A DNA stretch of 64,000 bases from Jiangella aurantiaca (GTDB lineage: Bacteria > Actinomycetota > Actinomycetes > Jiangellales > Jiangellaceae), in NCBI RefSeq assembly GCF_004349105.1, contig NZ_SMLB01000010.1:1-64000 (forward strand). The letters run 5' to 3'. Position numbers and translations under genes: made by a program. This document shows positions 1 to 64,000 of the stretch, in pieces. The notes beneath the pieces are model-generated. The model was not told the origin of the DNA. It worked only from the letters and a program-made list of their open reading frames with translations, and made no database searches. How positions within the stretch are numbered: position 1 is the stretch's first letter; the number at the start of each line of letters is the position of its first letter.

Positions 1-1
1 G

Positions 2-598
2 GTGGGCGGGCACCACCTGGCCGTCACGGTGACCGTCGTCGATGGACGGGTGGTGGGGACTCCGCAGTTCTTCGGCGCCAACCCGGCCACCGTTCCCGAC
101 GGCTACCCGGGCGCCGGACGGCGGACGCTCGCGGCCGAGCAGGATCTCGCCCGGGCGCTGGTGACGTCGCTGCCGCCGGCGGAGCGGGCCGCCGCCGTCA
201 CGTCACCGGAGGCACCACGCGACATCCTGACCCGCGACGACCCCGTCGCCGACGCGGGCCGGATCGCGCCGGGGCTGGCCTACGGCGACATGCCCCCGGA
301 CGGGCGCGAGCTGCTGGAGCGGCTGGTCCGGCAGTACCTCGGCCGGGTGACGGCGGCCGCCGCGGAGCCGGCCTGGGCCGAGATCGCCGACGCCGGGCTG
401 GAGCGCGTCACGTTCCGTTGGGCCGGCCCGGTCGAGCCCGGCCATGGCCACTACTACGCCGTCCTGGGCCCGACGTTCCTGCTCGAGTACGACAACACCC
501 AGCACGACGCGAACCACGTCCACTCGGTCTGGCGCGACCTGCGCCACGACTGGGGCGACGACCTGCTGGCCGCCCACCACGCGGCCCACCACATCTGA
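2..598 (+). CDS. DUF3500 family protein, C-terminal part (cut by window edge)
   Basis: The frame is open from the first bases and ends at TGA 596-598, so this is the 3' part of a gene whose beginning lies outside the window; the GTG at base 2 is probably internal. The visible 198 residues end in a His-rich stretch with the pattern EYDNTQHDANHVHSVWRD, which I recognise as the conserved C-terminal block of DUF3500 proteins, whose function is not established. The many His and Asp residues could bind metal (inference). It is convergent with the next gene, with only 6 bases between the two stop codons. Confidence 0.7.
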   Translation: MGGHHLAVTVTVVDGRVVGTPQFFGANPATVPDGYPGAGRRTLAAEQDLARALVTSLPPAERAAAVTSPEAPRDILTRDDPVADAGRIAPGLAYGDMPPDGRELLERLVRQYLGRVTAAAAEPAWAEIADAGLERVTFRWAGPVEPGHGHYYAVLGPTFLLEYDNTQHDANHVHSVWRDLRHDWGDDLLAAHHAAHHI

Positions 599-604
599 GC
601 GGCG

Positions 605-1453
605 CTAGCGCATCAGCACCCGCGCGACCAGGAAGTCGCGGACCACCTGCTGGAACCGCTCCGGTTCCTCCATCGGCGGCGAGTGGCCGGACTTCTCGAA
701 CACCACCAGCTCCGCGTCCCGGATCAGCGACGCGATCGTCTCGCTGCACTCCACCGGCGTGATCCAGTCGCTGCGGCCCACCGTCACCAGCGTCGGGCAG
801 GCCACCGACGGCAGGCCCGGCTTGACGTCGTAGCTCAGCTGGTTCACCGAGAAGGCGTGGTTGTGCGTGGCGTAGTGGTAATCGACGGAGTCGACGCGCG
901 CCGCGATGGACGCCGGGTCGTACTCGTGGTCGTAGAGCGGCAGGATCGACGCCCAGCAGTCGCGGAAGTCGTCGTTGTCGCGAATCCGGCCTTCCATGAT
1001 GCGGGTGAGCTTGTCCTCGTCGACCTCGATGCGCGACGAGGCGCGGGCGTTCGCCATCGCGGCCTCCTCGTGCGAGTGGTCCGGCGCGGTGTCGCGCAGG
1101 ACCAGGGCCAGCACGCGATCCGGGTGGGCGATCGCGTACTCCATCGCGAGGAAGCCGCCGTACGACCCGCCGGCCATGACCAGCGACTCCGCGCCGGCCC
1201 AGGCCCGCAGCGCGTCGATGTCGGCGACCCACTGCTCGTGCGTGAACGGCGGGACGTCGCCGCTCTTGCCGCTGCCACGCGCGTCGAAGACCAGCACCCG
1301 GAACAGGTCGGACAGGTGGCCGAACGCCGCCGTCGGCTCCTTCCGGGACCCGAGGCCGGGCGCGCCGTGGTGCGCGATGAGCAGCGGCTTGCCCGGGTCG
1401 TCGCCGCCGAGCAGCTCGACGTCGAGCGGGTTGCCGTTGATCTCCACGATCAT
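605..1453 (-). CDS. Alpha/beta hydrolase, proline-iminopeptidase-like
   Basis: A 282-residue single-domain alpha/beta hydrolase. The nucleophile elbow GGSYGG puts Ser97 as nucleophile, Asp229 sits in GRSDW, and His257 in KSGHSPP, giving a complete triad. An oxyanion HGAPG segment lies near residues 29-33 and the GSGKSG segment near 60-65 is usual for the S33/proline iminopeptidase branch. No signal peptide, so probably cytoplasmic. It is the last gene of the leftward peptide transport and peptidase run, 22 bases after the M24 gene, so trimming of imported peptides (for example removal of N-terminal proline) is a reasonable inference; an esterase role cannot be excluded. Confidence 0.8.
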   Translation of the reverse strand: MIVEINGNPLDVELLGGDDPGKPLLIAHHGAPGLGSRKEPTAAFGHLSDLFRVLVFDARGSGKSGDVPPFTHEQWVADIDALRAWAGAESLVMAGGSYGGFLAMEYAIAHPDRVLALVLRDTAPDHSHEEAAMANARASSRIEVDEDKLTRIMEGRIRDNDDFRDCWASILPLYDHEYDPASIAARVDSVDYHYATHNHAFSVNQLSYDVKPGLPSVACPTLVTVGRSDWITPVECSETIASLIRDAELVVFEKSGHSPPMEEPERFQQVVRDFLVARVLMR

Positions 1454-1475
1454 GAAATGCGCTCCTGCCCTTCAG

Positions 1476-2678
1476 TCAGAGGTCGATGACGACGTCGTCG
1501 AGGTCGCGGGGGAAGGCGGTCAGCCGCTCCGGTCCCTGCTCGGTGACGAGCACGGTGTCCGAGATCCGGTAGCCGGCGTGGCCGGGCACGTAGATCCCGG
1601 GCTCGCTGGACACGACCATGCCGGGCGCCAGCTCCGTGTCGTCGCCGTCGGACAGCCACGGCGGCTCGTGGAAGTCCAGGCCGATCCCGTGTCCCTGCCG
1701 GTGCCGCAGGTAGCCGCCGTAGCCGGCCTCGCGGATGACGTCGAGGCAGGCCCGGTTGACGTCCTGGCAGCGCGCCCCTGCCCGCAGCGCCCGGGTGCCG
1801 ACCCCCTGCGCCCGGTGGTCGGCGGCGAAGTAGGCCGCCTGCTCCTCGGTCGGCTCGCCGAGGAAGAAGGTCCGCTCGCTCTCGGCGTACCGCCCCCCGA
1901 CGGCGCCGCCCAGCGACAGGATGAACGTGTCGCCGGGGCGCAGCCGGTACGACGACGGCAGCCCGTGCGGATACGCGGAGTTGGCGCCGCCGTACACGAG
2001 CCCGCCGGTGAGCATCGGCACCACGACGACGTCGGAGTGCGTCCCGTACATCCACCGGGACCCGGCGCGGACGACGTGATCGGCCAGCTCCGCCTCGGTG
2101 GGCAGTTCGCCACCGGCGGCGGCGGCCGCGATCAGCTCGACGCCGGCGGCCAGCATGACGTCGCCGAGCCGGCCGGCCTGCCGGTGCAGCTCGACCTCCG
2201 CCGGCTGCTTCACCAGCCGCAGCTCGTCGACCAGCGCCGACATCCGCCACGTCACGCCGCCGAACACCGTCTCCAGCTGGGCCAGCCGGCCCGTCGACAG
2301 CGCCGGCGAGTGCCCCCACTCGCCGCTCGACGGCACCGCCTTCGCCAGCGCGGCGAACGGGCTGTCGACACCGGGGAACTCCTCGAACGCCACCAGCTCG
2401 TCCACGACCGCGCCCTGATACTCCGGCAACTGGGACATGGAGAACTGGACCTCGGCGTGCTCGCGCTCCAGCTCGGGCACCAGCAGGACGACGCGGTCCG
2501 GGCCGATCCAGACCACGGCCGGCCGCTCGTTCGGGTGGTGGAAGAAGCCGGTCAGGTAAGCGACGTCGTGCCAGTCGTCGACGACGACGGCGTCGAGCCC
2601 GGCGGTCTCCATGCGCGCCCGCAGCCGGGCGTGGACGTCGCGGTAGAACGAAGCGGGCAGCCGCTGGGAGAAGGTCAT
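1476..2678 (-). CDS. M24 (pita-bread fold) Xaa-Pro peptidase/creatinase-like hydrolase
   Basis: 400 residues: an N-terminal creatinase-type domain (about 10-150) and a C-terminal M24 domain (about 160-390). The start ATG overlaps the upstream permease stop (ATGA). The catalytic His is kept (His238, NSAYPHG), as are His330 in GHGIGLDFHEPP and Glu359 in SSEPGIY. The usual metal ligands are not all present: the first Asp is Ser255 (ILSLGG), the second Asp is replaced in the YAESERT segment (264-270), and the final Glu is Ser373 (RISDT). This resembles the non-metal creatinase/ectoine-hydrolase-like branch more than true aminopeptidase P. Its place beside peptide transporter genes suggests an amide or peptide substrate that the transporter brings in. 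Confidence 0.82.
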   Translation of the reverse strand: MTFSQRLPASFYRDVHARLRARMETAGLDAVVVDDWHDVAYLTGFFHHPNERPAVVWIGPDRVVLLVPELEREHAEVQFSMSQLPEYQGAVVDELVAFEEFPGVDSPFAALAKAVPSSGEWGHSPALSTGRLAQLETVFGGVTWRMSALVDELRLVKQPAEVELHRQAGRLGDVMLAAGVELIAAAAAGGELPTEAELADHVVRAGSRWMYGTHSDVVVVPMLTGGLVYGGANSAYPHGLPSSYRLRPGDTFILSLGGAVGGRYAESERTFFLGEPTEEQAAYFAADHRAQGVGTRALRAGARCQDVNRACLDVIREAGYGGYLRHRQGHGIGLDFHEPPWLSDGDDTELAPGMVVSSEPGIYVPGHAGYRISDTVLVTEQGPERLTAFPRDLDDVVIDL

Positions 2679-3562
2679 CGGGTGCCGTCCTGTCGGGTTC
2701 GCGGGTTGCGGGCGTCGTTGTAGGCCAGCGCGACCAGGGTGGCCGCGACGACCAGCAGCAGGATGGCCAGGGACGGGAAGAACGCCGTCCACCACGAGGA
2801 GCTGAGCGCGCCGGAGCGCTGGGCGTTGTAGAGGATGGTCCCCCACGACCAGCTGGACGGGTCGCCCAGACCCAGGAACGCCAGGCCGGCCTCGCTGAGC
2901 ACCGCGCGCGACGCCGTCACCACCACCGACACCGCGATCACCGGTGACACCGCCGGCAGCACGTGCCGCACCAGCACCCAGCGGTTCGGCGCCCCCATCA
3001 CGTGCGCGGCGTCCACGTAGGACAGCGTCACGATCGGCAGCGCCTGCGAGCGGACCACCCGGGCCACCTCGGGCCAGGAGAACACCGCGATGACGACGAC
3101 CAGGGTCGAGACGCTGGGCCCGGCCAGTGCCGCCACCAGAATCATCAGCGGCAGCACCGGCAGCGACAGCATCACGTCGACGAACAGCCCGAGCACGCCG
3201 TCCAGTCGCTTGAAGTACGCGCCGCCGACGCCGACCGCCACGCCGACCACGATGGCCAGCGCCGAGGCGCCGAGGCCCACCGCCATGCTCGTCCGCGTCC
3301 CCCAGACGACCTGGGCGAAGATGTCGCGGCCGAGGTGGTCGGTGCCGAACCAGTGCGCCGCCGACGGCCCGACGAGCACGTCCTCGCCGTACCCGCGCGG
3401 GTAGTCGGCGATCAGCGGGGCGGCCAGCGCGACCAGAACCAGCAGCACCAGCAGCCCGGCCGCGACCAGGCCGAGCGGATTGCGCCGGAACGCCCGCCAC
3501 GTGCGGCTGGCCGGCGTCGGCTCTGCCGCGACCGCCGTCAGTTCCTCGCTGAGTCCGCTCAT
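2675..3562 (-). CDS. ABC transporter permease, DppC/OppC type
   Basis: 295 residues with about six membrane helices. The N-terminal FRRNPLGLVAAGLLVLLV segment is the OppC_N-type first helix, followed by the WFGTDHLGRDIFAQVVWG block (about 71-88) typical of the C-type subunit of peptide/nickel importers. The EAA-like cytoplasmic loop (SYVDAAHVMGAPNRW, about 201-215) that contacts the ATPase is present. The start ATG 3562-3560 overlaps the stop of the B-type permease by four bases and its own stop overlaps the M24 start, so translation is probably coupled through the run. It pairs with the 3559-4521 product as the membrane channel. Confidence 0.92.
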   Translation of the reverse strand: MSGLSEELTAVAAEPTPASRTWRAFRRNPLGLVAAGLLVLLVLVALAAPLIADYPRGYGEDVLVGPSAAHWFGTDHLGRDIFAQVVWGTRTSMAVGLGASALAIVVGVAVGVGGAYFKRLDGVLGLFVDVMLSLPVLPLMILVAALAGPSVSTLVVVIAVFSWPEVARVVRSQALPIVTLSYVDAAHVMGAPNRWVLVRHVLPAVSPVIAVSVVVTASRAVLSEAGLAFLGLGDPSSWSWGTILYNAQRSGALSSSWWTAFFPSLAILLLVVAATLVALAYNDARNPRTRQDGTR

Positions 3563-4521
3563 GCCGCACGCACCCGCGGGTCGAGGAGGCCGTAGGCGAG
3601 GTCGGTCAGCAGGTTCGCCACCACGACCGCGGCCGCCAGGAGCACGAACGCTCCCTGCAGGACCGGGAAGTCGAGCTGCCCGACGGACTCGTAGATCGCC
3701 CGCCCGACGCCAGGGTAGGCGAAGATCGTCTCGGTCAGGACCGCGCCGCCCACCAGGAAGCCGAGCTGCAGCCCGACCAACGTCGTGGTGGGCAGCAGCG
3801 CGTTGCGCAGCGCGTGCTTCCAGACCACCCGCCGCTCCGGTGCGCCCTTGGCCCGCGCCACCGTGCAGTACTCCTCGCCGAGCGCGTCGATGAGGTTCGT
3901 CCGCAGCGTGAGCACGTAGGCGCCGATCTGCAGCACGACCAAGCTCAGGCACGGCAGCACGAGGTGCCGCAGCATGCTCGCGTACGCCTCCAGCCCGTAC
4001 ACGTCGTCGTCGATGGCGCCGCCGATCGGGAACCAGCCGAGCCAGAGCCCGAACGTGTAGAGCAGCGCGATGCCCACCGTCGGGACGAACAGCGACTGCC
4101 CGACCACGCCGCCGACCTGGATGAAGCGGTCGAGGGCGCCGCCGCGGTGGGTCGCCGCCAGCACCCCCAGCGGCAGCCCGATGAGGAGCGTCACCACCAG
4201 CGCGCTGCCGGTGAGGATGAGCGTCCAGGGCAGCCGTTCCAGCAGCACGTCCGCGACCGGGATCGACTGCCGGAACGACACGCCGAGGTTGCCCTGCAGC
4301 AGCTCACCGAGGTAGGCCACGTACTGCACCGCGAGTGGCCGGTCGAGCCCGAAGTCGGCGAGGATCTGCTCGCGCTGGTCCTCGCCCATGGTCGGGCTCG
4401 CGATGGCCAGCGCCGGGTCGCCCGGCAGCAGCCGCACGAGGAAGAACGTGACGCTGACCGCGAACCAGAGCGTGAGCAGGCCGCGGAGCAGCCGCAGTGA
4501 AGCGAACCGGAGCAGGGCCAT
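3559..4521 (-). CDS. ABC transporter permease, DppB/OppB type
   Basis: 320 residues, about six transmembrane helices. The first helix (residues 10-30) is followed by LLPGDPA, the hallmark opening of DppB/OppB permeases, and by the GNLGVSFRQ segment near 78-85. The EAA loop EEYCTVARAKGAPERR is at about 216-231, and the C-terminus has the usual DPRVR ending. It forms the heterodimeric channel with the downstream C-type permease. The gene follows the substrate-binding protein gene by only 6 bases. The ATPases are not in this leftward run but in the divergent rightward gene at 8475. Confidence 0.92.
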   Translation of the reverse strand: MALLRFASLRLLRGLLTLWFAVSVTFFLVRLLPGDPALAIASPTMGEDQREQILADFGLDRPLAVQYVAYLGELLQGNLGVSFRQSIPVADVLLERLPWTLILTGSALVVTLLIGLPLGVLAATHRGGALDRFIQVGGVVGQSLFVPTVGIALLYTFGLWLGWFPIGGAIDDDVYGLEAYASMLRHLVLPCLSLVVLQIGAYVLTLRTNLIDALGEEYCTVARAKGAPERRVVWKHALRNALLPTTTLVGLQLGFLVGGAVLTETIFAYPGVGRAIYESVGQLDFPVLQGAFVLLAAAVVVANLLTDLAYGLLDPRVRAA

Positions 4522-4527
4522 GAGCGC

Positions 4528-6147
4528 TCAGTCCGCCGCCCGCACCGACGCCAGGGACTGCGGGTTGACCACCGAGAGCAGCTCGCTGGGCTTGGGCTGG
4601 AAGCCGGTCCACTCGCTCGAGGCCGCGAAGGTGAACTGCTCGACGTACATCACGTTGTCGTAGACCTGGTCGGTGACGATGCGGGCCAGTTCCTGCAGTG
4701 GCCCGCGCGCGTCCTCGACGGTCAGCGCCGACGACGCCTCCGCCAGCAGCCGGTCGATCTCGGGGTCGTTCACGCCGGCGTAGTTGATGAAGCCGTCGGG
4801 CGAGAACAACAGGCCGAAGTTCGACTGCGGCTCGTCGATGATCGCCCAGGAGCCGGCGTAGATGTCGAAGTCGCGCTCGTTGGTGCGGGCCAGGTACGTG
4901 TTGCGCTCCAGCCCGGCCAGCGTGATGGTGATGCCGGCCTCGGCCGCCTGGTCGCGCACCAGCTCCGCCCACGAGGAGATGTTCGGGTCGCCGGCGTCGT
5001 AGATCATCTCCAGCTCGAGGTTCTCGACACCGGCCTGCGCCAGCAGGTCGCGGGAGAGCTCCGGGTCGTACTCGTACTCCTCGGCCGTCTCGTCCACCCA
5101 CTGGCTGAACGTCGGCGTCAGGACGCTGGAGTTCGACGACACAGCGTTGCCGCCCAACACGACCTCGCGGATGGCCTCGTAGTCGACGGCGTGCGCGAGC
5201 GCCTGGCGGACCTCGACCCGGTCCAGCGGCGGGCGGCGCATGTTGTACTGCATGTGCGCCCAGCCCAGCGACGGGACGCTGAACGTCTGCAGCGAGTCGT
5301 CACCGGAGACGTCGCGGGCCACCGACGGCGGCAGCGCGTTCCCGATGAGGTCGATCTCGCCGGAGCGCAGCGCCAGCACCTCGGTGTTGACGTCGGGGTA
5401 GACGCGGAACACCACCCGGTCCAGCGCGGCCCGGCCGCCCTCAGCCAGGGGGTAGTCGTCCACCGCCTCCAGGACGTAGCGCTGGCCGCGTTCGACCTGG
5501 GTGAGCACGAACGGACCGGCCGACACCCAGTTGGAGTCGTTGGCGAAGTCGGCCACCGTCGGTGCCTGCCCGAACACGTGCGCCGGGACGATGGGCATCC
5601 AGAACCCGATGCTGCTGAGGAACGCGCCGTCCGGCCGGTTCAGGGTGAACTCGATCCGGGTGTCCGAGACGGCTGTCGCGGACTCGTACGCGCCGATCAT
5701 GCCGGAGACGGTGCCCAGCTGCTCGGCCTTGACAGCGTCGATGGTGAAGACGACGTCCTCGGCGGTCAGCGGCTCGCCGTCGGACCACTCCATGTCGTCG
5801 CGGAGCTCGATCCACGCGCTCAGCCCGTCGTCGCCGTAGCCCCACTCCGTCGCCAGCGCCGGCACCTTCGCGCCCTCGTCGTCGATGGTCATCATCGCCG
5901 GGTATATCAGGTTCGTGACCCAGCTGTCGGTGCGGCTGTTGCCGACCAGCGGGTTGAAGTTCACGACGTCCGCGGTGGTGCCGATGGCCAGCTCGCCGCC
6001 GGCATCGCCTCCGCCGGAGGAGTCGCCGGACTCCTCGGACTCGCCGCCCGACGCACCGTCGGGCTCGGACGGGACACAGGCAACCAGAGTGAGGGCCACC
6101 GCCGCGCCCAGCGCGACGCGCCGGCCCAGACCGCGCGTAGTGCTCAT
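4528..6147 (-). CDS. Peptide ABC transporter substrate-binding lipoprotein (SBP family 5)
   Basis: 539 residues. The N-terminus is a lipoprotein signal with lipobox LVAC and Cys24 as the lipidation site, then a Ser/Gly/Glu/Asp-rich linker and a family 5 solute-binding domain (ELAIGTTADVVNFNPLVGNS onward; GEPLTAEDVVFTID near 165). Family 5 proteins bind di- and oligopeptides, nickel or opine-like solutes outside the membrane. Its start ATG overlaps the stop of the dipeptidase gene (ATGA). With two permeases next to it and a fused double ATPase across the divergent promoter, it completes an importer; neighbours being peptidases points to peptides or peptide-like amides as cargo (inference). Confidence 0.92.
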   Translation of the reverse strand: MSTTRGLGRRVALGAAVALTLVACVPSEPDGASGGESEESGDSSGGGDAGGELAIGTTADVVNFNPLVGNSRTDSWVTNLIYPAMMTIDDEGAKVPALATEWGYGDDGLSAWIELRDDMEWSDGEPLTAEDVVFTIDAVKAEQLGTVSGMIGAYESATAVSDTRIEFTLNRPDGAFLSSIGFWMPIVPAHVFGQAPTVADFANDSNWVSAGPFVLTQVERGQRYVLEAVDDYPLAEGGRAALDRVVFRVYPDVNTEVLALRSGEIDLIGNALPPSVARDVSGDDSLQTFSVPSLGWAHMQYNMRRPPLDRVEVRQALAHAVDYEAIREVVLGGNAVSSNSSVLTPTFSQWVDETAEEYEYDPELSRDLLAQAGVENLELEMIYDAGDPNISSWAELVRDQAAEAGITITLAGLERNTYLARTNERDFDIYAGSWAIIDEPQSNFGLLFSPDGFINYAGVNDPEIDRLLAEASSALTVEDARGPLQELARIVTDQVYDNVMYVEQFTFAASSEWTGFQPKPSELLSVVNPQSLASVRAAD

Positions 6148-7379
6148 CTCTCCCAGACCTCCTCGATGACACGCATGGCGTTGCCGCCGATGACGGCGCG
6201 GATCTCGTCGTCGGAGTAGTCGTGAGTGACCAGCCAGCCGACGATGTTCCAGAAGCACTCGGCCGGATTCTCCAGGCCGTCGACGTACTCGACCTCGTCG
6301 TACTCGACCGCTCCGTGGGCCTCGCCGAGCGAGAGGTGACCGGAGAAGAGGTGGTGGAGCCCGACGTGGTCGCCGAACAGCGTGTCCGGCCCGAACCCGA
6401 CGTGCTCGATGCCGACCAGGTCGACGCAGTACACGAAGTGGTCCATCACCGACTCGAGGTTGTGCCGCGGGTGCTGCGGCGACAGCGTCGTGTGCGGTGC
6501 CGCCTCCAGGCCGATGACCCCGCCCCGCTCCGCGCACGCCCGGATGACCTCGTCCGGCTTCATCCGGTTGGTCGGCCATACGGCACGAGCGCCGGCATGC
6601 GTGATGATGATCGGCTTCGTCGAGTGCTCGATCACCTCCAGCGAGGTGATGTCGCCCGAGTGCGAGACGTCGACGACGATGCCCAGCTTGTTCATGCGCT
6701 CCACGGCCTTACGCCCGAACGCGGTGAGCCCGCCGTCGCGGCGCTCCTTCAACCCGCTGCCGAGGGTGTTGGCCTCGCTGTAGGCGATGCCGAGCTGGCG
6801 GATCCCGAAGCCGTAGAGGATGTCGATGCGGTCCAGCTCGTTCTCGATCGGGGTCGACGCCTCCAGCCCGGCGATGAGGGCGATGCGGCCCGTCTCGTGC
6901 GCCCGCCGGATGTCGGCCAGTGTCTCGGCCTTGATGACGAAGTCCTGGTGCGCGAGGTCGGAGAAGCGCATGCCGAGATCGGCGATGATGTCGGTCCACT
7001 TCCAGCCGGCGTGGCTGGTCACGCACGCCGTGCCGTCCATGAAGTTGTCGATGACCGCGGTGAGGCCGGACCGCGCCAGGCCCTCGTAGCCGGTGCGGTG
7101 CCGTCCGTGCCGGTTGTAGTCGATGGTCTCGGTGATGTCGTCGGGGAACATCGTCGGGTGCTCATGGGTGGACACGACGACGCTGTCCGCCAGCAGCCGG
7201 GTCACCCGCTCGCGCTGGGCGTCGGACAGGTCCAGCCCGCCGTATTCCGGCACCCGGCCCAGCTCGGGCGCCAGGTCGAACGCCTTGTAGTCGACGCCTT
7301 CACGCAAGTAGCTGTACGAGCGGTACCCGTCGTAGCGCTTCGCGGGTTCGAGCACGGCAGACCTCCCGGAATCCTTCAT
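6144..7379 (-). CDS. Membrane dipeptidase family (M19) protein
   Basis: 411 residues with the M19/renal dipeptidase TIM-barrel pattern. Visible ligand candidates are Glu173 (GLEAS), His240 (VDVSH), His261 (ITHAGARAVW) and Asp332 (GFGPDT). The usual first metal motif His-x-Asp appears as His72-Glu-His74 (THEHP), a departure from the classical DGHxD form. No signal peptide, so likely cytoplasmic despite the family name. It is the first gene of the leftward operon, with a GAGGG sequence upstream of the ATG at 7379. It likely cleaves dipeptides or dipeptide-like amides delivered by the transporter; related enzymes also include lactamases and amidohydrolases. Confidence 0.85.
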   Translation of the reverse strand: MKDSGRSAVLEPAKRYDGYRSYSYLREGVDYKAFDLAPELGRVPEYGGLDLSDAQRERVTRLLADSVVVSTHEHPTMFPDDITETIDYNRHGRHRTGYEGLARSGLTAVIDNFMDGTACVTSHAGWKWTDIIADLGMRFSDLAHQDFVIKAETLADIRRAHETGRIALIAGLEASTPIENELDRIDILYGFGIRQLGIAYSEANTLGSGLKERRDGGLTAFGRKAVERMNKLGIVVDVSHSGDITSLEVIEHSTKPIIITHAGARAVWPTNRMKPDEVIRACAERGGVIGLEAAPHTTLSPQHPRHNLESVMDHFVYCVDLVGIEHVGFGPDTLFGDHVGLHHLFSGHLSLGEAHGAVEYDEVEYVDGLENPAECFWNIVGWLVTHDYSDDEIRAVIGGNAMRVIEEVWER

Positions 7380-7441
7380 CAACGCCCTCGACGATGGCAG
7401 ATATCGGCATCCAGAGCAAGTGTGACGACGGAGACCGGCGT

Positions 7442-7453
7442 AACATTCATGTT
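7442..7453. promoter_or_regulatory. Palindrome in the divergent dipeptidase/Lrp promoter region
   Basis: AACAT-TC-ATGTT forms a symmetric site in the 106-base gap between the leftward dipeptidase operon and the rightward Lrp gene. Its position and symmetry fit an operator for the neighbouring Lrp/AsnC regulator (inference); no experiment or alignment backs it. Confidence 0.4.
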
Positions 7454-7485
7454 GCGCGCTGGATTTCGGCGCCACGTCCGATACG

Positions 7486-8478
7486 ATGGCGGCCATGACG
7501 GACGTGACCGTGCTCGACGACCTCGACCGGCGCATCGTCGCCGCGCTGCAGACGCACGGCCGGGCGACATGGCAGCAGCTCGCGCGGGCCGTCGGCACGT
7601 CGGACACCACAGCCGCGCGGCGCGCGCAGCGGCTGTTCGGCTCCGGGCTCGTGCGCGTCGTCGCGTCCACGGACCCGCTGCGCAGCGTCGGCGGCTATCC
7701 GGTCCTCGTCCAGGTCACCTGCCGCGTCGGCCAGGCGCCGCGGGTCGCCGCCGAGCTGGCCGCCCGGCCGGACGTGCGGTTCGCTGCCCTCATCACCGGG
7801 ACGTTCGACCTCATCGTCGAGCTGATCGTGCCCTCCCAGCGGGCGCTGGCCCGGGTGCTGTTCGAGGAGATCGAGCAGGTCGACGGCATCCTGTCGACCG
7901 TCACCGAGACCGTCATCGCCCAGCACAAGGTCGCCAACGTGTGGGCGCACGGGACGCTGTCTCCGGAGGCCATCGCGACGCTCGAGGCCGAGCGCGGGCC
8001 GATCGAGCAGCGCGACCCGAAACCGCTCGACGACCGCGACAGCGCCCTCGTCGGGCTGCTCGCCAAGGACGCCCGGCTCAGCTTCGCGGAACTGGCCGTC
8101 CGGCTCGACATGAGCGAGTCGATGGTCAAGCGCCGGCTCGACACGCTGACCCGCGACGGGCGCGTCCGCTACACGACGATCGTCCGGCCGGAGCTGCTCG
8201 GCTACGGCGTCGAGGTGTTCTACTGGCTCGCCGTCGACCTGCGCCACCTCGACGAGACCACCAAGGCGCTGGGCGGGCGCCCCGAGGTGCGCTACCTCTC
8301 CTCCACCGCCGGCTACAGCGACCTGACCTGCGAGGTCGTTCTCCGCCACCAGGACGACCTGCTGACCTTCAACACCCGCGTGCTCGGCGAGCTGCCCGGC
8401 ATCCGCCGGGTCGAGATCGGCCTCGAGCTGATCACCGTCAAGCGCGCCTTCACCCTCGTCGAAGGGGGCGCCCTGTGA
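7486..8478 (+). CDS. Tandem Lrp/AsnC family transcriptional regulator
   Basis: 330 residues, about twice a normal Lrp. Two AsnC-type winged helix-turn-helix domains can be read (DDLDRRIVAALQTHGRATWQQL near 8-30, and DDRDSALVGLLAKDARLSFAEL near 181-203), each followed by an alpha/beta RAM-like effector region. Such fused regulators bind amino acids or small metabolites. The start may be ATG 7486 or ATG 7495. The stop overlaps the GTG of the ATPase gene (GTGA), so regulator and ATPases are probably co-translated. Its divergent placement suggests control of the whole peptide uptake locus and of itself. Confidence 0.88.
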   Translation: MAAMTDVTVLDDLDRRIVAALQTHGRATWQQLARAVGTSDTTAARRAQRLFGSGLVRVVASTDPLRSVGGYPVLVQVTCRVGQAPRVAAELAARPDVRFAALITGTFDLIVELIVPSQRALARVLFEEIEQVDGILSTVTETVIAQHKVANVWAHGTLSPEAIATLEAERGPIEQRDPKPLDDRDSALVGLLAKDARLSFAELAVRLDMSESMVKRRLDTLTRDGRVRYTTIVRPELLGYGVEVFYWLAVDLRHLDETTKALGGRPEVRYLSSTAGYSDLTCEVVLRHQDDLLTFNTRVLGELPGIRRVEIGLELITVKRAFTLVEGGAL

Positions 8479-10178
8479 CCACACCCGCTCTGGCGATCCA
8501 CCGCCTCGGCGTCGAGTTCCGCACCGGCGACGGCACCACGACGGCCGCCCGCGACGTCAGCATCGAGGTCCGGCCCGGCGAGATCCTCGCGCTGGTCGGC
8601 GAGTCCGGCTCGGGCAAGAGCGTCAGCGCGCTCTCCGTGCTGGGGCTGCTGCCGCCGACCGCCGTCCGCACCGGGCGCATCGAGGTCGGCGGCCGCGACG
8701 TCACCACGCCGGACGGGCCGACCCTGCGGCGGCTGCGCGGCCAGGACGTCGCCATGGTGTTCCAAGACCCGATGACGGCGCTCAACCCGGTCTTCACCGT
8801 CGGCTCGCAGATCGTCGAGGCGCTCCGGCTGCACGCGGACCACCACCCGCTGCGCGCCGGTCCTGACGCCGCCGCACGCGCCTCTCTGAGCCGGCGGCAG
8901 GCCCGCGCCCGCGCCGTCGAGCTGCTCGGCTTGGTCGGACTGCCTGACCCGGAGCAGCGGTTCGGGTACTACCCGCACCAGCTCTCCGGCGGGCAACGGC
9001 AGCGAGCCATGATCGCGATGGCCATCTCGTGCGATCCGGCCGTCCTCATCGCCGACGAGCCCACGACCGCTCTCGACGTCACCGTCCAGGCGGAGATCCT
9101 CTCGCTGCTGCGCAGCCTGCGCGACCGGCTGGACTCGGCCATCCTCATCATCACGCACGACATGGGCGTGGTGGCCGACATCGCCGATCGCGTCGTCGTC
9201 ATGCGGGCCGGTGAGATCGTCGAGGAGGCGCCGGTCGACCAGCTGTTCGCGCGGCCGGCCGAGTCGTACACCCGCGAGCTGCTGGCCGCCGTGCCACACC
9301 TGGGACGGCAGGAGGTCCGCCAGGTCGCCCCGCCGGCCTCGGCCGACGACGCTTCTCGTACCGCGCTCGAGCTGCACGACGTCGTCGTCGAGTATCCCGG
9401 CGGGATCGGGCGTGCGGCCTTCCGCGCCGTCGACGGGGTGTCGCTCACCATCCCGCGTGGGCAGGTCCTCGGCTTGGTCGGCGAGTCCGGATCGGGCAAG
9501 TCCACGATCGGCCGCTGCGTCGTCGGCCTGCTGCGGGCGACCGCCGGCCGGGTGGTCGTCGACGGCCAGGACGTGACGAAGGCGTCGCGCGGGCAGCTGC
9601 GCGCGCTGCGGCGCACGGTCGGCATGGTCTTCCAGGACCCCGCGTCGTCGCTGAACCCTCGCTACACCATCGGCGACAGCATCGGTGAGCCGCTGCGGCT
9701 GCACGGCCGGCCCAAGTCCGAGGTCGCGCGGCGGGTCGCCGAGCTCCTCGACAGCGTCGAACTGCCGGTGGCCTGGCGCAACCGCTACCCGCACGAGCTC
9801 TCCGGCGGCCAGCGGCAGCGGGTCGGCATCGCCCGGGCCGTGGCGCTCGACCCCGTCCTGCTGGTCGCCGACGAACCGACCAGCGCCCTGGACGTGTCCG
9901 TGCAGGCGCGCGTGCTCGAGCTGCTCATGGACCTGCAGGCGCGGCTCGGCTTCTCGTGCCTGTTCATCAGCCACGACCTCGCCGTGGTCGAGCTGCTGGC
10001 CGACAGCATCGCCGTCATGCACCAGGGCCGCATCGTCGAGCAGGGCAGCAGCGCGGACGTGCTGTCCGCTCCCCGCGACGACTACACCCGGCGGCTGCTG
10101 GCCGCCGCGCCCGTTCCGGACCCGGTGGAGCAGCGCCGGCGACGGGCCGAGCGCGAGCAGGGCGCGGCGCTCGCCTGA
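8475..10178 (+). CDS. Fused double ATP-binding protein of peptide ABC importer (DppD-DppF type)
   Basis: 567 residues containing two complete ABC ATPase halves. Half one: Walker A GESGSGKS at 42-49, signature LSGGQ at 170-174, Walker B LIADEPT at about 191-197, H-loop ITHD. Half two: Walker A at 336-343, LSGGQ at 442-446, LVADEPT and ISHDL later. Both halves end with the oligopeptide-type C-terminal extension (PAESYTRELLAAVP; RDDYTRRLLAAAP). It would power the permease pair encoded leftward from 4521. GTG start at 8475 preceded by GAAGGGGG and overlapping the regulator stop. Nothing appears missing. Confidence 0.93.
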   Translation: MTTPALAIHRLGVEFRTGDGTTTAARDVSIEVRPGEILALVGESGSGKSVSALSVLGLLPPTAVRTGRIEVGGRDVTTPDGPTLRRLRGQDVAMVFQDPMTALNPVFTVGSQIVEALRLHADHHPLRAGPDAAARASLSRRQARARAVELLGLVGLPDPEQRFGYYPHQLSGGQRQRAMIAMAISCDPAVLIADEPTTALDVTVQAEILSLLRSLRDRLDSAILIITHDMGVVADIADRVVVMRAGEIVEEAPVDQLFARPAESYTRELLAAVPHLGRQEVRQVAPPASADDASRTALELHDVVVEYPGGIGRAAFRAVDGVSLTIPRGQVLGLVGESGSGKSTIGRCVVGLLRATAGRVVVDGQDVTKASRGQLRALRRTVGMVFQDPASSLNPRYTIGDSIGEPLRLHGRPKSEVARRVAELLDSVELPVAWRNRYPHELSGGQRQRVGIARAVALDPVLLVADEPTSALDVSVQARVLELLMDLQARLGFSCLFISHDLAVVELLADSIAVMHQGRIVEQGSSADVLSAPRDDYTRRLLAAAPVPDPVEQRRRRAEREQGAALA

Positions 10179-10182
10179 TCGG

Positions 10183-10422
10183 TCAGGGGTAGTCGATGCC
10201 GGCGCGGTCGAGGATGTCGGTGAGGCCGACCCCGAGGGCGCGGGCGTAGCGGGTCAGCTCGATGACGTCGATGCGACGGTCGCCGGACTCGAACAGCGAC
10301 ACCTTGCGCTGCGTGAGACCGAGCCGCTCGCCGAGCTGAGTCTGCGTGAGATCGCGCTCTTCCCGCAGCTGCCGGAGCGTGGCGTACAGCCGCTGGTACT
10401 CAGGAGCCCGGCTGTCGACCAC
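10183..10422 (-). CDS. XRE family HTH regulator, small
   Basis: About 79 residues if started at GTG 10422; an upstream start at 10539 (118 residues) would add a low-quality N-terminus that overlaps the divergent small gene, so I prefer the shorter form. The core LTQTQLGERLGLTQRKVSLFESGDRRI is a textbook Cro/C1-type helix-turn-helix, followed by IDVIELTRYARALGVGLTDIL. It is a DNA-binding repressor type with no further domain. Stop codons of this gene and the ATPase gene are 4 bases apart, convergent. It faces the small CPxC protein across a short AT-richer spacer carrying two palindromes. Confidence 0.75.
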   Translation of the reverse strand: MVDSRAPEYQRLYATLRQLREERDLTQTQLGERLGLTQRKVSLFESGDRRIDVIELTRYARALGVGLTDILDRAGIDYP

Positions 10423-10451
10423 CTGCCCATCCGACCGTCGTTGATCGAATA

Positions 10452-10477
10452 GCCAAAGTTTAGCTGTCGATATATCG
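10452..10477. promoter_or_regulatory. Two adjacent palindromes between XRE gene and small CPxC gene
   Basis: GCCAAAGTTTAGC (10452-10464, one mismatched pair around a central G) and the perfect 10-base palindrome CGATATATCG (10468-10477) lie in a locally AT-rich spacer, the second ending 7 bases before the GTG of the small gene. They are suitable operators for the adjacent XRE regulator (inference) and probably overlap the divergent promoters. Confidence 0.45.
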
Positions 10478-10484
10478 TTCGGCT

Positions 10485-10688
10485 GTGGCCCAGTCGAACA
10501 CCCCCGCCCGGTACCGCGCGCGCTGCCCGGCCTGCCCATGGACGGGACGTGAGTTCACCCGGTACTCGCACGCCGAAGAAGCCGCCCGCGACCACGCCAA
10601 ACGTCATTTCCACGACACCCACGTCATCGATCACTACGGTCTGCGGATCGCCGGATCGACCATCCGGCCGGCCGAGGCAGACTCCTGA
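10485..10688 (+). CDS. Small hypothetical protein with CPxC and His-rich segment
   Basis: 67 residues, GTG start. It carries CPACPW near the N-terminus and a series of His residues (SHAEEAARDHAKRHFHDTHVIDHYG), a layout that looks like a small zinc-binding finger or ribbon (CxxC plus HxxxH), although I do not recognise a named family. It is divergent from the XRE gene, whose likely operators sit right at its start, so repression by XRE is plausible. A toxin role cannot be read from the sequence. Confidence 0.55.
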   Translation: MAQSNTPARYRARCPACPWTGREFTRYSHAEEAARDHAKRHFHDTHVIDHYGLRIAGSTIRPAEADS

Positions 10689-11222
10689 GCGTTCCGTGTC
10701 GACCACTGCGGACCACGTCGCCACATGGCCGAGGTACGGGTGTAGCGTGTCCCCGGCAGGCGCGCGCCGCGCGAGCTCCCGGGGGGCTCCACCTGCGCAT
10801 ACGGTTCGCCAACGGAGGTGCCTATGCGGAGAGTGTTCTCGTCGCGCCGGAGGTGACGCTCGCGATCGGCGGCCACGGCCGCTCCCGAGATGGCGGCTGA
10901 GCGGGCACGTTCCCGCGTTCATCGGCATGAGCCGGGGTTCTCGATGCCATCGAGCGGCCACGATCACCACCGCTTCAGCGAGCCCAGCGCAAGCCGACTG
11001 CCGGCGCCCAGGACCACCTAGCGCAAGGAGCCGCCTATGACGTGACCCCTGACGCCGCGACCTCGGCGGCGAACCCACCCCGTTCCGTCCGCCGAAGTGA
11101 ACCGTGCTTCTGCCCACAAGCGGAGGTTCGTCGCGGCACATGTTTCAGCCGGCCTGGCGGCAGATCGCCCGGGGGGTGGCTCGCGGTGAGCACGTCAGGC
11201 TCACCACCACTGGAGGTTTGGC
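10689..11222. other. Non-coding stretch with a decayed-looking leader copy
   Basis: No convincing gene in 534 bases. At 10814-10855 there is a good ribosome site (GGAGG) followed by ATG CGG AGA GTG TTC and a stop after ten codons (MRRVFSSRRR). This resembles the start of the real gene at 11223 (GGAGG, ATG CGA AGA GCA TTC), as if an earlier copy of the leader had degraded. A further AAGGAG-ATG-stop trio occurs near 11025-11045. A GAGCTCCC/GGGGGCTC inverted repeat lies at about 10774-10790. Confidence 0.4.
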
Positions 11223-12812
11223 ATGCGAAGAGCATTCCTCCTTGTCCTCGCGGCGCTACTCGCGCTCGGAACGCTGTCCTTCCCCGCAAGCGCGTCGCAC
11301 AACGCCGACCAGCACAAGAAGATGGATCTCCTGTTCACGTCCCCGAACTCCGCGATCAACTCCGATCTCGCGTTCTGGGGTGACCATGCGTTCATCGGCT
11401 ACTACCGCAACGACCGCGCGGTCGGAGGCGTCCGGATCTTCGACATCTCCAACCCTGCCGGTCCGCGCCTGGTACGGGACTTCTCGTGTGACGGGCTGCA
11501 GAACGACCCCATCGTCTGGGACCGTGACGGGAACGGCGTCGCCGATCTGATGCTGTTGGCCGTGGACCGCACCATGGTGGCGCCCGAGTGCGGAGCCGCG
11601 CGGTCGGTGAACCACGGTGATCCGACGGGCTGGGAAGGCGTCCGGGTCTTCGAGATGAGCGACGACCCCGCGAACCCCTTCGCCGAGATCACACAGGTCA
11701 AGGCGGTGTACACCGACTGCGGCGCGCACACCATCACGTTGTGGCCCGGCGAGGTGGACGACACCGGCAATCTCCTCGTCTACGTCTCGTCCTACCCACT
11801 GCGAGCGGGGCCGACCTGCGGTGACACCGAGTTCCTGAACGCGGCGAACCCGTACGACGAGGACCCGGGAAGCCCGGCCAACCCGCTCCACGGCGTGATC
11901 CAGGTCATCGAGGTGCCGCTCGACGATCCGTCGGCGGCCAACGAGCTGCCGGTCCAGCCGGCGATCAGCTACCCCGGTGACCCGGACGGGATCAACGACT
12001 GGTGCGAGCGGTCGGTCACCGGCCCTGGCCAGCCGTGCCCCGGTCCGTTCGAGCCGGCCGCGGTGGCCTGCCACGACATCGTCGTTCATGTCGAGACTCG
12101 CCTGGCCGGAGGCGCTTGCGCCGAACAGGGCCAGGTGTGGGAGATCGACGACAACGGGATTCCCGACACGGCCAACCCGGTCCTCGTCAGCGACGACGAG
12201 CTCAGCTCGGGCGGCACTGGCAACATCCCCGGAGCGATCGACTTCTTCCACTCCGCCATGTTCGACAACGACGCGACGGTCGTGAACTGGGTCGACGAGT
12301 CCTTCGGCAGCGGCTGCCCGCCGATGACGACGTGGCAGGCGCGGCCGTGGCACCCGGCAGGAGAGCACAAGACCGGGAAGATGTTCTTCTCCGACGTCGC
12401 CACAGGTGCCTTCCTCAGCGAGTTCCAGGTCGGTGATCTGCGGCCCGACCCGGCACCGACCGCCTACTGCTCGGCCCACATGGGCATGTCCGTCAAGGGC
12501 ATCCAGCGGGACCTGCTGGTCAACGCCTGGTACACCGGCGGGGTCGACGTGATCGACTTCAGCAAGCCGACAAGACTGAAGGAGATCGCGTACTACGACA
12601 TCGCCGGCCCAGGCCCGCAGGGCTCGGACAACTGGTCGGCCTACCCCTACACCGGACCGCTGTTCGAGCGTGGGCCCGGGATCCCCGTCTACGCCTCGGA
12701 CGGCGTGCACACGCCTGACTCCGCAAGGGGCATGGTGGTGTTCCGCACGATCATCGAGAAGCCCGGTCAGGCAGGCATCGTGGACCACTTGAACCCGCAG
12801 ACGATGGACTAG
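11223..12812 (+). CDS. Secreted LVIVD-type repeat (beta-propeller-like) protein
   Basis: 529 residues with a Sec signal peptide (MRRAFLLVLAALLALGTL, cleavage likely after ASA near 26). The mature part has repeated strands of the type GGVRIFDISNPAGPRLV, GVRVFEMSDDPANPF and GVDVIDFSKPTRLKEI, the pattern of LVIVD/beta-propeller proteins, together with several Cys residues that may form disulfides outside the cell. A clear GGAGG (11212-11216) precedes the ATG. No catalytic motif is recognised, so a binding or structural role at the surface is a guess. It stands alone, followed by a hairpin terminator. Confidence 0.7.
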   Translation: MRRAFLLVLAALLALGTLSFPASASHNADQHKKMDLLFTSPNSAINSDLAFWGDHAFIGYYRNDRAVGGVRIFDISNPAGPRLVRDFSCDGLQNDPIVWDRDGNGVADLMLLAVDRTMVAPECGAARSVNHGDPTGWEGVRVFEMSDDPANPFAEITQVKAVYTDCGAHTITLWPGEVDDTGNLLVYVSSYPLRAGPTCGDTEFLNAANPYDEDPGSPANPLHGVIQVIEVPLDDPSAANELPVQPAISYPGDPDGINDWCERSVTGPGQPCPGPFEPAAVACHDIVVHVETRLAGGACAEQGQVWEIDDNGIPDTANPVLVSDDELSSGGTGNIPGAIDFFHSAMFDNDATVVNWVDESFGSGCPPMTTWQARPWHPAGEHKTGKMFFSDVATGAFLSEFQVGDLRPDPAPTAYCSAHMGMSVKGIQRDLLVNAWYTGGVDVIDFSKPTRLKEIAYYDIAGPGPQGSDNWSAYPYTGPLFERGPGIPVYASDGVHTPDSARGMVVFRTIIEKPGQAGIVDHLNPQTMD

Positions 12813-12843
12813 CGGTGCACGGCGTACCGCAGACGCCCGGAGA

Positions 12844-12869
12844 GCCGGGGCACCTCGCGGTGCTCCGGC
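12844..12869 (+). terminator. Hairpin terminator after the secreted propeller gene
   Basis: GCCGGGGCACC (12844-12854), loop TCGC, GGTGCTCCGGC (12859-12869): 11 pairs including one G-U, 32 bases after the stop. There is no T-run, as is common in GC-rich actinomycetes. Confidence 0.65.
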
Positions 12870-13185
12870 CCTCGTCCGTCCAGACCCGGTGACAACAGCT
12901 GGGCTGCAGCTTCACGGTCGGAGCCGCGCATCGACGTCGAGTATCGACCTATTTACGAGATTGAGGATGTTCACAGCGATTTCGTATGTGATATACCTCC
13001 TGCAGCAGTTTGCACCATTCCATAGTCCAATGCAGGAACTGCCCCCTCCAGATGCCGGGGGGTAGTATGTCCAACCGCCACCGTCCGCGGCGCGTACGCC
13101 GCGGACGTGACGTCCCACACTTCCGGCCCCGCCCCGCGGTGGCCATCCTCGCGAGTCACGCCTGTGCCGGATCCGGGACGGCCCG
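12870..13185. other. Intergenic region with an AT-richer island upstream of the PIG-L gene
   Basis: No gene seen. Bases about 12945-13035 are clearly less GC-rich than the surroundings and include GTAT-GTGAT-ATAC (12984-12996), an inverted repeat that could be an operator or part of a promoter for the rightward gene at 13186. No recognised riboswitch. Confidence 0.35.
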
Positions 13186-14022
13186 ATGATCCGCCGTCGC
13201 GCCCTTCTGACGGCGGGCGTCGCCATCGCGGCGGGCGCGGCGTGGCCGTCGGAACCGGCGACCGCCCAAACGACACGGACCGTGGTCGCGGTGCCGCCGC
13301 CGACCGGTCGGCCGGTGATCTTCTACACTCCGCACCAGGACGACGAGACCCTCTTCATGGGTCAGATCATCGCCAGGCACGCACTCGCCGGGCGCGAGGT
13401 CCACGTCGTCCTCGTCACCGATGGCCGCGCGTCCACCGCCCGCAACGCGATCAACGGGCTGACGAGCAACGGCTGGTGGCAGGACCACCACCAGCCCGAG
13501 CGCGAGGGCTACGCGCCACTCACGCAGCAGCAGCTCTCCGAGGCGCGGAACCGTGAGTTCGTCTCCGCGTGCGGACAGCTCGGCGTCTGGCCGGCGAACA
13601 TCCACCTCGAGGGCTTCAGGGACGGCACGCTCACTCTGACCCAGGCGACCGGCGTGTTGGAGAAGTACGACGCCCTCTTCCCGACGGCCGGCCACTACAC
13701 CATGTCGTGGGACGATGCCACGTCCGACCACTCGATACTCGGTCAGGCACTGCGCACTCTCGCCCTCGCCGACCGGACCAAGTGGAACGACGTCCGCTGG
13801 ACGATCAAGCCGGAGAACGCTCACCGAGTGCCCGGCGCCAAGGCGTACACGATGCCCCGCGATGTCCTCCCCCTGGCGCAGGAGCTGGCGCGGCGCGCTG
13901 CGCGACCGTACGCGGCGTGGTGTCCGGCGGCCGGCGCGTTCGCCGTGGGCTACCACTCGGTGGGGCCGACGTACTTCCCGCGGGTCGAGAAGGGTGAACT
14001 GAACTGGAGCCACGGGCTGTGA
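13186..14022 (+). CDS. Secreted PIG-L family deacetylase
   Basis: 278 residues. The N-terminus MIRRRALLTAG plus a hydrophobic run and an Ala-rich end near 28 reads as a Tat or Sec export signal. The PIG-L/LmbE metal motif appears as PHQDDE (49-54, His50 and Asp53 as ligands), and His182 in SDHS supplies the third ligand. Family members are zinc deacetylases for N-acetylglucosamine-containing molecules; an exported one may act on glycans or glycolipids (inference). The usual PHPDDE has Gln instead of the second Pro here. It stands alone and is convergent with the tRNA. Confidence 0.85.
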   Translation: MIRRRALLTAGVAIAAGAAWPSEPATAQTTRTVVAVPPPTGRPVIFYTPHQDDETLFMGQIIARHALAGREVHVVLVTDGRASTARNAINGLTSNGWWQDHHQPEREGYAPLTQQQLSEARNREFVSACGQLGVWPANIHLEGFRDGTLTLTQATGVLEKYDALFPTAGHYTMSWDDATSDHSILGQALRTLALADRTKWNDVRWTIKPENAHRVPGAKAYTMPRDVLPLAQELARRAARPYAAWCPAAGAFAVGYHSVGPTYFPRVEKGELNWSHGL

Positions 14023-14048
14023 GCGGGGTCCACGACATCGCGAAGGGG

Positions 14049-14124
14049 TGGAGCCGCCTGTCGGAATCGAACCGACGACCTATTCATTACGAGTGAATCG
14101 CTCTACCGACTGAGCTAAGGCGGC
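14049..14124 (-). tRNA. tRNA-Thr (anticodon CGU)
   Basis: The full cloverleaf can be folded on the minus strand: acceptor GCCGCCT/AGGCGGC, D-stem GCTC/GAGC, anticodon stem ATTCA/TGAAT with loop CTCGTAA (anticodon CGT, reading ACG), T-stem GTCGG/CCGAC with TTCGATT loop. The CCA end is encoded (14049-14051). Without CCA the gene spans 14052-14124. No integrase or attachment duplicate is near it. Confidence 0.95.
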
Positions 14125-14208
14125 GCGTGCCCGGCGAACCGGGCACGGTGCATGAGTATAGGGCGTGCAGTGCCCCGGAACCCAATCGGGCCGGAGGCGC
14201 CCGCAACG

Positions 14209-15447
14209 TCAGAGCGCGTCGGTGGTGATGGACGCGCCGAGGGCGGAGCCGGCCACGTACTGGTCCCAGCCGAGGTTCCAGTCGGCCATGCCGGGGTCGC
14301 CGCGCTGGATGAGGTCTTCGGGGCCGCGGGTGGAGTTGGCGACGGTGACGATGTCGCCGTACTGGGCCAGCTGGAAGAACGTGGCGCCGTTGGCCGCGCT
14401 GAGGTTGATGCACCCGTGCGACACGTTCTCCGAGCCCTGCGATCCCTCGGACCACGACGCCGAGTGGACGAACGTGCCGCTCCAGGTCAGGCGGACGGAG
14501 TTGGGCACCTCGAGGTCGTAGTAGTCGGGGCTGTTCGGGTCGCAGGTGATGTTCGCGTTGCACGACGTCATCTGCCGCGTCTCGAACTTCTCCAGCACGA
14601 TGTAGGTGCCGTTGCGGGTGGCGAACTCGGGCGCGCCGAGACTGGTGTCCCACGTGGCCGCGGTGACGCCGTCGACGGTGTAGGTCACGGTGTGGCTGGC
14701 GGCGTCGACGGTGGCGATCTGCGCCTTGCCGACGGTGAAGTCGAGGTCGTAGGAGCGGCCGCCCCAGAGGTCGTCGCCGGCCTGGACGCCGTTGAGGTCG
14801 AGGTTCAGCCGCACCTGGGTGCCCGACGGCCAGTACTCCTTGGGCCGGAAGTGCACCTCCTGCGAGCTCACCCAGTGCCATGTCCCCTCGACCTGCGGGT
14901 TCGACGCGACGTGCATGGCCTGCTCGACGGTCTCGCGCTCGGTGACCTCCTGGTCGAACCGGACGGTGATCGGCGCGCCCACGCCGACGACGGCGCCATC
15001 GGTGGGCTGCATGCTCAGCGTGAGGCGGTTGCCCTCGGGCACGCCGCCGACGGCGAAGGAGTCGGTCAGCGTGTGCTCCATGCCGAGCCGGTCGGACGCG
15101 ACGACGGTGACGGCGTAGGAGGCGCCGGGCTCGAGCGGCGCTGCGCTCTGCCAGCTGCTGCCGTCGTCGCCGACCTGGCCCTCGACCGGCTCGCCGCCCT
15201 CGGGCGCGACCTCGACGGAGTCGATCTGGCCGTGGGGGACGGTGAACTCCAGCGGTGTGCCGAACGCCACTTCGTCGGTGATGCCGTCGAGGCGCAACGG
15301 GACGCGCTGGGCCTTGGGGCCCTCCGCCTGCGCGGTGGGGCCGTCGGTGCCCCCGGACCCGGAGTCGTCGGAGCCGCTGCAGGAGGTCAGCAGCACCGCC
15401 GCGCTCAGGACGAGCGCGACCCGGTGGAGCGTCGGACGCAGGCGCAT
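14209..15447 (-). CDS. L,D-transpeptidase lipoprotein (YkuD domain, Ig-like N-terminal domains)
   Basis: 412 residues. Lipoprotein signal with lipobox LLTSC (Cys23), Ser/Gly-rich linker, Ig-like domains (about 45-240) and a YkuD catalytic domain (about 243-380). The active site is SHGCINLS with His344 and Cys346, plus His328 upstream. Architecture matches mycobacterial LdtMt2-type enzymes, which make 3-3 peptidoglycan cross-links at the outer membrane face. A pair CNANITC (296-302) near the active site is unusual and could form a disulfide. A hydrolase-like lipoprotein gene lies upstream, transcribed in the same direction. Confidence 0.93.
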   Translation of the reverse strand: MRLRPTLHRVALVLSAAVLLTSCSGSDDSGSGGTDGPTAQAEGPKAQRVPLRLDGITDEVAFGTPLEFTVPHGQIDSVEVAPEGGEPVEGQVGDDGSSWQSAAPLEPGASYAVTVVASDRLGMEHTLTDSFAVGGVPEGNRLTLSMQPTDGAVVGVGAPITVRFDQEVTERETVEQAMHVASNPQVEGTWHWVSSQEVHFRPKEYWPSGTQVRLNLDLNGVQAGDDLWGGRSYDLDFTVGKAQIATVDAASHTVTYTVDGVTAATWDTSLGAPEFATRNGTYIVLEKFETRQMTSCNANITCDPNSPDYYDLEVPNSVRLTWSGTFVHSASWSEGSQGSENVSHGCINLSAANGATFFQLAQYGDIVTVANSTRGPEDLIQRGDPGMADWNLGWDQYVAGSALGASITTDAL

Positions 15448-15477
15448 CGTTCCATTATCCGCATACTTCGCCCCGCT

Positions 15478-17082
15478 TCACGCCGCGCAGGTGCTGCCCT
15501 CGTCCGGCACCGTCCCGGCCAGCAGGTACGCGTCGACGGCGTCGTCGATGCAGCTGCTGCCCGCGAGGTAGGCCGTGTGCACCGTGGAGTCGTAGGTGAG
15601 CAGCACGCCGGACGACAGCTGCTCGCTCAGCGACTGCGCCCACTCGTACGGCGTGGCGGGGTCGCCCGTGGTGCCGACGACGAGGATCGGGTCGGCACCC
15701 GGCGCGGTGACCGGCGGGTGCGGCGCGGGGGGCGCGGTGGACGTGGCGGTGGGGTCGTCCCCGCCGACGTCGGCCTCGGCCAGGCCGTCGGCCAGCGCCG
15801 AGCAGCCGAACCCGCCCCAGGCGAGGAACGGCCCGAACACCTGGGACACCGCGGTGAACTCGGACAGCGCGGCCCGCGCCTCGTCGGCCGTGGCGGACTC
15901 CGGGTGGTCCATGCAGTTGACGAGGCTGATCACCTCGTTGGCGTTGCCGTTGTAGGTGCCGTCGCTGTTGCGTTCGAGGTAGAGGTCGGCGAACGTCATC
16001 AGCAGCGTGCCGTCGCCCTCGGTCAGCGCGAGGTCGAGCGCCTCGTTGAGCGGCTCGTAGCCCTCGTCGGCGGTGAGGTACAGCGGCAGGACGATGCCGT
16101 AGAACGCCAGCGACTCGGTGAGCGGCCGGTTCTCGTCGTCGGTGACCAGCGGCTGCTGGTCGGCCTGCTGCAGCAGCCCCGCGAGCGTGGCGCGGGCTTC
16201 GTCCTCCGACGAGCCGAGCGCGCAGTCGCCCTGGTCGAAGCACCAGGTCAGGAACGCCGACAGCGCCCGCTCGAAACCGCGCGCCTGGCCGAGGCCGAGG
16301 TCGTCGCCGGACAGCGTCGGATCGATGGCGCCGTCGAGGACCAGCCGGCCGACGCGGTCGGGGAACTGGTCGGCGTAGAGGGCGCCGATGAACGTCCCGT
16401 ACGACTTGCCGAGGTAGTTGAGCTTCTCGTCGCCCAGCGCGGCGCGTAGCACGTCGAGGTCGCGGGCGACGTCGGCGGTGCCGATGTGCGGGACCAGCTC
16501 GCCGGAGTTCGTCGCGCAGCCGGCGGCGAGGTCGTGGATCGACTCCTCCATCTCGGTGATCTCGGCGTCGTCGTCAGGGGTGGCGTCGGCGGCGAGGTAC
16601 TCGTCCAGCTCGGCGTCGTCGACGCAGTCGACCGGGGTGGACTCGGCGACGCCGCGCGGGTCGAAGCCGACGATGTCGTAGCGCTCACGCACCTGCTCGG
16701 TGACGACGGAGCCGGCCAGCTGGGCGTACTCGACGCCGGACGCGCCCGGCCCGCCCGGGTTGACCAGCAGCGAGCCGAGGCGCTGGTCGCCCGTCGCCGG
16801 CGCCCGCAGCAGCGCCAGCTCGAGAGTGTCGCCGCCCGGGTCGGCGTAGTCGACCGGGACGGTGGCCGTCGAGCACTGATACCCCTCGCCGCAGTCGCGC
16901 CACTCCAGCTCCTGCGTGTAGAACTGCGCGAGCTCGGGGTCGATCCCCTCGGTGGCGTCGGGCGCCGGCGTCGACCGGTCCGGCACGTCGGCCGGCTGGC
17001 CGTCGCGCGCCGGTTCGGCCGAGCAGCCCGCGGCGGCCACGACGGCGGCGACCGCCAGGCCGGCCAGGGCACGGAGTCTCAC
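15478..17082 (-). CDS. Alpha/beta hydrolase lipoprotein, tripeptidyl-aminopeptidase-like
   Basis: 534 residues with lipobox AAAGC (Cys20). The core is an alpha/beta hydrolase of the Streptomyces tripeptidyl aminopeptidase/SlpD group: VNPGGPGASG oxyanion segment near 108-117, nucleophile Ser227 in LGKSYGT, then the C-terminal TAP-like domain with GTTGDPATPY (acid Asp) and STVHTAYL (His). Such surface peptidases release tripeptides from extracellular proteins. The start overlaps the stop of the PSP1-domain gene by four bases, so the two are translated together although no functional link is obvious. Confidence 0.88.
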   Translation of the reverse strand: MRLRALAGLAVAAVVAAAGCSAEPARDGQPADVPDRSTPAPDATEGIDPELAQFYTQELEWRDCGEGYQCSTATVPVDYADPGGDTLELALLRAPATGDQRLGSLLVNPGGPGASGVEYAQLAGSVVTEQVRERYDIVGFDPRGVAESTPVDCVDDAELDEYLAADATPDDDAEITEMEESIHDLAAGCATNSGELVPHIGTADVARDLDVLRAALGDEKLNYLGKSYGTFIGALYADQFPDRVGRLVLDGAIDPTLSGDDLGLGQARGFERALSAFLTWCFDQGDCALGSSEDEARATLAGLLQQADQQPLVTDDENRPLTESLAFYGIVLPLYLTADEGYEPLNEALDLALTEGDGTLLMTFADLYLERNSDGTYNGNANEVISLVNCMDHPESATADEARAALSEFTAVSQVFGPFLAWGGFGCSALADGLAEADVGGDDPTATSTAPPAPHPPVTAPGADPILVVGTTGDPATPYEWAQSLSEQLSSGVLLTYDSTVHTAYLAGSSCIDDAVDAYLLAGTVPDEGSTCAA

Positions 17083-17978
17083 AGGTGCTCCCCGTCGTCC
17101 TCGTACACGTCGTCCTCGATGTCGGGCGTACGGCGGGCGCCCTGAGCGACCGCGCCCTCGTATGCCTGCCGGGACCCGCAGACGCTGGCCTTCGGGCAGG
17201 CGACCCGGCGGCCGGTATCGCGGTCGCGGATGTACACCGTCTCGGCCGGGACGTTGTAGGCGACGACGGTGCCCTCGACGCCGTCATCGGTGGTGACGTC
17301 GCAGCCGACGGTCGGCACGCTGCGCTTGAAGTCCTGGTAGAGCGGGTGCTCGTACTTCAGGCAGCACATCAGCCGCCCGCACGCCCCGGAGATCTTCAGC
17401 GGGTTGAGCGGGAGATCCTGGTCCTTCGCCATGCGCACGCTGACCGGCTCGAAGTCGGTGAGGAACGTCGAGCAGCAGGTGTCGCGGCCGCACGGCCCGA
17501 TGCCGCCCTGCACGCGGGCTTCGTCGCGGGCGCCGAGCTGGCGCAGGTCGATGCGAGCCCGCAGGGTACGGGCGAGGTCGCGCACCAGCTCGCGGAAGTC
17601 GACCCGGTGTGGCGCACTGAAGTAGATGGTGACCAGCTGGTCGACGTCGGGACGGGTGTCGACGTAGTCGACGCCGACGATCTTCATCGGGAGGTCGTGG
17701 TGGCGGATTAGCCGGCGCGCGGCCACCCGGATCTCGGCCCGGCGGCGGCGGTTGCGCTCCTCGCGCTGCAGGTGCTTCTCGGTGGCCGGCCCCTCGCATA
17801 CCGGCAGGCCACCGATGTCTTCGCTGACCCACTGCGGCGCCCAGACGCACTCGGCGACCTCGGGGCCGTCGTCTGTGGGGACGAGGACCTTGTCGCCGAC
17901 GCGTGGACTGTGCTCACCCGGGTCGAGGTAGTAGAGCCTCCCGTACCGGGTGAAGGCCACTGCCATCACCATGCCCAC
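17079..17978 (-). CDS. PSP1 domain protein, RicT/YaaT-like
   Basis: 299 residues. The PSP1 C-terminal domain is clear (GPCGRDTCCSTFL, SGACGRLMCCLKYEHPLY), with the conserved Cys set that in Bacillus RicT takes part in Fe-S clusters of the Ric complex acting on RNase Y. Here the cysteines at CGRDTCC and CGRLMCC are complete. The acidic C-terminal tail (IEDDVYEDDGEHL) is not part of the family core. Start could be the GTG/ATG cluster MGMVMAV. The gene sits near holB and tmk, as in many Gram-positive genomes where this gene follows DNA polymerase III delta-prime. Confidence 0.9.
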   Translation of the reverse strand: MGMVMAVAFTRYGRLYYLDPGEHSPRVGDKVLVPTDDGPEVAECVWAPQWVSEDIGGLPVCEGPATEKHLQREERNRRRRAEIRVAARRLIRHHDLPMKIVGVDYVDTRPDVDQLVTIYFSAPHRVDFRELVRDLARTLRARIDLRQLGARDEARVQGGIGPCGRDTCCSTFLTDFEPVSVRMAKDQDLPLNPLKISGACGRLMCCLKYEHPLYQDFKRSVPTVGCDVTTDDGVEGTVVAYNVPAETVYIRDRDTGRRVACPKASVCGSRQAYEGAVAQGARRTPDIEDDVYEDDGEHL

Positions 17979-18134
17979 GCGTCCACCCTAAGGTGTCGGG
18001 CCGCCGGGAACGGCATCGCCGCGACGCGGACGACGGTGTGAGGTCGCTGCGGGCCGACAGTGTGGACGATGGCGGGCGGTCCAATGGCGCCCTGGGCCGA
18101 CTGATCCGCCCGTCATCAGGTCTATGACGCGGGT

Positions 18135-18153
18135 GTCCGGAAGGCGTCCGGAC
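18135..18153 (-). terminator. Short hairpin after the nucleotidyltransferase gene
   Basis: GTCCGG-aaggcgt-CCGGAC begins 12 bases beyond the stop of the leftward gene at 18165. Six perfect GC-rich pairs and a 7-base loop; no T-run. Likely a weak terminator. Confidence 0.4.
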
Positions 18154-18164
18154 GGTGTACGGCG

Positions 18165-18947
18165 TCAGGCCGCGGCGAGCCGGCGCAGCGCCTCGGCCCG
18201 GACGCCGTCGACGGCGTGCGGCGCGGCCAGCGGCTCCAGCACGTCGCCGAGCGCCCGCGCCGCGGCGAGGACGGCGGCCGGCTCGGCGGCGGCCGGCAGC
18301 GTCGCGGCCAGCCCGGCCGGCTCGGGCAGGTCGGCGTTCTGCACGCTGACCGCGCCGAACACCGGGTAGTCGACGCCCAGCTCGGCCGCATGCAGCCGCC
18401 AGACGAACGTCCGCACCTCGTGCAGCGACTCCAGCGCCCGCCAGACCCGGCCGCGCGCGGCGTGCTTGGCGACGTCGGCCAGGCCCCACCAGCCGAGGAA
18501 CGCCCACTCGCGCCGCAGCTCGGCGGTGGCGTGCAGGGTGGAGGGCGCGAACGGCTCGGCCAGCCGGCCGGAGCGGTCGAACACCGGCCGCGACCCCGGC
18601 GCGAGTCCCGGCCGGCTGTCGGCCGTCATGACGACGAGGCTGAGCTGGCGGCCGTCGGCGTACTGCAGCACCAGATGATCGGCCGGCTTCTCCGGGCTGC
18701 CGAGATGCTGGATCAGCTCGTCGGCGACGACGGCGTACCCGCGCGCGGCGGCCAGCGTGGCGTCGCGGCGCTCGTCGTACGTGGCGCCGTCGAGCACGAC
18801 GCCCAGGCCGGCGTCGACGTCGGAGACGCGGTCACCGGCGCCGCGTCCCAGCGACCCGGCCAGTTCGATCCAGTCACACCACGGCGTGCGCTCGGCCCAC
18901 GCCGTCAGCGCGTCGACGATCTCCCAGGGATCTCCGGCGGCGTCCAT
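18165..18947 (-). CDS. Nucleotidyltransferase-fold protein
   Basis: 260 residues. Near the N-terminus IELAGSLGRGAGDRVSDVDAG contains the GS-x9-10-DxD signature of polymerase-beta-like nucleotidyltransferases (about 28-46), so two catalytic Asp are in place. The rest is helical, Ala-rich, with a Trp-rich region (REWAFLGWWGLADV) similar to aminoglycoside adenylyltransferase-like proteins. The substrate cannot be told from sequence; antibiotic modification or a housekeeping role are both possible. Separated from holB by 42 bases and in the same direction. Confidence 0.7.
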   Translation of the reverse strand: MDAAGDPWEIVDALTAWAERTPWCDWIELAGSLGRGAGDRVSDVDAGLGVVLDGATYDERRDATLAAARGYAVVADELIQHLGSPEKPADHLVLQYADGRQLSLVVMTADSRPGLAPGSRPVFDRSGRLAEPFAPSTLHATAELRREWAFLGWWGLADVAKHAARGRVWRALESLHEVRTFVWRLHAAELGVDYPVFGAVSVQNADLPEPAGLAATLPAAAEPAAVLAAARALGDVLEPLAAPHAVDGVRAEALRRLAAA

Positions 18948-18989
18948 CCGACGACCCTAGTTCCTTCTCGCTCGTGGGACTCGCCGCCA

Positions 18990-20147
18990 TCAGCCCTCGC
19001 GCAGGGCCAGCGCCATGGACTCGAGCTGGAGCAGCGGCAGGGCGTTGGCCTGCAACGCCTCGCGCGCGGCGACCACGGCCTCCATGCGGCGCAACGTGGC
19101 CGCGGGAGTGCCGGAGCGGGCCAGCCGATCGATGGACGGGCGCATCTCCTCGTTGACCAGCTCGGTGCCCACGCCCAGCTGCAGCATCATGACGTCGCGG
19201 TAGAGCGCCAGGACGTCGACCAGCGCGCGGTCGATGGAGTCGCGCTGCACGCGGGTGCGGCGCAGCTTCTGCTCGCGCTCCAGTTCCTTCACCGCGGCCT
19301 CGATGTTGCGCGGCTTGCGGCCGGTGGTGCCGGCGCCGAGCGCCTTGCGCAGCTCCTCGACCTCGCGTTCGTCGAGGGCGTCGCAGTGTTTCTCGGCGTC
19401 GGCCCTGGCCGCCTCGACGAGGTTGGCGGCGGCGTCGAGGCACTGGCGGATATCGGCGAGGTCGAACGGCAGCCGCAGCACCTCGGCGCGGCGGGCACGG
19501 ACCTCGGCGTCGGTGGCCAGCGCGCGGGCCCGGCCGACGTGGCCCTGCGACGCGCGGGCGGCGAACTCGCCCAGTTCCTGCTCGACGCCCTCGGTGGCGA
19601 CGAGGTGCTGGGCGACGTCGGCGTACGGCGGGGTGCGCAGGTTGACGACGCGGCAGCGCGACCGGATGGTGGGCACGATGTCCTCGGCCGTGGGCGCGCA
19701 CAGCATCCACACCGTCCGCTCCGGCGGCTCCTCGACCGACAGCAGCAGCGCGTCGGCGGCGTCCTCGCCGAGCCGGTCGGCGTCCTCGACGATGACGACC
19801 TGCCAGCGGCCGCGGGCCGGGCGCAGCGCCGCCCGCGGAACCAGCTCGCGGACCTGGCTGATGCGGATGTTCAAGCCCTGAGTGACCAGCGACGCGACGT
19901 CGGGATGGGTGCGGGCGCGCACGTCGGCGCACTGGGAGCACTGACCGCAGCCACGGTTGGGGCACTGCAGCGCGGCCGCGAACGCCCGGGCGACGACCGA
20001 CCGGCCGGACCCGGGCGGCCCGGTGAACAGCCAGGCATGCGTCATGGCGCCGCGCGGCCCGCCGTCGAGATATGCGGCGGCGTCGGCGACGGTGCGCTGC
20101 AGGGCGGGCACGACGGTCTGCCCGACGACGGGGTCCCAGACGCTCAT
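18990..20147 (-). CDS. holB: DNA polymerase III subunit delta-prime
   Basis: 385 residues. AAA+ clamp-loader fold: GPPGSGRS at 43-50 in the Walker A position, zinc-binding CPNRGCGQCSQC (about 62-73), VVIVEDADRL Walker B-like segment, and SRCRVVNL sensor region. The Walker lysine is Arg49, consistent with delta-prime being the non-hydrolysing arm of the clamp loader. A charged helical segment (REVEELRKALG to LEREQKLRRTRV) is longer than in proteobacteria and typical of actinobacteria. The start overlaps the tmk stop by four bases, the standard tmk-holB pair. Confidence 0.95.
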   Translation of the reverse strand: MSVWDPVVGQTVVPALQRTVADAAAYLDGGPRGAMTHAWLFTGPPGSGRSVVARAFAAALQCPNRGCGQCSQCADVRARTHPDVASLVTQGLNIRISQVRELVPRAALRPARGRWQVVIVEDADRLGEDAADALLLSVEEPPERTVWMLCAPTAEDIVPTIRSRCRVVNLRTPPYADVAQHLVATEGVEQELGEFAARASQGHVGRARALATDAEVRARRAEVLRLPFDLADIRQCLDAAANLVEAARADAEKHCDALDEREVEELRKALGAGTTGRKPRNIEAAVKELEREQKLRRTRVQRDSIDRALVDVLALYRDVMMLQLGVGTELVNEEMRPSIDRLARSGTPAATLRRMEAVVAAREALQANALPLLQLESMALALREG

Positions 20148-20770
20148 CCCTCGATCACCTTGTCCACGGCGACGGCGATGTCGGCGGCGATCTCCTCGGG
20201 CGTCCGGGCGGCGTCGACGACGAGATAGCGGTCGGGTGCGGCCGCGGCCAGCTCGAGGAACGCCTGCCGGACACGCTCGTGCAGGTGGTCGGGCTCGCGC
20301 TCGATGCGGTCGACGTAGCTCTGCCGGCGCACCCGCTCGGCCCGCGCCGCCTCGTCGAGGTCGAGTACGACCGTGAGGTGGGGCAGCAGGCCCTGCGTGG
20401 CGAACCGGGAGATGGCGGCGATCTGCTCGCGGCCCAGCCCGCGGCCCTCGCCCTGATACGTGACGGAGGAGTCGACGTAGCGGTCGACCAGCACCACGGC
20501 GCCGCGCTCGAGCGCCGGCCGGATGACGTGTGCGACGTGGTCGGCGCGGTCGGCGGCGAACAGCAGCGCCTCGGCGCGAGGGTCGAGCTCGCCGCCGTCG
20601 AGCACGATGGCGCGCACCTGCTGCCCGATGCGGGAGTCGCCCGGCTCGCGGGTGACGACGACGTCGCGGCCCCGGGCGCGCAGGCGTTCGGCCAGCAGCG
20701 CCTGCTGGGTGGTCTTGCCGACGCCGTCGCCGCCCTCGAAGGCGACGAACAGCCCTCGCGGTCCGGTCAC
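20144..20770 (-). CDS. tmk: Thymidylate kinase
   Basis: 208 residues, GTG start. P-loop FEGGDGVGKTTQ (11-22), the DR motif in VDRYVDSSVTYQGEGRGL and a lid region rich in Arg (RAERVRRQSYVDRIERE) identify dTMP kinase, which makes dTDP for DNA synthesis in the cytoplasm. Length is normal for the family. First gene of the tmk-holB leftward unit; the 143-base gap to the divergent dedA-like gene holds its promoter. Confidence 0.96.
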   Translation of the reverse strand: MTGPRGLFVAFEGGDGVGKTTQQALLAERLRARGRDVVVTREPGDSRIGQQVRAIVLDGGELDPRAEALLFAADRADHVAHVIRPALERGAVVLVDRYVDSSVTYQGEGRGLGREQIAAISRFATQGLLPHLTVVLDLDEAARAERVRRQSYVDRIEREPDHLHERVRQAFLELAAAAPDRYLVVDAARTPEEIAADIAVAVDKVIEG

Positions 20771-20802
20771 GCCGTCAGCCTAGTGAATGACACCGACAAC
20801 GT

Positions 20803-20870
20803 GGGCGTACGCCCTAAGACTGGGGTCTGCCCTACTACCGTCCCTGACTCCGTCCCTGAGAGATCCCTGA
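20803..20870. promoter_or_regulatory. Divergent tmk/dedA promoter region with palindrome and three TCCCTGA repeats
   Basis: A perfect 12-base palindrome GGGCGTACGCCC (20803-20814) is followed by three direct copies of TCCCTGA at 20841, 20853 and 20864, spaced 12 and 11 bases, about one DNA turn each. Repeats on one face of the helix are typical of response-regulator or activator sites. The last copy ends 43 bases before the GTG of the dedA-like gene. Confidence 0.5.
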
Positions 20871-20913
20871 GTTCGGCTCCACACCATTGCCCCGGCACCG
20901 GTAGGAACCGAGT

Positions 20914-21594
20914 GTGGAGTCCATGGACCTGCTGTCGTTCGTGGCCGTGCCCGCGCTCGCCTACCTCGTCATCGCGGCGTTCGTGGCCATCGACGCGGTC
21001 GTGCCGGCGTTTCCCGGCGAGGTGCTCGTGGTGTCGTCCGGCGCTCTGGCGGCGGCCGGGCATCTCAACGTCGGCTGGTCGATCGCCGCGGCGACGCTCG
21101 GCGCGGTGACGGGCGACCTCGCGGTCCATGGGATGAGCCGGCGGGCGCTGCCCGGCGCGCTCGAACGCACCCGGCTCGGCCGGCGACTGAAGGCGAAGAT
21201 CGCCCGCGCCCACGAACGCATGGGGTCCACCAGCGCGGCGGCCATCATCGCCGCACGGTTCGTCCCGCTCGGCCGGACGACGATCGCTGCGGCGGCGGGT
21301 GTGGCGGGCATCCCGCCGCGCCGGTTCGCGGTGTTCGCGTTCGCCGGCGGGCTGCTGTGGGCGAGCTGGACGGTCGGGCTCGGCTACGTCACGGGTACGG
21401 TCACCGACGCGCCGCTGTGGCTGCAGGTGGCGATCGGCGCGGCCGTCGGCGTCCTGGTGGGCGTCTGGGCCGGCGCCGCGCACACCGTCATCCGGACCCG
21501 GCGCCGGATGACCGACCGCGCCCGCGCCGCCGAAGCCGCGGCCACCGATTGCGACGAGCCGTCGCCGTCACGAACCCCCGAACTGGTCGCCTGA
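20914..21594 (+). CDS. DedA/SNARE-associated (VTT domain) membrane protein
   Basis: 226 residues with about four to five hydrophobic helices. The VTT-type features are visible: a re-entrant PAFPGEVLVVSSGALAAAG near 31-49, GAVTGDLAVHGMSR, and RFVPLGRTTIAAAAGVAG near 115-132. DedA proteins move undecaprenyl phosphate or phospholipids across the membrane and affect envelope stability. GTG 20914 has AGGAA at a good distance; ATG 20923 is the alternative. The C-terminus is a charged cytoplasmic tail. Expression may depend on the repeated TCCCTGA sites upstream. Confidence 0.85.
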   Translation: MESMDLLSFVAVPALAYLVIAAFVAIDAVVPAFPGEVLVVSSGALAAAGHLNVGWSIAAATLGAVTGDLAVHGMSRRALPGALERTRLGRRLKAKIARAHERMGSTSAAAIIAARFVPLGRTTIAAAAGVAGIPPRRFAVFAFAGGLLWASWTVGLGYVTGTVTDAPLWLQVAIGAAVGVLVGVWAGAAHTVIRTRRRMTDRARAAEAAATDCDEPSPSRTPELVA

Positions 21595-21596
21595 GC

Positions 21597-22823
21597 TCAC
21601 TCGGCCGTGTGCCGCGGGAGGCGGTCGCGCATCACCCCGGGCTGCGGCCGTTCCCGCTGCGATGCCCCCGACCAGTCCTCCGGCGAGTCGACCCAGCCGG
21701 CGAAGAGCACCAGGCCGCTGTCGCGGTGCACGGCGAGGAAGCCGAACGGACGGTCGTAGCTGACGGCGACCGCGCGGGCGCGGTACACCGGCATCGACAC
21801 CGCCCGCAGCCCGATGGCGGTGACGGCGGCCGCCTCGAAGCCGGTCGCGCTGAAGATCGCGACGGCGGCCTGCCGCGCCTGGTCGACGCGCAACGGCACC
21901 GGGCCGATGGCCGGGAAGTGGTCGCGATCACCCGTGCTGACCGCGCGCAGCCCGAACACGTCGGCCTGGCGGAGCAGGTCGTGCAGGGACCGGACGGTGA
22001 ACCGGGCGGTCTTGAGCACCAGGCCGGGGCGCTGCGCGGACACCGTCGACACCCCAGGCCAGCGCGCGACGTCGCCACACTCCAGCAGCGCCGCCCCACC
22101 GGTCACCGCAGCGTCGTCGGCCACCAGCGGGACCGCCGCCGCGAGCACGTCGCCGGAGGCCCGGTCCTCCTCGCCGAGCACGAGGTGCACGTCGAGACCG
22201 TTGTCGCCGGCCACGCGGGTCAGCGTCAGCGGGCCGGTGGCGGAGTCGGCGACGCGCAGGTCGTCGGCGTCGGGCGTGGTGCGCTCGAGCCCGGCCAGCC
22301 GTCGTCCGGCCCAGGCGCCGCCGGAGACCGGCCACGGCTCGTCGGAGAACCTGCGCTGCCAGGTCGTGTGCAGGGCGAGCGCCGTCGCGAGGGTCAGCAT
22401 CAGCTCCGGACCGGCATTGACGGGGAACCGCTCGATCAGCCCGTGGGTGCGCTCGCGCGCCCACTCGTCGAGGACCGGCTGGTCGACGGCGGCGTCGCCG
22501 GTGAGCTCGCCGAACGTGCCGGACGGCAGGGTGTCGCGCCACTCCGGGCGGACCTGCGCCGCCTGCTGCGCCCACAGCCCGAGGGCGGCGTCGACGCCGT
22601 CGAGGTCGGCCAGCGCCTTCAGCACGTCACGCGCGGCGTCCATGGACTCGTCGGCGGACAGCCCGACGGCGGCGGCCAGTTCGTCGCGCCCGGGCTCGTC
22701 GGCGGACGACGCCAGCACGGCCAGCAGCGGCCACAGGCCGGCGCCGGACAGGACGCCGGCGCCCTGCGTGCGCCGCAGCCACGCGGCGGTGAGCTGGTTG
22801 ACCTCGGTGGCATGCAGGCTCAT
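21597..22823 (-). CDS. Serpin family protein
   Basis: 408 residues from ATG 22823, close to a full serpin. Key pieces are readable: the N-terminal helix region (VNQLTAAWLRR), the reactive-centre hinge GFEAAAVTAIGLRAVS and the C-terminal PFGFLAVHRDSGLVLFAGWV block, which matches the serpin signature. The small-residue hinge (EAAAVT) is the type required for loop insertion, so an inhibitory serpin is plausible. No signal peptide is seen, so it would act in the cytoplasm on serine or cysteine proteases. Convergent with the dedA-like gene (stop codons 2 bases apart). Confidence 0.85.
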   Translation of the reverse strand: MSLHATEVNQLTAAWLRRTQGAGVLSGAGLWPLLAVLASSADEPGRDELAAAVGLSADESMDAARDVLKALADLDGVDAALGLWAQQAAQVRPEWRDTLPSGTFGELTGDAAVDQPVLDEWARERTHGLIERFPVNAGPELMLTLATALALHTTWQRRFSDEPWPVSGGAWAGRRLAGLERTTPDADDLRVADSATGPLTLTRVAGDNGLDVHLVLGEEDRASGDVLAAAVPLVADDAAVTGGAALLECGDVARWPGVSTVSAQRPGLVLKTARFTVRSLHDLLRQADVFGLRAVSTGDRDHFPAIGPVPLRVDQARQAAVAIFSATGFEAAAVTAIGLRAVSMPVYRARAVAVSYDRPFGFLAVHRDSGLVLFAGWVDSPEDWSGASQRERPQPGVMRDRLPRHTAE

Positions 22824-22848
22824 GGCACCGAGCCTAGGCGCTCGGCCG

Positions 22849-23084
22849 TCACCACACGACGAGCCAGGCGACACCGCCGGTGATGAGTACGGAGCCGAGC
22901 ACCGTCACACCGGTCACCGCCTCTCGGATGCGCAACACGGTCAGCGCGCCGCCGACCACGACATTCGTCACCGACGAGACGAGGGAACCCGAGCCCCTGC
23001 TCCAAGCGGCGACTGACCGCGCGCACGACGAACGCGTTGGCACACGAACAGCAGGAGCGCGACGAGCGCCTGGGCCTCACCCAT
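22849..23084 (-). pseudogene. Broken EamA/DMT-like transporter fragment
   Basis: Reading leftward from ATG 23084, the pieces MGEAQALVALLLFV, then CANAFVVRAVSRRLEQG, then SLVSSVTNVVVGGALTVL and TGVTVLGSVLITGGVAWLVVW lie in different frames. Joined, they make a two- to three-helix membrane protein like the C-terminal half of EamA/DMT exporters. At least two frameshifts (near 23033 and 22984) break it. It lies between the serpin gene and a region of decayed genes. Confidence 0.65.
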
Positions 23085-23115
23085 CCGAGCCATCGAGCAC
23101 GACGAGGGTGACATC

Positions 23116-23265
23116 GTGGAACTGACCAAGCAGAAGATGAGTGCGGAGTTCGAGGACGAGCCGCACTCTGTCCTGACGATCAGGGACGGCGACCTCGACC
23201 CCGCCACCGACGGGGAGCTGATCGGCCCCTCGAGCCTGACAGCGTACGTCCGGCCGGAGCGCTGA
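23116..23265 (+). CDS. Possible small protein of unknown function
   Basis: GTG-started frame of 49 residues (VELTKQKMSAEFEDEP...). The composition is ordinary for a protein (mixed acidic and hydrophobic, with SVLTIRDGD), unlike most random frames at this GC content. No good ribosome site and no recognised family; the frame also stays open upstream without an ATG. It may be a real small gene or the last piece of a lost one. Confidence 0.3.
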   Translation: MELTKQKMSAEFEDEPHSVLTIRDGDLDPATDGELIGPSSLTAYVRPER

Positions 23266-23281
23266 GCCCCTGCGGCGACGA

Positions 23282-24013
23282 TCAGCGGGCGCCGGCCGCC
23301 GCGGGGTCGTTCTCGGAGACCAGCTTCTGCAGCTCCTCGGACACATGCGACAGGTGGTCGCGCAGCCACGTCTTGCCGCCCTCGAGGTCGCCCTTCTCCA
23401 GGTGCGACAGCAGCCCGAGGTGGCCGCCGTGCTCCTCGGTGACCCGCAGCAGCAGGAGGTACCGGCCGACGGAGCCGCGCAGGTGCTTGGCCTCGGCGAG
23501 CGCGCGCGGCCGCTCGGCCAGCGCGTAGAGCTTCTCGTAGAAGCCCTTGCGGATCTCGAGGCCGTCGGCGAGGTCGTCGGCGGCCTCCATGGCCTCGGCG
23601 GACTTGCGCAGGTCGCGCAGAATCTCCTCGGTGAGGTGGGGCATCGCTCGCTCGAGCAGGTACGTCTCGAGCAGGATGCGCAGCTCGTAGATCTCCGCGA
23701 TCTCGTCGGGCTGCAGGACGGAGACGGTGACGCCGCGATGCGCGTGGATGCGGACCAGGCCCTCACCCTCCAATTGGCGCAGGCTGGCCCGGACCGGCAT
23801 GCGGCTGACACCGAGCGTCGCGGCGATGTTGTCGAGGTTCAGCCGCTGCCCAGGAGGGAAGTGTCCCTGCAGGATCGCCTCACGGATGAACGTCTGCGTC
23901 ATGTCTTCGACGGTCTGGAAGGTGCCCCGCACGGACTGGGCGAGCTGGTCGAGAACCTCCTTCCCCGCCGCCGAATGACTGTTGTCCGCTGCGGCGCACT
24001 TCGCCTTCGCCAT
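23282..24013 (-). CDS. GntR/FadR family transcriptional regulator
   Basis: 243 residues from ATG 24013 (GGGGAA upstream). N-terminal winged helix (FIREAILQGHFPPGQRLNLDNIAATLGVSRMPVRASLRQLEGEGLV, about 41-85) and a C-terminal all-helical FCD effector domain (EIYELRILLETYLLERAMPHL onward). Metal- or acid-binding residues of FCD domains (Asp/His) are not obvious in the usual places. It lies directly beside the remnants of a molybdenum-hydroxylase catabolic cluster, which it may once have controlled (inference). Confidence 0.88.
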   Translation of the reverse strand: MAKAKCAAADNSHSAAGKEVLDQLAQSVRGTFQTVEDMTQTFIREAILQGHFPPGQRLNLDNIAATLGVSRMPVRASLRQLEGEGLVRIHAHRGVTVSVLQPDEIAEIYELRILLETYLLERAMPHLTEEILRDLRKSAEAMEAADDLADGLEIRKGFYEKLYALAERPRALAEAKHLRGSVGRYLLLLRVTEEHGGHLGLLSHLEKGDLEGGKTWLRDHLSHVSEELQKLVSENDPAAAGAR

Positions 24014-24054
24014 GATCGTTCCCCTGCCTCCGATATTTCTGGAAGATACATTAG

Positions 24055-24833
24055 TCAATCGCTGCTCATCAGGCGCCACACGCGCTCAGGAGTGAGTGGG
24101 AGACGGTCGGGCCACCGGCCGACGGCGCGCGCCACGGCCGCCGCGACCGCCCCGCCGATCGGGGTGAGCGTGCCCTCCCCAGCTCCTTTGGCGCCATACG
24201 GTCCCACACCGTCCCTGCGCTCGGCAATCACGAGGTCGATCTTGCGTGGCAGGTCGGACACGCGCGGTACGCGGTAGTCGACGACGTTCGCGTTGGCCAG
24301 CTGCGCGCCGTCGTAGACCAGCTCCTCGCGCAGCGCGCTGCCCAGGCCCTGCGTGGCCGCGCCGAGGTCCTGTCCCTCGACGGCGCGCGGGTTGATGGCG
24401 AAGCCGACGTCGGCGACGGTGACCAGCTGGTCGACGGCGACGACACCGGTCTCGGGGTCGATCTCCACCGGGACGCCGACCATGCCGACCACCCAGAACG
24501 GCGGCATCTTCTGGGTCGCACCGTCGCGGCGGAGCAGCCCGAGGCCGGTGACCTCGCCCGACGACCACCATCTCCAGATCGGCCGGGATGTCGGCGTCGA
24601 TGCCGCGCTTGCCGGGCAGGATCTCCTCGCCCTTGCGCACGAGGTTGCGTCGGCGGATGTCCGCACCGTCGAGGCCCACCCGCTCGGCCGCCTGGTCGAG
24701 GTTGGTCTCACATACGCGGCACGCAGCCCGTGGCCCAGCGGGATCGGACGTCGACGAGCAGCTCGTCGGGTTCCTTCTCCGCGTACTACGGGCCCTGACG
24801 GCTCACCCGGGCGTTGCCGATGTGCTTCTCCAT
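24055..24833 (-). pseudogene. Remnant of xanthine/aldehyde/CO dehydrogenase large (Mo) subunit
   Basis: The C-terminal third is readable (GEVTGLGLLRR, ADVGFAINPRAVEGQDLGAA, RDGVGPYGAKGAGEGTLTP, the end of the molybdopterin-binding subunit). Upstream pieces GLDGADIRRRNLVRKGEEIL and PIPLGHGLRAAYV are in other frames, and most of the expected 700-800 residues is missing. At least three frameshifts plus a large internal deletion make it non-functional. The FAD-subunit stub follows immediately upstream. Confidence 0.8.
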
Positions 24834-24988
24834 GCGGGCGTCGACCAGTGCGTCGGGCCGGTGCAGGCCGACCCGCATCGCAAGCAGAGCTCGGTGCCGC
24901 CGCAATACGGCACCACGTCCTCGGACAGCTCGCGCAGCGCCTCGTCGAGCGTGGTGGGTCGCAGCAGCGCGAACGACGGCAGCGTCAT
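24834..24988 (-). pseudogene. Remnant of FAD-binding subunit of a molybdenum hydroxylase (CoxM/XdhB type)
   Basis: Starts properly: ATG 24988 overlaps the coxG stop (ATGA), and MTLPSFALLRPTTLDEAL to VVPYCGGTEL is the N-terminus of CoxM/XdhB-type FAD subunits. After GGTEL the frame shifts (LLAMRVGLHRPDALVD continues in the next frame), and then the sequence jumps into large-subunit pieces. The small Fe-S subunit is absent. A deletion has fused the two stubs. Confidence 0.78.
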
Positions 24989-25446
24989 GCGGCGCCCAGC
25001 ACCTTCCCGGCGTTGGAGAAGAACTCGGCGATGATCTTCTCCGCCTTCCTGTTGATGGTGCCGCCGCCCATGGCCGCGACCTTGCCGCTCACCTCGTACA
25101 CGCCGGCGACACGCACCGTCGTCCAGCCGTCATCCGTCGGCTCGAGGTCGAGCGTCGCGTCGACGACGAGCCGGGAGCCGACCTGACGGTCCTCGCCCTC
25201 GGCGTGCACCGTCACGTGCTCCTCGATGCGCACGTCGCTCAGCGTGATGGCGAGGTCGGCGCGCAGCTTGAACGGGCCGAGCCGGTCCAGCAGCACCGCC
25301 GTGTACCGCTCCAGGTGCGCCAGTTCCTCGGCCTGTTCGAGCACGCTGATCCACGACACCAGCACCGGCACGTCGGTCAGCGTGGCCCACGCCCGCGCTG
25401 GCGGCGCGGACACCGTCAGTTCGCAGCCGAACTCGTTTCGAGGCAT
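24985..25446 (-). CDS. CoxG-like SRPBCC protein
   Basis: 153 residues, intact. It has the CoxG/SRPBCC helix-grip layout (FGCELTVSAPPARAWATLTDV at the start; GKVAAMGGGTINRKAEKIIAEFFSNAGKVL at the end). CoxG proteins help assemble or recruit CO dehydrogenase-type enzymes to the membrane. Here the partner enzyme genes downstream are broken, so it may be an orphan. Its stop overlaps the FAD-subunit stub start, preserving the original operon junction. Confidence 0.8.
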   Translation of the reverse strand: MPRNEFGCELTVSAPPARAWATLTDVPVLVSWISVLEQAEELAHLERYTAVLLDRLGPFKLRADLAITLSDVRIEEHVTVHAEGEDRQVGSRLVVDATLDLEPTDDGWTTVRVAGVYEVSGKVAAMGGGTINRKAEKIIAEFFSNAGKVLGAA

Positions 25447-25463
25447 GCGGGTCGCCTTTCGTT

Positions 25464-25860
25464 TCAGCCCTTCAGCTTGGGCAGGACCTCGGTGCCGAGC
25501 AGCTCGATCTGGTCGAACCACTTGTCGAACTTGAAGCGGAAGTCGAAGACCAGGTGCTCGACGCCGGCTGCCTCGAACTTACGGCACTCCTCGACGGCGC
25601 CGTCGACGTCGCCGGCGATCAGCTGACCTTCCAGGTCCTCGACCGTCTCGAAGCTGCCCGACGGCGGCTTGACCGCCCACTTCGACTTGTTCGCCCAGGC
25701 CAGCAGGCCGGGGACGTTGACGTGCCGAACCCCCCGGTAGTCGAAGATCAGCACGCCGAACCTGATCGGACAAGACGCGCCAGGTGGCGATGGCGTCGAG
25801 GATCGGCTCCGGCTCGTCGCCGACCGCCTTGCGGTAGTTGTCGACCGAGAGCACCACAGC
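25464..25860 (-). pseudogene. C-terminal remnant, probably luciferase-like monooxygenase
   Basis: From about 25754 down to the stop at 25464 a 96-residue frame (VNVPGLLAWANKSKWAVK, AGVEHLVFDFRF, DQIELLGTEVLPKLKG) looks like the end of a luciferase-like flavin monooxygenase. Upstream coding-like sequence (VSVDNYRKAVGDEPEPILDA) continues in another frame, so there is a frameshift near 25765 and the N-terminal part is missing. It was probably part of the same catabolic cluster as the Mo-hydroxylase. The family call is moderate. Confidence 0.5.
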
Positions 25861-25929
25861 GCGGCGGCCGATGCCGTACGACCTGGTCGGCGGCGTCGGC
25901 CGCTCCGAGGTCCAGGGCGTCAAGTACCC

Positions 25930-26205
25930 GTGGGAGCAGGCGACTTCCTCTTCATCCCGACCATGCAGTGGCACACGCACGTGAACTCCGGCGACGAGCC
26001 GGTGCTCTACTTGGGGATCACGAACAAGCGCATGCTCGACCGGCTCGGCCCGGACCGCAAGATCGAGGCCGGCAAGCACGTCCCGATGGAGGAGGTCGAG
26101 CGGGAGATCGCGTCGGGGGACTTCTCGCCGTACTCCCAATACTCGATCGACCCGGAGACCGGGGTCCGCTTCGGCCCGCCCGGGTTCATCACCCGCGGCG
26201 ACTGA
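25930..26205 (+). pseudogene. C-terminal cupin domain remnant
   Basis: The frame GAGDFLFIPTMQWHTHVNSG then EPVLYLGITNKRMLDRLG is the second half of a cupin barrel (metal-binding His in QWHTHVN). Sequence before it (QGVKYPWE) belongs to the same protein but in another frame, and the first cupin motif is missing. It runs opposite to the monooxygenase remnant and ends 21 bases before the topA stop. Probably dead, or a much shortened cupin starting at GTG 25930. Confidence 0.55.
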
Positions 26206-26226
26206 CGCCGCCGCGGGCGCCCGGCG

Positions 26227-28848
26227 TCAGCCGCGCGACCGGGCGCGCGTGGGCCGCTTGCGCGGCGCCGGGCCCTTGGACCGCTTCTCCGCGATCAGCT
26301 CGACCGCCCGCTCGTGCGTCAGCTGCTCGATGTCCGTCCCCCTGGGCACCGTCACGTTCGTCTCGCCGTCGGTGATGTACGGGCCGAACCGGCCGTCCTT
26401 GACGACCAGGGGCTTGCCCGACGCGGGGTCGGTACCCAGCTCGCGCAGCGGCGGGGTGGCCGCCCGGGCGCCGCGGCGGCCCTTCGGCTGCGCGAACAGC
26501 TTCTCGGCCTCCTCGACGGTGACCGTGAACAGCGACGCCTCGTCGGGCAGCGACCGGGTGTCGGAGCCCTTCTTCACGTACGGTCCGTAGCGGCCGTTGC
26601 TGGCGATGATCTCGGCGCCCTCGGCGTCGGTGCCGACCACGCGCGGCAGCGTCAGCAGCTCGAGCGCCTCGTCCAGCGTCACGGTGTCGACCGACATGCT
26701 GCTGAACAGCGACGCCGTGGGCGGCCGATCGCTCTTCGGGGCGTCGTCGGGGAGCACCTCGGTGACGTACGGGCCGTAGCGGCCGGACTTCGCGACGACG
26801 GTGCGCCCGGTGGCCGGGTTGACGCCGAGCTCGCGGTCGCCGTTGCCGCGGCTGACCAGCTCGCGCGCCTTCTCGACGTCGAGCTCGTCGGGTGGGAGGT
26901 CCTCGGGGATGCTGCCGCGGTTGCCCTCGGGGTCCTCGAGGTACGGCCCGTAGCGGCCGACCCGCACCGTGAAGCCGTCGCCGATGGGGAACGAGGAGAT
27001 CTCTCGGGCGTCGATCTCGCCGAGGTTGTCGGCGAGCTTCTTCAGCCCTTCGACGCTGGAGTCGCCGTGCCAGAACTGCGCCAGCTCGGCGGCACGGTCG
27101 GCCCGGCCGGCGGCGATGTCGTCGAGGACGTCCTCCATCTTGGCAGTGAACTCGTAGTCGACCAGCCGGGTGAAGTGCTCCTCGAGCAGCCGGACCACGG
27201 CGAAGGCCAGCCAGGCCGGCACCAGCGCGGTGCCGCGCTTGAACACGTAGCCGCGGTCGAGGATGGTGCGGATGATCGACGCGTACGTGGACGGGCGGCC
27301 GATCTCGCGGTCTTCCAGCTCCTTGACCAGCGTGGCCTCGGTGTAGCGGGCCGGCGGCTTGGTGCTGTGGCCCTCGGGCTCGACGCCGGCCGCCGTCAGC
27401 CCCTGCCCCTCGGTGAGGTGCGGGAGCCGGCGCTCGCGGTCGTCGAGCTCGGCCTCGGGGTCGTCGGCGCCCTCGACGTAGGCCTTGAGGAAGCCGTGGA
27501 AGGTGATGGTGCGGCCGGACGCGGTGAGTTCGACGTCCTCACCGGTGGCGGCGGTGGCACCGACCCGGACGGTGAGCGTCTCGCCCTTGGCGTCGCGCAT
27601 CTGCGAGGCGACGGTGCGCATCCAGATCAGCTCGTACAGCCGATACTCGTCGTCGCGCAGACCGGTCTCGGCCGGCGTGCGGAAGGTGTCACCGGCCGGG
27701 CGGATCGCCTCGTGCGCCTCCTGCGCGTTCTTCACCTTGCTGGTGTACTTGCGCGGCGCGTCGGGCAGGTACTCGGCGCCGTACAGCTCCGCCACCTGCG
27801 CCCGGGCCGCGTTCAGTGCGGAGTCCGACAGCGTGATGGAGTCGGTACGCATATAGGTGATGTAGCCGTTCTCGTACAGCCGCTGCGCCACCTGCATGGT
27901 GCGGGCCGCGCCGTAGCCCAGCTTGCGCGAGGCCTCCTGCTGCAGCGTGGTGGTGCGGAAGGGCGCGTACGGCTTGCGGGTGTACGGCTTGGCCTCGACC
28001 GAGCGGACGGTGTAGTCGACGTCGCCGAGCGCGGCGGCCAGGGCGCGGGCGCGCTGCTCGTCGAGCACCGCGACGTCGCGGCTCTTGACCTCGCCGCGGG
28101 CGTCGAAGTCGCGGCCGGTGGCGACCTTCGTGCCGTTCACCGTGGCCAGCCGGGCCTCGAACGCGTGCGGATCGTCGGACGTGCCGGTGTCGAGCGTCGC
28201 GGTGAGGTCCCAGTACTCCGCCGACCGGAACGCCATGCGCTCGCGCTCGCGGTCGACGACGAGGCGCGTGGCCACGCTCTGGACCCGACCAGCCGACAGG
28301 CCCTGCATGACCTTTCGCCACAGCACCGGGGAGACCTGGTAGCCGTAGAGGCGGTCGACGATGCGCCGCGTCTCCTGGGCGTCGACGAGGTCCTCGTCGA
28401 TGTCGCGGGGGTTCTCGACGGCGGCCCGGATGGCGTCGCGGGTGATCTCGTGGAAGACCATGCGGCGCACCGGGACCTTCGGCTTCAGCTCCTCGCGCAA
28501 GTGCCACGCGATGGCCTCGCCCTCGCGGTCCTCATCGGTCGCGAGCAGCAGCTCGTCGGCCTCCTTGAGCATGGTCTTGAGCTTCTTCACCTGGTCCTTG
28601 GCCCGGCCCGGCGGCACGATGTACAGCGGCTCGAACCCGCCCTCGACGTCGACGCCGACGGGGTTGCCGTACCGCTCGCGCTCGGCCGCGGGGACCTCCG
28701 TCTTCTTGGACGGCAGGTCGCGGATGTGGCCGAACGACGACTCGACCATGTAACCGTCACCAAGGTAGCCGGCGATGGTCTTGGCCTTCGCCGGCGACTC
28801 CACGACGACGAGACGGCGGCGGGCCGTGCCGTTCGTGGATCGGGCCAT
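26227..28848 (-). CDS. topA: DNA topoisomerase I (type IA)
   Basis: 873 residues. Toprim domain with Glu18 and the acidic triad ATDEDREGE (103-111), catalytic Tyr332 in GYITYMRTDS, and the domain-IV segments around it. The C-terminus has four GRYGPY-type repeats (actinobacterial topoisomerase C-terminal repeats) in place of zinc fingers, and ends in a Lys/Arg-rich tail (RKRPTRARSRG) that in mycobacterial and streptomycete TopA helps DNA binding and processivity. It relaxes negative supercoils and is essential. GAGGAG lies just before the ATG, and a 9-pair hairpin sits in the leader. Confidence 0.97.
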   Translation of the reverse strand: MARSTNGTARRRLVVVESPAKAKTIAGYLGDGYMVESSFGHIRDLPSKKTEVPAAERERYGNPVGVDVEGGFEPLYIVPPGRAKDQVKKLKTMLKEADELLLATDEDREGEAIAWHLREELKPKVPVRRMVFHEITRDAIRAAVENPRDIDEDLVDAQETRRIVDRLYGYQVSPVLWRKVMQGLSAGRVQSVATRLVVDRERERMAFRSAEYWDLTATLDTGTSDDPHAFEARLATVNGTKVATGRDFDARGEVKSRDVAVLDEQRARALAAALGDVDYTVRSVEAKPYTRKPYAPFRTTTLQQEASRKLGYGAARTMQVAQRLYENGYITYMRTDSITLSDSALNAARAQVAELYGAEYLPDAPRKYTSKVKNAQEAHEAIRPAGDTFRTPAETGLRDDEYRLYELIWMRTVASQMRDAKGETLTVRVGATAATGEDVELTASGRTITFHGFLKAYVEGADDPEAELDDRERRLPHLTEGQGLTAAGVEPEGHSTKPPARYTEATLVKELEDREIGRPSTYASIIRTILDRGYVFKRGTALVPAWLAFAVVRLLEEHFTRLVDYEFTAKMEDVLDDIAAGRADRAAELAQFWHGDSSVEGLKKLADNLGEIDAREISSFPIGDGFTVRVGRYGPYLEDPEGNRGSIPEDLPPDELDVEKARELVSRGNGDRELGVNPATGRTVVAKSGRYGPYVTEVLPDDAPKSDRPPTASLFSSMSVDTVTLDEALELLTLPRVVGTDAEGAEIIASNGRYGPYVKKGSDTRSLPDEASLFTVTVEEAEKLFAQPKGRRGARAATPPLRELGTDPASGKPLVVKDGRFGPYITDGETNVTVPRGTDIEQLTHERAVELIAEKRSKGPAPRKRPTRARSRG

Positions 28849-28873
28849 GAATGCTCCTCACTCCCCGGGCACG

Positions 28874-28896
28874 GTGAACCGACCCCTTCGGTTCAC
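28874..28896 (-). promoter_or_regulatory. Hairpin in topA leader
   Basis: GTGAACCGA (28874-28882), loop CCCCT, TCGGTTCAC (28888-28896): a perfect 9-pair stem 26 bases upstream of the topA start. It could be a cruciform-sensitive or post-transcriptional control element, or a simple operator. The function is not established. Confidence 0.45.
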
Positions 28897-29008
28897 GAAT
28901 ACTCCCTGCGACAACGCACGGTATCCGACGTTGTTCCCGAGACGCGAAGAGGATAACCGGACGGCGATCGCGGCGCCCAATGATCAACACCGTCTGTCTG
29001 CTGCGATG

Positions 29009-29719
29009 TCAGGCCGGCTGCGGCCGCGGGCCGAACACCGCCGAGCCGACCCGGACCATCGTCGCGCCCTCGGCGACCGCGGCCTCGAGATCGCCGCTCA
29101 TCCCCATCGAGAGCACCGGCAACGCGGCGGCGTCGGCCGCACGGTCGCGCAGCTCGCGCAGAGCGCGGTAGGACGCCCGCACCGCGGCCTCGTCCGGCGA
29201 CTGCAGCCCGACCGTCATCAGCCCGCGGACCCGCAGCCGGTCGCGTTCGGCCACCTCCCGGACGACGGCGACGGCCTCGTCCGGCGCGACCCCGGACTTG
29301 CTCGCCTCGCCGGAGGTGTTCACCTGCACCAGCACGTCGAGCGTGCGGTCCAGCGTCTCGAGCCGGCGCTGCAGCCGGTCGGCCAGCTCGACGCCGTCGA
29401 CGGACTGCACGCAGCTCACGTAGCGGAGCACCTGGTTGACCTTGTTCGACTGGAGATGGCCGATGAAGTGCCGCTCGTACGGCAGCCCGTCCACCAGTGC
29501 CGTCAGCTCGGTGTCCTTCGCGGCCAGCTCCTGGACGCGGTTCTCCCCGATCAGCCGGGCGCCGGCGGCGACGGCCGCGGCGATGCGGCCGGCCGGCTGG
29601 GTCTTCGTGGCGAGCAGCACCTCGACCTCGTCAGAGGCCCGGCCGGCCGCCACGCACGCGGCGTGGACCCGTTCCCTCACCGCCGCCAGGTTGGCCCGGA
29701 TGTCCGCGTCGGCCGGCAT
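29009..29719 (-). CDS. yggS: YggS-family pyridoxal phosphate homeostasis protein
   Basis: 236 residues from ATG 29719 with AAGGGGA upstream. The PLP lysine is Lys39 in LLATKTQ, GENRVQE and HFIGHLQSNKVN follow, and the C-terminal SMGMSGDLEAAVAEGATMVRVGSAVFG block binds the phosphate. Proteins of this alanine-racemase-N fold carry PLP but have no racemase activity; they keep free PLP in balance in the cytoplasm. The divergent membrane-protein gene begins 37 bases away. Confidence 0.94.
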   Translation of the reverse strand: MPADADIRANLAAVRERVHAACVAAGRASDEVEVLLATKTQPAGRIAAAVAAGARLIGENRVQELAAKDTELTALVDGLPYERHFIGHLQSNKVNQVLRYVSCVQSVDGVELADRLQRRLETLDRTLDVLVQVNTSGEASKSGVAPDEAVAVVREVAERDRLRVRGLMTVGLQSPDEAAVRASYRALRELRDRAADAAALPVLSMGMSGDLEAAVAEGATMVRVGSAVFGPRPQPA

Positions 29720-29755
29720 CGATCCCCTTCCAGGTCGGCCTTTAGAGTCCCTGTC

Positions 29756-30619
29756 GTGACGGTACTGGTCGGCTGGATCCTCGCGCTCGGGATGGTCGTC
29801 GTGGTGCCTCTCGGGCTGCGGCTGATCGACGATGACCGGCAACGGCTCGGGCCGGTCGGCCAGGTGTGGCCGTTCGCCGGGCTGCTCGGCGGTCTGTCGC
29901 TGCTGCTGGACCGCGGCGACGCGTTCGCCGTCATGCTGGCCTGCTGCTACGCCGCCGTGACGGCGTGGCTCGCGGTGCTGGCGCTGGTGCGGCTGCGGCG
30001 CCGCCGGTCGCTGGTCCCGGTCGAGATCGCCGTGCTGACCGCGATGGTCGCGCCGGCCATCGCGGCCAGCTCTCTGATCGCGGAGCGCGGCGGCTGGGAG
30101 CTGCTCGGCTTCGGCATGACGACGCAGTTGCTGACGGTGGCGCACTTCCACTACGCCGGCTTCGCGGCGGCGCTCGTCGCCGGGCTGACCGCGAGCCGCG
30201 CGCCGTCGCCGTCGTCGTCCATCGCGGCGCTGACCGTGCCGGGCGGCGTCGCGCTGGTGTTCCTCGGCTACTTCACCGGCGACGGCGTCGAGCTGGCCGG
30301 CGCCGTCGTGCTGACCGCCGGCATGTGGCTGCTGGGCTGGACCGTCTGGCGCGACGTCGCACCGTCGGCTCGCGGCCGGCTGACCCGGGCGCTGTTCGGC
30401 GTGAGCGCCGCGGTGCTGGCCGCGACCATGCTGCTGGCGCTGAGCTGGGCCGCGGGGCACGTCTGGGACGCCGTCCCGCACCTGTCCCTCACCTGGATGG
30501 CGGCGACCCACGGCCTGGCCAACGCGGTGGGCTTCGCGGTGTGCGGGCTGTTCGCCTGGCGCCGCCTTCAACGCACGCCGTCGCCCGTCCTCCCGGAAGG
30601 AGCCCTCGATGAGCACTGA
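29756..30619 (+). CDS. YndJ-like multi-pass membrane protein
   Basis: 287 residues from GTG 29756, about nine hydrophobic helices (VLVGWILALGMVVVVPL; LLGGLSLLLD; AVTAWLAVLALV; and so on). The segments TVAHFHYAGFAAAL and ATHGLANAVGFAVCGLF are conserved in YndJ-type proteins, whose role is unknown. The TVAHFHYAGF His residues lie within a membrane helix and could bind a cofactor or metal. It overlaps the next gene by 11 bases, so the two are co-expressed. Confidence 0.75.
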   Translation: MTVLVGWILALGMVVVVPLGLRLIDDDRQRLGPVGQVWPFAGLLGGLSLLLDRGDAFAVMLACCYAAVTAWLAVLALVRLRRRRSLVPVEIAVLTAMVAPAIAASSLIAERGGWELLGFGMTTQLLTVAHFHYAGFAAALVAGLTASRAPSPSSSIAALTVPGGVALVFLGYFTGDGVELAGAVVLTAGMWLLGWTVWRDVAPSARGRLTRALFGVSAAVLAATMLLALSWAAGHVWDAVPHLSLTWMAATHGLANAVGFAVCGLFAWRRLQRTPSPVLPEGALDEH

Positions 30620-30968
30620 CGACCGGCCCGTGGCGGCCGAGCCCGCGGATCTCGAACGCCTCTTCGTCCAGCGCGTCAATGACCGTGACGTCGACGGCCT
30701 GGTCGCGCTGTTCGAGGACGATGCGGCGATAGCCGTCTCACCCGGGCAGACTGTCGCAGGCGGCGCCGCCATCCGCCGGTTCTTCGAGGAGTACGTGGCC
30801 TCCGGCGTCACCCTGACCCTCGGCGACCAGCAGCCCGTCCTGCGCACCGGCGACATCGCGCTGACGTCGACCCGGCTGGCCGACGGCGGCGTGACCGCCG
30901 AGGTGGCGCGCCGGCAGCCGGACGGCAGCTGGCGCTGGGCCCTCGATCAGTGGAACGTGCTGGCCTGA
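30609..30968 (+). CDS. SnoaL/NTF2-like protein
   Basis: 119 residues in the NTF2-like cone fold (DLERLFVQRVNDRDVDGLVALFEDDAAI, then GGAAIRRFFEEYV, and RRQPDGSWRWALDQWNV at the end). Such small proteins can be enzymes, isomerases or binding modules; no catalytic residue set is clear. A strong GGAAGGAG precedes the ATG, and the gene overlaps the membrane-protein gene. Confidence 0.8.
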   Translation: MSTDDRPVAAEPADLERLFVQRVNDRDVDGLVALFEDDAAIAVSPGQTVAGGAAIRRFFEEYVASGVTLTLGDQQPVLRTGDIALTSTRLADGGVTAEVARRQPDGSWRWALDQWNVLA

Positions 30969-31002
30969 GCCGGCCGGGAGGATCCGCGGCGGAACCGGCG
31001 GC

Positions 31003-31425
31003 TCACGGAGCGGCGGTGCCGCCGTACTTCGCGATCTTGTAGTCGACGACGCCGAGGGCGACGCGCAATGCCTCCATGCGGACCCGGACGGCCTCGCGGT
31101 GCTTCACCAGCAGCGCCAGCCGGTCCGGCTCCGTCTGCGGACCGGCCGCGACCAGCTCGAAGTACCGCTGGATGTCGCGGATCGGCATGTCGAGCTGGCG
31201 CAGCCGCGTGATGAACACGACGCGGTCGACATCGTCAGGGGTGTAGTTCCGGCGCCCAGCGCTGTCGCGCGGGACGTCGAGCAGGCCGATGCGTTCGTAA
31301 TAGCGCAGCGTGTGGGCCGTCACGCCGGTGCGCTCGGCCACCTCGGAGATGGTCTCGGTGGGCGGGGCCGCCGACTGGGTCGGCGGTCGGGTGATCGGGG
31401 TGTCGCGCAGATCGAGCGTCGTCAC
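31003..31425 (-). CDS. MerR family transcriptional regulator
   Basis: 140 residues. MerR-type winged helix at about 27-95: ISEVAERTGVTAHTLRYYERIGLL then RRNYTPDDVDRVVFITRLRQLDMPIRDI, followed by a coiled-coil dimer helix (LLVKHREAVRVRMEAL). No metal-binding Cys set or effector domain, so it belongs to the short class sensing small organic ligands or redox change through DNA bending. Just upstream of it on the same strand is a CAP-domain lipoprotein gene. Confidence 0.9.
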   Translation of the reverse strand: MTTLDLRDTPITRPPTQSAAPPTETISEVAERTGVTAHTLRYYERIGLLDVPRDSAGRRNYTPDDVDRVVFITRLRQLDMPIRDIQRYFELVAAGPQTEPDRLALLVKHREAVRVRMEALRVALGVVDYKIAKYGGTAAP

Positions 31426-31464
31426 ACCATTGACGGTAGGACTTCGAGCACACTCGAAGTCAAG

Positions 31465-32202
31465 TCATTCGTAGCCGAACATCTGTGTCCAGTACGGCCC
31501 GCCGTCGCTGTCCGCCGCGCCGACACCGATCGCCTGGAAGTCACAGTTCAGGATGTTCTCCCGGTGACCCTGACTGTCCATCCAGCCCTCGACGACGTCC
31601 TCGGCGCTCTGGTAGCCCCAGGCGATGTTCTCGCCGCCCCAGCTGTCGTAGCCGGCCCGCTCGGCCCGCTCTCCCGGTCCGACGCCCTCCGGCGTGACGT
31701 GGTCGAAGTAGTCGCGCTCGGCCATGTCCTCGCTGTGCAGGACGGCCGCCTCGTGCAGCCTGTCGTCTGCGTGCAGCGGGCCGCAGCCCTCGTCCGCCCG
31801 GATCTCGTTGGTGAGGTCGACGACCTCCTGCTCCCGCTCGGACACGCCCTCGGGATCCGGCTCGTCCGGCGGGTTCGGCGTGCCGACGTTGGTGGGCTCC
31901 GGCTCGGCCGGCTCCTCGGACTCGGGCGGCTCCTCCGTCGCGGTCGGCTCGGGCTCGGGCTCCTCCGTCGCGGTCGGCTCGTCGTCCGGCTCCGCGGTCT
32001 CCGTGGGCGTCGGCGACGCGGACGGCGTCGGGGTGGGGGTCGCGGTGGTGGCCGGGGTGGGCGGCGGCGAGGCCGACTCCAGCGGCACCAGCTCGACGCT
32101 CTCCGCCCGCGGGACGGCCACCGGGTCGTCGCCGCAGCCTGCCGTCGCGAGGACCGCGGCGACAGCCACGCAGGCAGCGGTACTCGCCCGCCTCGGCCGC
32201 AT
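31465..32202 (-). CDS. CAP/SCP-domain lipoprotein
   Basis: 245 residues from ATG 32202, chosen because AGGAGG lies just upstream. Lipobox ATAGC gives the lipidated Cys23. After it come a long low-complexity Pro/Thr/Glu linker (about 30-120) and a CAP (SCP/PR1) domain: VVDLTNEIRADEGCGPL, LHEAAVLHSEDMAER, HVTPEGVGPGERAERAGY, GENIAWG, GWMDSQGHRENILN. The two His and Glu residues of the CAP cleft are present. Bacterial CAP proteins act at the cell surface; function is unclear. The linker suggests the domain stands off the membrane through the wall. Confidence 0.9.
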   Translation of the reverse strand: MRPRRASTAACVAVAAVLATAGCGDDPVAVPRAESVELVPLESASPPPTPATTATPTPTPSASPTPTETAEPDDEPTATEEPEPEPTATEEPPESEEPAEPEPTNVGTPNPPDEPDPEGVSEREQEVVDLTNEIRADEGCGPLHADDRLHEAAVLHSEDMAERDYFDHVTPEGVGPGERAERAGYDSWGGENIAWGYQSAEDVVEGWMDSQGHRENILNCDFQAIGVGAADSDGGPYWTQMFGYE

Positions 32203-32274
32203 GCCGCCTCCTGTCCGCTCGACGGAGGGCATTCTTGCCCCGGCCCAGAGCGCACGAAACCTCCGGCTTCCGGA

Positions 32275-33276
32275 TCAGAGCGTGCCGAGCCAGGCCCAGA
32301 CGACGGCGCCGGCGCGGCCCAGCTGGGCCGGGTCGACGACCGCAGGCACGTCGCCCGGCGAGTGGTAGGCCTCGTACGGGATGCTGCCCAGCCGCGCCGA
32401 CGGCAGGTCGCCCTTCTCGAACGACCAGTGGTCGCTGGACCGGTTCTCGCAGGTCCGCACCGGAACGGCGGCCGTCGCGGCGGCGGCCACGAGCGCGTCG
32501 CGCAGCGCCGTCGTGCCGCGGCCGCCGGTGCACACCGGCACGTGGTCGGCGGCGACGCCGACGCGGTCCAGCGACACCATGCCGGCCAGGGCCGCCGCCT
32601 GTGCCGCGGGCAGCTCGCGGACGTAGAACTGCGAGCCGAAGTGGTGCATGGAGTCGCCGTCACCGCGCGGCTCCTCGGAACCGAACGCGATGAACCGCAC
32701 CGGCAGTCCCGGCGGTTGGGCGGCGGCCATCCGGGCCAGCTCGACCATGACCCCGATGCCGGACGCGTTGTCCTCGGCGCCGGGTGCCTGCGGGACGGTG
32801 TCGAGGTGCGCGCCGACGATGACGTGCGGCCGGGTGGGGTCGAACCCGGGCGGGTCGACGATGACGTTGCGCGAGGTACCCGCCTCGACGTCGACCCCCC
32901 AGGAGTTGCCGGCCGGCACCGGGAACGGCGTCGTGGTGACCTCGTACCCCAGCGCCGTCATGGTGTCGACGACGTACTGCGCGGCCTGCTGGAACCCCGG
33001 CGACGTCGCCTCGCGCGGCCCGATCGTCCCGGCCAGGTGCTCGACCACGGCGTACGCCGCGGCCGGGTCGAACGCCGGCGGCGGCATGGGAGTCGGGGTC
33101 GGGATGGTCGTCGGAGTCGCGGTGGGCGTCGGCGTCGGCGTCGGCGAGGTCGCGGTGGGTGCCGGTATCTGGCTCACCGACGGCGGCGGCGCCGACGCGG
33201 GCTCGTCAGCGCCACCGCTGCACGCCGTCGCCGTCAGGACGAGGGCAGCGGCCGCCGCGAGGCGGTGTCTGGCCAC
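32275..33276 (-). CDS. M28 family zinc peptidase, lipoprotein
   Basis: 333 residues from GTG 33276. Signal peptide with lipobox TATAC, then a TPTPTP-type linker and an M28 aminopeptidase domain. Ligands can be read as GAHLDTV (His), GAEDNASG (Asp), FGSEEP (the Glu-Glu pair), and YHSPGD (His). M28 enzymes cut N-terminal residues from extracellular peptides using two zinc ions. Same export class and direction as the CAP lipoprotein. The divergent HNH gene starts 76 bases away. Confidence 0.9.
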   Translation of the reverse strand: MARHRLAAAAALVLTATACSGGADEPASAPPPSVSQIPAPTATSPTPTPTPTATPTTIPTPTPMPPPAFDPAAAYAVVEHLAGTIGPREATSPGFQQAAQYVVDTMTALGYEVTTTPFPVPAGNSWGVDVEAGTSRNVIVDPPGFDPTRPHVIVGAHLDTVPQAPGAEDNASGIGVMVELARMAAAQPPGLPVRFIAFGSEEPRGDGDSMHHFGSQFYVRELPAAQAAALAGMVSLDRVGVAADHVPVCTGGRGTTALRDALVAAAATAAVPVRTCENRSSDHWSFEKGDLPSARLGSIPYEAYHSPGDVPAVVDPAQLGRAGAVVWAWLGTL

Positions 33277-33352
33277 GCTGCATGGTACGTCGGCAGCTCG
33301 CGCCACTCGGCTGAGTCGGACTCTGTCGGTGGGGGTGGGTAAGATCGTTGGC

Positions 33353-34894
33353 ATGTTCGAAGAAGCGCTGTTGACTGCTCCGCCGCCGGAGGTTGCTCCG
33401 CCGGTGGGGTGGGAGACGGAGCCGCCGTACGACGATCCGCGCGTGGACAGCATCGACGAAGACCTGTTGCGGGAGTTGTGCACCGGCGGTGAGGCCGCGC
33501 CGGCGGTCTGCGATATCGATCAGGCGCCGGTCGGGCCGGAGCTGGCCGCGCGGCTGGCCCGGCTGGATCCGGCGGTGGCCACCGCTGACGAGCTGGTCGA
33601 GGCGGTGGCCGCGTCGGCCCGGCTGGCCGCGTGGGTCGCCGGGGTCGAGGCCGGTGTGTCCGCCGAGCTGGCCTCCCGCGCCGAGATGCGGCCCGATGCG
33701 ACGGGGTGTCGGTCGGTGAACCCCGTCACCAACACCGCGATGGCCGTTGCCGGACGGTGTCAGGTCACGGCCAAGCAGGCGCAGAACCAGGTCGGGCACG
33801 CCCTGCAGCTGGTGCTGGACTTCCCCGACACCCACGCCGCGTTGGCCTCGGGTGCGATTGATCTGCGGCGGGCCCGGGTGATCACCGACGAGCTCGGCGG
33901 CCAAGAACCGCACGTGCTGGTCCGCGTGGAGGCAGCGGTGCTCCCCAAGGCGCCCGGCCTGGATTCGGTCGCGCTACGGAAACTCATCAAACGGCTGCTG
34001 CACGAGCTGGCGCCGGTGGAGGCGGCGGACCGGTACGAGGCCGCCCGGGAGCGCCGCTACGTCGCGATCACCCCCGCATCGGATGGGATGGCGCACTTGG
34101 AGGCGCTGCTGCCCGCCGCGGACGCCGCCGCCATTGACACCGCGTTGAATGCCGCCGCGGCGGACGCCAAACGCGCCGACACCGCCGCCGGGCTCCCGGC
34201 GCGGACCAAGGACCAGCGCCGCGCCGACGCCCTCGCCGAGCTGGGTTGGGCCGCGCTCACCGCCTGCGCCGACGGCGCCACCGGCCCGCTGACCCGCACG
34301 GCCGGTTCTGCCGGCGGCCCTGCCCACCAGACGCCCGCCGCAATGGTCGGCGCACCGTCTGGTGCCGACACTGCTGCCGGGCAACCACCACCGACACCGT
34401 CCGGGAGTGGCGCGCCGCGGCGGCGTCCGATCAGCGTGCACATCACCGTCCCATTCGCCACCGCCGTCGGGCTCAGCGACCAGCCAGGCGAACTGGAGGG
34501 GTACGGGCCGATCCCCGCGCATGTCGCCAAGGTCCTCGCCGCCGAAGGCGTGTGGACGTGGTTGCGCACCGACGGCAGCGGACAGCTCCTCGACCTCGGC
34601 CGCACCCGATACCGCCCCACCAAGGCGCTCGCCGACTTCATCATCGCCCGCGACAAGACCTGCCGCGCACCGGGCTGCCACCGCCCGGCGATCGCCTGCG
34701 ACCTGGACCACATCGTCCCGTTCGCCGCCGGCGGGACCACCAACCCCGACGACCTACAGGCGCTGTGCGCCACCCACCACAAGATCAAACACCACGGCCA
34801 CTGGCGCGTCGAACGACACCCCGACGGCACCACCACCTGGACCAGCCCCAGCGGACATCGATACGAGAAACCACCCGACGGGGCCGGACCATGA
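33353..34894 (+). CDS. DUF222/13E12-repeat HNH endonuclease-type protein
   Basis: 513 residues: an N-terminal DUF222 region (about 75-330, SARLAAWVAGVEAGVSAELASR, VGHALQLVLDFPDTHAAL) and a C-terminal HNH domain (CRAPGCHRPAIACDLDHIVPF, then NPDDLQALCATHHKIKH) with all the usual His, Asn, His and zinc Cys residues. These are multi-copy 13E12-type proteins in actinobacteria, sometimes called mobile, although no experimental activity is known to me. A Pro/Gly/Ala-rich hinge (about 325-365) separates the halves. No nearby partner gene or target site is seen. Confidence 0.92.
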   Translation: MFEEALLTAPPPEVAPPVGWETEPPYDDPRVDSIDEDLLRELCTGGEAAPAVCDIDQAPVGPELAARLARLDPAVATADELVEAVAASARLAAWVAGVEAGVSAELASRAEMRPDATGCRSVNPVTNTAMAVAGRCQVTAKQAQNQVGHALQLVLDFPDTHAALASGAIDLRRARVITDELGGQEPHVLVRVEAAVLPKAPGLDSVALRKLIKRLLHELAPVEAADRYEAARERRYVAITPASDGMAHLEALLPAADAAAIDTALNAAAADAKRADTAAGLPARTKDQRRADALAELGWAALTACADGATGPLTRTAGSAGGPAHQTPAAMVGAPSGADTAAGQPPPTPSGSGAPRRRPISVHITVPFATAVGLSDQPGELEGYGPIPAHVAKVLAAEGVWTWLRTDGSGQLLDLGRTRYRPTKALADFIIARDKTCRAPGCHRPAIACDLDHIVPFAAGGTTNPDDLQALCATHHKIKHHGHWRVERHPDGTTTWTSPSGHRYEKPPDGAGP

Positions 34895-34977
34895 GGACCG
34901 CCGCGTTCACTCCGCCGCGAGCGCCATCACCGGGAGACGTCCGGCCCGCCCGCGGTCTGCACGGTGGCGTCGTCGTT

Positions 34978-35001
34978 GTGACGCGGCCCTGGCCGCGTCA
35001 C
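34978..35001. terminator. Bidirectional hairpin between convergent genes
   Basis: GTGACGCGGCC-CT-GGCCGCGTCAC, an 11-base perfect inverted repeat (realistically 10 pairs with a 4-base loop) between the HNH gene and the convergent aminotransferase gene. No T-run. Likely terminates both. Confidence 0.6.
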
Positions 35002-35079
35002 GCAACCGCACAGTCCGCGCCGACCAGACGGTCGTCGCGGCACGACCCCCTGCACTGCCGCAGGACCCACCGCCGGAGG

Positions 35080-36372
35080 CTAATCGCAGGGGCGGTCCGC
35101 CCTGACGGCGTACGTGCCGGTAGTGCCCTCCCGGACCAGCCGCTCGACCGCGGACAGCAGACGGTCGACGTCGGATGCGGTGGAGCCGAGGCCGATGCTG
35201 GCTCGCAACGCACCGTCGCCGGCGCCGAGCCGGCCGAGCAGCGGGTGCGCGCAGAACCGGCCGTCACGCACCCCGATGGCGTGCTCCGCGGACAGGTATT
35301 CCGCCACCTGCCGCGCGGAGTACCCGTCGACGGTGAACGCGACCACGCCGATCGCCGAGCCGCTGTCCGGCCACAGCCGCAGCGTGCGCACGCCGTCGAT
35401 GCGGTCCAGCCCGGCCAGCAGCCGCCGGCGAAGCGCCGACTCGTGCACCTCGACGCAGCCCTCGGGCAGCGCCGCGATCGCCTCGCACGCACGCGCCAGC
35501 GCGGCCGCGCCGATGACGTTCGGCGAGCCGCCCTCGTGCCGGGCCGGCGCGGGCGCCCACCGGGTCGCCGCCGTCGTGACCTCGCGGACGGCCCCGCCGC
35601 CGGCCAGGTAGGGCGGTGCGGCGTCGAGCCAGTCGCGCCGGCCGACCAGCACGCCGGCGCCGAGCGGCGCGTAGAGCTTGTGCCCGGAGAACGCGACGTA
35701 GTCGAGCTCGCCGGCCACGACGTCGATGCGGCGGTGCGGCGCGAGCTGCGCGGCGTCGACGGCGATCCGTGCGCCATTGCGGTGCGCCAGCCCGGCCAGC
35801 GCACCGAGCGGCAACTGCTCGCCGGTCACGTTGGAGGCGCCGGTGACGGCGAGCAGCGCGGGCGGGCGCCGGGACAGCTCGACCTGGAGCCGGCTCAGGG
35901 TCTGCGCCAGCGTCGGCGCGGCCTCGACCACCCGGTGCGGCCCACGCTGCCAGGGCAGCAGGTTGGCGTGGTGCTCGAGGTCGAGGACCACCACCTCGCC
36001 GCCCTCGGGCACGCAGCCGGCCAGCAGGTTCAGCGCGTCGGTGGTGTTGCGGGCGAACACGACGACGTCGTCGGAGCGGGCGCCGACGAACCGGGCGACG
36101 GTGGCGCGGGCGTCCTCGTACCGCCGGGTCGAGAGCTGCGAGGCGTACCCGGCGCCGCGGTGCACGCTCGCGTACGTCGGCAGGATCTCGGCGACGTGGT
36201 CGGCGACGGCTCGCAGCGCCGGTGCGCTGGCGGCGTAGTCGAGGTTGACGTACCGGGCGTCGCCGCCGCCGGCGAGCGGCGCCCGCAGGTCCGCGCCGAC
36301 GACCGGCAGCAACGGCTCGGTGGGCGCGGCGGGCAGTGGGGCGTGGACGCGGGGCAGATCGGTGACGGTCAC
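35080..36372 (-). CDS. Class V aminotransferase / cysteine desulfurase-like protein under SAM-IV riboswitch
   Basis: 430 residues, fold-type I PLP enzyme. PLP lysine in FSGHKLYAPLGAG, His pair in LEHHANLLPW, substrate-binding STRRYEDAR, and NVIGAAALARACEAI. A Cys in DGRFCAHPL lies where SufS-type desulfurases carry their active Cys loop, but the surrounding residues differ, so desulfurase activity is uncertain. GTG start with CTGGAGG upstream. A SAM-IV-like RNA in the leader suggests the enzyme belongs to sulfur or methionine metabolism and is turned down when S-adenosylmethionine is abundant (inference). It is alone, not in a suf operon. Confidence 0.85.
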   Translation of the reverse strand: MTVTDLPRVHAPLPAAPTEPLLPVVGADLRAPLAGGGDARYVNLDYAASAPALRAVADHVAEILPTYASVHRGAGYASQLSTRRYEDARATVARFVGARSDDVVVFARNTTDALNLLAGCVPEGGEVVVLDLEHHANLLPWQRGPHRVVEAAPTLAQTLSRLQVELSRRPPALLAVTGASNVTGEQLPLGALAGLAHRNGARIAVDAAQLAPHRRIDVVAGELDYVAFSGHKLYAPLGAGVLVGRRDWLDAAPPYLAGGGAVREVTTAATRWAPAPARHEGGSPNVIGAAALARACEAIAALPEGCVEVHESALRRRLLAGLDRIDGVRTLRLWPDSGSAIGVVAFTVDGYSARQVAEYLSAEHAIGVRDGRFCAHPLLGRLGAGDGALRASIGLGSTASDVDRLLSAVERLVREGTTGTYAVRADRPCD

Positions 36373-36385
36373 AGGTCCTCCAGGT

Positions 36386-36517
36386 CTCCGGGACCCGGGC
36401 CACGGGTCCGCGCTTGCCGGCTCGGGGTCGAGCCGGCCAGGTCGTCACCCGGGGCACCCCACCGCGGAGGAGGGTTGCCGGCCAGCGAGCCGGGGCTTGG
36501 CACTGGCACTCATGACC
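36386..36517 (-). promoter_or_regulatory. SAM-IV riboswitch
   Basis: Read leftward, the leader starts with GGTCATGAGTGCCAG, continues AAGCCCCGGCTCGCTGG, CCGGCAACCCTCC, GCGGTGGGGTGCCCCGGG, TGACGACC and closes with GGCAAGCGCGGACCC, matching the SAM-I/SAM-IV core and the 3' pseudoknot region characteristic of actinobacterial SAM-IV elements. The outer stem is GGTCAT(G)/(TG)ACGACC. The element ends 13 bases before the GTG, so sequestering the GGAGG is a possible mechanism. Identified from memory of the consensus, not by model search. Confidence 0.85.
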
Positions 36518-36675
36518 TCGACGGCGAGCCTAACGGGCCGAGCGGCTGAGCGTCCACGTTTCGAGCCGGATCGTCCCGCATCGTGAGAATCACCCGGCGC
36601 GGCGGACCGGCTCGCGGCGGCCCGGCCCGGCGCGGCAGAATGCCGGAGACGTCCTGCCGAAGAGAGTGGAACCAC

Positions 36676-39012
<2,337 letters not shown>

Positions 39013-39020
39013 CCCAGCCC

Positions 39021-39596
39021 TCAGGGGCGGGTGCCGAGCTTGGGGTCGAACCCCGTCACCCAGAACACCCCGTGCTCGGCGTCGTAGCCGTGGATCATCG
39101 CGGTGTTGCCCGGGCGCAGCTCCTCGATGCCGTCGTGGCGCACCTCGATGACGACGGGCGCGCCGTCGGCGCCGGTGATTTCGGCCTGGCCGGCGTCGGG
39201 GCCGACCTCGCCGGTGCGCACGACGCAGATGCTTCCGACCAGGCGGGCCGGATCGGCCGGCCCGGCGGGTCGCAGCGCGCGGCGGATCGGCCAGGCCAGC
39301 AGCGCGGTACCCAGCGCGGCGGCGGCCAGCGCCAGCACGACGATGACCACGGACGCCACCACGCCCGGCGGACGCACCGCGACGTCGCGGCCGTGCAGCG
39401 TGCCGGCCAGCGCCGCCAGCCAGCTGAGCAGGATGAACACCGATCCCGTCACGTTCAGCGGCACGCCGTCGCCGGCCACGGGCGAGGTACCTCCGACCAT
39501 CACCAGCAGCCAGTAGGCGAGCACGGCGACGGTGAGGAACGTGAACGGCACCACCGGGAACGTCATGGCGGCGTCGAAGAGATCGTTGAGCGCCAC
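39021..39596 (-). CDS. Membrane protein with C-terminal OB-like domain
   Basis: 191 residues from GTG 39596, chosen for the GGAAGG 7 bases upstream. Three hydrophobic helices (FPVVPFTFLTVAVLAYWLLVM; GSVFILLSWLAALAG; VVASVVIVVLALAAAALGTALLAW) followed by a soluble C-terminal part (LVGSICVVRTGEVGPDAGQAEI then VVIEVRHDG and GNTAMIHGYDAEHGVFWV) that looks like an NfeD/YqiJ-type OB fold. NfeD/YqiJ proteins usually stand beside flotillin genes; none is here. Exact role unknown. Confidence 0.7.
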   Translation of the reverse strand: MALNDLFDAAMTFPVVPFTFLTVAVLAYWLLVMVGGTSPVAGDGVPLNVTGSVFILLSWLAALAGTLHGRDVAVRPPGVVASVVIVVLALAAAALGTALLAWPIRRALRPAGPADPARLVGSICVVRTGEVGPDAGQAEITGADGAPVVIEVRHDGIEELRPGNTAMIHGYDAEHGVFWVTGFDPKLGTRP

Positions 39597-39698
39597 CGTC
39601 CAGCCTTCCGAACACACAGGTGGTCGTCGTGACTATAGCGCCGCGGCCGTCCGGCACACCGGGGATTTTCCGTAGCCGTCTAGGGTCGACCCGTGGAG

Positions 39699-39796
39699 GG
39701 CCAGGCACACCGGCGGCGACTGGGGGCCGGAGGCTCCCACGAGTCGTCGGTCGAGGGCGTGAGGCGATCGGAGCGAGTGACGGCCGGTGCCTGGCC
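39699..39796 (+). ncRNA. Candidate structured RNA leader upstream of the alcohol dehydrogenase
   Basis: On the plus strand GGCCAGGCAC (39699-39708) pairs with GTGCCTGGCC (39787-39796), extended by CGGC/GCCG after a 2-base bulge. Inside, GGCGACT (39715-39721) pairs with AGTCGTC (39742-39748) and stacks on GGGGGCC/GGCTCCC (39722-39728/39732-39738). A third stem is GGTCG (39749-39753) with CGATC (39765-39769). A TAGGGT at 39681 could be a -10. The fold ends 19 bases before the GTG. No known class recognised. Confidence 0.45.
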
Positions 39797-39815
39797 GGAG
39801 CATTGAGAGGTTGCC

Positions 39816-40874
39816 GTGCGCGCGATGGTGTACGAGAGATTTCGCGAACGGCCGGTCGTCCGCGACGTCCCCGCACCGGCCTGTCCGCCCGGCGGCGCCG
39901 TCATCCGGGTCGAGGCGACCGGCCTGTGCCGCAGCGACTGGCACGGCTGGATGGGCCACGACGACGATATCGAGGTGCCGCACGTGCCCGGGCACGAGCT
40001 GGCCGGCGTGCTGGAGGAGGTGGCGCCGGACGTCGCCGGCTGGCGGCCGGGCGAGCGGGTCACCGTCCCGTTCGTCTGCGCCTGTGGCGAGTGCGAGCAG
40101 TGCCGGGCCGGCGACCACCAGGTCTGCGAGCGCCAGACGCAGCCGGGCTTCACCCACTGGGGCTCGTTCGCCGAGTACGTGGCGATCGAGCACGCCGCGG
40201 TCAACCTGGTCCGGCTGCCCGACTCCGTCGACGCCGCCACCGCGGCCGGGCTGGGCTGCCGGTTCGCGACGGCATACCGCGCCGTCGTACAGCAGGGCCG
40301 GGTCGCCGCCGGCGAGTTCATGGCGGTGCACGGCTGCGGCGGGCTGGGGCTGTCCGCCGTCATGATCGCCGCGGCGCACGGGGCACGGGTGGTCGCGGTC
40401 GACGTGGCCGCACCGGCGCTGGAGCTGGCCCGTACCGCCGGCGCCGCGGTCACCGTCGACGCGAGCGGCGGGACCGATGTCGTGGCGGCCGTCCGCGACG
40501 CCACCGGAGGCGGAGCGCACCTCTCGCTCGACGCGCTGGGCAGCACGACGACGTTCCAGAACTCGGTGGGCGGGCTGCGCCGGCGCGGCCGGCACGTCCA
40601 GGCCGGGCTGCTGCTGGCCGAGCACGCGACCCAGGCGGTGGCGATGGGCCCGGTGGTCGGGACGGAGCTGGAGCTGCTGGGCAGCCACGGCATGGCGGCG
40701 CACCACTACCCCGCGATGCTGGCCGAGATCGCCGCCGGGACGCTCCGTCCGGAGCTGCTGCTCGGCCGCGAGCTGAGCCTGGAGCAGGGCGTGGACGCGC
40801 TGCTGGCGATGTCCGGCGGCTCGCCGACGGGCGTGACGATCCTTCGGCCGAACGGACCTGTCGCCGATTGCTGA
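39816..40874 (+). CDS. Zinc-dependent alcohol dehydrogenase (MDR family)
   Basis: 352 residues, GTG start. Catalytic zinc ligands Cys38 (GLCRSDWHGW), His60-Glu61 (PGHE) and Cys148 (GLGCRF), structural zinc cysteines 90, 93, 96 and 104 (CGECEQCRAGDHQVC), and Rossmann motif GCGGLGLSAV for NAD(P). The SDWHGW variant and GFTHWGSFAEY place it with medium-chain dehydrogenases acting on primary alcohols, sugar alcohols or formaldehyde-like substrates. Substrate unknown. It follows a highly structured leader, which may set its expression. The DUF1906 gene begins 9 bases after its stop. Confidence 0.9.
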   Translation: MRAMVYERFRERPVVRDVPAPACPPGGAVIRVEATGLCRSDWHGWMGHDDDIEVPHVPGHELAGVLEEVAPDVAGWRPGERVTVPFVCACGECEQCRAGDHQVCERQTQPGFTHWGSFAEYVAIEHAAVNLVRLPDSVDAATAAGLGCRFATAYRAVVQQGRVAAGEFMAVHGCGGLGLSAVMIAAAHGARVVAVDVAAPALELARTAGAAVTVDASGGTDVVAAVRDATGGGAHLSLDALGSTTTFQNSVGGLRRRGRHVQAGLLLAEHATQAVAMGPVVGTELELLGSHGMAAHHYPAMLAEIAAGTLRPELLLGRELSLEQGVDALLAMSGGSPTGVTILRPNGPVADC

Positions 40875-40883
40875 CGCAATGAT

Positions 40884-41720
40884 ATGACTGTCTCCATGAC
40901 CCGGAGACGACAGTCGGTCATCACCGCCGCCTTCCTGTTCGCCGCCACCTCCGTCGCCGCCACCGCCCCGGTGAGCGCCACCGACGCGCCGCTCCCGGAA
41001 TCCACCATCGCCACCGGCCTCGGCTTCGACACCTGCACCGCGCCGTCGGTCGCCGCGCTGGACGCGTGGTGGGGCACATCGCCGTACACCACGGTCAACA
41101 TCTACTTCGGCGGCATCAACCGCGGCTGCCGCCAGCCGAATCTGACGCCGTCGTGGGTGCAGGCGGTGAGCGGCATGGGCTGGGGCCTGCTGCCGACGTA
41201 CATGGGCCACCAGCCGAGCTGCATCCTCGGCACCAAGGAGCACCGGTTCACCGAGGCCGACGCCACCGCCGTCGGCACCGCGAACGCGCAGGACGCCATC
41301 GCGCAGGCGCGGCACCTCGGCCTGCTGCCGGGCAGCGCGCTGTACGCCGACGTCGAGCACTACGACCGCCGCGACACCTCCTGCGTCACGGCGGTCCGCC
41401 GCTACGTGTCCGCCTGGACGACGACGCTGCACGACGCCGGCTACCTGGCCGGGGTGTACGTGCATCAGGACTCGGGTCTGCGCGACCTGTCCGCCGTCTA
41501 CGACTCCCCCGACTACGCCCGCCCGGACGCCGTCTGGATGGCGCGGTGGGACGGCAACCCGGCGCTCACCGGCTGGCCGACGGCGCCGGACAGCCAGTGG
41601 GCGAACCACCAGCGAGCCAAGCAGTATCTCGGCGATCACGACGAGACCCACGGCGGCGTCACATTGACCATCGACAGCGACTCCCTGGACGCTCCCGTCG
41701 CCACGGTTGCAGATCGATAA
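40884..41720 (+). CDS. Secreted DUF1906 (Rv2525c-like, glycoside hydrolase-like) protein
   Basis: 278 residues. Export signal [22 protein letters not shown] (twin Arg may be Tat). The mature part is a single DUF1906 domain: [61 protein letters not shown]. The Asp and Glu residues in DTC and DVEHYD occupy the positions proposed as catalytic in Rv2525c-type TIM barrels. Such proteins act in or on the cell wall. Second copy of this gene follows; the identity between them is high over the full domain. Confidence 0.88.
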
Positions 41721-41788
41721 CTTCGACGAAGCCCCTGTTCACAGCCGGTTTGCGGGAGCACACTCGAAGCGGAGTACAGGGGGTCACC

Positions 41789-43114
41789 ATGAGCCGCTGG
41801 TCGGGCACAGTCAGCAGAGCGGCCGCGGTCGCCATCGGCGCGGTCCTCGTGGTCGCCACACTCACCACGCCGGCCGGCGGCTATCCGGCCACGCCGGGGA
41901 ACTACCCGAGCGGGTCGTCGGCCACCATCGCCACCGGACGCGGCTTCGACACGTGCACCGCTCCGTCGCTGGCCGCCCTGCAGGCCTGGCGTGCGTCGTC
42001 GTACCGCACGGTCAACATCTACTTCGGCGGCGTGAACCGCGGCTGTACTCAACCCAACCTGACCGCCGCCTGGGTCCGCGACGCCACCGCGGCCGGCTGG
42101 AAGCTGCTCCCGACGTACTTCGGCCGCCAGCCGTTCTGCATGTTCGGCACGAAGCCGCACCGGTACACCGCGGGCACCGCGGGCTCGTACGCCGCCCAGG
42201 AAGCCCAGGACGCCGTGGCGAAGGCCCGTGCGCTGGGGGTGCTGCCCGGCAGTGCCCTCTACGCCGACGTCGAGCACTACGACCGCACCAACGCCGACTG
42301 CGTCCTCGCCGTCCGCCGCTACGTCTCGAACTGGACGGTTACGGTGCACCAGGCCGGATACCTCGCCGGCGTCTACGTTCACCAGGACTCCGGCCTGGCC
42401 GACCTGTCCGCGTCCTACAGCTCCGCCAGCTGGGCCCGGCCGGACGCCGTCTGGATGGCGCGCTGGGACGGCAATCCCGCGCTCACCGGCTGGCCGACCG
42501 CGCCGAACACCCAGTGGGCCAACCACCAGCGCGCGAAGCAGTACCGCGGCGACCACACCGAGACGTGGGGCGGCGTCACGCTGAACATCGACAGCGACGC
42601 GCTCGACGCCCCGGTGGCGACCGTCGCGCGGAACTTCCGGGTCACCAGCACGACCGCGCTCAACGCGCGTACCGGGCCGTCGACCGCCTACCCGGTGACA
42701 CGCAGCATCGCCCCCGGCGCGACAGTCGCGGTGATCTGCCAGGGGCACGGCCAGCAGGTCGGCACCAGCGCGGTGTGGGATCGGCTGACCGACGGCAGCT
42801 GGGTGGCCGACTACTACATCTCGACGCCGTCGAACACCACCTTCTCCAGCATCCTGCCGCGGTGCACCTATCCCGGTCAGGTGACGAGCACGACGCCGCT
42901 GACGGCGCGCGTCGGGCCGGGCACGAACTACGCGGCCACCGGCGCACCCCTGCAGCCCGGCGCCTTGGCGTACGTCATGTGCCAGTCCCTCGGCTCGCTG
43001 GTGGGCACCAGCCGAGTCTGGAACCGGCTGCACGACGGACGCTGGGTCACGGACTACTACGTGGGCAACCAGTCCGCACACACCTGGAGCGCGCCCGTGC
43101 CGCGCTGCCCGTGA
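41789..43114 (+). CDS. Secreted DUF1906 protein with two SH3-like wall-binding repeats
   Basis: 441 residues from ATG 41789 with CAGGGGG upstream. Signal peptide, DUF1906 domain nearly the same as the preceding gene ([48 protein letters not shown]), then two bacterial SH3-like repeats ([17 protein letters not shown] and [17 protein letters not shown], each ending in V(A/T)DYY(I/V)). The repeats likely bind peptidoglycan. The tandem arrangement shows a duplication in which only the second copy has the binding tail. Confidence 0.9.
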
Positions 43115-43214
43115 GACGAGACGGCGGCGGCTCTGCCCGGTTCGGGCGGCGGACGTCCTGCCCTGCCTCTACGCTTCTGCTGCCAGGCGTTCGTCGTCAC
43201 AGGAAGGTTCATCG

Positions 43215-43400
43215 ATGGCAGGGAAGTTCGAGCTCTACAAGGACAAGTCCGAGCAGTACCGCTTCCGCCTGAAGGCAGGCAACGGTGAGGTCATCGCCGT
43301 CGGCGAGGCATACACCAGCAAGAGCGGCGCTCTGAACGGCATCGACTCGATCCGCCGCAACGCGGCCGACGCGGTGATCGACGACCAGACCGACGACTGA
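43215..43400 (+). CDS. YegP family (DUF1508) small protein
   Basis: 61 residues. GKFELYKDKSEQYRFRLKAGNGEVIAVGEAYTSKSGALNGIDSIRRNA is the DUF1508/YegP module in full; E. coli YegP has two such repeats, this has one. Function unknown; fold is a small beta-sheet with one helix. A GGAAGG is present upstream (about 43201-43206), followed downstream by a strong GC hairpin. Confidence 0.92.
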   Translation: MAGKFELYKDKSEQYRFRLKAGNGEVIAVGEAYTSKSGALNGIDSIRRNAADAVIDDQTDD

Positions 43401-43418
43401 CGTCCGGACGTCTCGAGC

Positions 43419-43447
43419 GCCCCGGCCCGCCGCGTGCGGGCCGGGGC
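43419..43447 (+). terminator. Strong hairpin terminator after the yegP-like gene
   Basis: GCCCCGGCCCGC (43419-43430), loop CGCGT, GCGGGCCGGGGC (43436-43447): 12 perfect pairs starting 18 bases after the stop at 43400. Confidence 0.75.
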
Positions 43448-43471
43448 TCCGGTCGTCTAGCGTCAGGGCGC

Positions 43472-43849
43472 ATGGCAGCGCTGAGCGAGATCGTCATCGA
43501 CTGCGAACACGCGCCGAGCCTGGCCCGGTTCTGGGCCGCGGTGCTCGACGACTACGACGTCCTGCCCTACGACGCCGCCGAGATCGAACGGCTGGCGGCG
43601 CTCGGCCTCACCCCGGAGACCGACCCGACCGTGGCGGTCGGCGGTCCCGGCCCGACGCTGTACTTCCAGCAGGTGCCCGAGCGCAAGACGGTGAAGAACC
43701 GGGTGCACCTCGACGTCGAGGCGGCCGACCGGCGGGCCGAGGTGGACCGCCTGGTCGCCCTCGGGGCCAGCGTGCACAGCGTCCAGGAACGGTGGACGGT
43801 GCTGCTCGACCCCGAGGGCAACGAGTTCTGCGTCGCGCAGTCCGGCTGA
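43472..43849 (+). CDS. VOC family protein (glyoxalase-like)
   Basis: 125 residues of the VOC/glyoxalase-like family common in actinobacteria: ALSEIVIDCEHAPSLARFWAAVL at the start, TLYFQQVPERKTVKNRVHLDVEA in the middle (RVHLDV pattern), and VLLDPEGNEFCVAQ at the end. Metal ligands: His in RVHLD and Glu in GNEFCV fit two sites of the VOC set. Enzymatic role not assigned. Convergent with the FtsX gene, stop codons 4 bases apart. Confidence 0.88.
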   Translation: MAALSEIVIDCEHAPSLARFWAAVLDDYDVLPYDAAEIERLAALGLTPETDPTVAVGGPGPTLYFQQVPERKTVKNRVHLDVEAADRRAEVDRLVALGASVHSVQERWTVLLDPEGNEFCVAQSG

Positions 43850-43853
43850 CAGC

Positions 43854-46103
43854 TCAGTCCGCCGTGGCAGCCGCCTGGGCCGCCCGCTGCCGCAGCACCT
43901 GCCAGGCCGGCAGCAGCGTCGCCGTTATCGTGAGACCCAGCGCGACGGCCACCACGCCCAGGTAGATCAGCGGCGAGCCCGACGGCGTCAGCTGGTCGGC
44001 CCGCGCGAGGCTGAACGGGACCAGCGTCGCGACCGACGCGAGCGTTCCGAGCACGATGCCGACGGCAGCCACCAGCACGCCCTCGGCGCCGACCATCCGC
44101 AGCACCTGGGCGCGGGTGGCGCCGGTCAGCCGCTGCAGCCCGAACTCGCGCCGCCGCGCGCCGGTGCTGGACGACAGCACGTTGATCACCGAGATCGCGG
44201 CGTACGCGACGATCATGATGACGACGGTGTAGTTGGCGAACGCCAGCGTGCGCTGCTGGTCGCCGTAGTCGTCGAAGAGCGCCGCGCGGTCGGCGACGGC
44301 CAGCCCGGGTGTCGCCGCGGCCAGGCCGCGCAGCTCGCCCACGACGGCGCCGGCGGTCGCGTCGTCGTCGGCCGCCACCAGGATCTCGTGCACCCCACCG
44401 GCGGTCGTGTGCGGCGCCAGCAGGTCCGCCGGGAGCAGCAGCGTGTCGTAGTCGGCGGCGGCGTCGAACGTCGCGGCCACCCGCACCGTCGCCGTCGCAC
44501 CGTCGCCCAGCCGCAGCGTCAGCTCGTCGCCGATCCCGACCCCGAGCGACCGCGCGTGGTCCGCGGCCAGCGCGACGGTGTCGCCGGTGAGGTCGGTCAG
44601 CGCGCCGTCCACGGTCGTGACCGGGGTGGTCGCGGCCGCACCGGTGGCCGTGACGCCCTGCAGCGTCCAGCCCTCGTCGCTCTGGGAGTCGTCGTGCGGC
44701 GACTCGACGAAGCCGGCGCTGCGCACCAGCTCCGAGGCACCGCCCACGCCGGGGAGGGCAGCGATCCGGTCGACCAGCTCCGGGCCGGCGGGCGCGGACG
44801 ACGTCACGACGGCGTCGGCGACCAGCCCGCGGGTGAACGTGTCGCGGTTGACCGCGTCCTCGGTCGCCTGCAGGTAGAGCGTGCCGGTGGCGATGCCGGT
44901 GAGCATGATGATCGGCGTGACGACGGCGGCCGTGCGGGCCGTGCGGCCGCGGGCGTTGAGCACCGCCAGGTGCCCGGAGACCCCGGCCACTGCCCGCACC
45001 GGCCACTGCAGCCCCGCGGTCATGGCGCGGGTCAGCGCGGGGCTGAGCAGCGCCAGCCCGATGGCCCACAGGAACACGGCGGGGCCGGCCGTGCTCGACG
45101 TGAGCGGTCCGCTCATCACCGTCACGGTCACCACGCCCAGCGCGATGCCGCCGCTCAGCGCCAGCAGACCGAACAGCCAGCGCCACGGGCTCATCGTCCG
45201 GGCGTCGAGGTCGGCCTCGGCCAGCGCCTGTACGGGCCGGACGGCGGCGGCCCGGCGGCCGGCGATCAGCGCCCCGCCCACCGCCGCGATGAGCGCCGCG
45301 CCCACCGCCGTCACGACCGGGATCCAGCCCTGCCGGAACTCCACCCCGGCCGGCACCACACCGGCGTCGGTCATCCGCTGGAACAGGAACTCGCCCAGGT
45401 ACCGACCGGGGATCAGCGCGAGCGCGGTCGCGACCACGGACAGTGGCAGCGTCTCGCCGAGCACCATCCGCCGCAGCTGACCCGGCGTCGCGCCGGTCGC
45501 CCGCAGCAGCGCCAGCTCGCGGCCGCGCTGCTGGATGGACAGCGCCAGCATCGACGCCACGCCGAACATCGAGACCATCGTTGCCCAGCCGCCGAACACC
45601 CCGGCCAGCGAGATCAGGTCCTCGCTGCTGGCCCTGGCCTCGTGCAGCTCGGCCAGGCCGCGGTCGTCGCCGGTGAGCGTCGTCGTGGCCGTGCCGTCGA
45701 GCGCGGCGTCGATGCGCCCTCGCAGCTCGCCGGCGCTGACGCCCGGCGCGGCCGTCACCGCGATCGCGTCGACCGTTCCGGACGGCGCCGGCTCGTCCAG
45801 CACGCGTCCATCGGCCGTGGCCACGCCGTCGACGGCGGCGACCGTCGCGACCAGGTCGTCGTCGACGCGCACCCGCTCGGGCAGCACCGCCAACTCATCG
45901 GTGCGGGGAATGTCGTAGCGCTGCTCCCCCGCGACGACCACGTCCGCGCCGGCAAGCTGTTGCGGCGGCACCGCGGTACGGATGCCGGTCTCCATCAGCC
46001 CGCCGCAGGCCATCACGATCGCGGCGCCGAGCACCATCGCCACGAACGCCGCCACGAAGGCACCCTTGCGATATCGCAGGGTTCGTACCGCCAGACCGAA
46101 CAT
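43854..46103 (-). CDS. FtsX/MacB-type ABC permease without adjacent ATPase
   Basis: 749 residues. Membrane helix at the N-terminus (GAFVAAFVAMVLGAAIVMACGG), an extracellular domain, three helices (GWATMVSMFGVASMLALSIQQRGRELALLRATGATPGQLRRM, the FtsX core), a middle set of helices, a second extracellular domain and another FtsX core (LQRLTGATRAQVLRMVGAEG). This double-FtsX plan is the LolE/MacB-like exporter permease type, normally paired with an ATPase gene. No ABC ATPase is found on either side here. Substrate unknown. Confidence 0.88.
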   Translation of the reverse strand: MFGLAVRTLRYRKGAFVAAFVAMVLGAAIVMACGGLMETGIRTAVPPQQLAGADVVVAGEQRYDIPRTDELAVLPERVRVDDDLVATVAAVDGVATADGRVLDEPAPSGTVDAIAVTAAPGVSAGELRGRIDAALDGTATTTLTGDDRGLAELHEARASSEDLISLAGVFGGWATMVSMFGVASMLALSIQQRGRELALLRATGATPGQLRRMVLGETLPLSVVATALALIPGRYLGEFLFQRMTDAGVVPAGVEFRQGWIPVVTAVGAALIAAVGGALIAGRRAAAVRPVQALAEADLDARTMSPWRWLFGLLALSGGIALGVVTVTVMSGPLTSSTAGPAVFLWAIGLALLSPALTRAMTAGLQWPVRAVAGVSGHLAVLNARGRTARTAAVVTPIIMLTGIATGTLYLQATEDAVNRDTFTRGLVADAVVTSSAPAGPELVDRIAALPGVGGASELVRSAGFVESPHDDSQSDEGWTLQGVTATGAAATTPVTTVDGALTDLTGDTVALAADHARSLGVGIGDELTLRLGDGATATVRVAATFDAAADYDTLLLPADLLAPHTTAGGVHEILVAADDDATAGAVVGELRGLAAATPGLAVADRAALFDDYGDQQRTLAFANYTVVIMIVAYAAISVINVLSSSTGARRREFGLQRLTGATRAQVLRMVGAEGVLVAAVGIVLGTLASVATLVPFSLARADQLTPSGSPLIYLGVVAVALGLTITATLLPAWQVLRQRAAQAAATAD

Positions 46104-46220
46104 CGGTTGCTCCCGAGGACACGTCGCGCCGGGTGCGCGACCTCGGAACCGACGCTACGGAGCCCACGGCGCCGCCCCCATGGCGGTGACCGGCCGCTTC
46201 AGCCGGGGGACAGCCCCACC

Positions 46221-46781
46221 TCAGACACCCCCTAGCCAGTCGGCGCGGAGCAGGCCCATCATGATGGTGTCGACCCGCTCACCGTCCCAGAGCAGCGACT
46301 CGCGCACCCGGCCCTCGACGACGAACCCGCACTTCTCGTACGACCGCTGCGCCCGCGGGTTGAACGCGTACACCTCGAGGCCGACCCGGTGCACGCCGAC
46401 CTCCTCGAACAGGTGGCGCAGCATCAGCTCGATCGACTCCGGGCCGAGCCCGCGGCCGCGATACTTCTCGACGAGGTCGATGCGGAAGCCGGCGGTCTCG
46501 TTGTCGGCGTCGAGGTTGTTGACGGCCAACCCGCCGGCATACTCGCCCGAGGCGGCGTCCTCGATGGCCCAGTCGAGGCGGTCGTCTTGCTCCGCTCGAC
46601 TGGCGCAGAACGCGTCGATGGCCTCGCGGGTGAACGTCTGGTGGGTGCCGGTGAGCCGGGCGGACTCGGGGTCGTGCAACGACTCGAACAGGGCGGCGGC
46701 GTGCTCCGGGCCGAGCGGGACCAGCCGGATGCGCTCGCCGGTCAGCGTGGGCGTGGTGGCCACGGCTGCTAGGTTGATCAC
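46221..46781 (-). CDS. GNAT family acetyltransferase (RimJ/RimL-like)
   Basis: 186 residues, GNAT fold. ERIRLVPLGPEHAAALFE at the start, GGLAVNNLDADNETAGFRI strand, then VEKYRGRGLGPESIELMLRHLF with the acetyl-CoA loop (RGRGLG) and VYAFNPRAQRSYEKCGFVVEGRVRE at the end. The combination is the RimJ/RimL class, which acetylates protein N-termini or small amines. No specific partner next to it. A terminator hairpin lies upstream between it and the giant repeat gene. Confidence 0.9.
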   Translation of the reverse strand: MINLAAVATTPTLTGERIRLVPLGPEHAAALFESLHDPESARLTGTHQTFTREAIDAFCASRAEQDDRLDWAIEDAASGEYAGGLAVNNLDADNETAGFRIDLVEKYRGRGLGPESIELMLRHLFEEVGVHRVGLEVYAFNPRAQRSYEKCGFVVEGRVRESLLWDGERVDTIMMGLLRADWLGGV

Positions 46782-46842
46782 GGGCTCTGTCTACCGGCCG
46801 GGCTGGACGTCCGGCAACAGGTTTTGCCGGCCAGCAAAGGCG

Positions 46843-46875
46843 AAGGCCCCTCGGAGTAAGGGTCCGAGGGGCCTT
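46843..46875. terminator. Perfect bidirectional terminator hairpin (copy A)
   Basis: AAGGCCCCTCGGA (46843-46855), loop GTAAGGG, TCCGAGGGGCCTT (46863-46875), then CTCTTT. Thirteen perfect pairs. A near-identical hairpin lies at 50990-51022. Confidence 0.85.
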
Positions 46876-47309
46876 CTCTTTCGACCAGAACCATCACGGC
46901 CGGATGAACCGGCCGGATGCTCGCCACCTCCGATGACGGCGGCTCGAGCGGCGGAGCTCACGGTGACCCGTGGGTATCCACAGCCCTTCCGGTCTGCCGT
47001 CCGGCTCCGTCAGCCGCCCCGCCCATCGGTGTGCGGTTCGCCGGGTCACCCCGACGTGGCGAACTGCCGTTCTCCGTCCGGCCCGCCCTCGACTCCTCGG
47101 TGCCTTTGACCAGGTCACCCCGGTTTTCCGGCTCCGAACTCGTCGATGACGATGGAGCATTTCTAGTCCTGTCGCGGGGGCTGCACAAGGGGGTTCGGCG
47201 AAGATTTCCGGACCGGGCCGTCACCCACAAGGCTGTCCACAAGTGGCTGAGCGTGCGCCGCCAGTTACCCACACCCCTGTGTACAAAATTTGTGGACAAC
47301 TCGGCCCAC
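46876..47309. other. Intergenic region with cluster of DnaA-box-like 9-mers
   Basis: No gene. Sites resembling the actinobacterial DnaA box TTGTCCACA: GTATCCACA 46974-46982, TCACCCACA 47221-47229, CTGTCCACA 47233-47241, TTACCCACA 47265-47273 and a perfect TTGTCCACA on the minus strand at 47291-47299. Four lie within 80 bases. No dnaA or dnaN nearby. Confidence 0.5.
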
Positions 47310-50300
47310 TCAGCGCCGGTTCAGCACCCGCGTGACGGCCGCGACGACCGTCGTGGCGAGCACCGCGCCGCAGAAGACGAGCCCGTACGCCACCACGAGG
47401 TCCAGCCCGCGCGGGTCCCAGGCGGAGTCCTGGCCGAGACTCAGGAGCGGGATCAGCAGGTCGAGGGCGTAGCCGAACGGGTTGAACGTCGGGTGGACGT
47501 TCACCTCGACCGGGTCCAGCTCCTTGGTCCAGAAGTACGCCGTCCCGAACGCCAGCAGGCCGACGAACCAGATCGCGGCCAGGCCGGGCCGATAGCCGAA
47601 GCCGACGGTGACGTCCTGCAGGTAGCCCCAGCCCTTCATCAGGAGCTGCCCGAACGTCGACGTGCCCAGCAGGTCGCGGCGGTGTCGCTGCCGGGCCAGC
47701 AGGACGGTGCGGGCGGCGGCGTCGTCGCCGGAGCGGCGGTAGTGGCTGGCCAGCTGCTCGTACACCTGGTGCTGGTAGCCGGTGGGGTCGCGGCGCAGCC
47801 AGGCCAGTGCGGTGTCGACGTCGGCGTCGCCGGGGTCGTCGAAGGTCAGGCCGGACAGCATGACCATCGACGTGTCGGTGGGGTCCATGACCAGGGTGCG
47901 GACCTCGGAGCCGCGCAGGTCGACGGCGATCTCGCCGGCCGGCAGCTCGACGGTGCCGGCCTGCAGCTCTGACAGGTCGATCAGCGCCCGGCCGCCGGTG
48001 GCTGTCGTGGTGGCGACACTCAGGTCGTTCATGAGGATCCGCCGGGCCACCACGGCTTCGTGCAACGAGACCAGCGGCCGCACCTGTTCGGTGCCGGCCG
48101 CGCGCGAGTCCGCGGCGTGGTCCTGGCTGATCGTCACCTCCTCGCAGGAGAGCTCGCCGATGTGCGCGCGGTCCAGCCGCACCTCGCCGACGATGGTCAG
48201 CGGGCCGTTCCCGGTCGACCGCCGCGAACCGAGCTCGACCGCCCCGGACACCTGCAGGTTCGGCGCGAACACCGCGGTCCGGCCCGGGTTCGTCAGCGTG
48301 GTGCGGCCGCGGACCAGCAGCCGGCCGGCCAGCACCGCCTCGGCCAGCGAGAACTGCCCGGTCAGCTCAACGTCGCGGCACTCCAGATTGCCCTCGACCT
48401 TGAGTCCGGAGGCCGCGACGATCTCCCCGACCGGGACGCGGCCGTCGTCCCGCTCGCCGGTCTCTCCGAGCAGCGCCGTCAGCACTACGCTGAAGCCCAC
48501 CTCGGCCCGCCGCAGCGCCACGCCGCCGGTCAGCTCGGCATCGCGGACGAGGAACGACCCGCCGACCGCGACCTGGGCGGCGTCGACGGCGAACCGGCCC
48601 GGGTGGTGATAGCTGCCGCCGTCGACGACGATGTCGCCGCCCACTCGGGACCGCGCGACGATGACCGCGCCGTCGACGTCCAGCCCGGTCAGCCGGCACA
48701 CGCCGCAGGTGACGTCGGGCAGCAGCAGCGCGGTCTGCCCGGGCGCGGCGAACTCGGCGTGCCGCAGGCTCAGCCCGGCCGAGAACGTCGACCCGGTGAG
48801 CCGCAGCGCACCGCGGAACACGCCGCCGTCGACCAGGAACTCGTCGGACATCGTCTGGATCGCACTGAACACGATCGGCCCGTCGGTCGACCCGATGCCG
48901 TGCCCGGCCAGCGTCGAGCCGCTGAGCACGAACCGGCGCCGCACGTGCGCCTGATCGAACGAGACGGTGCCCTCGATCTCGGCCTGCTCGAACGAGACCT
49001 TGCCGCCGACCTGCACGCCGGTGGCGTCGAGCGCCCGGTGGTCGGGTCGGTGCAGCACGGCGCCGTCGAGCACGAGGTCGCCGCCGACCTTGCCGTCGCG
49101 CATCACCACGCCGCCGTCGGCCCAGAAGCCGCCGAGGTCGGTCGAGTACGGGTCGTTGCCGACGACGAGGTCGCCACGGACCTCGATGCGCGGCGCGATG
49201 AGCGCGTTGCCGTCGGGGTTGTAGATCTGCGCGCCGGTGAGCACGACGCTGTCGGCGACCGCCGCGGTGAGCCGGACGGCGCCGTCGCAGACCAGGCCGC
49301 GGGCGGTGAACCGGCCGTCGACCCGCAGGCCGATGGCGTCGACGCCCATGCCGGACGCCTCGATGTAGGCTCCGCGCAACAGGACGTCGCTGCGGACCCG
49401 TGCCTGGAACAGCCGCAGCTGGCCCTGCACCCGCACGCCGTCCATGGCCAGGCTCTTGCCGAGGTCGGCGTGGGCGAGGTCGACGTCGCCGCGGCAGCGG
49501 AACCGGCGCCCGAGTACCAGCCGCTCGCCGATGACGGCCCGCGACGCGGCCAGCGCGCGGTAGCCGCCGTCGAGGTTGGCGCCGCTGAGGAAGACCGCCG
49601 CGCCGACGCGGATGCCCTTGATGTTCAGCCCGCCCATGGCGGACAGCCGCTCGAGGTTGAGGTCGCGCCGGACCGTCGCCGACTGCAGGCTCACCGCCCA
49701 GGAGTCGTCGGGGTTGGTGACCCGGGTGCCGACCAGCCGGACCGAGGTCGCCTCCATCTCGTCCAGCATCACCCGGCCGACCAGCCGGGCGCGGTCGGCG
49801 ACCAGGGAGCCGACCGCGGCGCCGATGCCGACCATCGCGTACCCGCCGGGGTTGCTGATCTCGACGCCGCGCAGCGCGAGGGTGTCGCGGACGACGCCGC
49901 GCGGGATCAGCATGCGGCCGAGGATGCGGGTGCCGTTCTCGGCCTCCAGCCGGTCGGCCTCGATGTCGCTGGCGACGAGCGCGTCGCCGCCGGGGTTGGC
50001 CAGCACCGCGGCGTCGAACACGACGCTGCCGGCGATCGTCGCGTGGCCGAGGTCGACGGTGCCGCTGCAGCGCAGGCCGCGGCCCTGCACCCCGCCCGCC
50101 ACCAGCCGGCGGGCGTCCAGCGCCACGCCGTGCCGGTTGCGCAGGACGGCGTCGGTGAGGTCGACCCGCCCGGCCACCGTCGCGCCGGACAGCACGATCG
50201 GGCCGCGGACGCGGGCACCGACCAGGCCGAGCCCGCCGTCGACCCGCAGCCGCTCGGCGTCGACGGCCTCGCCGGACGACGCGAACAGCCGCGCCCGGGT

Positions 50301-50852
50301 GAGCAGCAGGTCGCCGCCGACGCTGAGGTTGCGGGCGTGGAACAGCGTCGAGTGGCCGTGGAACCGGCTGTCCTCGAACGACGCCGACCGATGCACGTGG
50401 GTGTCGACCATGCTCACCGAGCCGACCAGGCACTCGCGCACGGCCAGCGCGTTCTGGACGTCGACGGACTCCGTGCGCAGGTCGGGCACCCGGCAGCGGA
50501 CCAGTTCGACGCCGGCCGCGGTCAGGTCCGCGAGCACGAGGATGTCGTCGATCCAGCACATGTCCAGCCGCAGCGGCCGCTCCAGCCGCCCGTCGCGCAG
50601 CTGCAGGCCGCCGGTGATGCGCGCGCCGGTGAGCCGGACAGCGGCGCCGGGCACGCCGCCGGCGTCGCGGAGCAGCTCGTCGACGACGCGGGCGCGGACG
50701 GTGCGCGACTCGTCCCAGGCGTCGCCGGACTCGACCGAGCGGGGGTCGATGTCGCGCCCGAGGTCGGCCTCGCCGCCGCGCGCCACGGCCGACCGCAGCG
50801 CCGACTCGGCGCGGCTGAGCCTGTCGCGCACCCTGCCTCCCGGTCCGGCCAT
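47310..50852 (-). CDS. Giant repeat (beta-helix-like) membrane protein of unknown function
   Basis: 1180 residues from ATG 50852 (GAGGGTGAG just before; a TTG 27 bases upstream is the alternative). About residues 60-1000 consist of many degenerate repeats of roughly 20 residues with strands such as GGLQLRDGRLERPLRLD, GDLLLTRARL, GPIVLSGATVAGRVDL, GKVSFEQAEIEGTVSF, i.e. G-hydrophobic-x-hydrophobic spaced by A/x turns, the look of a right-handed parallel beta-helix. The C-terminus has an alpha-helical section (YEQLASHYRRSGDDAAARTVLLARQ) and about three membrane helices (LAAIWFVGLLAFGTAYFW; VVAYGLVFCGAVLATTVV). Similar actinomycete proteins are often labelled oxidoreductase without evidence. Probably a membrane-anchored scaffold or surface ruler (inference). 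Confidence 0.75.
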   Translation of the reverse strand: MAGPGGRVRDRLSRAESALRSAVARGGEADLGRDIDPRSVESGDAWDESRTVRARVVDELLRDAGGVPGAAVRLTGARITGGLQLRDGRLERPLRLDMCWIDDILVLADLTAAGVELVRCRVPDLRTESVDVQNALAVRECLVGSVSMVDTHVHRSASFEDSRFHGHSTLFHARNLSVGGDLLLTRARLFASSGEAVDAERLRVDGGLGLVGARVRGPIVLSGATVAGRVDLTDAVLRNRHGVALDARRLVAGGVQGRGLRCSGTVDLGHATIAGSVVFDAAVLANPGGDALVASDIEADRLEAENGTRILGRMLIPRGVVRDTLALRGVEISNPGGYAMVGIGAAVGSLVADRARLVGRVMLDEMEATSVRLVGTRVTNPDDSWAVSLQSATVRRDLNLERLSAMGGLNIKGIRVGAAVFLSGANLDGGYRALAASRAVIGERLVLGRRFRCRGDVDLAHADLGKSLAMDGVRVQGQLRLFQARVRSDVLLRGAYIEASGMGVDAIGLRVDGRFTARGLVCDGAVRLTAAVADSVVLTGAQIYNPDGNALIAPRIEVRGDLVVGNDPYSTDLGGFWADGGVVMRDGKVGGDLVLDGAVLHRPDHRALDATGVQVGGKVSFEQAEIEGTVSFDQAHVRRRFVLSGSTLAGHGIGSTDGPIVFSAIQTMSDEFLVDGGVFRGALRLTGSTFSAGLSLRHAEFAAPGQTALLLPDVTCGVCRLTGLDVDGAVIVARSRVGGDIVVDGGSYHHPGRFAVDAAQVAVGGSFLVRDAELTGGVALRRAEVGFSVVLTALLGETGERDDGRVPVGEIVAASGLKVEGNLECRDVELTGQFSLAEAVLAGRLLVRGRTTLTNPGRTAVFAPNLQVSGAVELGSRRSTGNGPLTIVGEVRLDRAHIGELSCEEVTISQDHAADSRAAGTEQVRPLVSLHEAVVARRILMNDLSVATTTATGGRALIDLSELQAGTVELPAGEIAVDLRGSEVRTLVMDPTDTSMVMLSGLTFDDPGDADVDTALAWLRRDPTGYQHQVYEQLASHYRRSGDDAAARTVLLARQRHRRDLLGTSTFGQLLMKGWGYLQDVTVGFGYRPGLAAIWFVGLLAFGTAYFWTKELDPVEVNVHPTFNPFGYALDLLIPLLSLGQDSAWDPRGLDLVVAYGLVFCGAVLATTVVAAVTRVLNRR

Positions 50853-50989
50853 CTCACCCTCGCCGTTGTCGGTGATCAATGTAACGGCTGCGGCAAAGCG
50901 GTTGTATGCGGACAGACCAACTCGAACGGATCCCGGCGATACGCCGTGTCGTTACGCGGCGTTCATCCGCGCATGCGATAAGAATCGAG

Positions 50990-51022
50990 AAGACCCCTCG
51001 GGGTAAGGGTCCGAGGGGTCTT
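50990..51022. terminator. Bidirectional terminator hairpin (copy B)
   Basis: AAGACCCCTCGG (50990-51001), loop GGTAAGGGT, CCGAGGGGTCTT (51011-51022), then TCAT. Twelve pairs. Compared with the copy at 46843 the fourth pair is A-T in place of G-C on both arms, while the loop stays the same. Confidence 0.8.
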
Positions 51023-51064
51023 TCATCTGCGCCGACATCGACGCGGACGGGTCCATACGCACCG

Positions 51065-51096
51065 TGACCCACAGGTTGTGGATCAGTTGTGGAAAG
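51065..51096. promoter_or_regulatory. Second group of DnaA-box-like 9-mers
   Basis: TGACCCACA (51065-51073), TGATCCACA on the minus strand (51077-51085) and CTTTCCACA on the minus strand (51088-51096) lie within 32 bases, just after the stop of the META gene (51131) in leftward sense and before hairpin copy B. Each has one to two mismatches to TTATCCACA or TTGTCCACA. Confidence 0.4.
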
Positions 51097-51130
51097 CCGC
51101 GCCGAACCGTGACAAACGGCGCCGCCACTG

Positions 51131-51922
51131 TCAACCGGCCGACACCGCCTGCAACCCGGAACCGCTCGGCGCCTCCAGCGACAGCCGGTTGCTCGTGATG
51201 GAGAACCGGACCTCGCCGTCCAGCGCCGCCAGCACGACGTCCTCGACGTACGCCGCCGCGCCGTCGCAGGCCACCTCGGTCGTCACGAGGTCGGCGACCG
51301 TGAGGGTGTCGCCGTCGACCGTGACGATGCCGTTGATCTCATTGCAGCCGGTGTGGCCGGTGAGCGCGTCGCCGTCGATGCGCAGGAACGGCGCGATGCC
51401 GACCGGCACGGACGACGCCGTCTCGCCGTCGGTGAGCCCGTCGACGTCCCACCGCCGGCCGGTCAGGTCGACCGGCGGCTCCAGCACGTCGCGGTCGGTC
51501 AGCGACACCACCAAGTCGCCCGCGGTGAGGACGAGGGTGGCGTCATCGGCCAGCTCCCAGGCCGGTTCGGCGGCCAGCAGGTCGGTGAGCCAGGCGTCGG
51601 AGGCCATGACCTCCGGCTCGCAGCCCAGCTCCGTCAGCCCGAGGTCAGCGCCGACCAGGCGGCCACCCGACAGCTCGACCGGCCCGTTGGCGCTGTTGCA
51701 GCCCGCCGTGGCCAGCAGCCGGCCGTCGTCGGTGAAGTGGAGGTTCAGCGGCCCGCCGCCGGGGATGCCGACGTCCTCGGTGGAGACGAACGTGCGGCCG
51801 GCCAGCTCGGCGCCGTCGCCGTCAGTGTCGGTCGCATCGTCCGCGCCTGCGGCGGCATCGCCGCAGGCGGCCAGGAGCAGCACGACGCCCAGCAGGCCCA
51901 GGCCACCGGCCGGGCGTCGCAT
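51131..51922 (-). CDS. META (HslJ-like) lipoprotein, two domains
   Basis: 263 residues. Lipobox LLAAC (lipidated Cys20). Two META/HslJ-type domains in tandem: the first has GRTFVSTEDVG and LATAGCNSANGPVEL with a Cys in ELGCEPEVMASDAW, the second GRRWDVDGLTDG, LTGHTGCNEINGIVTV and VACDGAAAYVEDVVL. The paired Cys of each domain (GCN and GC/AC) are typical and may form a disulfide. Function of HslJ proteins is stress-related but unclear. Starts one base after the stop of the one-domain META gene, so the two genes form an operon. Confidence 0.88.
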   Translation of the reverse strand: MRRPAGGLGLLGVVLLLAACGDAAAGADDATDTDGDGAELAGRTFVSTEDVGIPGGGPLNLHFTDDGRLLATAGCNSANGPVELSGGRLVGADLGLTELGCEPEVMASDAWLTDLLAAEPAWELADDATLVLTAGDLVVSLTDRDVLEPPVDLTGRRWDVDGLTDGETASSVPVGIAPFLRIDGDALTGHTGCNEINGIVTVDGDTLTVADLVTTEVACDGAAAYVEDVVLAALDGEVRFSITSNRLSLEAPSGSGLQAVSAG

Positions 51923-51923
51923 G

Positions 51924-52424
51924 TCAGAGGTCCGTGGACGGGGCGTCGGACATCACCATCGTCAGCGAGTTGCCGTCGGCGTTGGTCAGCGTCAGCGTGT
52001 CGCCGGACGCCTCGACCGTGACCTCGCCGCTGAGCACCTGCAGCATCGAGTTGTCGATCTGCCCGAGGTCGCCGGAGCAGCCGCGGCGGGTGGAGATGAG
52101 CGGCTGGAAGGTGATGCTGGAGTCGCCCACCTCGGCCGATCCGCTGAAGCCGTTGCATCCGGTGGAGCCGGTGACGTCGCCGTTCTCGTCGATCTCGAAG
52201 TAGGCCTCCGGGTCGGACGGGCCGGCGACCGTCGCGCCGGTGGCCTGCAGCTCCTCGAGCACCCACCGGCTGCCGACGATCGGCACGGCCGGCTCGGTGG
52301 AACCGTCGGATCCGGAGTCGCCAGGGACGGCGGTGGTGTCGTCGCCGCTGTCGTTGCCGCCGCAAGCCGCCAGCAGGGCGATGCCGGCCACCGCGGCGAG
52401 GGTTCCTAGTCGTCGCATAACCAT
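51924..52424 (-). CDS. META (HslJ-like) lipoprotein, one domain
   Basis: 166 residues (or 164 from the second ATG at 52418). Lipobox LLAAC, a Ser/Asp/Gly linker and a single META domain: [53 protein letters not shown]. It shares the GCNxF/GC pattern with the neighbouring two-domain protein and was likely the template for it by duplication. Exported and anchored in the membrane. Confidence 0.88.
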
Positions 52425-52526
52425 GGGACGGGCGCGGGGCCTTCGCCGTTCCTGGGTTGCGCGAAGTTACCGACAAGTAGCACCATGGGGTTACCGGCTG
52501 GTAGCAACGGGCTGACGGAGGATGCG

Positions 52527-54386
52527 ATGAGCCACTACAGGTCCAACCTGCGCGACATCGAGTTCGTGCTGTTCGACGTGTTCGGCAGCGACGCGCAGCT
52601 GGGCAACGGGCGCTACGAGGAGTTCGACACCGACACCGTGCGCAGCATCCTGGCCGAGGTCGACCGCATGAGCCGCGAGGACCTCGCCGCCTCGTACGCC
52701 GAATCCGACCGCACCCCGCCGGTCTACGACCCCGCCGCCCGCACCGTCACCATCCCTGAGTCGTTCAAGAAGAGCTTCGCCACGCTGATGGACTCCGAGT
52801 TGTGGCGCTTCGCGCTACCCGAGGGCCTCGGCGGCACGCCTCTGCCGCCGTCGGTGTTCTGGGGCGCCGCCGAGCTGATCCTCGGCTCCAACGCCGCCGC
52901 CTGGATGTACGCGTCCGGCCCGTCGTTCGCCAGCGTCATCTGGCGCAACGGCACCGACGCGCAGAAGCGCATCGCCGAGATCATGATCGACCGCCGGTGG
53001 GCGGCCACCATGGTGCTCACCGAGCCCGACGCCGGCTCCGACGTCGGCGCCGGCGCCACCAAGGCGCACCCGCAGCCCGACGGCACCTGGCACATCGAGG
53101 GCGTCAAGCGGTTCATCACGTCCGGCGAGCACGACATGAGCGAGAACATCGTCCACCTCGTGCTGGCCCGGCCGGTCGGCGTCGAGGGCGTCGGCGGCCC
53201 GGGCACCAAGGGGCTGTCGCTGTTCATCGTGCCGAAGTTCCGGTTCGACCCCGAGACCGGCGAGCTGGGCGGGCGCAACGGCGTCTACGCCACGAACGTC
53301 GAGAAGAAGATGGGCCTCAAGGTCTCGTCCACGTGCGAACTCACCTTCGGCGACGGCGAGCCGGCGACCGGCTGGCTGCTCGGCGACGTTCACGACGGCA
53401 TCGCGCAGATGTTCCAGGTCATCGAGTACGCCCGCATGATGGTGGGCACGAAGGCCATCGCCACGCTCTCCTCCGGCTACCTCAACGCGCTCGACTACGC
53501 CAAGGAGCGGGTCCAGGGCGCCGACCTCACCCGGGCCACCGACAAGTCCGCGCCCCGGGTCACGATCACCCACCACCCAGACGTGCGCCGCTCGCTCATG
53601 ACGCAGAAGGCGTACGCCGAAGGCATGCGGGCACTGGTGCTCTACACCGCCACCATGCAGGACGCCGTCGCGGCCGCGGCAGCGCGGGGCGAGACCGACG
53701 AGCATGCCGAGCGGGTCAACGACCTGCTGCTGCCGATCGTCAAGGGTTACGGGTCGGAGCGGTCCTGGGTGCTGCTCGGTTCGGAGTCGCTGCAGACCTT
53801 CGGCGGCTCGGGCTTCCTGCAGGACTACCCGCTCGAGCAGTACGTCCGCGACGCCAAGATCGACACCCTGTACGAGGGCACCACGGCCATCCAGGGCCAG
53901 GACTTCTTCTTCCGCAAGATCGTGCGCGACAACGGGCAGGCGATCGGCTGGCTGTCGCAGCAGATCCAGCAGACCGTCGACGACGAGCTCGGCGGCGGGC
54001 GGCTGAAGGTCGAGCGGGAGCAGCTGGCCAAGGCGCTCCAGGCCGTCCAGGGCATCCTCGGCACGATGGTCGGCTTCCTCATGTCGGCCGACGAGCGCGC
54101 GGAAGGCGGCGACGTCCGCAACGTCTACAAGGTCGGCCAGAACACCACCCGGCTGCTGCTCGCCGCCGGCGACCTCGTCGTCGCCTGGCTGCTGCTCCGC
54201 CAGGCGGCCGTGGCCCTGACCAAGCTGGACGGCGACGTACCGGCCAAGGACCAGGCGTTCTACGAGGGCAAGGTAGCGGCCGCGCAGTTCTTCGCCCGCC
54301 AGGTGCTGCCGCGGCTGGCGTCCGAGCGGGCCGTGGCCGAGGCCACCGACAACGCACTGATGGACCTCGACGAGGCCGCCTTCTGA
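52527..54386 (+). CDS. Acyl-CoA dehydrogenase, long form
   Basis: 619 residues from ATG 52527 (GGAGG upstream). Acyl-CoA dehydrogenase fold with FAD motifs [17 protein letters not shown] (164-180) and KRFITSGEH (194-202), catalytic Glu450 in [14 protein letters not shown], and a C-terminal extension of about 150 residues typical of the DmdC/FadE5-like branch. A substrate-shielding N-terminal segment ([17 protein letters not shown]) is the one found in this branch. It probably oxidises a mid- to long-chain or branched acyl-CoA. Independent transcription unit with a hairpin behind it. Confidence 0.92.
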
Positions 54387-54424
54387 CCCGTCGGCCACGC
54401 GGCTGACCGCCGCCTCACTACGTC

Positions 54425-54459
54425 GGCCCTCGGACCGTTCCGCCCACGGTCCGGGGGCC
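54425..54459 (+). terminator. Hairpin terminator after acyl-CoA dehydrogenase
   Basis: GGCCCTCGGACCGT (54425-54438), loop TCCGCCC, ACGGTCCGGGGGCC (54446-54459): 14 pairs with one G-U, 38 bases after the stop. Confidence 0.75.
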
Positions 54460-54499
54460 GTCGCCGTAGCGGTTGACCGCCGCTCCGCCTCCCATTTAT

Positions 54500-54534
54500 T
54501 CTGTTATACAGATAGCAACTTCCGAATAGTGGAA
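54500..54534 (+). promoter_or_regulatory. Malate synthase upstream sites
   Basis: TCTGT-TAT-ACAGA (54500-54512) is a symmetric site; overlapping it, GTTATACAGATAG (54503-54515) read on the minus strand is CTATCTGTATAAC, which fits a motif also found before the malic enzyme/IclR and glcD genes. TTCC-N7-GGAA follows (54520-54534). These end 15 bases before the ATG. Confidence 0.5.
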
Positions 54535-54549
54535 AACCAGGAGAGCGCG

Positions 54550-56145
54550 ATGGCGGGTATCGAGGTCACCGGTCCGATGCACGAACGGTTCGACGAGGTG
54601 CTGACCCCTGCCGCGCTTGCCCTGATCGAGCGGCTGCACCGGGAGCTGAACCCGCGCCGGCTGGAGTTGCTGCGGCGGCGCGCCGAGCGGACCGCCGCCG
54701 TCGCGGCCGGCGCGGAGCTCGACTTCCTCGCCGAGACCAAGGACGTCCGCGAGGACGACACGTGGCGGGTCGCGCCGGCGGCGCCCGGCCTGGAGGACCG
54801 CCGGGTCGAGATCACCGGCCCCACCGACCGCAAGATGACCATCAACGCGCTCAACTCCGGCGCCAAGGTGTGGCTGGCCGACCAGGAGGACGCCAACACG
54901 CCGCTGTGGGAGAACGTCGTCCAGGGGCAGCTCAACCTGTTCGACGCCATCGACGGGACCATCGAGTTCACCAACCCCGACGGCAAGCACTACGCGCTGC
55001 GGACCGACCAGCCGCTGGTCACCATCGTCGTCCGGCCGCGCGGCTGGCACCTACCTGAGAAGCACATCATCGTCGACGGCGAGCCGACCTCGGGCGGCCT
55101 GGTCGACTTCGCGCTGTACCTCGCCACCAGCGGGCAGAAGCAGATCGACCGCGGCCAGGGCCCATACTTCTACCTGCCGAAGATGGAGAGCCATCTCGAG
55201 GCGCGGCTGTGGAACGACGCGTTCGTCATCGGCCAGGGGGCGCTGGGCATCCCGCGCGGCACCATCCGCGCGACCGTGCTCATCGAGACCTACCCGGCGG
55301 CCTTCGAGATGGAGGAGATCCTCTACGAGCTGCGCGAGCACTCCGCGGGCCTCAACGCCGGCCGCTGGGACTACATGTTCAGCGTCATCAAGAACTACCG
55401 CACGCGCGGCTCTGACTGGGTGCTCCCCGACCGCAACTCCGTCACCATGACGGTGCCGTTCATGCGCGCCTACACCGAGCTGCTCGTGCGCACCTGCCAC
55501 AAGCGCGGCGCGCACGCCATCGGCGGCATGGCGGCGTTCATCCCCAGCCGCGACCCCGAGGTCAACGAGGCGGCGTTCGCCAAGGTCAAGGACGACAAGA
55601 CACGCGAGGCCGGCGACGGCTTCGACGGCTCCTGGGTGGCGCACCCGGGCATGGTCGAGGTCTGCCGCGAGGCGTTCACCGCCGTCCTCGGCGACCGGCC
55701 GAACCAGATCGACCGCATCCGCGACGACGTCCATGTGACGGCGGCCGACCTTCTCGACGTCGCCTCGACGCCGGGCGAGGTCACCGAGACCGGCCTGCGC
55801 AGCAACATCTCGGTCGGCATCCAGTACCTCGCCGCCTGGCTGGGCGGCACCGGCGCCGTCGGCATCAACAACCTCATGGAGGACGCCGCCACCGCCGAGA
55901 TCAGCCGCAGCCAGGTCTGGCAGTGGCTGCACAACGGCGTCGAACTGGCGGACGGCCAGCGGGTCACGCGCGAGCTGGTCGAGCGGCTGATCGACGAGGA
56001 GTGCGCAGCCATCGAGCAGCGCATCGGCGCCGCCGCCTTCGGCGGCGCCCACTTGGCCGAGGCCCGGGCCACCTTCACCGACCTCTCGCTCGCCGACGAG
56101 TATGTCGACTTCCTCACCCTGCCCGCCTACGAGCGCATGCCCTGA
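54550..56145 (+). CDS. aceB: Malate synthase A-type
   Basis: 531 residues from ATG 54550 (AGGAG upstream). The malate synthase signature is clear as REHSAGLNAGRWDYMFS (about 260-276), with LADQEDANTPLW near 114-125, ATVLIETYPA and the catalytic Asp region NNLMEDAATAEISRSQVWQW. It condenses glyoxylate with acetyl-CoA to malate in the cytoplasm. No isocitrate lyase gene lies in this window; glycolate oxidase (58-62 kb) could supply the glyoxylate. It is convergent with malic enzyme, separated by a long inverted repeat. Confidence 0.96.
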   Translation: MAGIEVTGPMHERFDEVLTPAALALIERLHRELNPRRLELLRRRAERTAAVAAGAELDFLAETKDVREDDTWRVAPAAPGLEDRRVEITGPTDRKMTINALNSGAKVWLADQEDANTPLWENVVQGQLNLFDAIDGTIEFTNPDGKHYALRTDQPLVTIVVRPRGWHLPEKHIIVDGEPTSGGLVDFALYLATSGQKQIDRGQGPYFYLPKMESHLEARLWNDAFVIGQGALGIPRGTIRATVLIETYPAAFEMEEILYELREHSAGLNAGRWDYMFSVIKNYRTRGSDWVLPDRNSVTMTVPFMRAYTELLVRTCHKRGAHAIGGMAAFIPSRDPEVNEAAFAKVKDDKTREAGDGFDGSWVAHPGMVEVCREAFTAVLGDRPNQIDRIRDDVHVTAADLLDVASTPGEVTETGLRSNISVGIQYLAAWLGGTGAVGINNLMEDAATAEISRSQVWQWLHNGVELADGQRVTRELVERLIDEECAAIEQRIGAAAFGGAHLAEARATFTDLSLADEYVDFLTLPAYERMP

Positions 56146-56151
56146 CCGTCC

Positions 56152-56224
56152 GCCCCATGATCATAACCTTCTGTGCTGCCCTGACAGCTGTCGGAGCGAC
56201 ACAAGAGGTTGATGATCATGGGGC
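56152..56224. repeat. Long imperfect inverted repeat between aceB and malic enzyme
   Basis: GCCCCATGATCAT-AACCTTCTGTG (56152-56175) pairs with CACAAGAGGTTGATGATCATGGGGC (56200-56224) around a 24-base loop that itself holds the small palindrome CAGCTG. The arms are less GC-rich than usual here. It may serve as a bidirectional terminator, but the ATGATCAT core looks like a dispersed intergenic hairpin. Confidence 0.7.
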
Positions 56225-56236
56225 ACAGCTCGGCGG

Positions 56237-57622
56237 TCAGCCGGCCTGGGCGGCGTGCTTGACGGCGGCGGCGACGGCCGGGGCGACCTCGGGGTCGAAC
56301 ACCGACGGGACGATGTAGCTGGCGTTCACCTGCTCCGGGCCGACGGCGTCGGCGATGGCGCGGGCGGCGGCGAGCATGGCGGCGTCGGTGATCTCGTGCG
56401 CTCCCGCGTCGAGCATGCCGCGGAAGAAGCCGGGGAAGGCGAGCACGTTGTTGATCTGGTTCGGGAAGTCCGATCGGCCGGTCGCGACGACGGCGGCGTG
56501 CTCGCGCGCGGCGATCGGGTGGACCTCGGGGTCGGGGTTGGCCAGCGCGAACACGATCGCGTCCGGCGCCATCGTCGCGATGTCCTCACCGGTGAGCAGG
56601 TTCGGCCCGGAGACGCCGATGAACACGTCCGCGCCGGCCAGCACCTCCTTGAGCGAGCCGGTGACGCCTCGCGGGTTGGTGTTCTGGGCGATCCAGCGGC
56701 GGAACTCGTCGCGGCCCTCGCCGTTCGGGTGGACGGCGCCGCGGCGGTCGCAGGCCACGATGTCGGTGACGCCCTGGGCGTGCAGCAGCCGGATGATCGC
56801 GTGCCCGGCCGCGCCGACGCCGCTCACGACGACGCGCACGCCGTCGAGCGGCTTCCCGACCACGCGCAGCGCGTTGTAGAGCGCGGCCAGCACCACGATC
56901 GCGGTGCCGTGCTGGTCGTCGTGGAAGACCGGGATGTCGAGCAGCTCGCGCAGCCGTGCCTCGATCTCGAAGCAGCGCGGTGCGGCGATGTCTTCGAGGT
57001 TGATGCCGCCGTACACCGGCGCCAAAGCTCGAACGATCTCGACAATGCTTTCTACGTTCTGGGTGTCGAGGCAGACCGGCCAGGCGTCGACGCCGGCGAA
57101 CTGCTTGAACAGCGCCGCCTTGCCCTCCATGACGGGGAGCGCGGCGGCCGGGCCGATGTTGCCCAGCCCGAGCACGGCCGACCCGTCGGTGACAACGGCG
57201 ACGGTGTTGCGCTTGATGGTGAGCCGGCGGGCGTCCTCGGGGTTCTCGGCGATCGCCAGGCACACCCGGGCGACGCCGGGCGTGTAGGCGCGGGAGAGGT
57301 CGTCGCGGTGCTTGAGCGGGACCTTCGGGTTGACCTCCAGCTTGCCGCCGAGGTGGATGAGGAACGTCCGGTCGCTCACCTTCCGGACGGTGACGCCGGC
57401 GACCTGCGTCAGCGCCTTGGTGATCGACTCGGCATGGTCGGAGTCGACGGCGTCGCAGGTGACGTCGACGACCAGGCGGTCGGCGAAGGACTCGACGACG
57501 TCGAGGGCGGTCAGCGCGCCCCCGGCCGTGCTGACGGCGGCGGCCAGGCCGCTGGTGGCCGTCGACGAGGACGGCGCCTCGACTCGGACGGTGATCGCGT
57601 ATCCCGGGCTGGGCGTTGCCAT
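56237..57622 (-). CDS. NAD-type malic enzyme with N-terminal ACT domain
   Basis: 461 residues. ACT-like regulatory domain at about 8-80 (YAITVRVEAP, GALTALDVVES), then malic enzyme: SRAYTPGVARVCLAIAENP (catalytic Tyr), TIKRNTVAVVTDGSAVLGLGNIG (Lys), EDIAAPRCFEIE and FHDDQHGTA (metal ligands), and Rossmann motif VSGVGAAGHA. It converts malate to pyruvate and CO2 in the cytoplasm. An ACT domain suggests amino-acid or ligand control. Together with malate synthase it completes a glyoxylate-to-pyruvate step. GGAG lies 11 bases before the ATG. Confidence 0.93.
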   Translation of the reverse strand: MATPSPGYAITVRVEAPSSSTATSGLAAAVSTAGGALTALDVVESFADRLVVDVTCDAVDSDHAESITKALTQVAGVTVRKVSDRTFLIHLGGKLEVNPKVPLKHRDDLSRAYTPGVARVCLAIAENPEDARRLTIKRNTVAVVTDGSAVLGLGNIGPAAALPVMEGKAALFKQFAGVDAWPVCLDTQNVESIVEIVRALAPVYGGINLEDIAAPRCFEIEARLRELLDIPVFHDDQHGTAIVVLAALYNALRVVGKPLDGVRVVVSGVGAAGHAIIRLLHAQGVTDIVACDRRGAVHPNGEGRDEFRRWIAQNTNPRGVTGSLKEVLAGADVFIGVSGPNLLTGEDIATMAPDAIVFALANPDPEVHPIAAREHAAVVATGRSDFPNQINNVLAFPGFFRGMLDAGAHEITDAAMLAAARAIADAVGPEQVNASYIVPSVFDPEVAPAVAAAVKHAAQAG

Positions 57623-57632
57623 GCTCTGATCT

Positions 57633-57648
57633 CCGTATTCGTATGGCG
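57633..57648. promoter_or_regulatory. Shared motif in the divergent malic enzyme / IclR promoter
   Basis: CCGTATTCGTATGGCG lies between the two divergent starts. Its core GTATTCGTATGGC matches GTATCCGTATGGC (minus strand, upstream of glcD) and CTATCTGTATAAC (minus strand, upstream of aceB) at most positions. Likely binding site of the IclR or GntR regulator (inference). Confidence 0.5.
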
Positions 57649-57666
57649 GACGTTAGTATCTGCTTT

Positions 57667-58443
57667 GTGGAAAACGACGCGTCGAGGGCTCGCTCGGGTG
57701 GCGTGCAGTCGGTCGAGCGCGCGTTCGGCCTGCTCGAGACCATGGCCGACCACGGCGGCAGCATGGGGTTGTCCCAGCTGGCCACGGCCTCGCAACTGCC
57801 ACTGCCGACCATCCACCGCATCGTCCGTACCCTCGTCGACCTCGGCTACCTGCGTCAGGAGCCGTCGCGTCGCTACGCCCTCGGCCCGCGCCTGATCAGG
57901 CTCGGCGAGAGCTCCTCGACCATGCTCAGCACCTGGGCACGGCCGCAGCTCACCCATCTGGTCGACGAGCTGGGCGAGTCGGCGAACCTCGCGATGCTCG
58001 ACGGTGACCAGATCGTATACGTGGCGCAGGTGCCCTCGCGCCATTCCATGCGGATGTTCACCGAGGTCGGCCGCCGGGTCTGGCCGCACTGCACCGCCGT
58101 CGGCAAGGCCGTGCTGGCCACCCTGCCGGCGCGGACGGTGCACGAGATGCTGCAGCGCACCGGCATGCCGCAGCAGACCGAGCACACCATCACCGACCCG
58201 GCCGAGTTCGGCCGCGAGCTCGCCCGCACGGCGGACCGCGGCTACGCCGTCGACGACGGCGAGCAGGAGATCGGCGTGCGGTGCGTCGCCGTCGCGGTGC
58301 CGGACGCGCCGTCGAAGCTGGGGCTGTCCATCTCCGGGCCGACGTCGCGGGTCACCGACGACCTCGTCGCCCGCGCCGTCCCGTTGCTGACCCGCGCCGC
58401 CCGCGACCTCTCCGAAGAGCTGAGCGGGCAGGCCCGGGCCTGA
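57667..58443 (+). CDS. IclR family transcriptional regulator
   Basis: 258 residues from GTG 57667; ATG 57643 would add eight residues but sits inside the likely operator. Winged helix SVERAFGLLETMADHGGSMGLSQLATASQLPLPTIHRIVRTLVDLGYL (about 14-62) and an IclR effector domain (GESANLAMLDGDQIVYVAQVPS; PHCTAVGKAVLATLP; GYAVDDGEQEIGVRCVAVAVP). IclR members control glyoxylate, allantoin and aromatic pathways, and here the flanks are malate synthase, malic enzyme and glycolate oxidase, which fits a glyoxylate-related regulator (inference). No upstream GGAGG; may be leaderless. Confidence 0.9.
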   Translation: MENDASRARSGGVQSVERAFGLLETMADHGGSMGLSQLATASQLPLPTIHRIVRTLVDLGYLRQEPSRRYALGPRLIRLGESSSTMLSTWARPQLTHLVDELGESANLAMLDGDQIVYVAQVPSRHSMRMFTEVGRRVWPHCTAVGKAVLATLPARTVHEMLQRTGMPQQTEHTITDPAEFGRELARTADRGYAVDDGEQEIGVRCVAVAVPDAPSKLGLSISGPTSRVTDDLVARAVPLLTRAARDLSEELSGQARA

Positions 58444-58448
58444 CGCCG

Positions 58449-59768
58449 TCATCGTCGCGCCTTCTCCAGCGGGACACCGCGGATGGAGGCGTCGAGGATC
58501 TCGATCGGGTGCACGAGCGGGATGTCCGCGCTCAGGAACCGGCGCACCTGCAGCAGGCAGCCGGCGTTGGCGGTGGCGATGACGTCGGGCGTGGTGGACT
58601 CGATGTTCGCGGCCTTGCGCCGGCCGAGCTCCTCGGCGGTGCCGGGCTGGACCAGGTTGTAGATGCCGGCCGACCCGCAGCAGATGTCGGCCTCCGGGAT
58701 GTCGGTGAGCTCGACGCCGGGGACGGAGCGCAGCAGGTCGCGCGGCTGCCGGCGGATCCGCTGGGCGTTCGCCAGGTGGCAGGCGTCGTGGTACGCGACC
58801 TTGGCCGCGATGAGGTGCCGGGGCGCCCGGGGTTCCAGCTCGGCGAGCAGCTCGTTGACGTCGCGGACGGACGCGGCGAACCGGGCGGCCCGCTCGGCGT
58901 ACGCGGGGTCGTCGCGCAGGAGTAGCCCATACTCCTTCATGGACGAGCCGCAGCCCGCGACGTTGACGACGACGGCGTCGGCGTTCGCCTGCTCGAACGT
59001 GTCGATGAGCTTCCGTGCGCGGGCGGCGGCGTCGTCCTCCAGACCGGCGTGCAGGTTCAGCGCGCCGCAACACTGCTGGCCCTGCGGCACGACGACCTCG
59101 CAGCCCTCGGCCGCCAGCACCCGCATCGTCGCGGCGTTGACGTCGCCGAACAGCACCCGCTGCGCGCACCCCTCGAGCATCGCCACCCGCAGCCGCCGCT
59201 CTCCGACCGCCGCCGCGCCACGGTCCAGCCGGCGGAACAGCGACCGCACCGGCACCGGCGGCAGCAGGTCCTCGGCGGCGCGCAGCTGGGCCGGCATCCG
59301 GTTCATGATGCCGAGCCGGTGCGTCAGCCAGCGCAGCCCGAGCCGCCGGTAGAGCACGCCGAGCGCCGCGGCGGCCCGCATGCGCGCCGGGTACGGGAAC
59401 ACCGCGAAGATCGCCTTGCGGACCAGCCGGTCCAGGCGCGTGCGCGGGACGTGCCGCTCCAGTTGCGGGCGGGTCGCCTCGAGCAGCAGGTCGTACTGCA
59501 CGCCCGATGGGCACGCCGTCACGCAGGCCAGGCATCCCAGGCACGAGTCGATGTGCCCGGCCATCGTGCGGTCGAGCGGGATCTCGCCGCGCTGGGCCAG
59601 GTCCATGAGGTAGATGCGGCCGCGCGGGGAGTCCATCTCCTCGCCGTCGACGAGGTACGTGGGGCAGGTCGGCAGGCAGAACCCGCAGTGCACGCAGTCG
59701 TCCAGCAGGTCACGCCGCGGCGGGTGGTGCGCGTCGAACGAGCCGGTGTCGCCCGGGGTCAGAACCAT
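58449..59768 (-). CDS. glcF: Glycolate oxidase iron-sulfur subunit
   Basis: 439 residues. Two 4Fe-4S sites CVHCGFCLPTCP and CLGCLACVTACPSG in the first 90 residues, then two CCG domains (GCAQ...QQCCGALNLHAG and DACHLAN...CCGSAGIYNL). This is the electron-transfer subunit passing electrons from the flavoproteins to the quinone pool. Start overlaps the glcE stop by 10 bases. Third gene of glcDEF, all translationally coupled. Confidence 0.95.
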   Translation of the reverse strand: MVLTPGDTGSFDAHHPPRRDLLDDCVHCGFCLPTCPTYLVDGEEMDSPRGRIYLMDLAQRGEIPLDRTMAGHIDSCLGCLACVTACPSGVQYDLLLEATRPQLERHVPRTRLDRLVRKAIFAVFPYPARMRAAAALGVLYRRLGLRWLTHRLGIMNRMPAQLRAAEDLLPPVPVRSLFRRLDRGAAAVGERRLRVAMLEGCAQRVLFGDVNAATMRVLAAEGCEVVVPQGQQCCGALNLHAGLEDDAAARARKLIDTFEQANADAVVVNVAGCGSSMKEYGLLLRDDPAYAERAARFAASVRDVNELLAELEPRAPRHLIAAKVAYHDACHLANAQRIRRQPRDLLRSVPGVELTDIPEADICCGSAGIYNLVQPGTAEELGRRKAANIESTTPDVIATANAGCLLQVRRFLSADIPLVHPIEILDASIRGVPLEKARR

Positions 59769-60919
59769 GGCGCGAATCTCCCCTTGCCGAGCCGATCGTT
59801 GGGATCGAAGGCGCGTTTGACCGCACGCAGGACGGCGACCGCCGGCGGCGGCTCGCCCCATGCGGGCAGCTGGTCGCGCAGGCCGGGTGTCCAGCGGCAG
59901 ACGGTGGCCGCCGGCGCCGCGGCACGCAGGGCGGTCACGACGGCGGCATGCTGACTCGCTGTGCCACCGCGGAGCCGGACGGTGTGCGCGCCGGCGAACG
60001 GGCTGCTGGTCATCGCGGCGTCGACGTCGTGCGCGGCGGCCTCGCGGGCGACCAGGGCGGCCAGCGACGGGGTGCGGTCCGGCGCGGTGCCGAGGCGGAC
60101 GACGGTGTCGCCCTCGGCGCCGCGGACGAGGTCGGCGACGGCCGCCCAGTGCGCGGCCGCCCGCTCGTCGTCGCCGGGCAGCCACTCCGCGCCGTCGCCG
60201 GCCAGCGCCATCGCGCGGCGGCCGCGGTCCTCGACGCCACCCGCGGTGCCGTCGAACCGGGCGAGCAGGACTCGCCCGCACCACTCCACCGCCACCGGCT
60301 CCAGCGAGCCGTGGATCAGCCGGCCGCCGAGGTCGAACGCCGCGGCCGCGTGGCACGGCACCGCCAGCGTCGCCGTCGCCGACGGACGTGGGTGCAGCCG
60401 GAGTACCACCTCGGCCAGCACGCCCAACGTGCCGAGCGAGCCGTGGAACAGCTTCGCGAGGTCGTAGCCGGCGACGTTCTTGATGACGTGGCCGCCCGAG
60501 CGTGCCACGGTCGCGTCGGCCAGCACCACCGTCACGCCGATGACGCTGTCGCGCGACGCGCCGAACGTGTGCCGCACCGGGCCGGCGTCGGCCGTGGCCA
60601 CGAGCCCGCCAACGGTGGCGCCGGCGGCCGCGAGGGCCGGGTCGAGCGCCACCCACTGAGCGTTCCCGGCCAGCGTCTCCTGCAACGAACGCAACGGCAT
60701 GCCGGCCTGCACGGCCACCGTCATGTCGGTGGGGTTGTAGCTGATCAGGCCGCTCATCGCGGTGGTGTCGAGGACGGCGTCGTGCTCGGGCGCGCCGCCC
60801 CACTCCACGGCGGTCCCGGCGCCGGCGACGGCCAGCCGCTCGCCGGCCCGGGCGCTCTCGGCCATCGCGTCGCGCAGGTCGGCGAGGGTGCTCGGCCGGT
60901 ACGTGGTCACGGTGCTCAT
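59759..60919 (-). CDS. glcE: Glycolate oxidase FAD-binding subunit E
   Basis: 386 residues with an FAD-binding type 4 (PCMH) domain in the first half: GAGTAVEWGG near 33-42 and DPALAAAGATVGGLVATADAGP, SVIGVTVVLADATVARSGGHVIKNVAGYDLAKLFHGSLGTLG near 128-170. It is shorter than GlcD, as is usual. Start overlaps the glcD stop by four bases. Needed for the GlcDEF complex oxidising glycolate at the membrane. Confidence 0.92.
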   Translation of the reverse strand: MSTVTTYRPSTLADLRDAMAESARAGERLAVAGAGTAVEWGGAPEHDAVLDTTAMSGLISYNPTDMTVAVQAGMPLRSLQETLAGNAQWVALDPALAAAGATVGGLVATADAGPVRHTFGASRDSVIGVTVVLADATVARSGGHVIKNVAGYDLAKLFHGSLGTLGVLAEVVLRLHPRPSATATLAVPCHAAAAFDLGGRLIHGSLEPVAVEWCGRVLLARFDGTAGGVEDRGRRAMALAGDGAEWLPGDDERAAAHWAAVADLVRGAEGDTVVRLGTAPDRTPSLAALVAREAAAHDVDAAMTSSPFAGAHTVRLRGGTASQHAAVVTALRAAAPAATVCRWTPGLRDQLPAWGEPPPAVAVLRAVKRAFDPNDRLGKGRFAPWF

Positions 60920-62358
60920 AGCCGCTCGATCACCCCGGCCTCCTCCAGCGGGTGCGGCCGGTAAGGGCCGGGCCGCTCGCCGCACAGCCGCGGCGTCGGG
61001 AACACCTTGCCGGGGTTGCACAGGCCGTCGGGGTCGAACGCCGAGCGCAGCCGGAGCATCGTCGCGAGGTCGTCCTGGCCGAACATCCGTGGCATCGAGC
61101 AGGCCTTGTCCGCACCGATGCCGTGCTCGCCCGACAGCGACCCGCCGAGCTCGACGCACAGCTCGGCGATCTGGGTCGACAGGTGCTCGGCACGGTCGTG
61201 CTGGCCCTCGCCCTCGCTGTAGAGGACCAGCGGGTGCAGGTTGCCGTCGCCGGCGTGGAAGACGTTCGCGACCCGGATGCCGGCGTCGTCGGCCATGGCG
61301 GCGATGCGGCCGAGCACCTCGGCCAGCCGGCCGCGCGGCACCACGCCGTCCTGCACGAAGTAGTTCGGGCTGATCCGCCCGACCGCGGCGAACGCCGCCT
61401 TGCGGCCCCTCCAGATCAGCGCGCGGTGCTCGGCGTCGGCGGCCACCATGATCTTCGTGCTGCCGTTCCGGCGGCAGATCTCCTGGACCTCGTCGAACTG
61501 CTCGGCGACGTCGTCGGGCGGGCCGTCCAGCTCGACGACCAGCGCGGCGGCGGTGTCCGGGGTGTAGACGCTCTCGGTGGACGCGGCGACCGCCTGGATC
61601 GCCAGGTTGTCGAGCATCTCGACGGCCGCCGGCACGATGCCCGCCGCGATGATCCCGGTGACCGCGTCGCCGGCGCCGGCCACAGTCGCGAAGTCGGCCA
61701 CCATGGTGCGTATGGCGGCCGGCTTGGCCAGCAGCCGCACGGTGACCTGGGTGACGATGCCGAGCGTGCCCTCGGAGCCGATGAACGCGCCGAGCAGGTC
61801 GTAACCGGGCAGCTGCGGCGACTCGCCGCCCAGCCGGGTGACCGTGCCGTCGGCCAGCACGACCTCCGCGGCCAGCACGTGGTTGACCGTGAAGCCGTAC
61901 TTCAGGCAGTGCGCGCCCCCGGAGTTCTCCGCGACGTTGCCGCCGATGGTGCAGACCTGCTGGCTGGATGGGTCCGGCGCGTAGTAGAGCCCGTACGGCG
62001 CGGCGGCCTTGCTGATGTCGAGGTTCGTGACGCCAGGCTCGACGACGGCACGCAGGTTGACCGGATCGACCTCCATGATGCGGCGCAGCCGCTGCAGCGA
62101 GATGACGATGCCGTCGGCCACCGGCAGCGCGCCGCCGGACAGCCCGGTGCCGGCGCCGCGGGCGACGAACGGGACACCGTGCCGAGCGCAGACCCGCACG
62201 GCGGCGGCGACCTCCCCGGCGGACCGGGGCAGCACCACCATCGCCGGCTGGACGCGATAGCCGGTGAGGCCGTCGCACTCATAGGTACGCAACCGGGCCG
62301 GATCGGTGATGACGTTCTCGCGACCCAGCGCCTCTACCAGCTCGGCAGACCAGCTCAT
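60916..62358 (-). CDS. glcD: Glycolate oxidase FAD-linked subunit D
   Basis: 480 residues from ATG 62358, a point inside the TATTCC palindrome; TTG 62382 with GAGG in front is an alternative. FAD type 4 domain: ARGAGTGLSGGALP (about 67-80), IGGNVAENSGGAHCLKYG, GSEGTLGIVTQ, and C-terminal FAD-oxidase cap with FHAGDGNLHP and GSLSGEHGIGADK, the pattern of GlcD/D-lactate dehydrogenases. Oxidises glycolate (or a related 2-hydroxy acid) to glyoxylate. First gene of the leftward operon, divergent from the GntR gene. Confidence 0.95.
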   Translation of the reverse strand: MSWSAELVEALGRENVITDPARLRTYECDGLTGYRVQPAMVVLPRSAGEVAAAVRVCARHGVPFVARGAGTGLSGGALPVADGIVISLQRLRRIMEVDPVNLRAVVEPGVTNLDISKAAAPYGLYYAPDPSSQQVCTIGGNVAENSGGAHCLKYGFTVNHVLAAEVVLADGTVTRLGGESPQLPGYDLLGAFIGSEGTLGIVTQVTVRLLAKPAAIRTMVADFATVAGAGDAVTGIIAAGIVPAAVEMLDNLAIQAVAASTESVYTPDTAAALVVELDGPPDDVAEQFDEVQEICRRNGSTKIMVAADAEHRALIWRGRKAAFAAVGRISPNYFVQDGVVPRGRLAEVLGRIAAMADDAGIRVANVFHAGDGNLHPLVLYSEGEGQHDRAEHLSTQIAELCVELGGSLSGEHGIGADKACSMPRMFGQDDLATMLRLRSAFDPDGLCNPGKVFPTPRLCGERPGPYRPHPLEEAGVIERL

Positions 62359-62399
62359 ATTCCACGATCCGGAATACAACACCTCGCCATACGGATACC
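62358..62399. promoter_or_regulatory. Operator-like sites at glcD start
   Basis: TATTCC-N7-GGAATA (62358-62376) is a 6-base-arm palindrome overlapping the chosen glcD start; CGCCATACGGATACC (62385-62399), which reads GGTATCCGTATGGCG leftward, is the shared two-carbon motif. The gap to the GntR start at 62625 is long enough for the divergent promoter. Confidence 0.5.
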
Positions 62400-62624
62400 T
62401 TAGGACCGCCCGATGGGCCGGTCAACCGGATCCATCGGGGCATCGTTCCGCCGCCGCCGCCGCTCGTGGCACAACCTATAGGATCACCGCCGCGTTTCTG
62501 TTGTGTTGCCTCGCCGTAAATCCGCTGGAACGGCACCTGATCTGCGTTGTTGTCCGTGCACGCGACTCGGAGTAGAGCGGTTGATCAGATAGGATCTCGC
62601 TGTTCGCGCGGAGGGAGTTGCATC

Positions 62625-63311
62625 GTGTCCACGGGCGCCGTGACCACCGGCATCGCCGGCCTCGCACCGCTGAATCGCATGCAACGCGCCGGACGCACCG
62701 CGCCGCACGTCCGCGACCTCCTGGAAGAGGCGATTCTGCAGGGTGTGCTGCTGCCCGGCGCCCACCTCAACGCCGACGGCCTGGCCAAGCAGCTCGGTAT
62801 CAGCCACATCCCGGTCCGTGAGGCGCTGCGCGCCCTCGGCGTCGACGGGTGGATCGAGTTCCGGCCGCACCAGGGCGCGTTCGTCCGCGGCCGCAGCGAG
62901 CAGGAGCTGGCCGACCTGTTCGAGAGCCGAACCTTCCTCGAGGCGCAGGCCGCCGCCCTGGCCGCTGAGCGGCGCACCGGCGAGCAACTCGCCATCCTCG
63001 ACGACATCCTCGCCCGGCAGCGGCAGTCCACCGACCCGATCGAGCTGGCCCGCATCAACGCGGAGTTCCACAGCGCCATGGCCGACTGCTCGCAGAACAA
63101 CCTCCTGGCCGGGTTCGTGCGCATGCTGAGCATGCGGGCGCGGTTCTACTTCTCGACGGTCCCGCCGCAACGGCAGGACACCTCTCGGCGCCAGCACGAG
63201 GCTTTGGTCGACGCGATCCGGCGGCGCGACAGCGCGGCGGCCGGCCAGCTGGCCCGCGACCACGTCGCCGCCACCCGCCGCGACGTGCGGGCGGAGCTGC
63301 TCGCTCCCTGA
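62625..63311 (+). CDS. GntR/FadR family regulator next to glcDEF
   Basis: 228 residues from GTG 62625, preceded by GAGGGAG. Winged helix HVRDLLEEAILQGVLLPGAHLNADGLAKQLGISHIPVREALRALGVDGWI (about 26-75) and FCD domain (LADLFESRTFLEAQAAALAAERR; INAEFHSAMADCSQNNLLAGFVRML; RRQHEALVDAI). The His in NAEFHSAM and in RRQHEAL and the Asp/Glu in front could be FCD metal ligands binding a carboxylate. Divergent from glcD, as is typical of GlcC/LldR-like control. Confidence 0.9.
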   Translation: MSTGAVTTGIAGLAPLNRMQRAGRTAPHVRDLLEEAILQGVLLPGAHLNADGLAKQLGISHIPVREALRALGVDGWIEFRPHQGAFVRGRSEQELADLFESRTFLEAQAAALAAERRTGEQLAILDDILARQRQSTDPIELARINAEFHSAMADCSQNNLLAGFVRMLSMRARFYFSTVPPQRQDTSRRQHEALVDAIRRRDSAAAGQLARDHVAATRRDVRAELLAP

Positions 63312-63384
63312 GCCCGGGCCCGACTGCGTCCCCCGGTGTGAACACGGCCAGAATGGGTCGCACCAGCACCGAGGAGAATCCACG

Positions 63385-63792
63385 ATGGCCAAGTACCTGC
63401 TGCTCAAGCACTACCGCGGCGCACCGGCGGCGGTCAACGACGTGCCGATGGACCAGTGGACGCCGGAGGAGATCTCCGCCCACGTGCAGTACATGCGCGA
63501 CTTCGCCGCCCGGCTCGAGGAGACCGGTGAGTTCGTCGACCACCTGGCGCTTTCGCCGGAGGGCACCTTCGTCCGCTACGACGGCGAGGGCCGCCCGCCG
63601 GTCACCGATGGCCCGTTCGCCGAGACCAAGGACCTCATCGCCGGCTGGACGGTCATCGACGTCGACAGCTACGAGCGGGCGCTCGAGCTGGCCGGCGAGC
63701 TGTCGGCCGCCCCCGGCGCGGGCGGGAAGCCGATCCACGAGTGGCTGGAGGTGCGTCCGTTCCTGGCCGTGCCGCCCACCATCGCCGAGTGA
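63385..63792 (+). CDS. YCII-related protein with DGPF motif
   Basis: 135 residues of the YCII/DGPF family: MAKYLLLKHYRG at the start, HVQYMRDFAARLEETGEFVDHLAL, and the hallmark PPVTDGPFAETKDLIAGW near 73-90. DGPF proteins are nearly always beside an ECF sigma factor of group 42, as here (the next gene starts by GTGA overlap). Their job is not settled; a sensor or small regulator for the sigma factor is likely. Confidence 0.93.
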   Translation: MAKYLLLKHYRGAPAAVNDVPMDQWTPEEISAHVQYMRDFAARLEETGEFVDHLALSPEGTFVRYDGEGRPPVTDGPFAETKDLIAGWTVIDVDSYERALELAGELSAAPGAGGKPIHEWLEVRPFLAVPPTIAE

Positions 63793-64000
63793 CCACGCCG
63801 GTGGACGAGGTCCTGCTGCGCAGCCTCACGCCGAACGTGCTGGCGATCCTCGTTCGCCGCGGAGCCGACTTCGCGACGGCCGAGGACGCCGTACAGGAGG
63901 CGCTGGTCGAGGCTGTGCGCGTCTGGCCGGACGGCCCGCCGCGGGACCCGAAGGGCTGGCTGGTCACCGTCGCCTGGCGCAAGTTCCTCGACGCGACCAG
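63789..64000 (+). CDS. ECF-type RNA polymerase sigma factor (ECF42-like), cut by window end
   Basis: GTG 63789 overlaps the YCII stop (GTGA). The visible 70 residues (LRSLTPNVLAILVRRGADF, ATAEDAVQEALVEAVRVWP, PKGWLVTVAWRKFLD) are the sigma-70 region 2 start of the large ECF sigma class paired with DGPF proteins (ECF42), which carry a C-terminal extension with TPR-like helices. The rest lies beyond the window. No anti-sigma gene is expected for this group. Confidence 0.88.
   Translation, partial: MTTPVDEVLLRSLTPNVLAILVRRGADFATAEDAVQEALVEAVRVWPDGPPRDPKGWLVTVAWRKFLDAT

Follow-up and report, generated by a model that had tools for sequence, protein, structure and literature searches.

An open reading frame on the minus strand of contig NZ_SMLB01000010.1 from the soil actinobacterium Jiangella aurantiaca (positions 47310–50852 of the window, the whole 64-kb stretch of DNA that was analysed) encodes a long protein, referred to in the following as the rod protein, that we read as a cytoplasmic β-helix, acting as a sensor or scaffold, with a channel-type pore attached to it. 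We give this reading a probability of roughly 50%; the protein would work in the manner of HalA, and we do not assign it to the Hailong system. HalA is the effector channel of Hailong anti-phage defence, with an adjacent HalB nucleotidyltransferase, and its cytoplasmic part is said to open and close the channel pore. Computed support covers the gene, its conservation, the β-helix model and a model of the tail with two transmembrane helices (TM1 and TM2) and a pore-type segment (P). In the models the tail takes the form of a channel-type pore of two helices and a re-entrant loop, so that the protein probably does more than anchor a rod in the membrane.

Translated from the ATG at 50852, the frame yields 1180 amino acids, as the first-pass annotation had it; an upstream TTG would extend it to 1189, and a GTG at 50831, seven codons inside, gives 1173. 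Among 18 Jiangellaceae relatives, 17 had a GTG at this codon or the one next to it, and 4 had an ATG at the position of the ATG, so that GTG 50831 is the likelier start and 1173 amino acids the likelier product; a GGAGG lies 4 bases upstream of it. That the frame is a real gene follows from its dN/dS of 0.14–0.37 in 12 pairwise comparisons with relatives, indicating purifying selection, together with its occurrence in 20 of 22 Jiangellaceae genomes. A 973-aa frame lies opposite on the plus strand (48060–50981), but with these dN/dS values the idea that the rod gene is merely a shadow of it was rejected. The coding sequence and its first two parts are as follows:

47310–50831, minus strand: likelier extent of the rod gene, starting at the conserved GTG, 1173 amino acids plus stop (start conservation, GGAGG)
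50640–50831, minus strand: N-terminal helical cap (N-cap), residues 8–71, with a conserved RTVRA motif (alignment of 31 sequences; helices in the model)
47835–50639, minus strand: predicted right-handed β-helix, residues ≈72–1006 (model pLDDT >90 over most of it; Pentapeptide_3; Z 23.7)

The expectation that AlphaFold would return one continuous β-helix was borne out. In the full-length AlphaFold2 model (mean pLDDT 87.6 over the whole model), residues ≈72–1006 formed a single continuous right-handed β-helix, which VIA-align matched to a right-handed β-helix with Z 23.7; the 50 rows listed were general β-helices, including lyases, epimerases and tailspikes, and HalA was not among them. Of the outcomes named beforehand as contrary, neither appeared: the model did not break up into unrelated small domains, and it resembled enzymes only in the general β-helix fold. 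Repeats of about 20 residues with a strand and a turn had also been proposed. Repetition did exceed chance, with 21 strand-turn motifs against a mean of 5.3 and a maximum of 13 in 300 shuffles, but it was not a plain sequence repeat: hydropathy autocorrelation was significant at lag 5 (z = 5.0; spectral peak at 5.25 residues), nothing significant was found at 18–25 residues, and self-BLAST at E 0.001 found no internal block duplication of the β-helix. The proposed ≈20-residue repeat would fit a coil made of four short sides. With ≈21 residues per coil and the β-helix pitch of 0.48 nm, the modelled rod would have roughly 45 coils and a length of roughly 20 nm.

The five-residue periodicity and the right-handed β-helix are shared with pentapeptide repeat proteins, and Pfam Pentapeptide_3 matched the rod protein with 57.8 bits (E 1.3e-15), above its gathering score of 27. 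QnrB1 and MfpA also appeared in the Foldseek list, which raises the idea of a DNA mimic that acts on gyrase as MfpA and Qnr do. DNA mimics are strongly acidic, whereas this β-helix is near neutral (98 K/R and 112 D/E over 935 residues), and the rod protein differs further in its N-cap, its membrane tether and its far greater length of ≈45 coils. We rejected DNA mimicry on the near-neutral charge and consider it extremely unlikely.

Frequent mislabelling had likewise been anticipated, and oxidoreductase or membrane-associated oxidoreductase labels were indeed found on 6 of 24 plasmid homologues. These labels, and the resemblance of the fold to right-handed β-helix lyases, epimerases and tailspikes, are what would favour an enzyme, either an oxidoreductase as labelled or a polysaccharide lyase or epimerase. 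We consider this very improbable. Neither Pfam nor NCBIfam yielded a significant enzyme family, and sequence searches of the PDB returned no enzyme; we saw neither a recognisable cofactor or catalytic domain nor a conserved set of catalytic-looking residues. In the alignment of 31 sequences, 17 of 935 β-helix columns were ≥90% identical (298 columns being filled in half of the rows or more), and 15 of these 17 positions were G, A, L or P. The β-helix is also probably cytoplasmic, where extracellular glycans are absent. The undescribed actinobacterial family that sometimes carries these labels in Streptomyces has the same N-cap, β-helix, linker and 2TM+P tail as the rod protein, and, judged by sequence, the label "membrane-associated oxidoreductase" of some Streptomyces copies is without support; SCO6657/SLIV_05225 was placed in this family by label and neighbours, not by sequence. 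No described role was found in literature searches, in agreement with the first-pass annotation.

The remaining parts of the protein, all predicted, make up the tail:

47604–47819, minus strand: helical linker, residues 1012–1083, TPR/PPR-like YEQLAxxYRRxGDDxxARxVLLA followed by an amphipathic helix (models; weak TPR/PPR matches)
47529–47588, minus strand: transmembrane helix 1, residues 1089–1108 (models; hydropathy 1.62)
47406–47480, minus strand: re-entrant pore-type helix and loop, residues 1125–1149, with D1131, P1135 and Q1141 conserved (models and alignments)
47322–47405, minus strand: transmembrane helix 2, residues 1150–1177, with a conserved mid-helix Gly1162 (models; alignment; hydropathy 2.31)

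Attachment of the rod to the membrane at its C-terminus was thus upheld by the AlphaFold models, but the three membrane helices claimed earlier were not: after a TPR-like linker, the models show two spanning helices with a 9-residue pore-type helix and a loop between them. The same succession of TM1, short helix and TM2 appeared in two separate models, one of the full-length protein and one of the tail (pTM 0.65), which were built from overlapping alignments. Hydropathy alone cannot count membrane helices here, because β-helix segments reach 1.51, above the 1.10 of the P segment.

The tail is the most conserved part of the protein, with 40 of 169 columns ≥90% identical among the 31 sequences (163 columns filled in half of the rows or more). 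In the N-cap, the figure was 8 of 64, including invariant E16, R53, A54 and V56. Among 36 tails from three phyla, P1135 was invariant and Q1141 was ≥90% conserved; this Gln at the loop tip is missing from the two Rhodococcus tails. Residues 1012–1088, on the linker side of TM1, are basic, with 11 K/R and 7 D/E, and the P loop is acidic, with 2 K/R and 6 D/E, consistent with the linker being inside and the loop outside. An extracellular rod was rejected on this basic flank before TM1 and on an N-terminus that, by eye, has no signal peptide.

When the 210-residue tail was submitted to Foldseek, HalA (9nyi) ranked first (E 0.085, probability 0.91), followed by KirBac and Kir channels, with all E-values above 0.05; with the full-length model, HalA ranked third (E 0.031). 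VIA-align gave Z 10.6 against NaK (2q69; 80 residues, rmsd 2.1 Å) and also against HalA (193 of 210 residues, rmsd 4.5, 8% identity), both below the Z of ≈13 asked of helical folds, under which a score can reflect a mere common arrangement of helices. By name, 48 of the 50 tail rows were ion channels or ionotropic receptors, the others being HalA and an unnamed transmembrane protein, in a set drawn from chains preselected by Foldseek.

The modelled TM1–P helix–TM2 layout is that of the two-helix channels NaK, KcsA and KirBac, and in a profile alignment with Pfam Ion_trans_2, Gly1162 of TM2 aligns with the M2 glycine of K+ channels. In place of the K+ filter TVGYG, which is absent from the tail, the rod protein has LGQDSAW, with the near-invariant Gln at the loop tip. 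Kinship with Ion_trans_2 was tried with two alignments plus shuffle and reversed controls: hhalign scored 16.4 locally (reached by 5 of 60 block shuffles) and 10.6 globally (3 of 60), against 14.0 and 2.7 for the reversed control. Ion_trans_2 did not match the rod-protein tail and matched one of 43 family tails, at E 0.26. PDB profile searches with the tails returned MthK pores only at E 5.4–9.1 and did not list HalA. The tail therefore resembles channels by its predicted fold, and the sequence profiles do not prove kinship.

We propose that the right-handed β-helix is cytoplasmic and joined through the TPR-like linker to a channel-type domain of the tetrameric cation-channel kind, with both termini inside. 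Four copies would assemble, with TM1, the pore helix and TM2 forming the pore, and the four rods would hang into the cytoplasm, where they might sense a ligand, a partner or a mechanical cue. The rods would open or close the pore and so control conduction, much as the cytoplasmic part of HalA is said to do.

The alignment with HalA takes in the end of the β-helix, the linker and the pore, and this top match could point to an immune effector: the rod protein would be an orphan channel against phage, opening when the cell is infected and halting its growth. PADLOC defence models also matched a few isolated neighbours of relatives, and in Acaryochloris there is a caspase-family gene near the copy. 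We nevertheless consider this role unlikely. The rod protein differs from HalA in its very long β-helix and in being apparently a chromosomal core gene of the Jiangellaceae, with the same acyl-CoA dehydrogenase gene nearby in all four loci compared, unlike mobile defence genes. Neighbours were taken from 77 loci, where 223 proteins passed a coding filter and gave 115 clusters; 7 clusters that looked like spurious reading frames were dropped and 108 representatives were scanned. The 17 PADLOC families found occurred in one of the 108 proteins each, the best being AbiLi (E 1.2e-51), so that no defence neighbour recurred, and the rod protein itself had no PADLOC match. No HalB-like partner was identified: there was no HalB-type nucleotidyltransferase among nine proteins scanned in the window and no nucleotidyltransferase in the top 25 of the 151 Pfam families listed for the 108 representatives. 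Searches of viral contigs with family sequence patterns gave no confirmed relative and a Rhizobium homologue used as query had no phage match, on which grounds a phage or viral origin of the gene was also rejected.

A pattern search found at least 591 stretches, of which at least 572 proved to be relatives; from these the best 80 were retained, so that Streptomyces and close matches are over-represented; the alignments of 31 and 43 sequences were chosen from these 80. Of the 393 genomes sampled from the class, 82 carried family matches, with up to four in one genome, taken to be Streptomyces, and the sampled relatives range over Actinomycetota, Alphaproteobacteria and one cyanobacterium. Tail identity to 38 relatives from outside the Jiangellaceae was 40–48%. 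Among the best 80, relatives outside the Jiangellaceae mostly had 467–682 amino acids with the same N-cap and tail; 11 loci without an N-cap motif were left out of this statement, and 65 of the remaining 69 lie outside the family. Measured from the N-cap motif, the length was ≈482 amino acids in many Streptomyces, 531–534 in several Actinomadura-type genera and 1166–1167 in Jiangella and Haloactinopolyspora. By these comparisons, the Jiangellaceae rod is much longer than in relatives with set ends, and other long forms may exist, since a few weaker matches from other families sit in open frames of 1005–1168 amino acids.

The rod could instead be a cytoplasmic scaffold or ruler, anchored in the membrane and offering binding sites for proteins all along it, the channel-like tail serving as a closed, non-conducting oligomeric anchor. 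This is possible, if doubtful. The β-helix makes up most of the protein and hardly varies in length in the genus; the K+ filter motif is missing, and the neighbour genes revealed no ligand partner in common. Bactofilins, also β-helical, gave a weak Pfam match (15.5 bits, below the gathering score of 27.9), the rod protein being far longer and having a membrane tail. Against a scaffold, rod length differs more than two-fold between bacterial families, and conservation in the family is highest in the pore-type loop and tail, higher than a mere anchor should require.

Given the predicted pore-like membrane end and the mislabelled Streptomyces relatives, the rod protein could be one of a family of rod-gated channels that has been overlooked. 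Our more specific, and tentative, suggestion is a large family, so far undescribed, of HalA-like channels that stand alone and extend over at least three phyla; a cytoplasmic β-helix of adjustable length would gate their non-canonical pore, which would have a filter around the near-invariant Gln; the four ≈20 nm rods of the Jiangellaceae would be the longest such gate known to us. If so, the 82 sampled genomes would hold overlooked membrane channels and not oxidoreductases, the β-helix rod would be a new kind of cytoplasmic gate, with new filter chemistry, for tetrameric channels, and HalA would gain a wider group of kin. A wrong database label would also be replaced by a hypothesis of ion transport that can be tested in Streptomyces, an easy host.

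No gene was common to the neighbourhoods of all sampled relatives. A Na+/H+ antiporter subunit gene lies next to one Rhizobium copy, and the second gene downstream of the Shinella copy is NhaC-type; these antiporter-type neighbours were counted for the channel reading. No promoter-like site was found in a scan around the rod gene; the neighbouring features are as follows:

51131–52424, minus strand: a pair of lipoprotein-like genes with three META domains in all, found as neighbours within the Jiangellaceae (domain scan and locus comparison)
47292–47309, minus strand: terminator-like hairpin directly 3' of the rod-gene stop codon (hairpin scan, weak)
50986–51000, minus strand: terminator-like hairpin separating the rod gene from the META gene upstream of it (same scan, weak)

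The duplicated flanking modules described earlier are probably the three META domains. They bear little on the family, since among the 80 named loci (the best 80 of at least 572, four genes on either side) META-domain neighbours occurred only in the Jiangellaceae. The hairpin evidence is weak, two being found where 1.1 were expected by chance; the one at 50986–51000 suggests that the rod gene is a single-gene transcript.

The minus-strand reading frame at 47310–50852 was open without interruption when translated, as the first-pass annotation had proposed, but the ATG start assigned to it was not upheld. A GTG at 50831, seven codons inside the ATG, is found at the same or an adjacent codon in 17 of 18 relatives within Jiangellaceae, whereas the ATG is kept in only four of the 18. 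GGAGG lies four bases 5′ of the GTG, and the giant gene product is likely to comprise 1173 residues; residues are numbered here from the ATG. A scan in which chance would give 1.1 terminator-like hairpins returned two, whose positions hint weakly at a transcript of this gene alone:

Terminator-like hairpin, directly 3′ of the giant gene stop
Terminator-like hairpin, between the giant gene and the upstream META gene

AlphaFold2, run with a 31-sequence alignment, gave one continuous beta-helix from about residue 72 to 1006 (mean pLDDT of the full-length model 87.6, most of the helix above 90), so the rod described earlier is right in outline. VIA-align matched the full model to right-handed beta-helices, with the Sf6 tailspike at Z 23.7 over 326 residues, and also to pertactin and alginate epimerases; the pentapeptide proteins QnrB1 and MfpA were in its Foldseek list. 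In Pfam, Pentapeptide_3 passed the cut-off and Bactofilin scored below it. Hydropathy along the rod had a period of 5.25 residues (lag 5, z 5.0), with no significant autocorrelation at 18–25 residues, and the rod is therefore described as roughly 45 pentapeptide-like coils of about 21 residues. A search for block duplication within the rod found none. Cysteine 99, in the first coils, is invariant among the 31 homologues of the alignment, the helix being otherwise variable.

The last 210 residues, the tail, were predicted separately from 43 sequences (pLDDT 82.4, pTM 0.65). The tail model contains these elements, with which the full-length prediction agrees:

Amphipathic helix, preceding TM1
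Residues 1089–1108, TM1
Residues 1125–1133, short helix between TM1 and TM2
Residues about 1150–1178, TM2

The middle segment, counted earlier as one of three membrane helices, is predicted to be too short to cross the membrane, and holds the conserved motif YxLDxLLPxxxxGQ. The tail probably adopts a fold of two transmembrane helices and a P loop (2TM+P).

Foldseek ranked HalA, the effector channel of Hailong anti-phage defence (PDB 9nyi), first for the tail (E 0.085), with KirBac and Kir channels next. VIA-align gave Z 10.6 both with NaK (80 residues, 2.1 Å) and with HalA (193 residues, 4.5 Å), scores that the tool rates as suggestive, not conclusive; 48 of its 50 rows, for chains preselected by Foldseek, bore the names of ion channels or ionotropic receptors. 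When the tail was compared by hhalign with the alignment of the Pfam 2TM channel family Ion_trans_2, 5 of 60 shuffles reached its score in local mode and 3 of 60 in global mode, and a profile search listed MthK only at E 5.4–9.1. In the best-aligned hhalign stretch, the M2 glycine of K+ channels falls opposite the conserved glycine of TM2. Because it failed on both the Ion_trans_2 profile and the selectivity filter, the protein was not filed under the 2TM channel family. Nor was it assigned to HalA, to which its match is suggestive; in predicted architecture it would work like a HalA/NaK-type channel. Of the membrane anchor proposed earlier, attachment holds, and on the channel-like model the protein is probably more than a tethered rod.

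We put the probability that the giant protein is a gated channel at about one half. The N-terminal helical cap (N-cap) and beta-helix would lie in the cytoplasm, the linker with its basic flank against the cytoplasmic face of the membrane, the acidic P loop outside and the C-terminus inside, with four tails forming one pore. PMC13275509 describes the HalA channel as blocked by poly-dA adducts of HalB; by analogy, the cytoplasmic beta domain would gate the pore.

The giant gene is carried by 20 of 22 genomes of Jiangellaceae; the two others are 81% and 75% complete. Against 12 relatives, dN/dS was 0.14–0.37 for the helix and 0.14–0.27 for the tail, which was under tighter constraint in seven pairs, including the four most distant, and slightly less constrained in five close pairs. 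Among the best 80 of at least 572 relatives, the nearest named tail matches were Jiangella rhizosphaerae (95%) and J. ureilytica (90%). In J. ureilytica (loci L014, L052) the frame is split in two near residue 883, by either assembly error or decay. Four compared loci (L051, L053, L054, L055) all had an acyl-CoA dehydrogenase gene nearby, with META genes in three and a GNAT gene in two. Two lipoprotein-like genes at 51131–52424 of the window together carry three META domains.

Among the best 80 of at least 572 relatives, 69 named loci contained the N-cap motif. Length from this motif was 467–682 aa in the 65 loci outside Jiangellaceae and 996–1167 aa in the four within. Weaker matches in other families (genomes G028, G300, G330, G353) lay in open frames of 1005–1168 aa, and long forms may therefore exist outside Jiangellaceae too.

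A search with the tail matched 82 of 393 genomes of the class, one with the profile matched 12 of 296 in a phylum-wide sample, and plasmid searches extended the relatives to Rhodococcus, Rhizobium, Shinella, Microvirga, Roseomonas and Acaryochloris. No relative could be confirmed in viral contigs, and the Rhizobium homologue matched no phage record. The 24 plasmid homologue records were labelled "membrane-associated oxidoreductase" or "oxidoreductase" (6), hypothetical (7) or not at all (11).

Among the same best 80 loci, all genera counted, a histidine phosphatase gene lies by the homologue in 27, often in Streptomyces; a second neighbour recurrent in Streptomyces contexts, which we take to be phosphoglucose isomerase (PGI), occurs in 30. 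Neighbour representatives included one PGI and two 6PGD domains, and many Streptomyces copies (e.g., L061, L088, L099) lie beside histidine phosphatase and sugar-phosphate genes. This Streptomyces context ties the gene stably to central carbon metabolism; neighbours differ in other genera. An S. lividans table in PMC6302529 lists SLIV_05225/SCO6657, "Membrane-associated oxidoreductase", beside pentose-phosphate genes, and from the label and matching neighbours we infer that it is the Streptomyces homologue. PADLOC on 108 neighbour proteins gave 17 families, each once (best AbiLi), and no recurring defence neighbour.

On the Rhizobium sp. SL42 plasmid (L190, 3608–5332) the homologue adjoins monovalent cation/H+ antiporter subunit genes, and in Shinella (L187, 3608–5332) an NhaC-type gene is second downstream, a possible link to ion homeostasis. 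The TM1–P segment is longer in alphaproteobacterial tails (L184, L185, L186, L187, L190), and two cysteines common to them there point to an extracytoplasmic disulfide. On a Roseomonas gilardii plasmid (L186, 3572–5262) helix and tail are two overlapping CDSs, as if by frameshift or in a natural two-gene form. The cyanobacterial homologue, on Acaryochloris plasmid pMB04 (L131, 1–8480), stands in a setting unlike the actinobacterial ones, near CU044_2847-family, pentapeptide-repeat and caspase-family genes.
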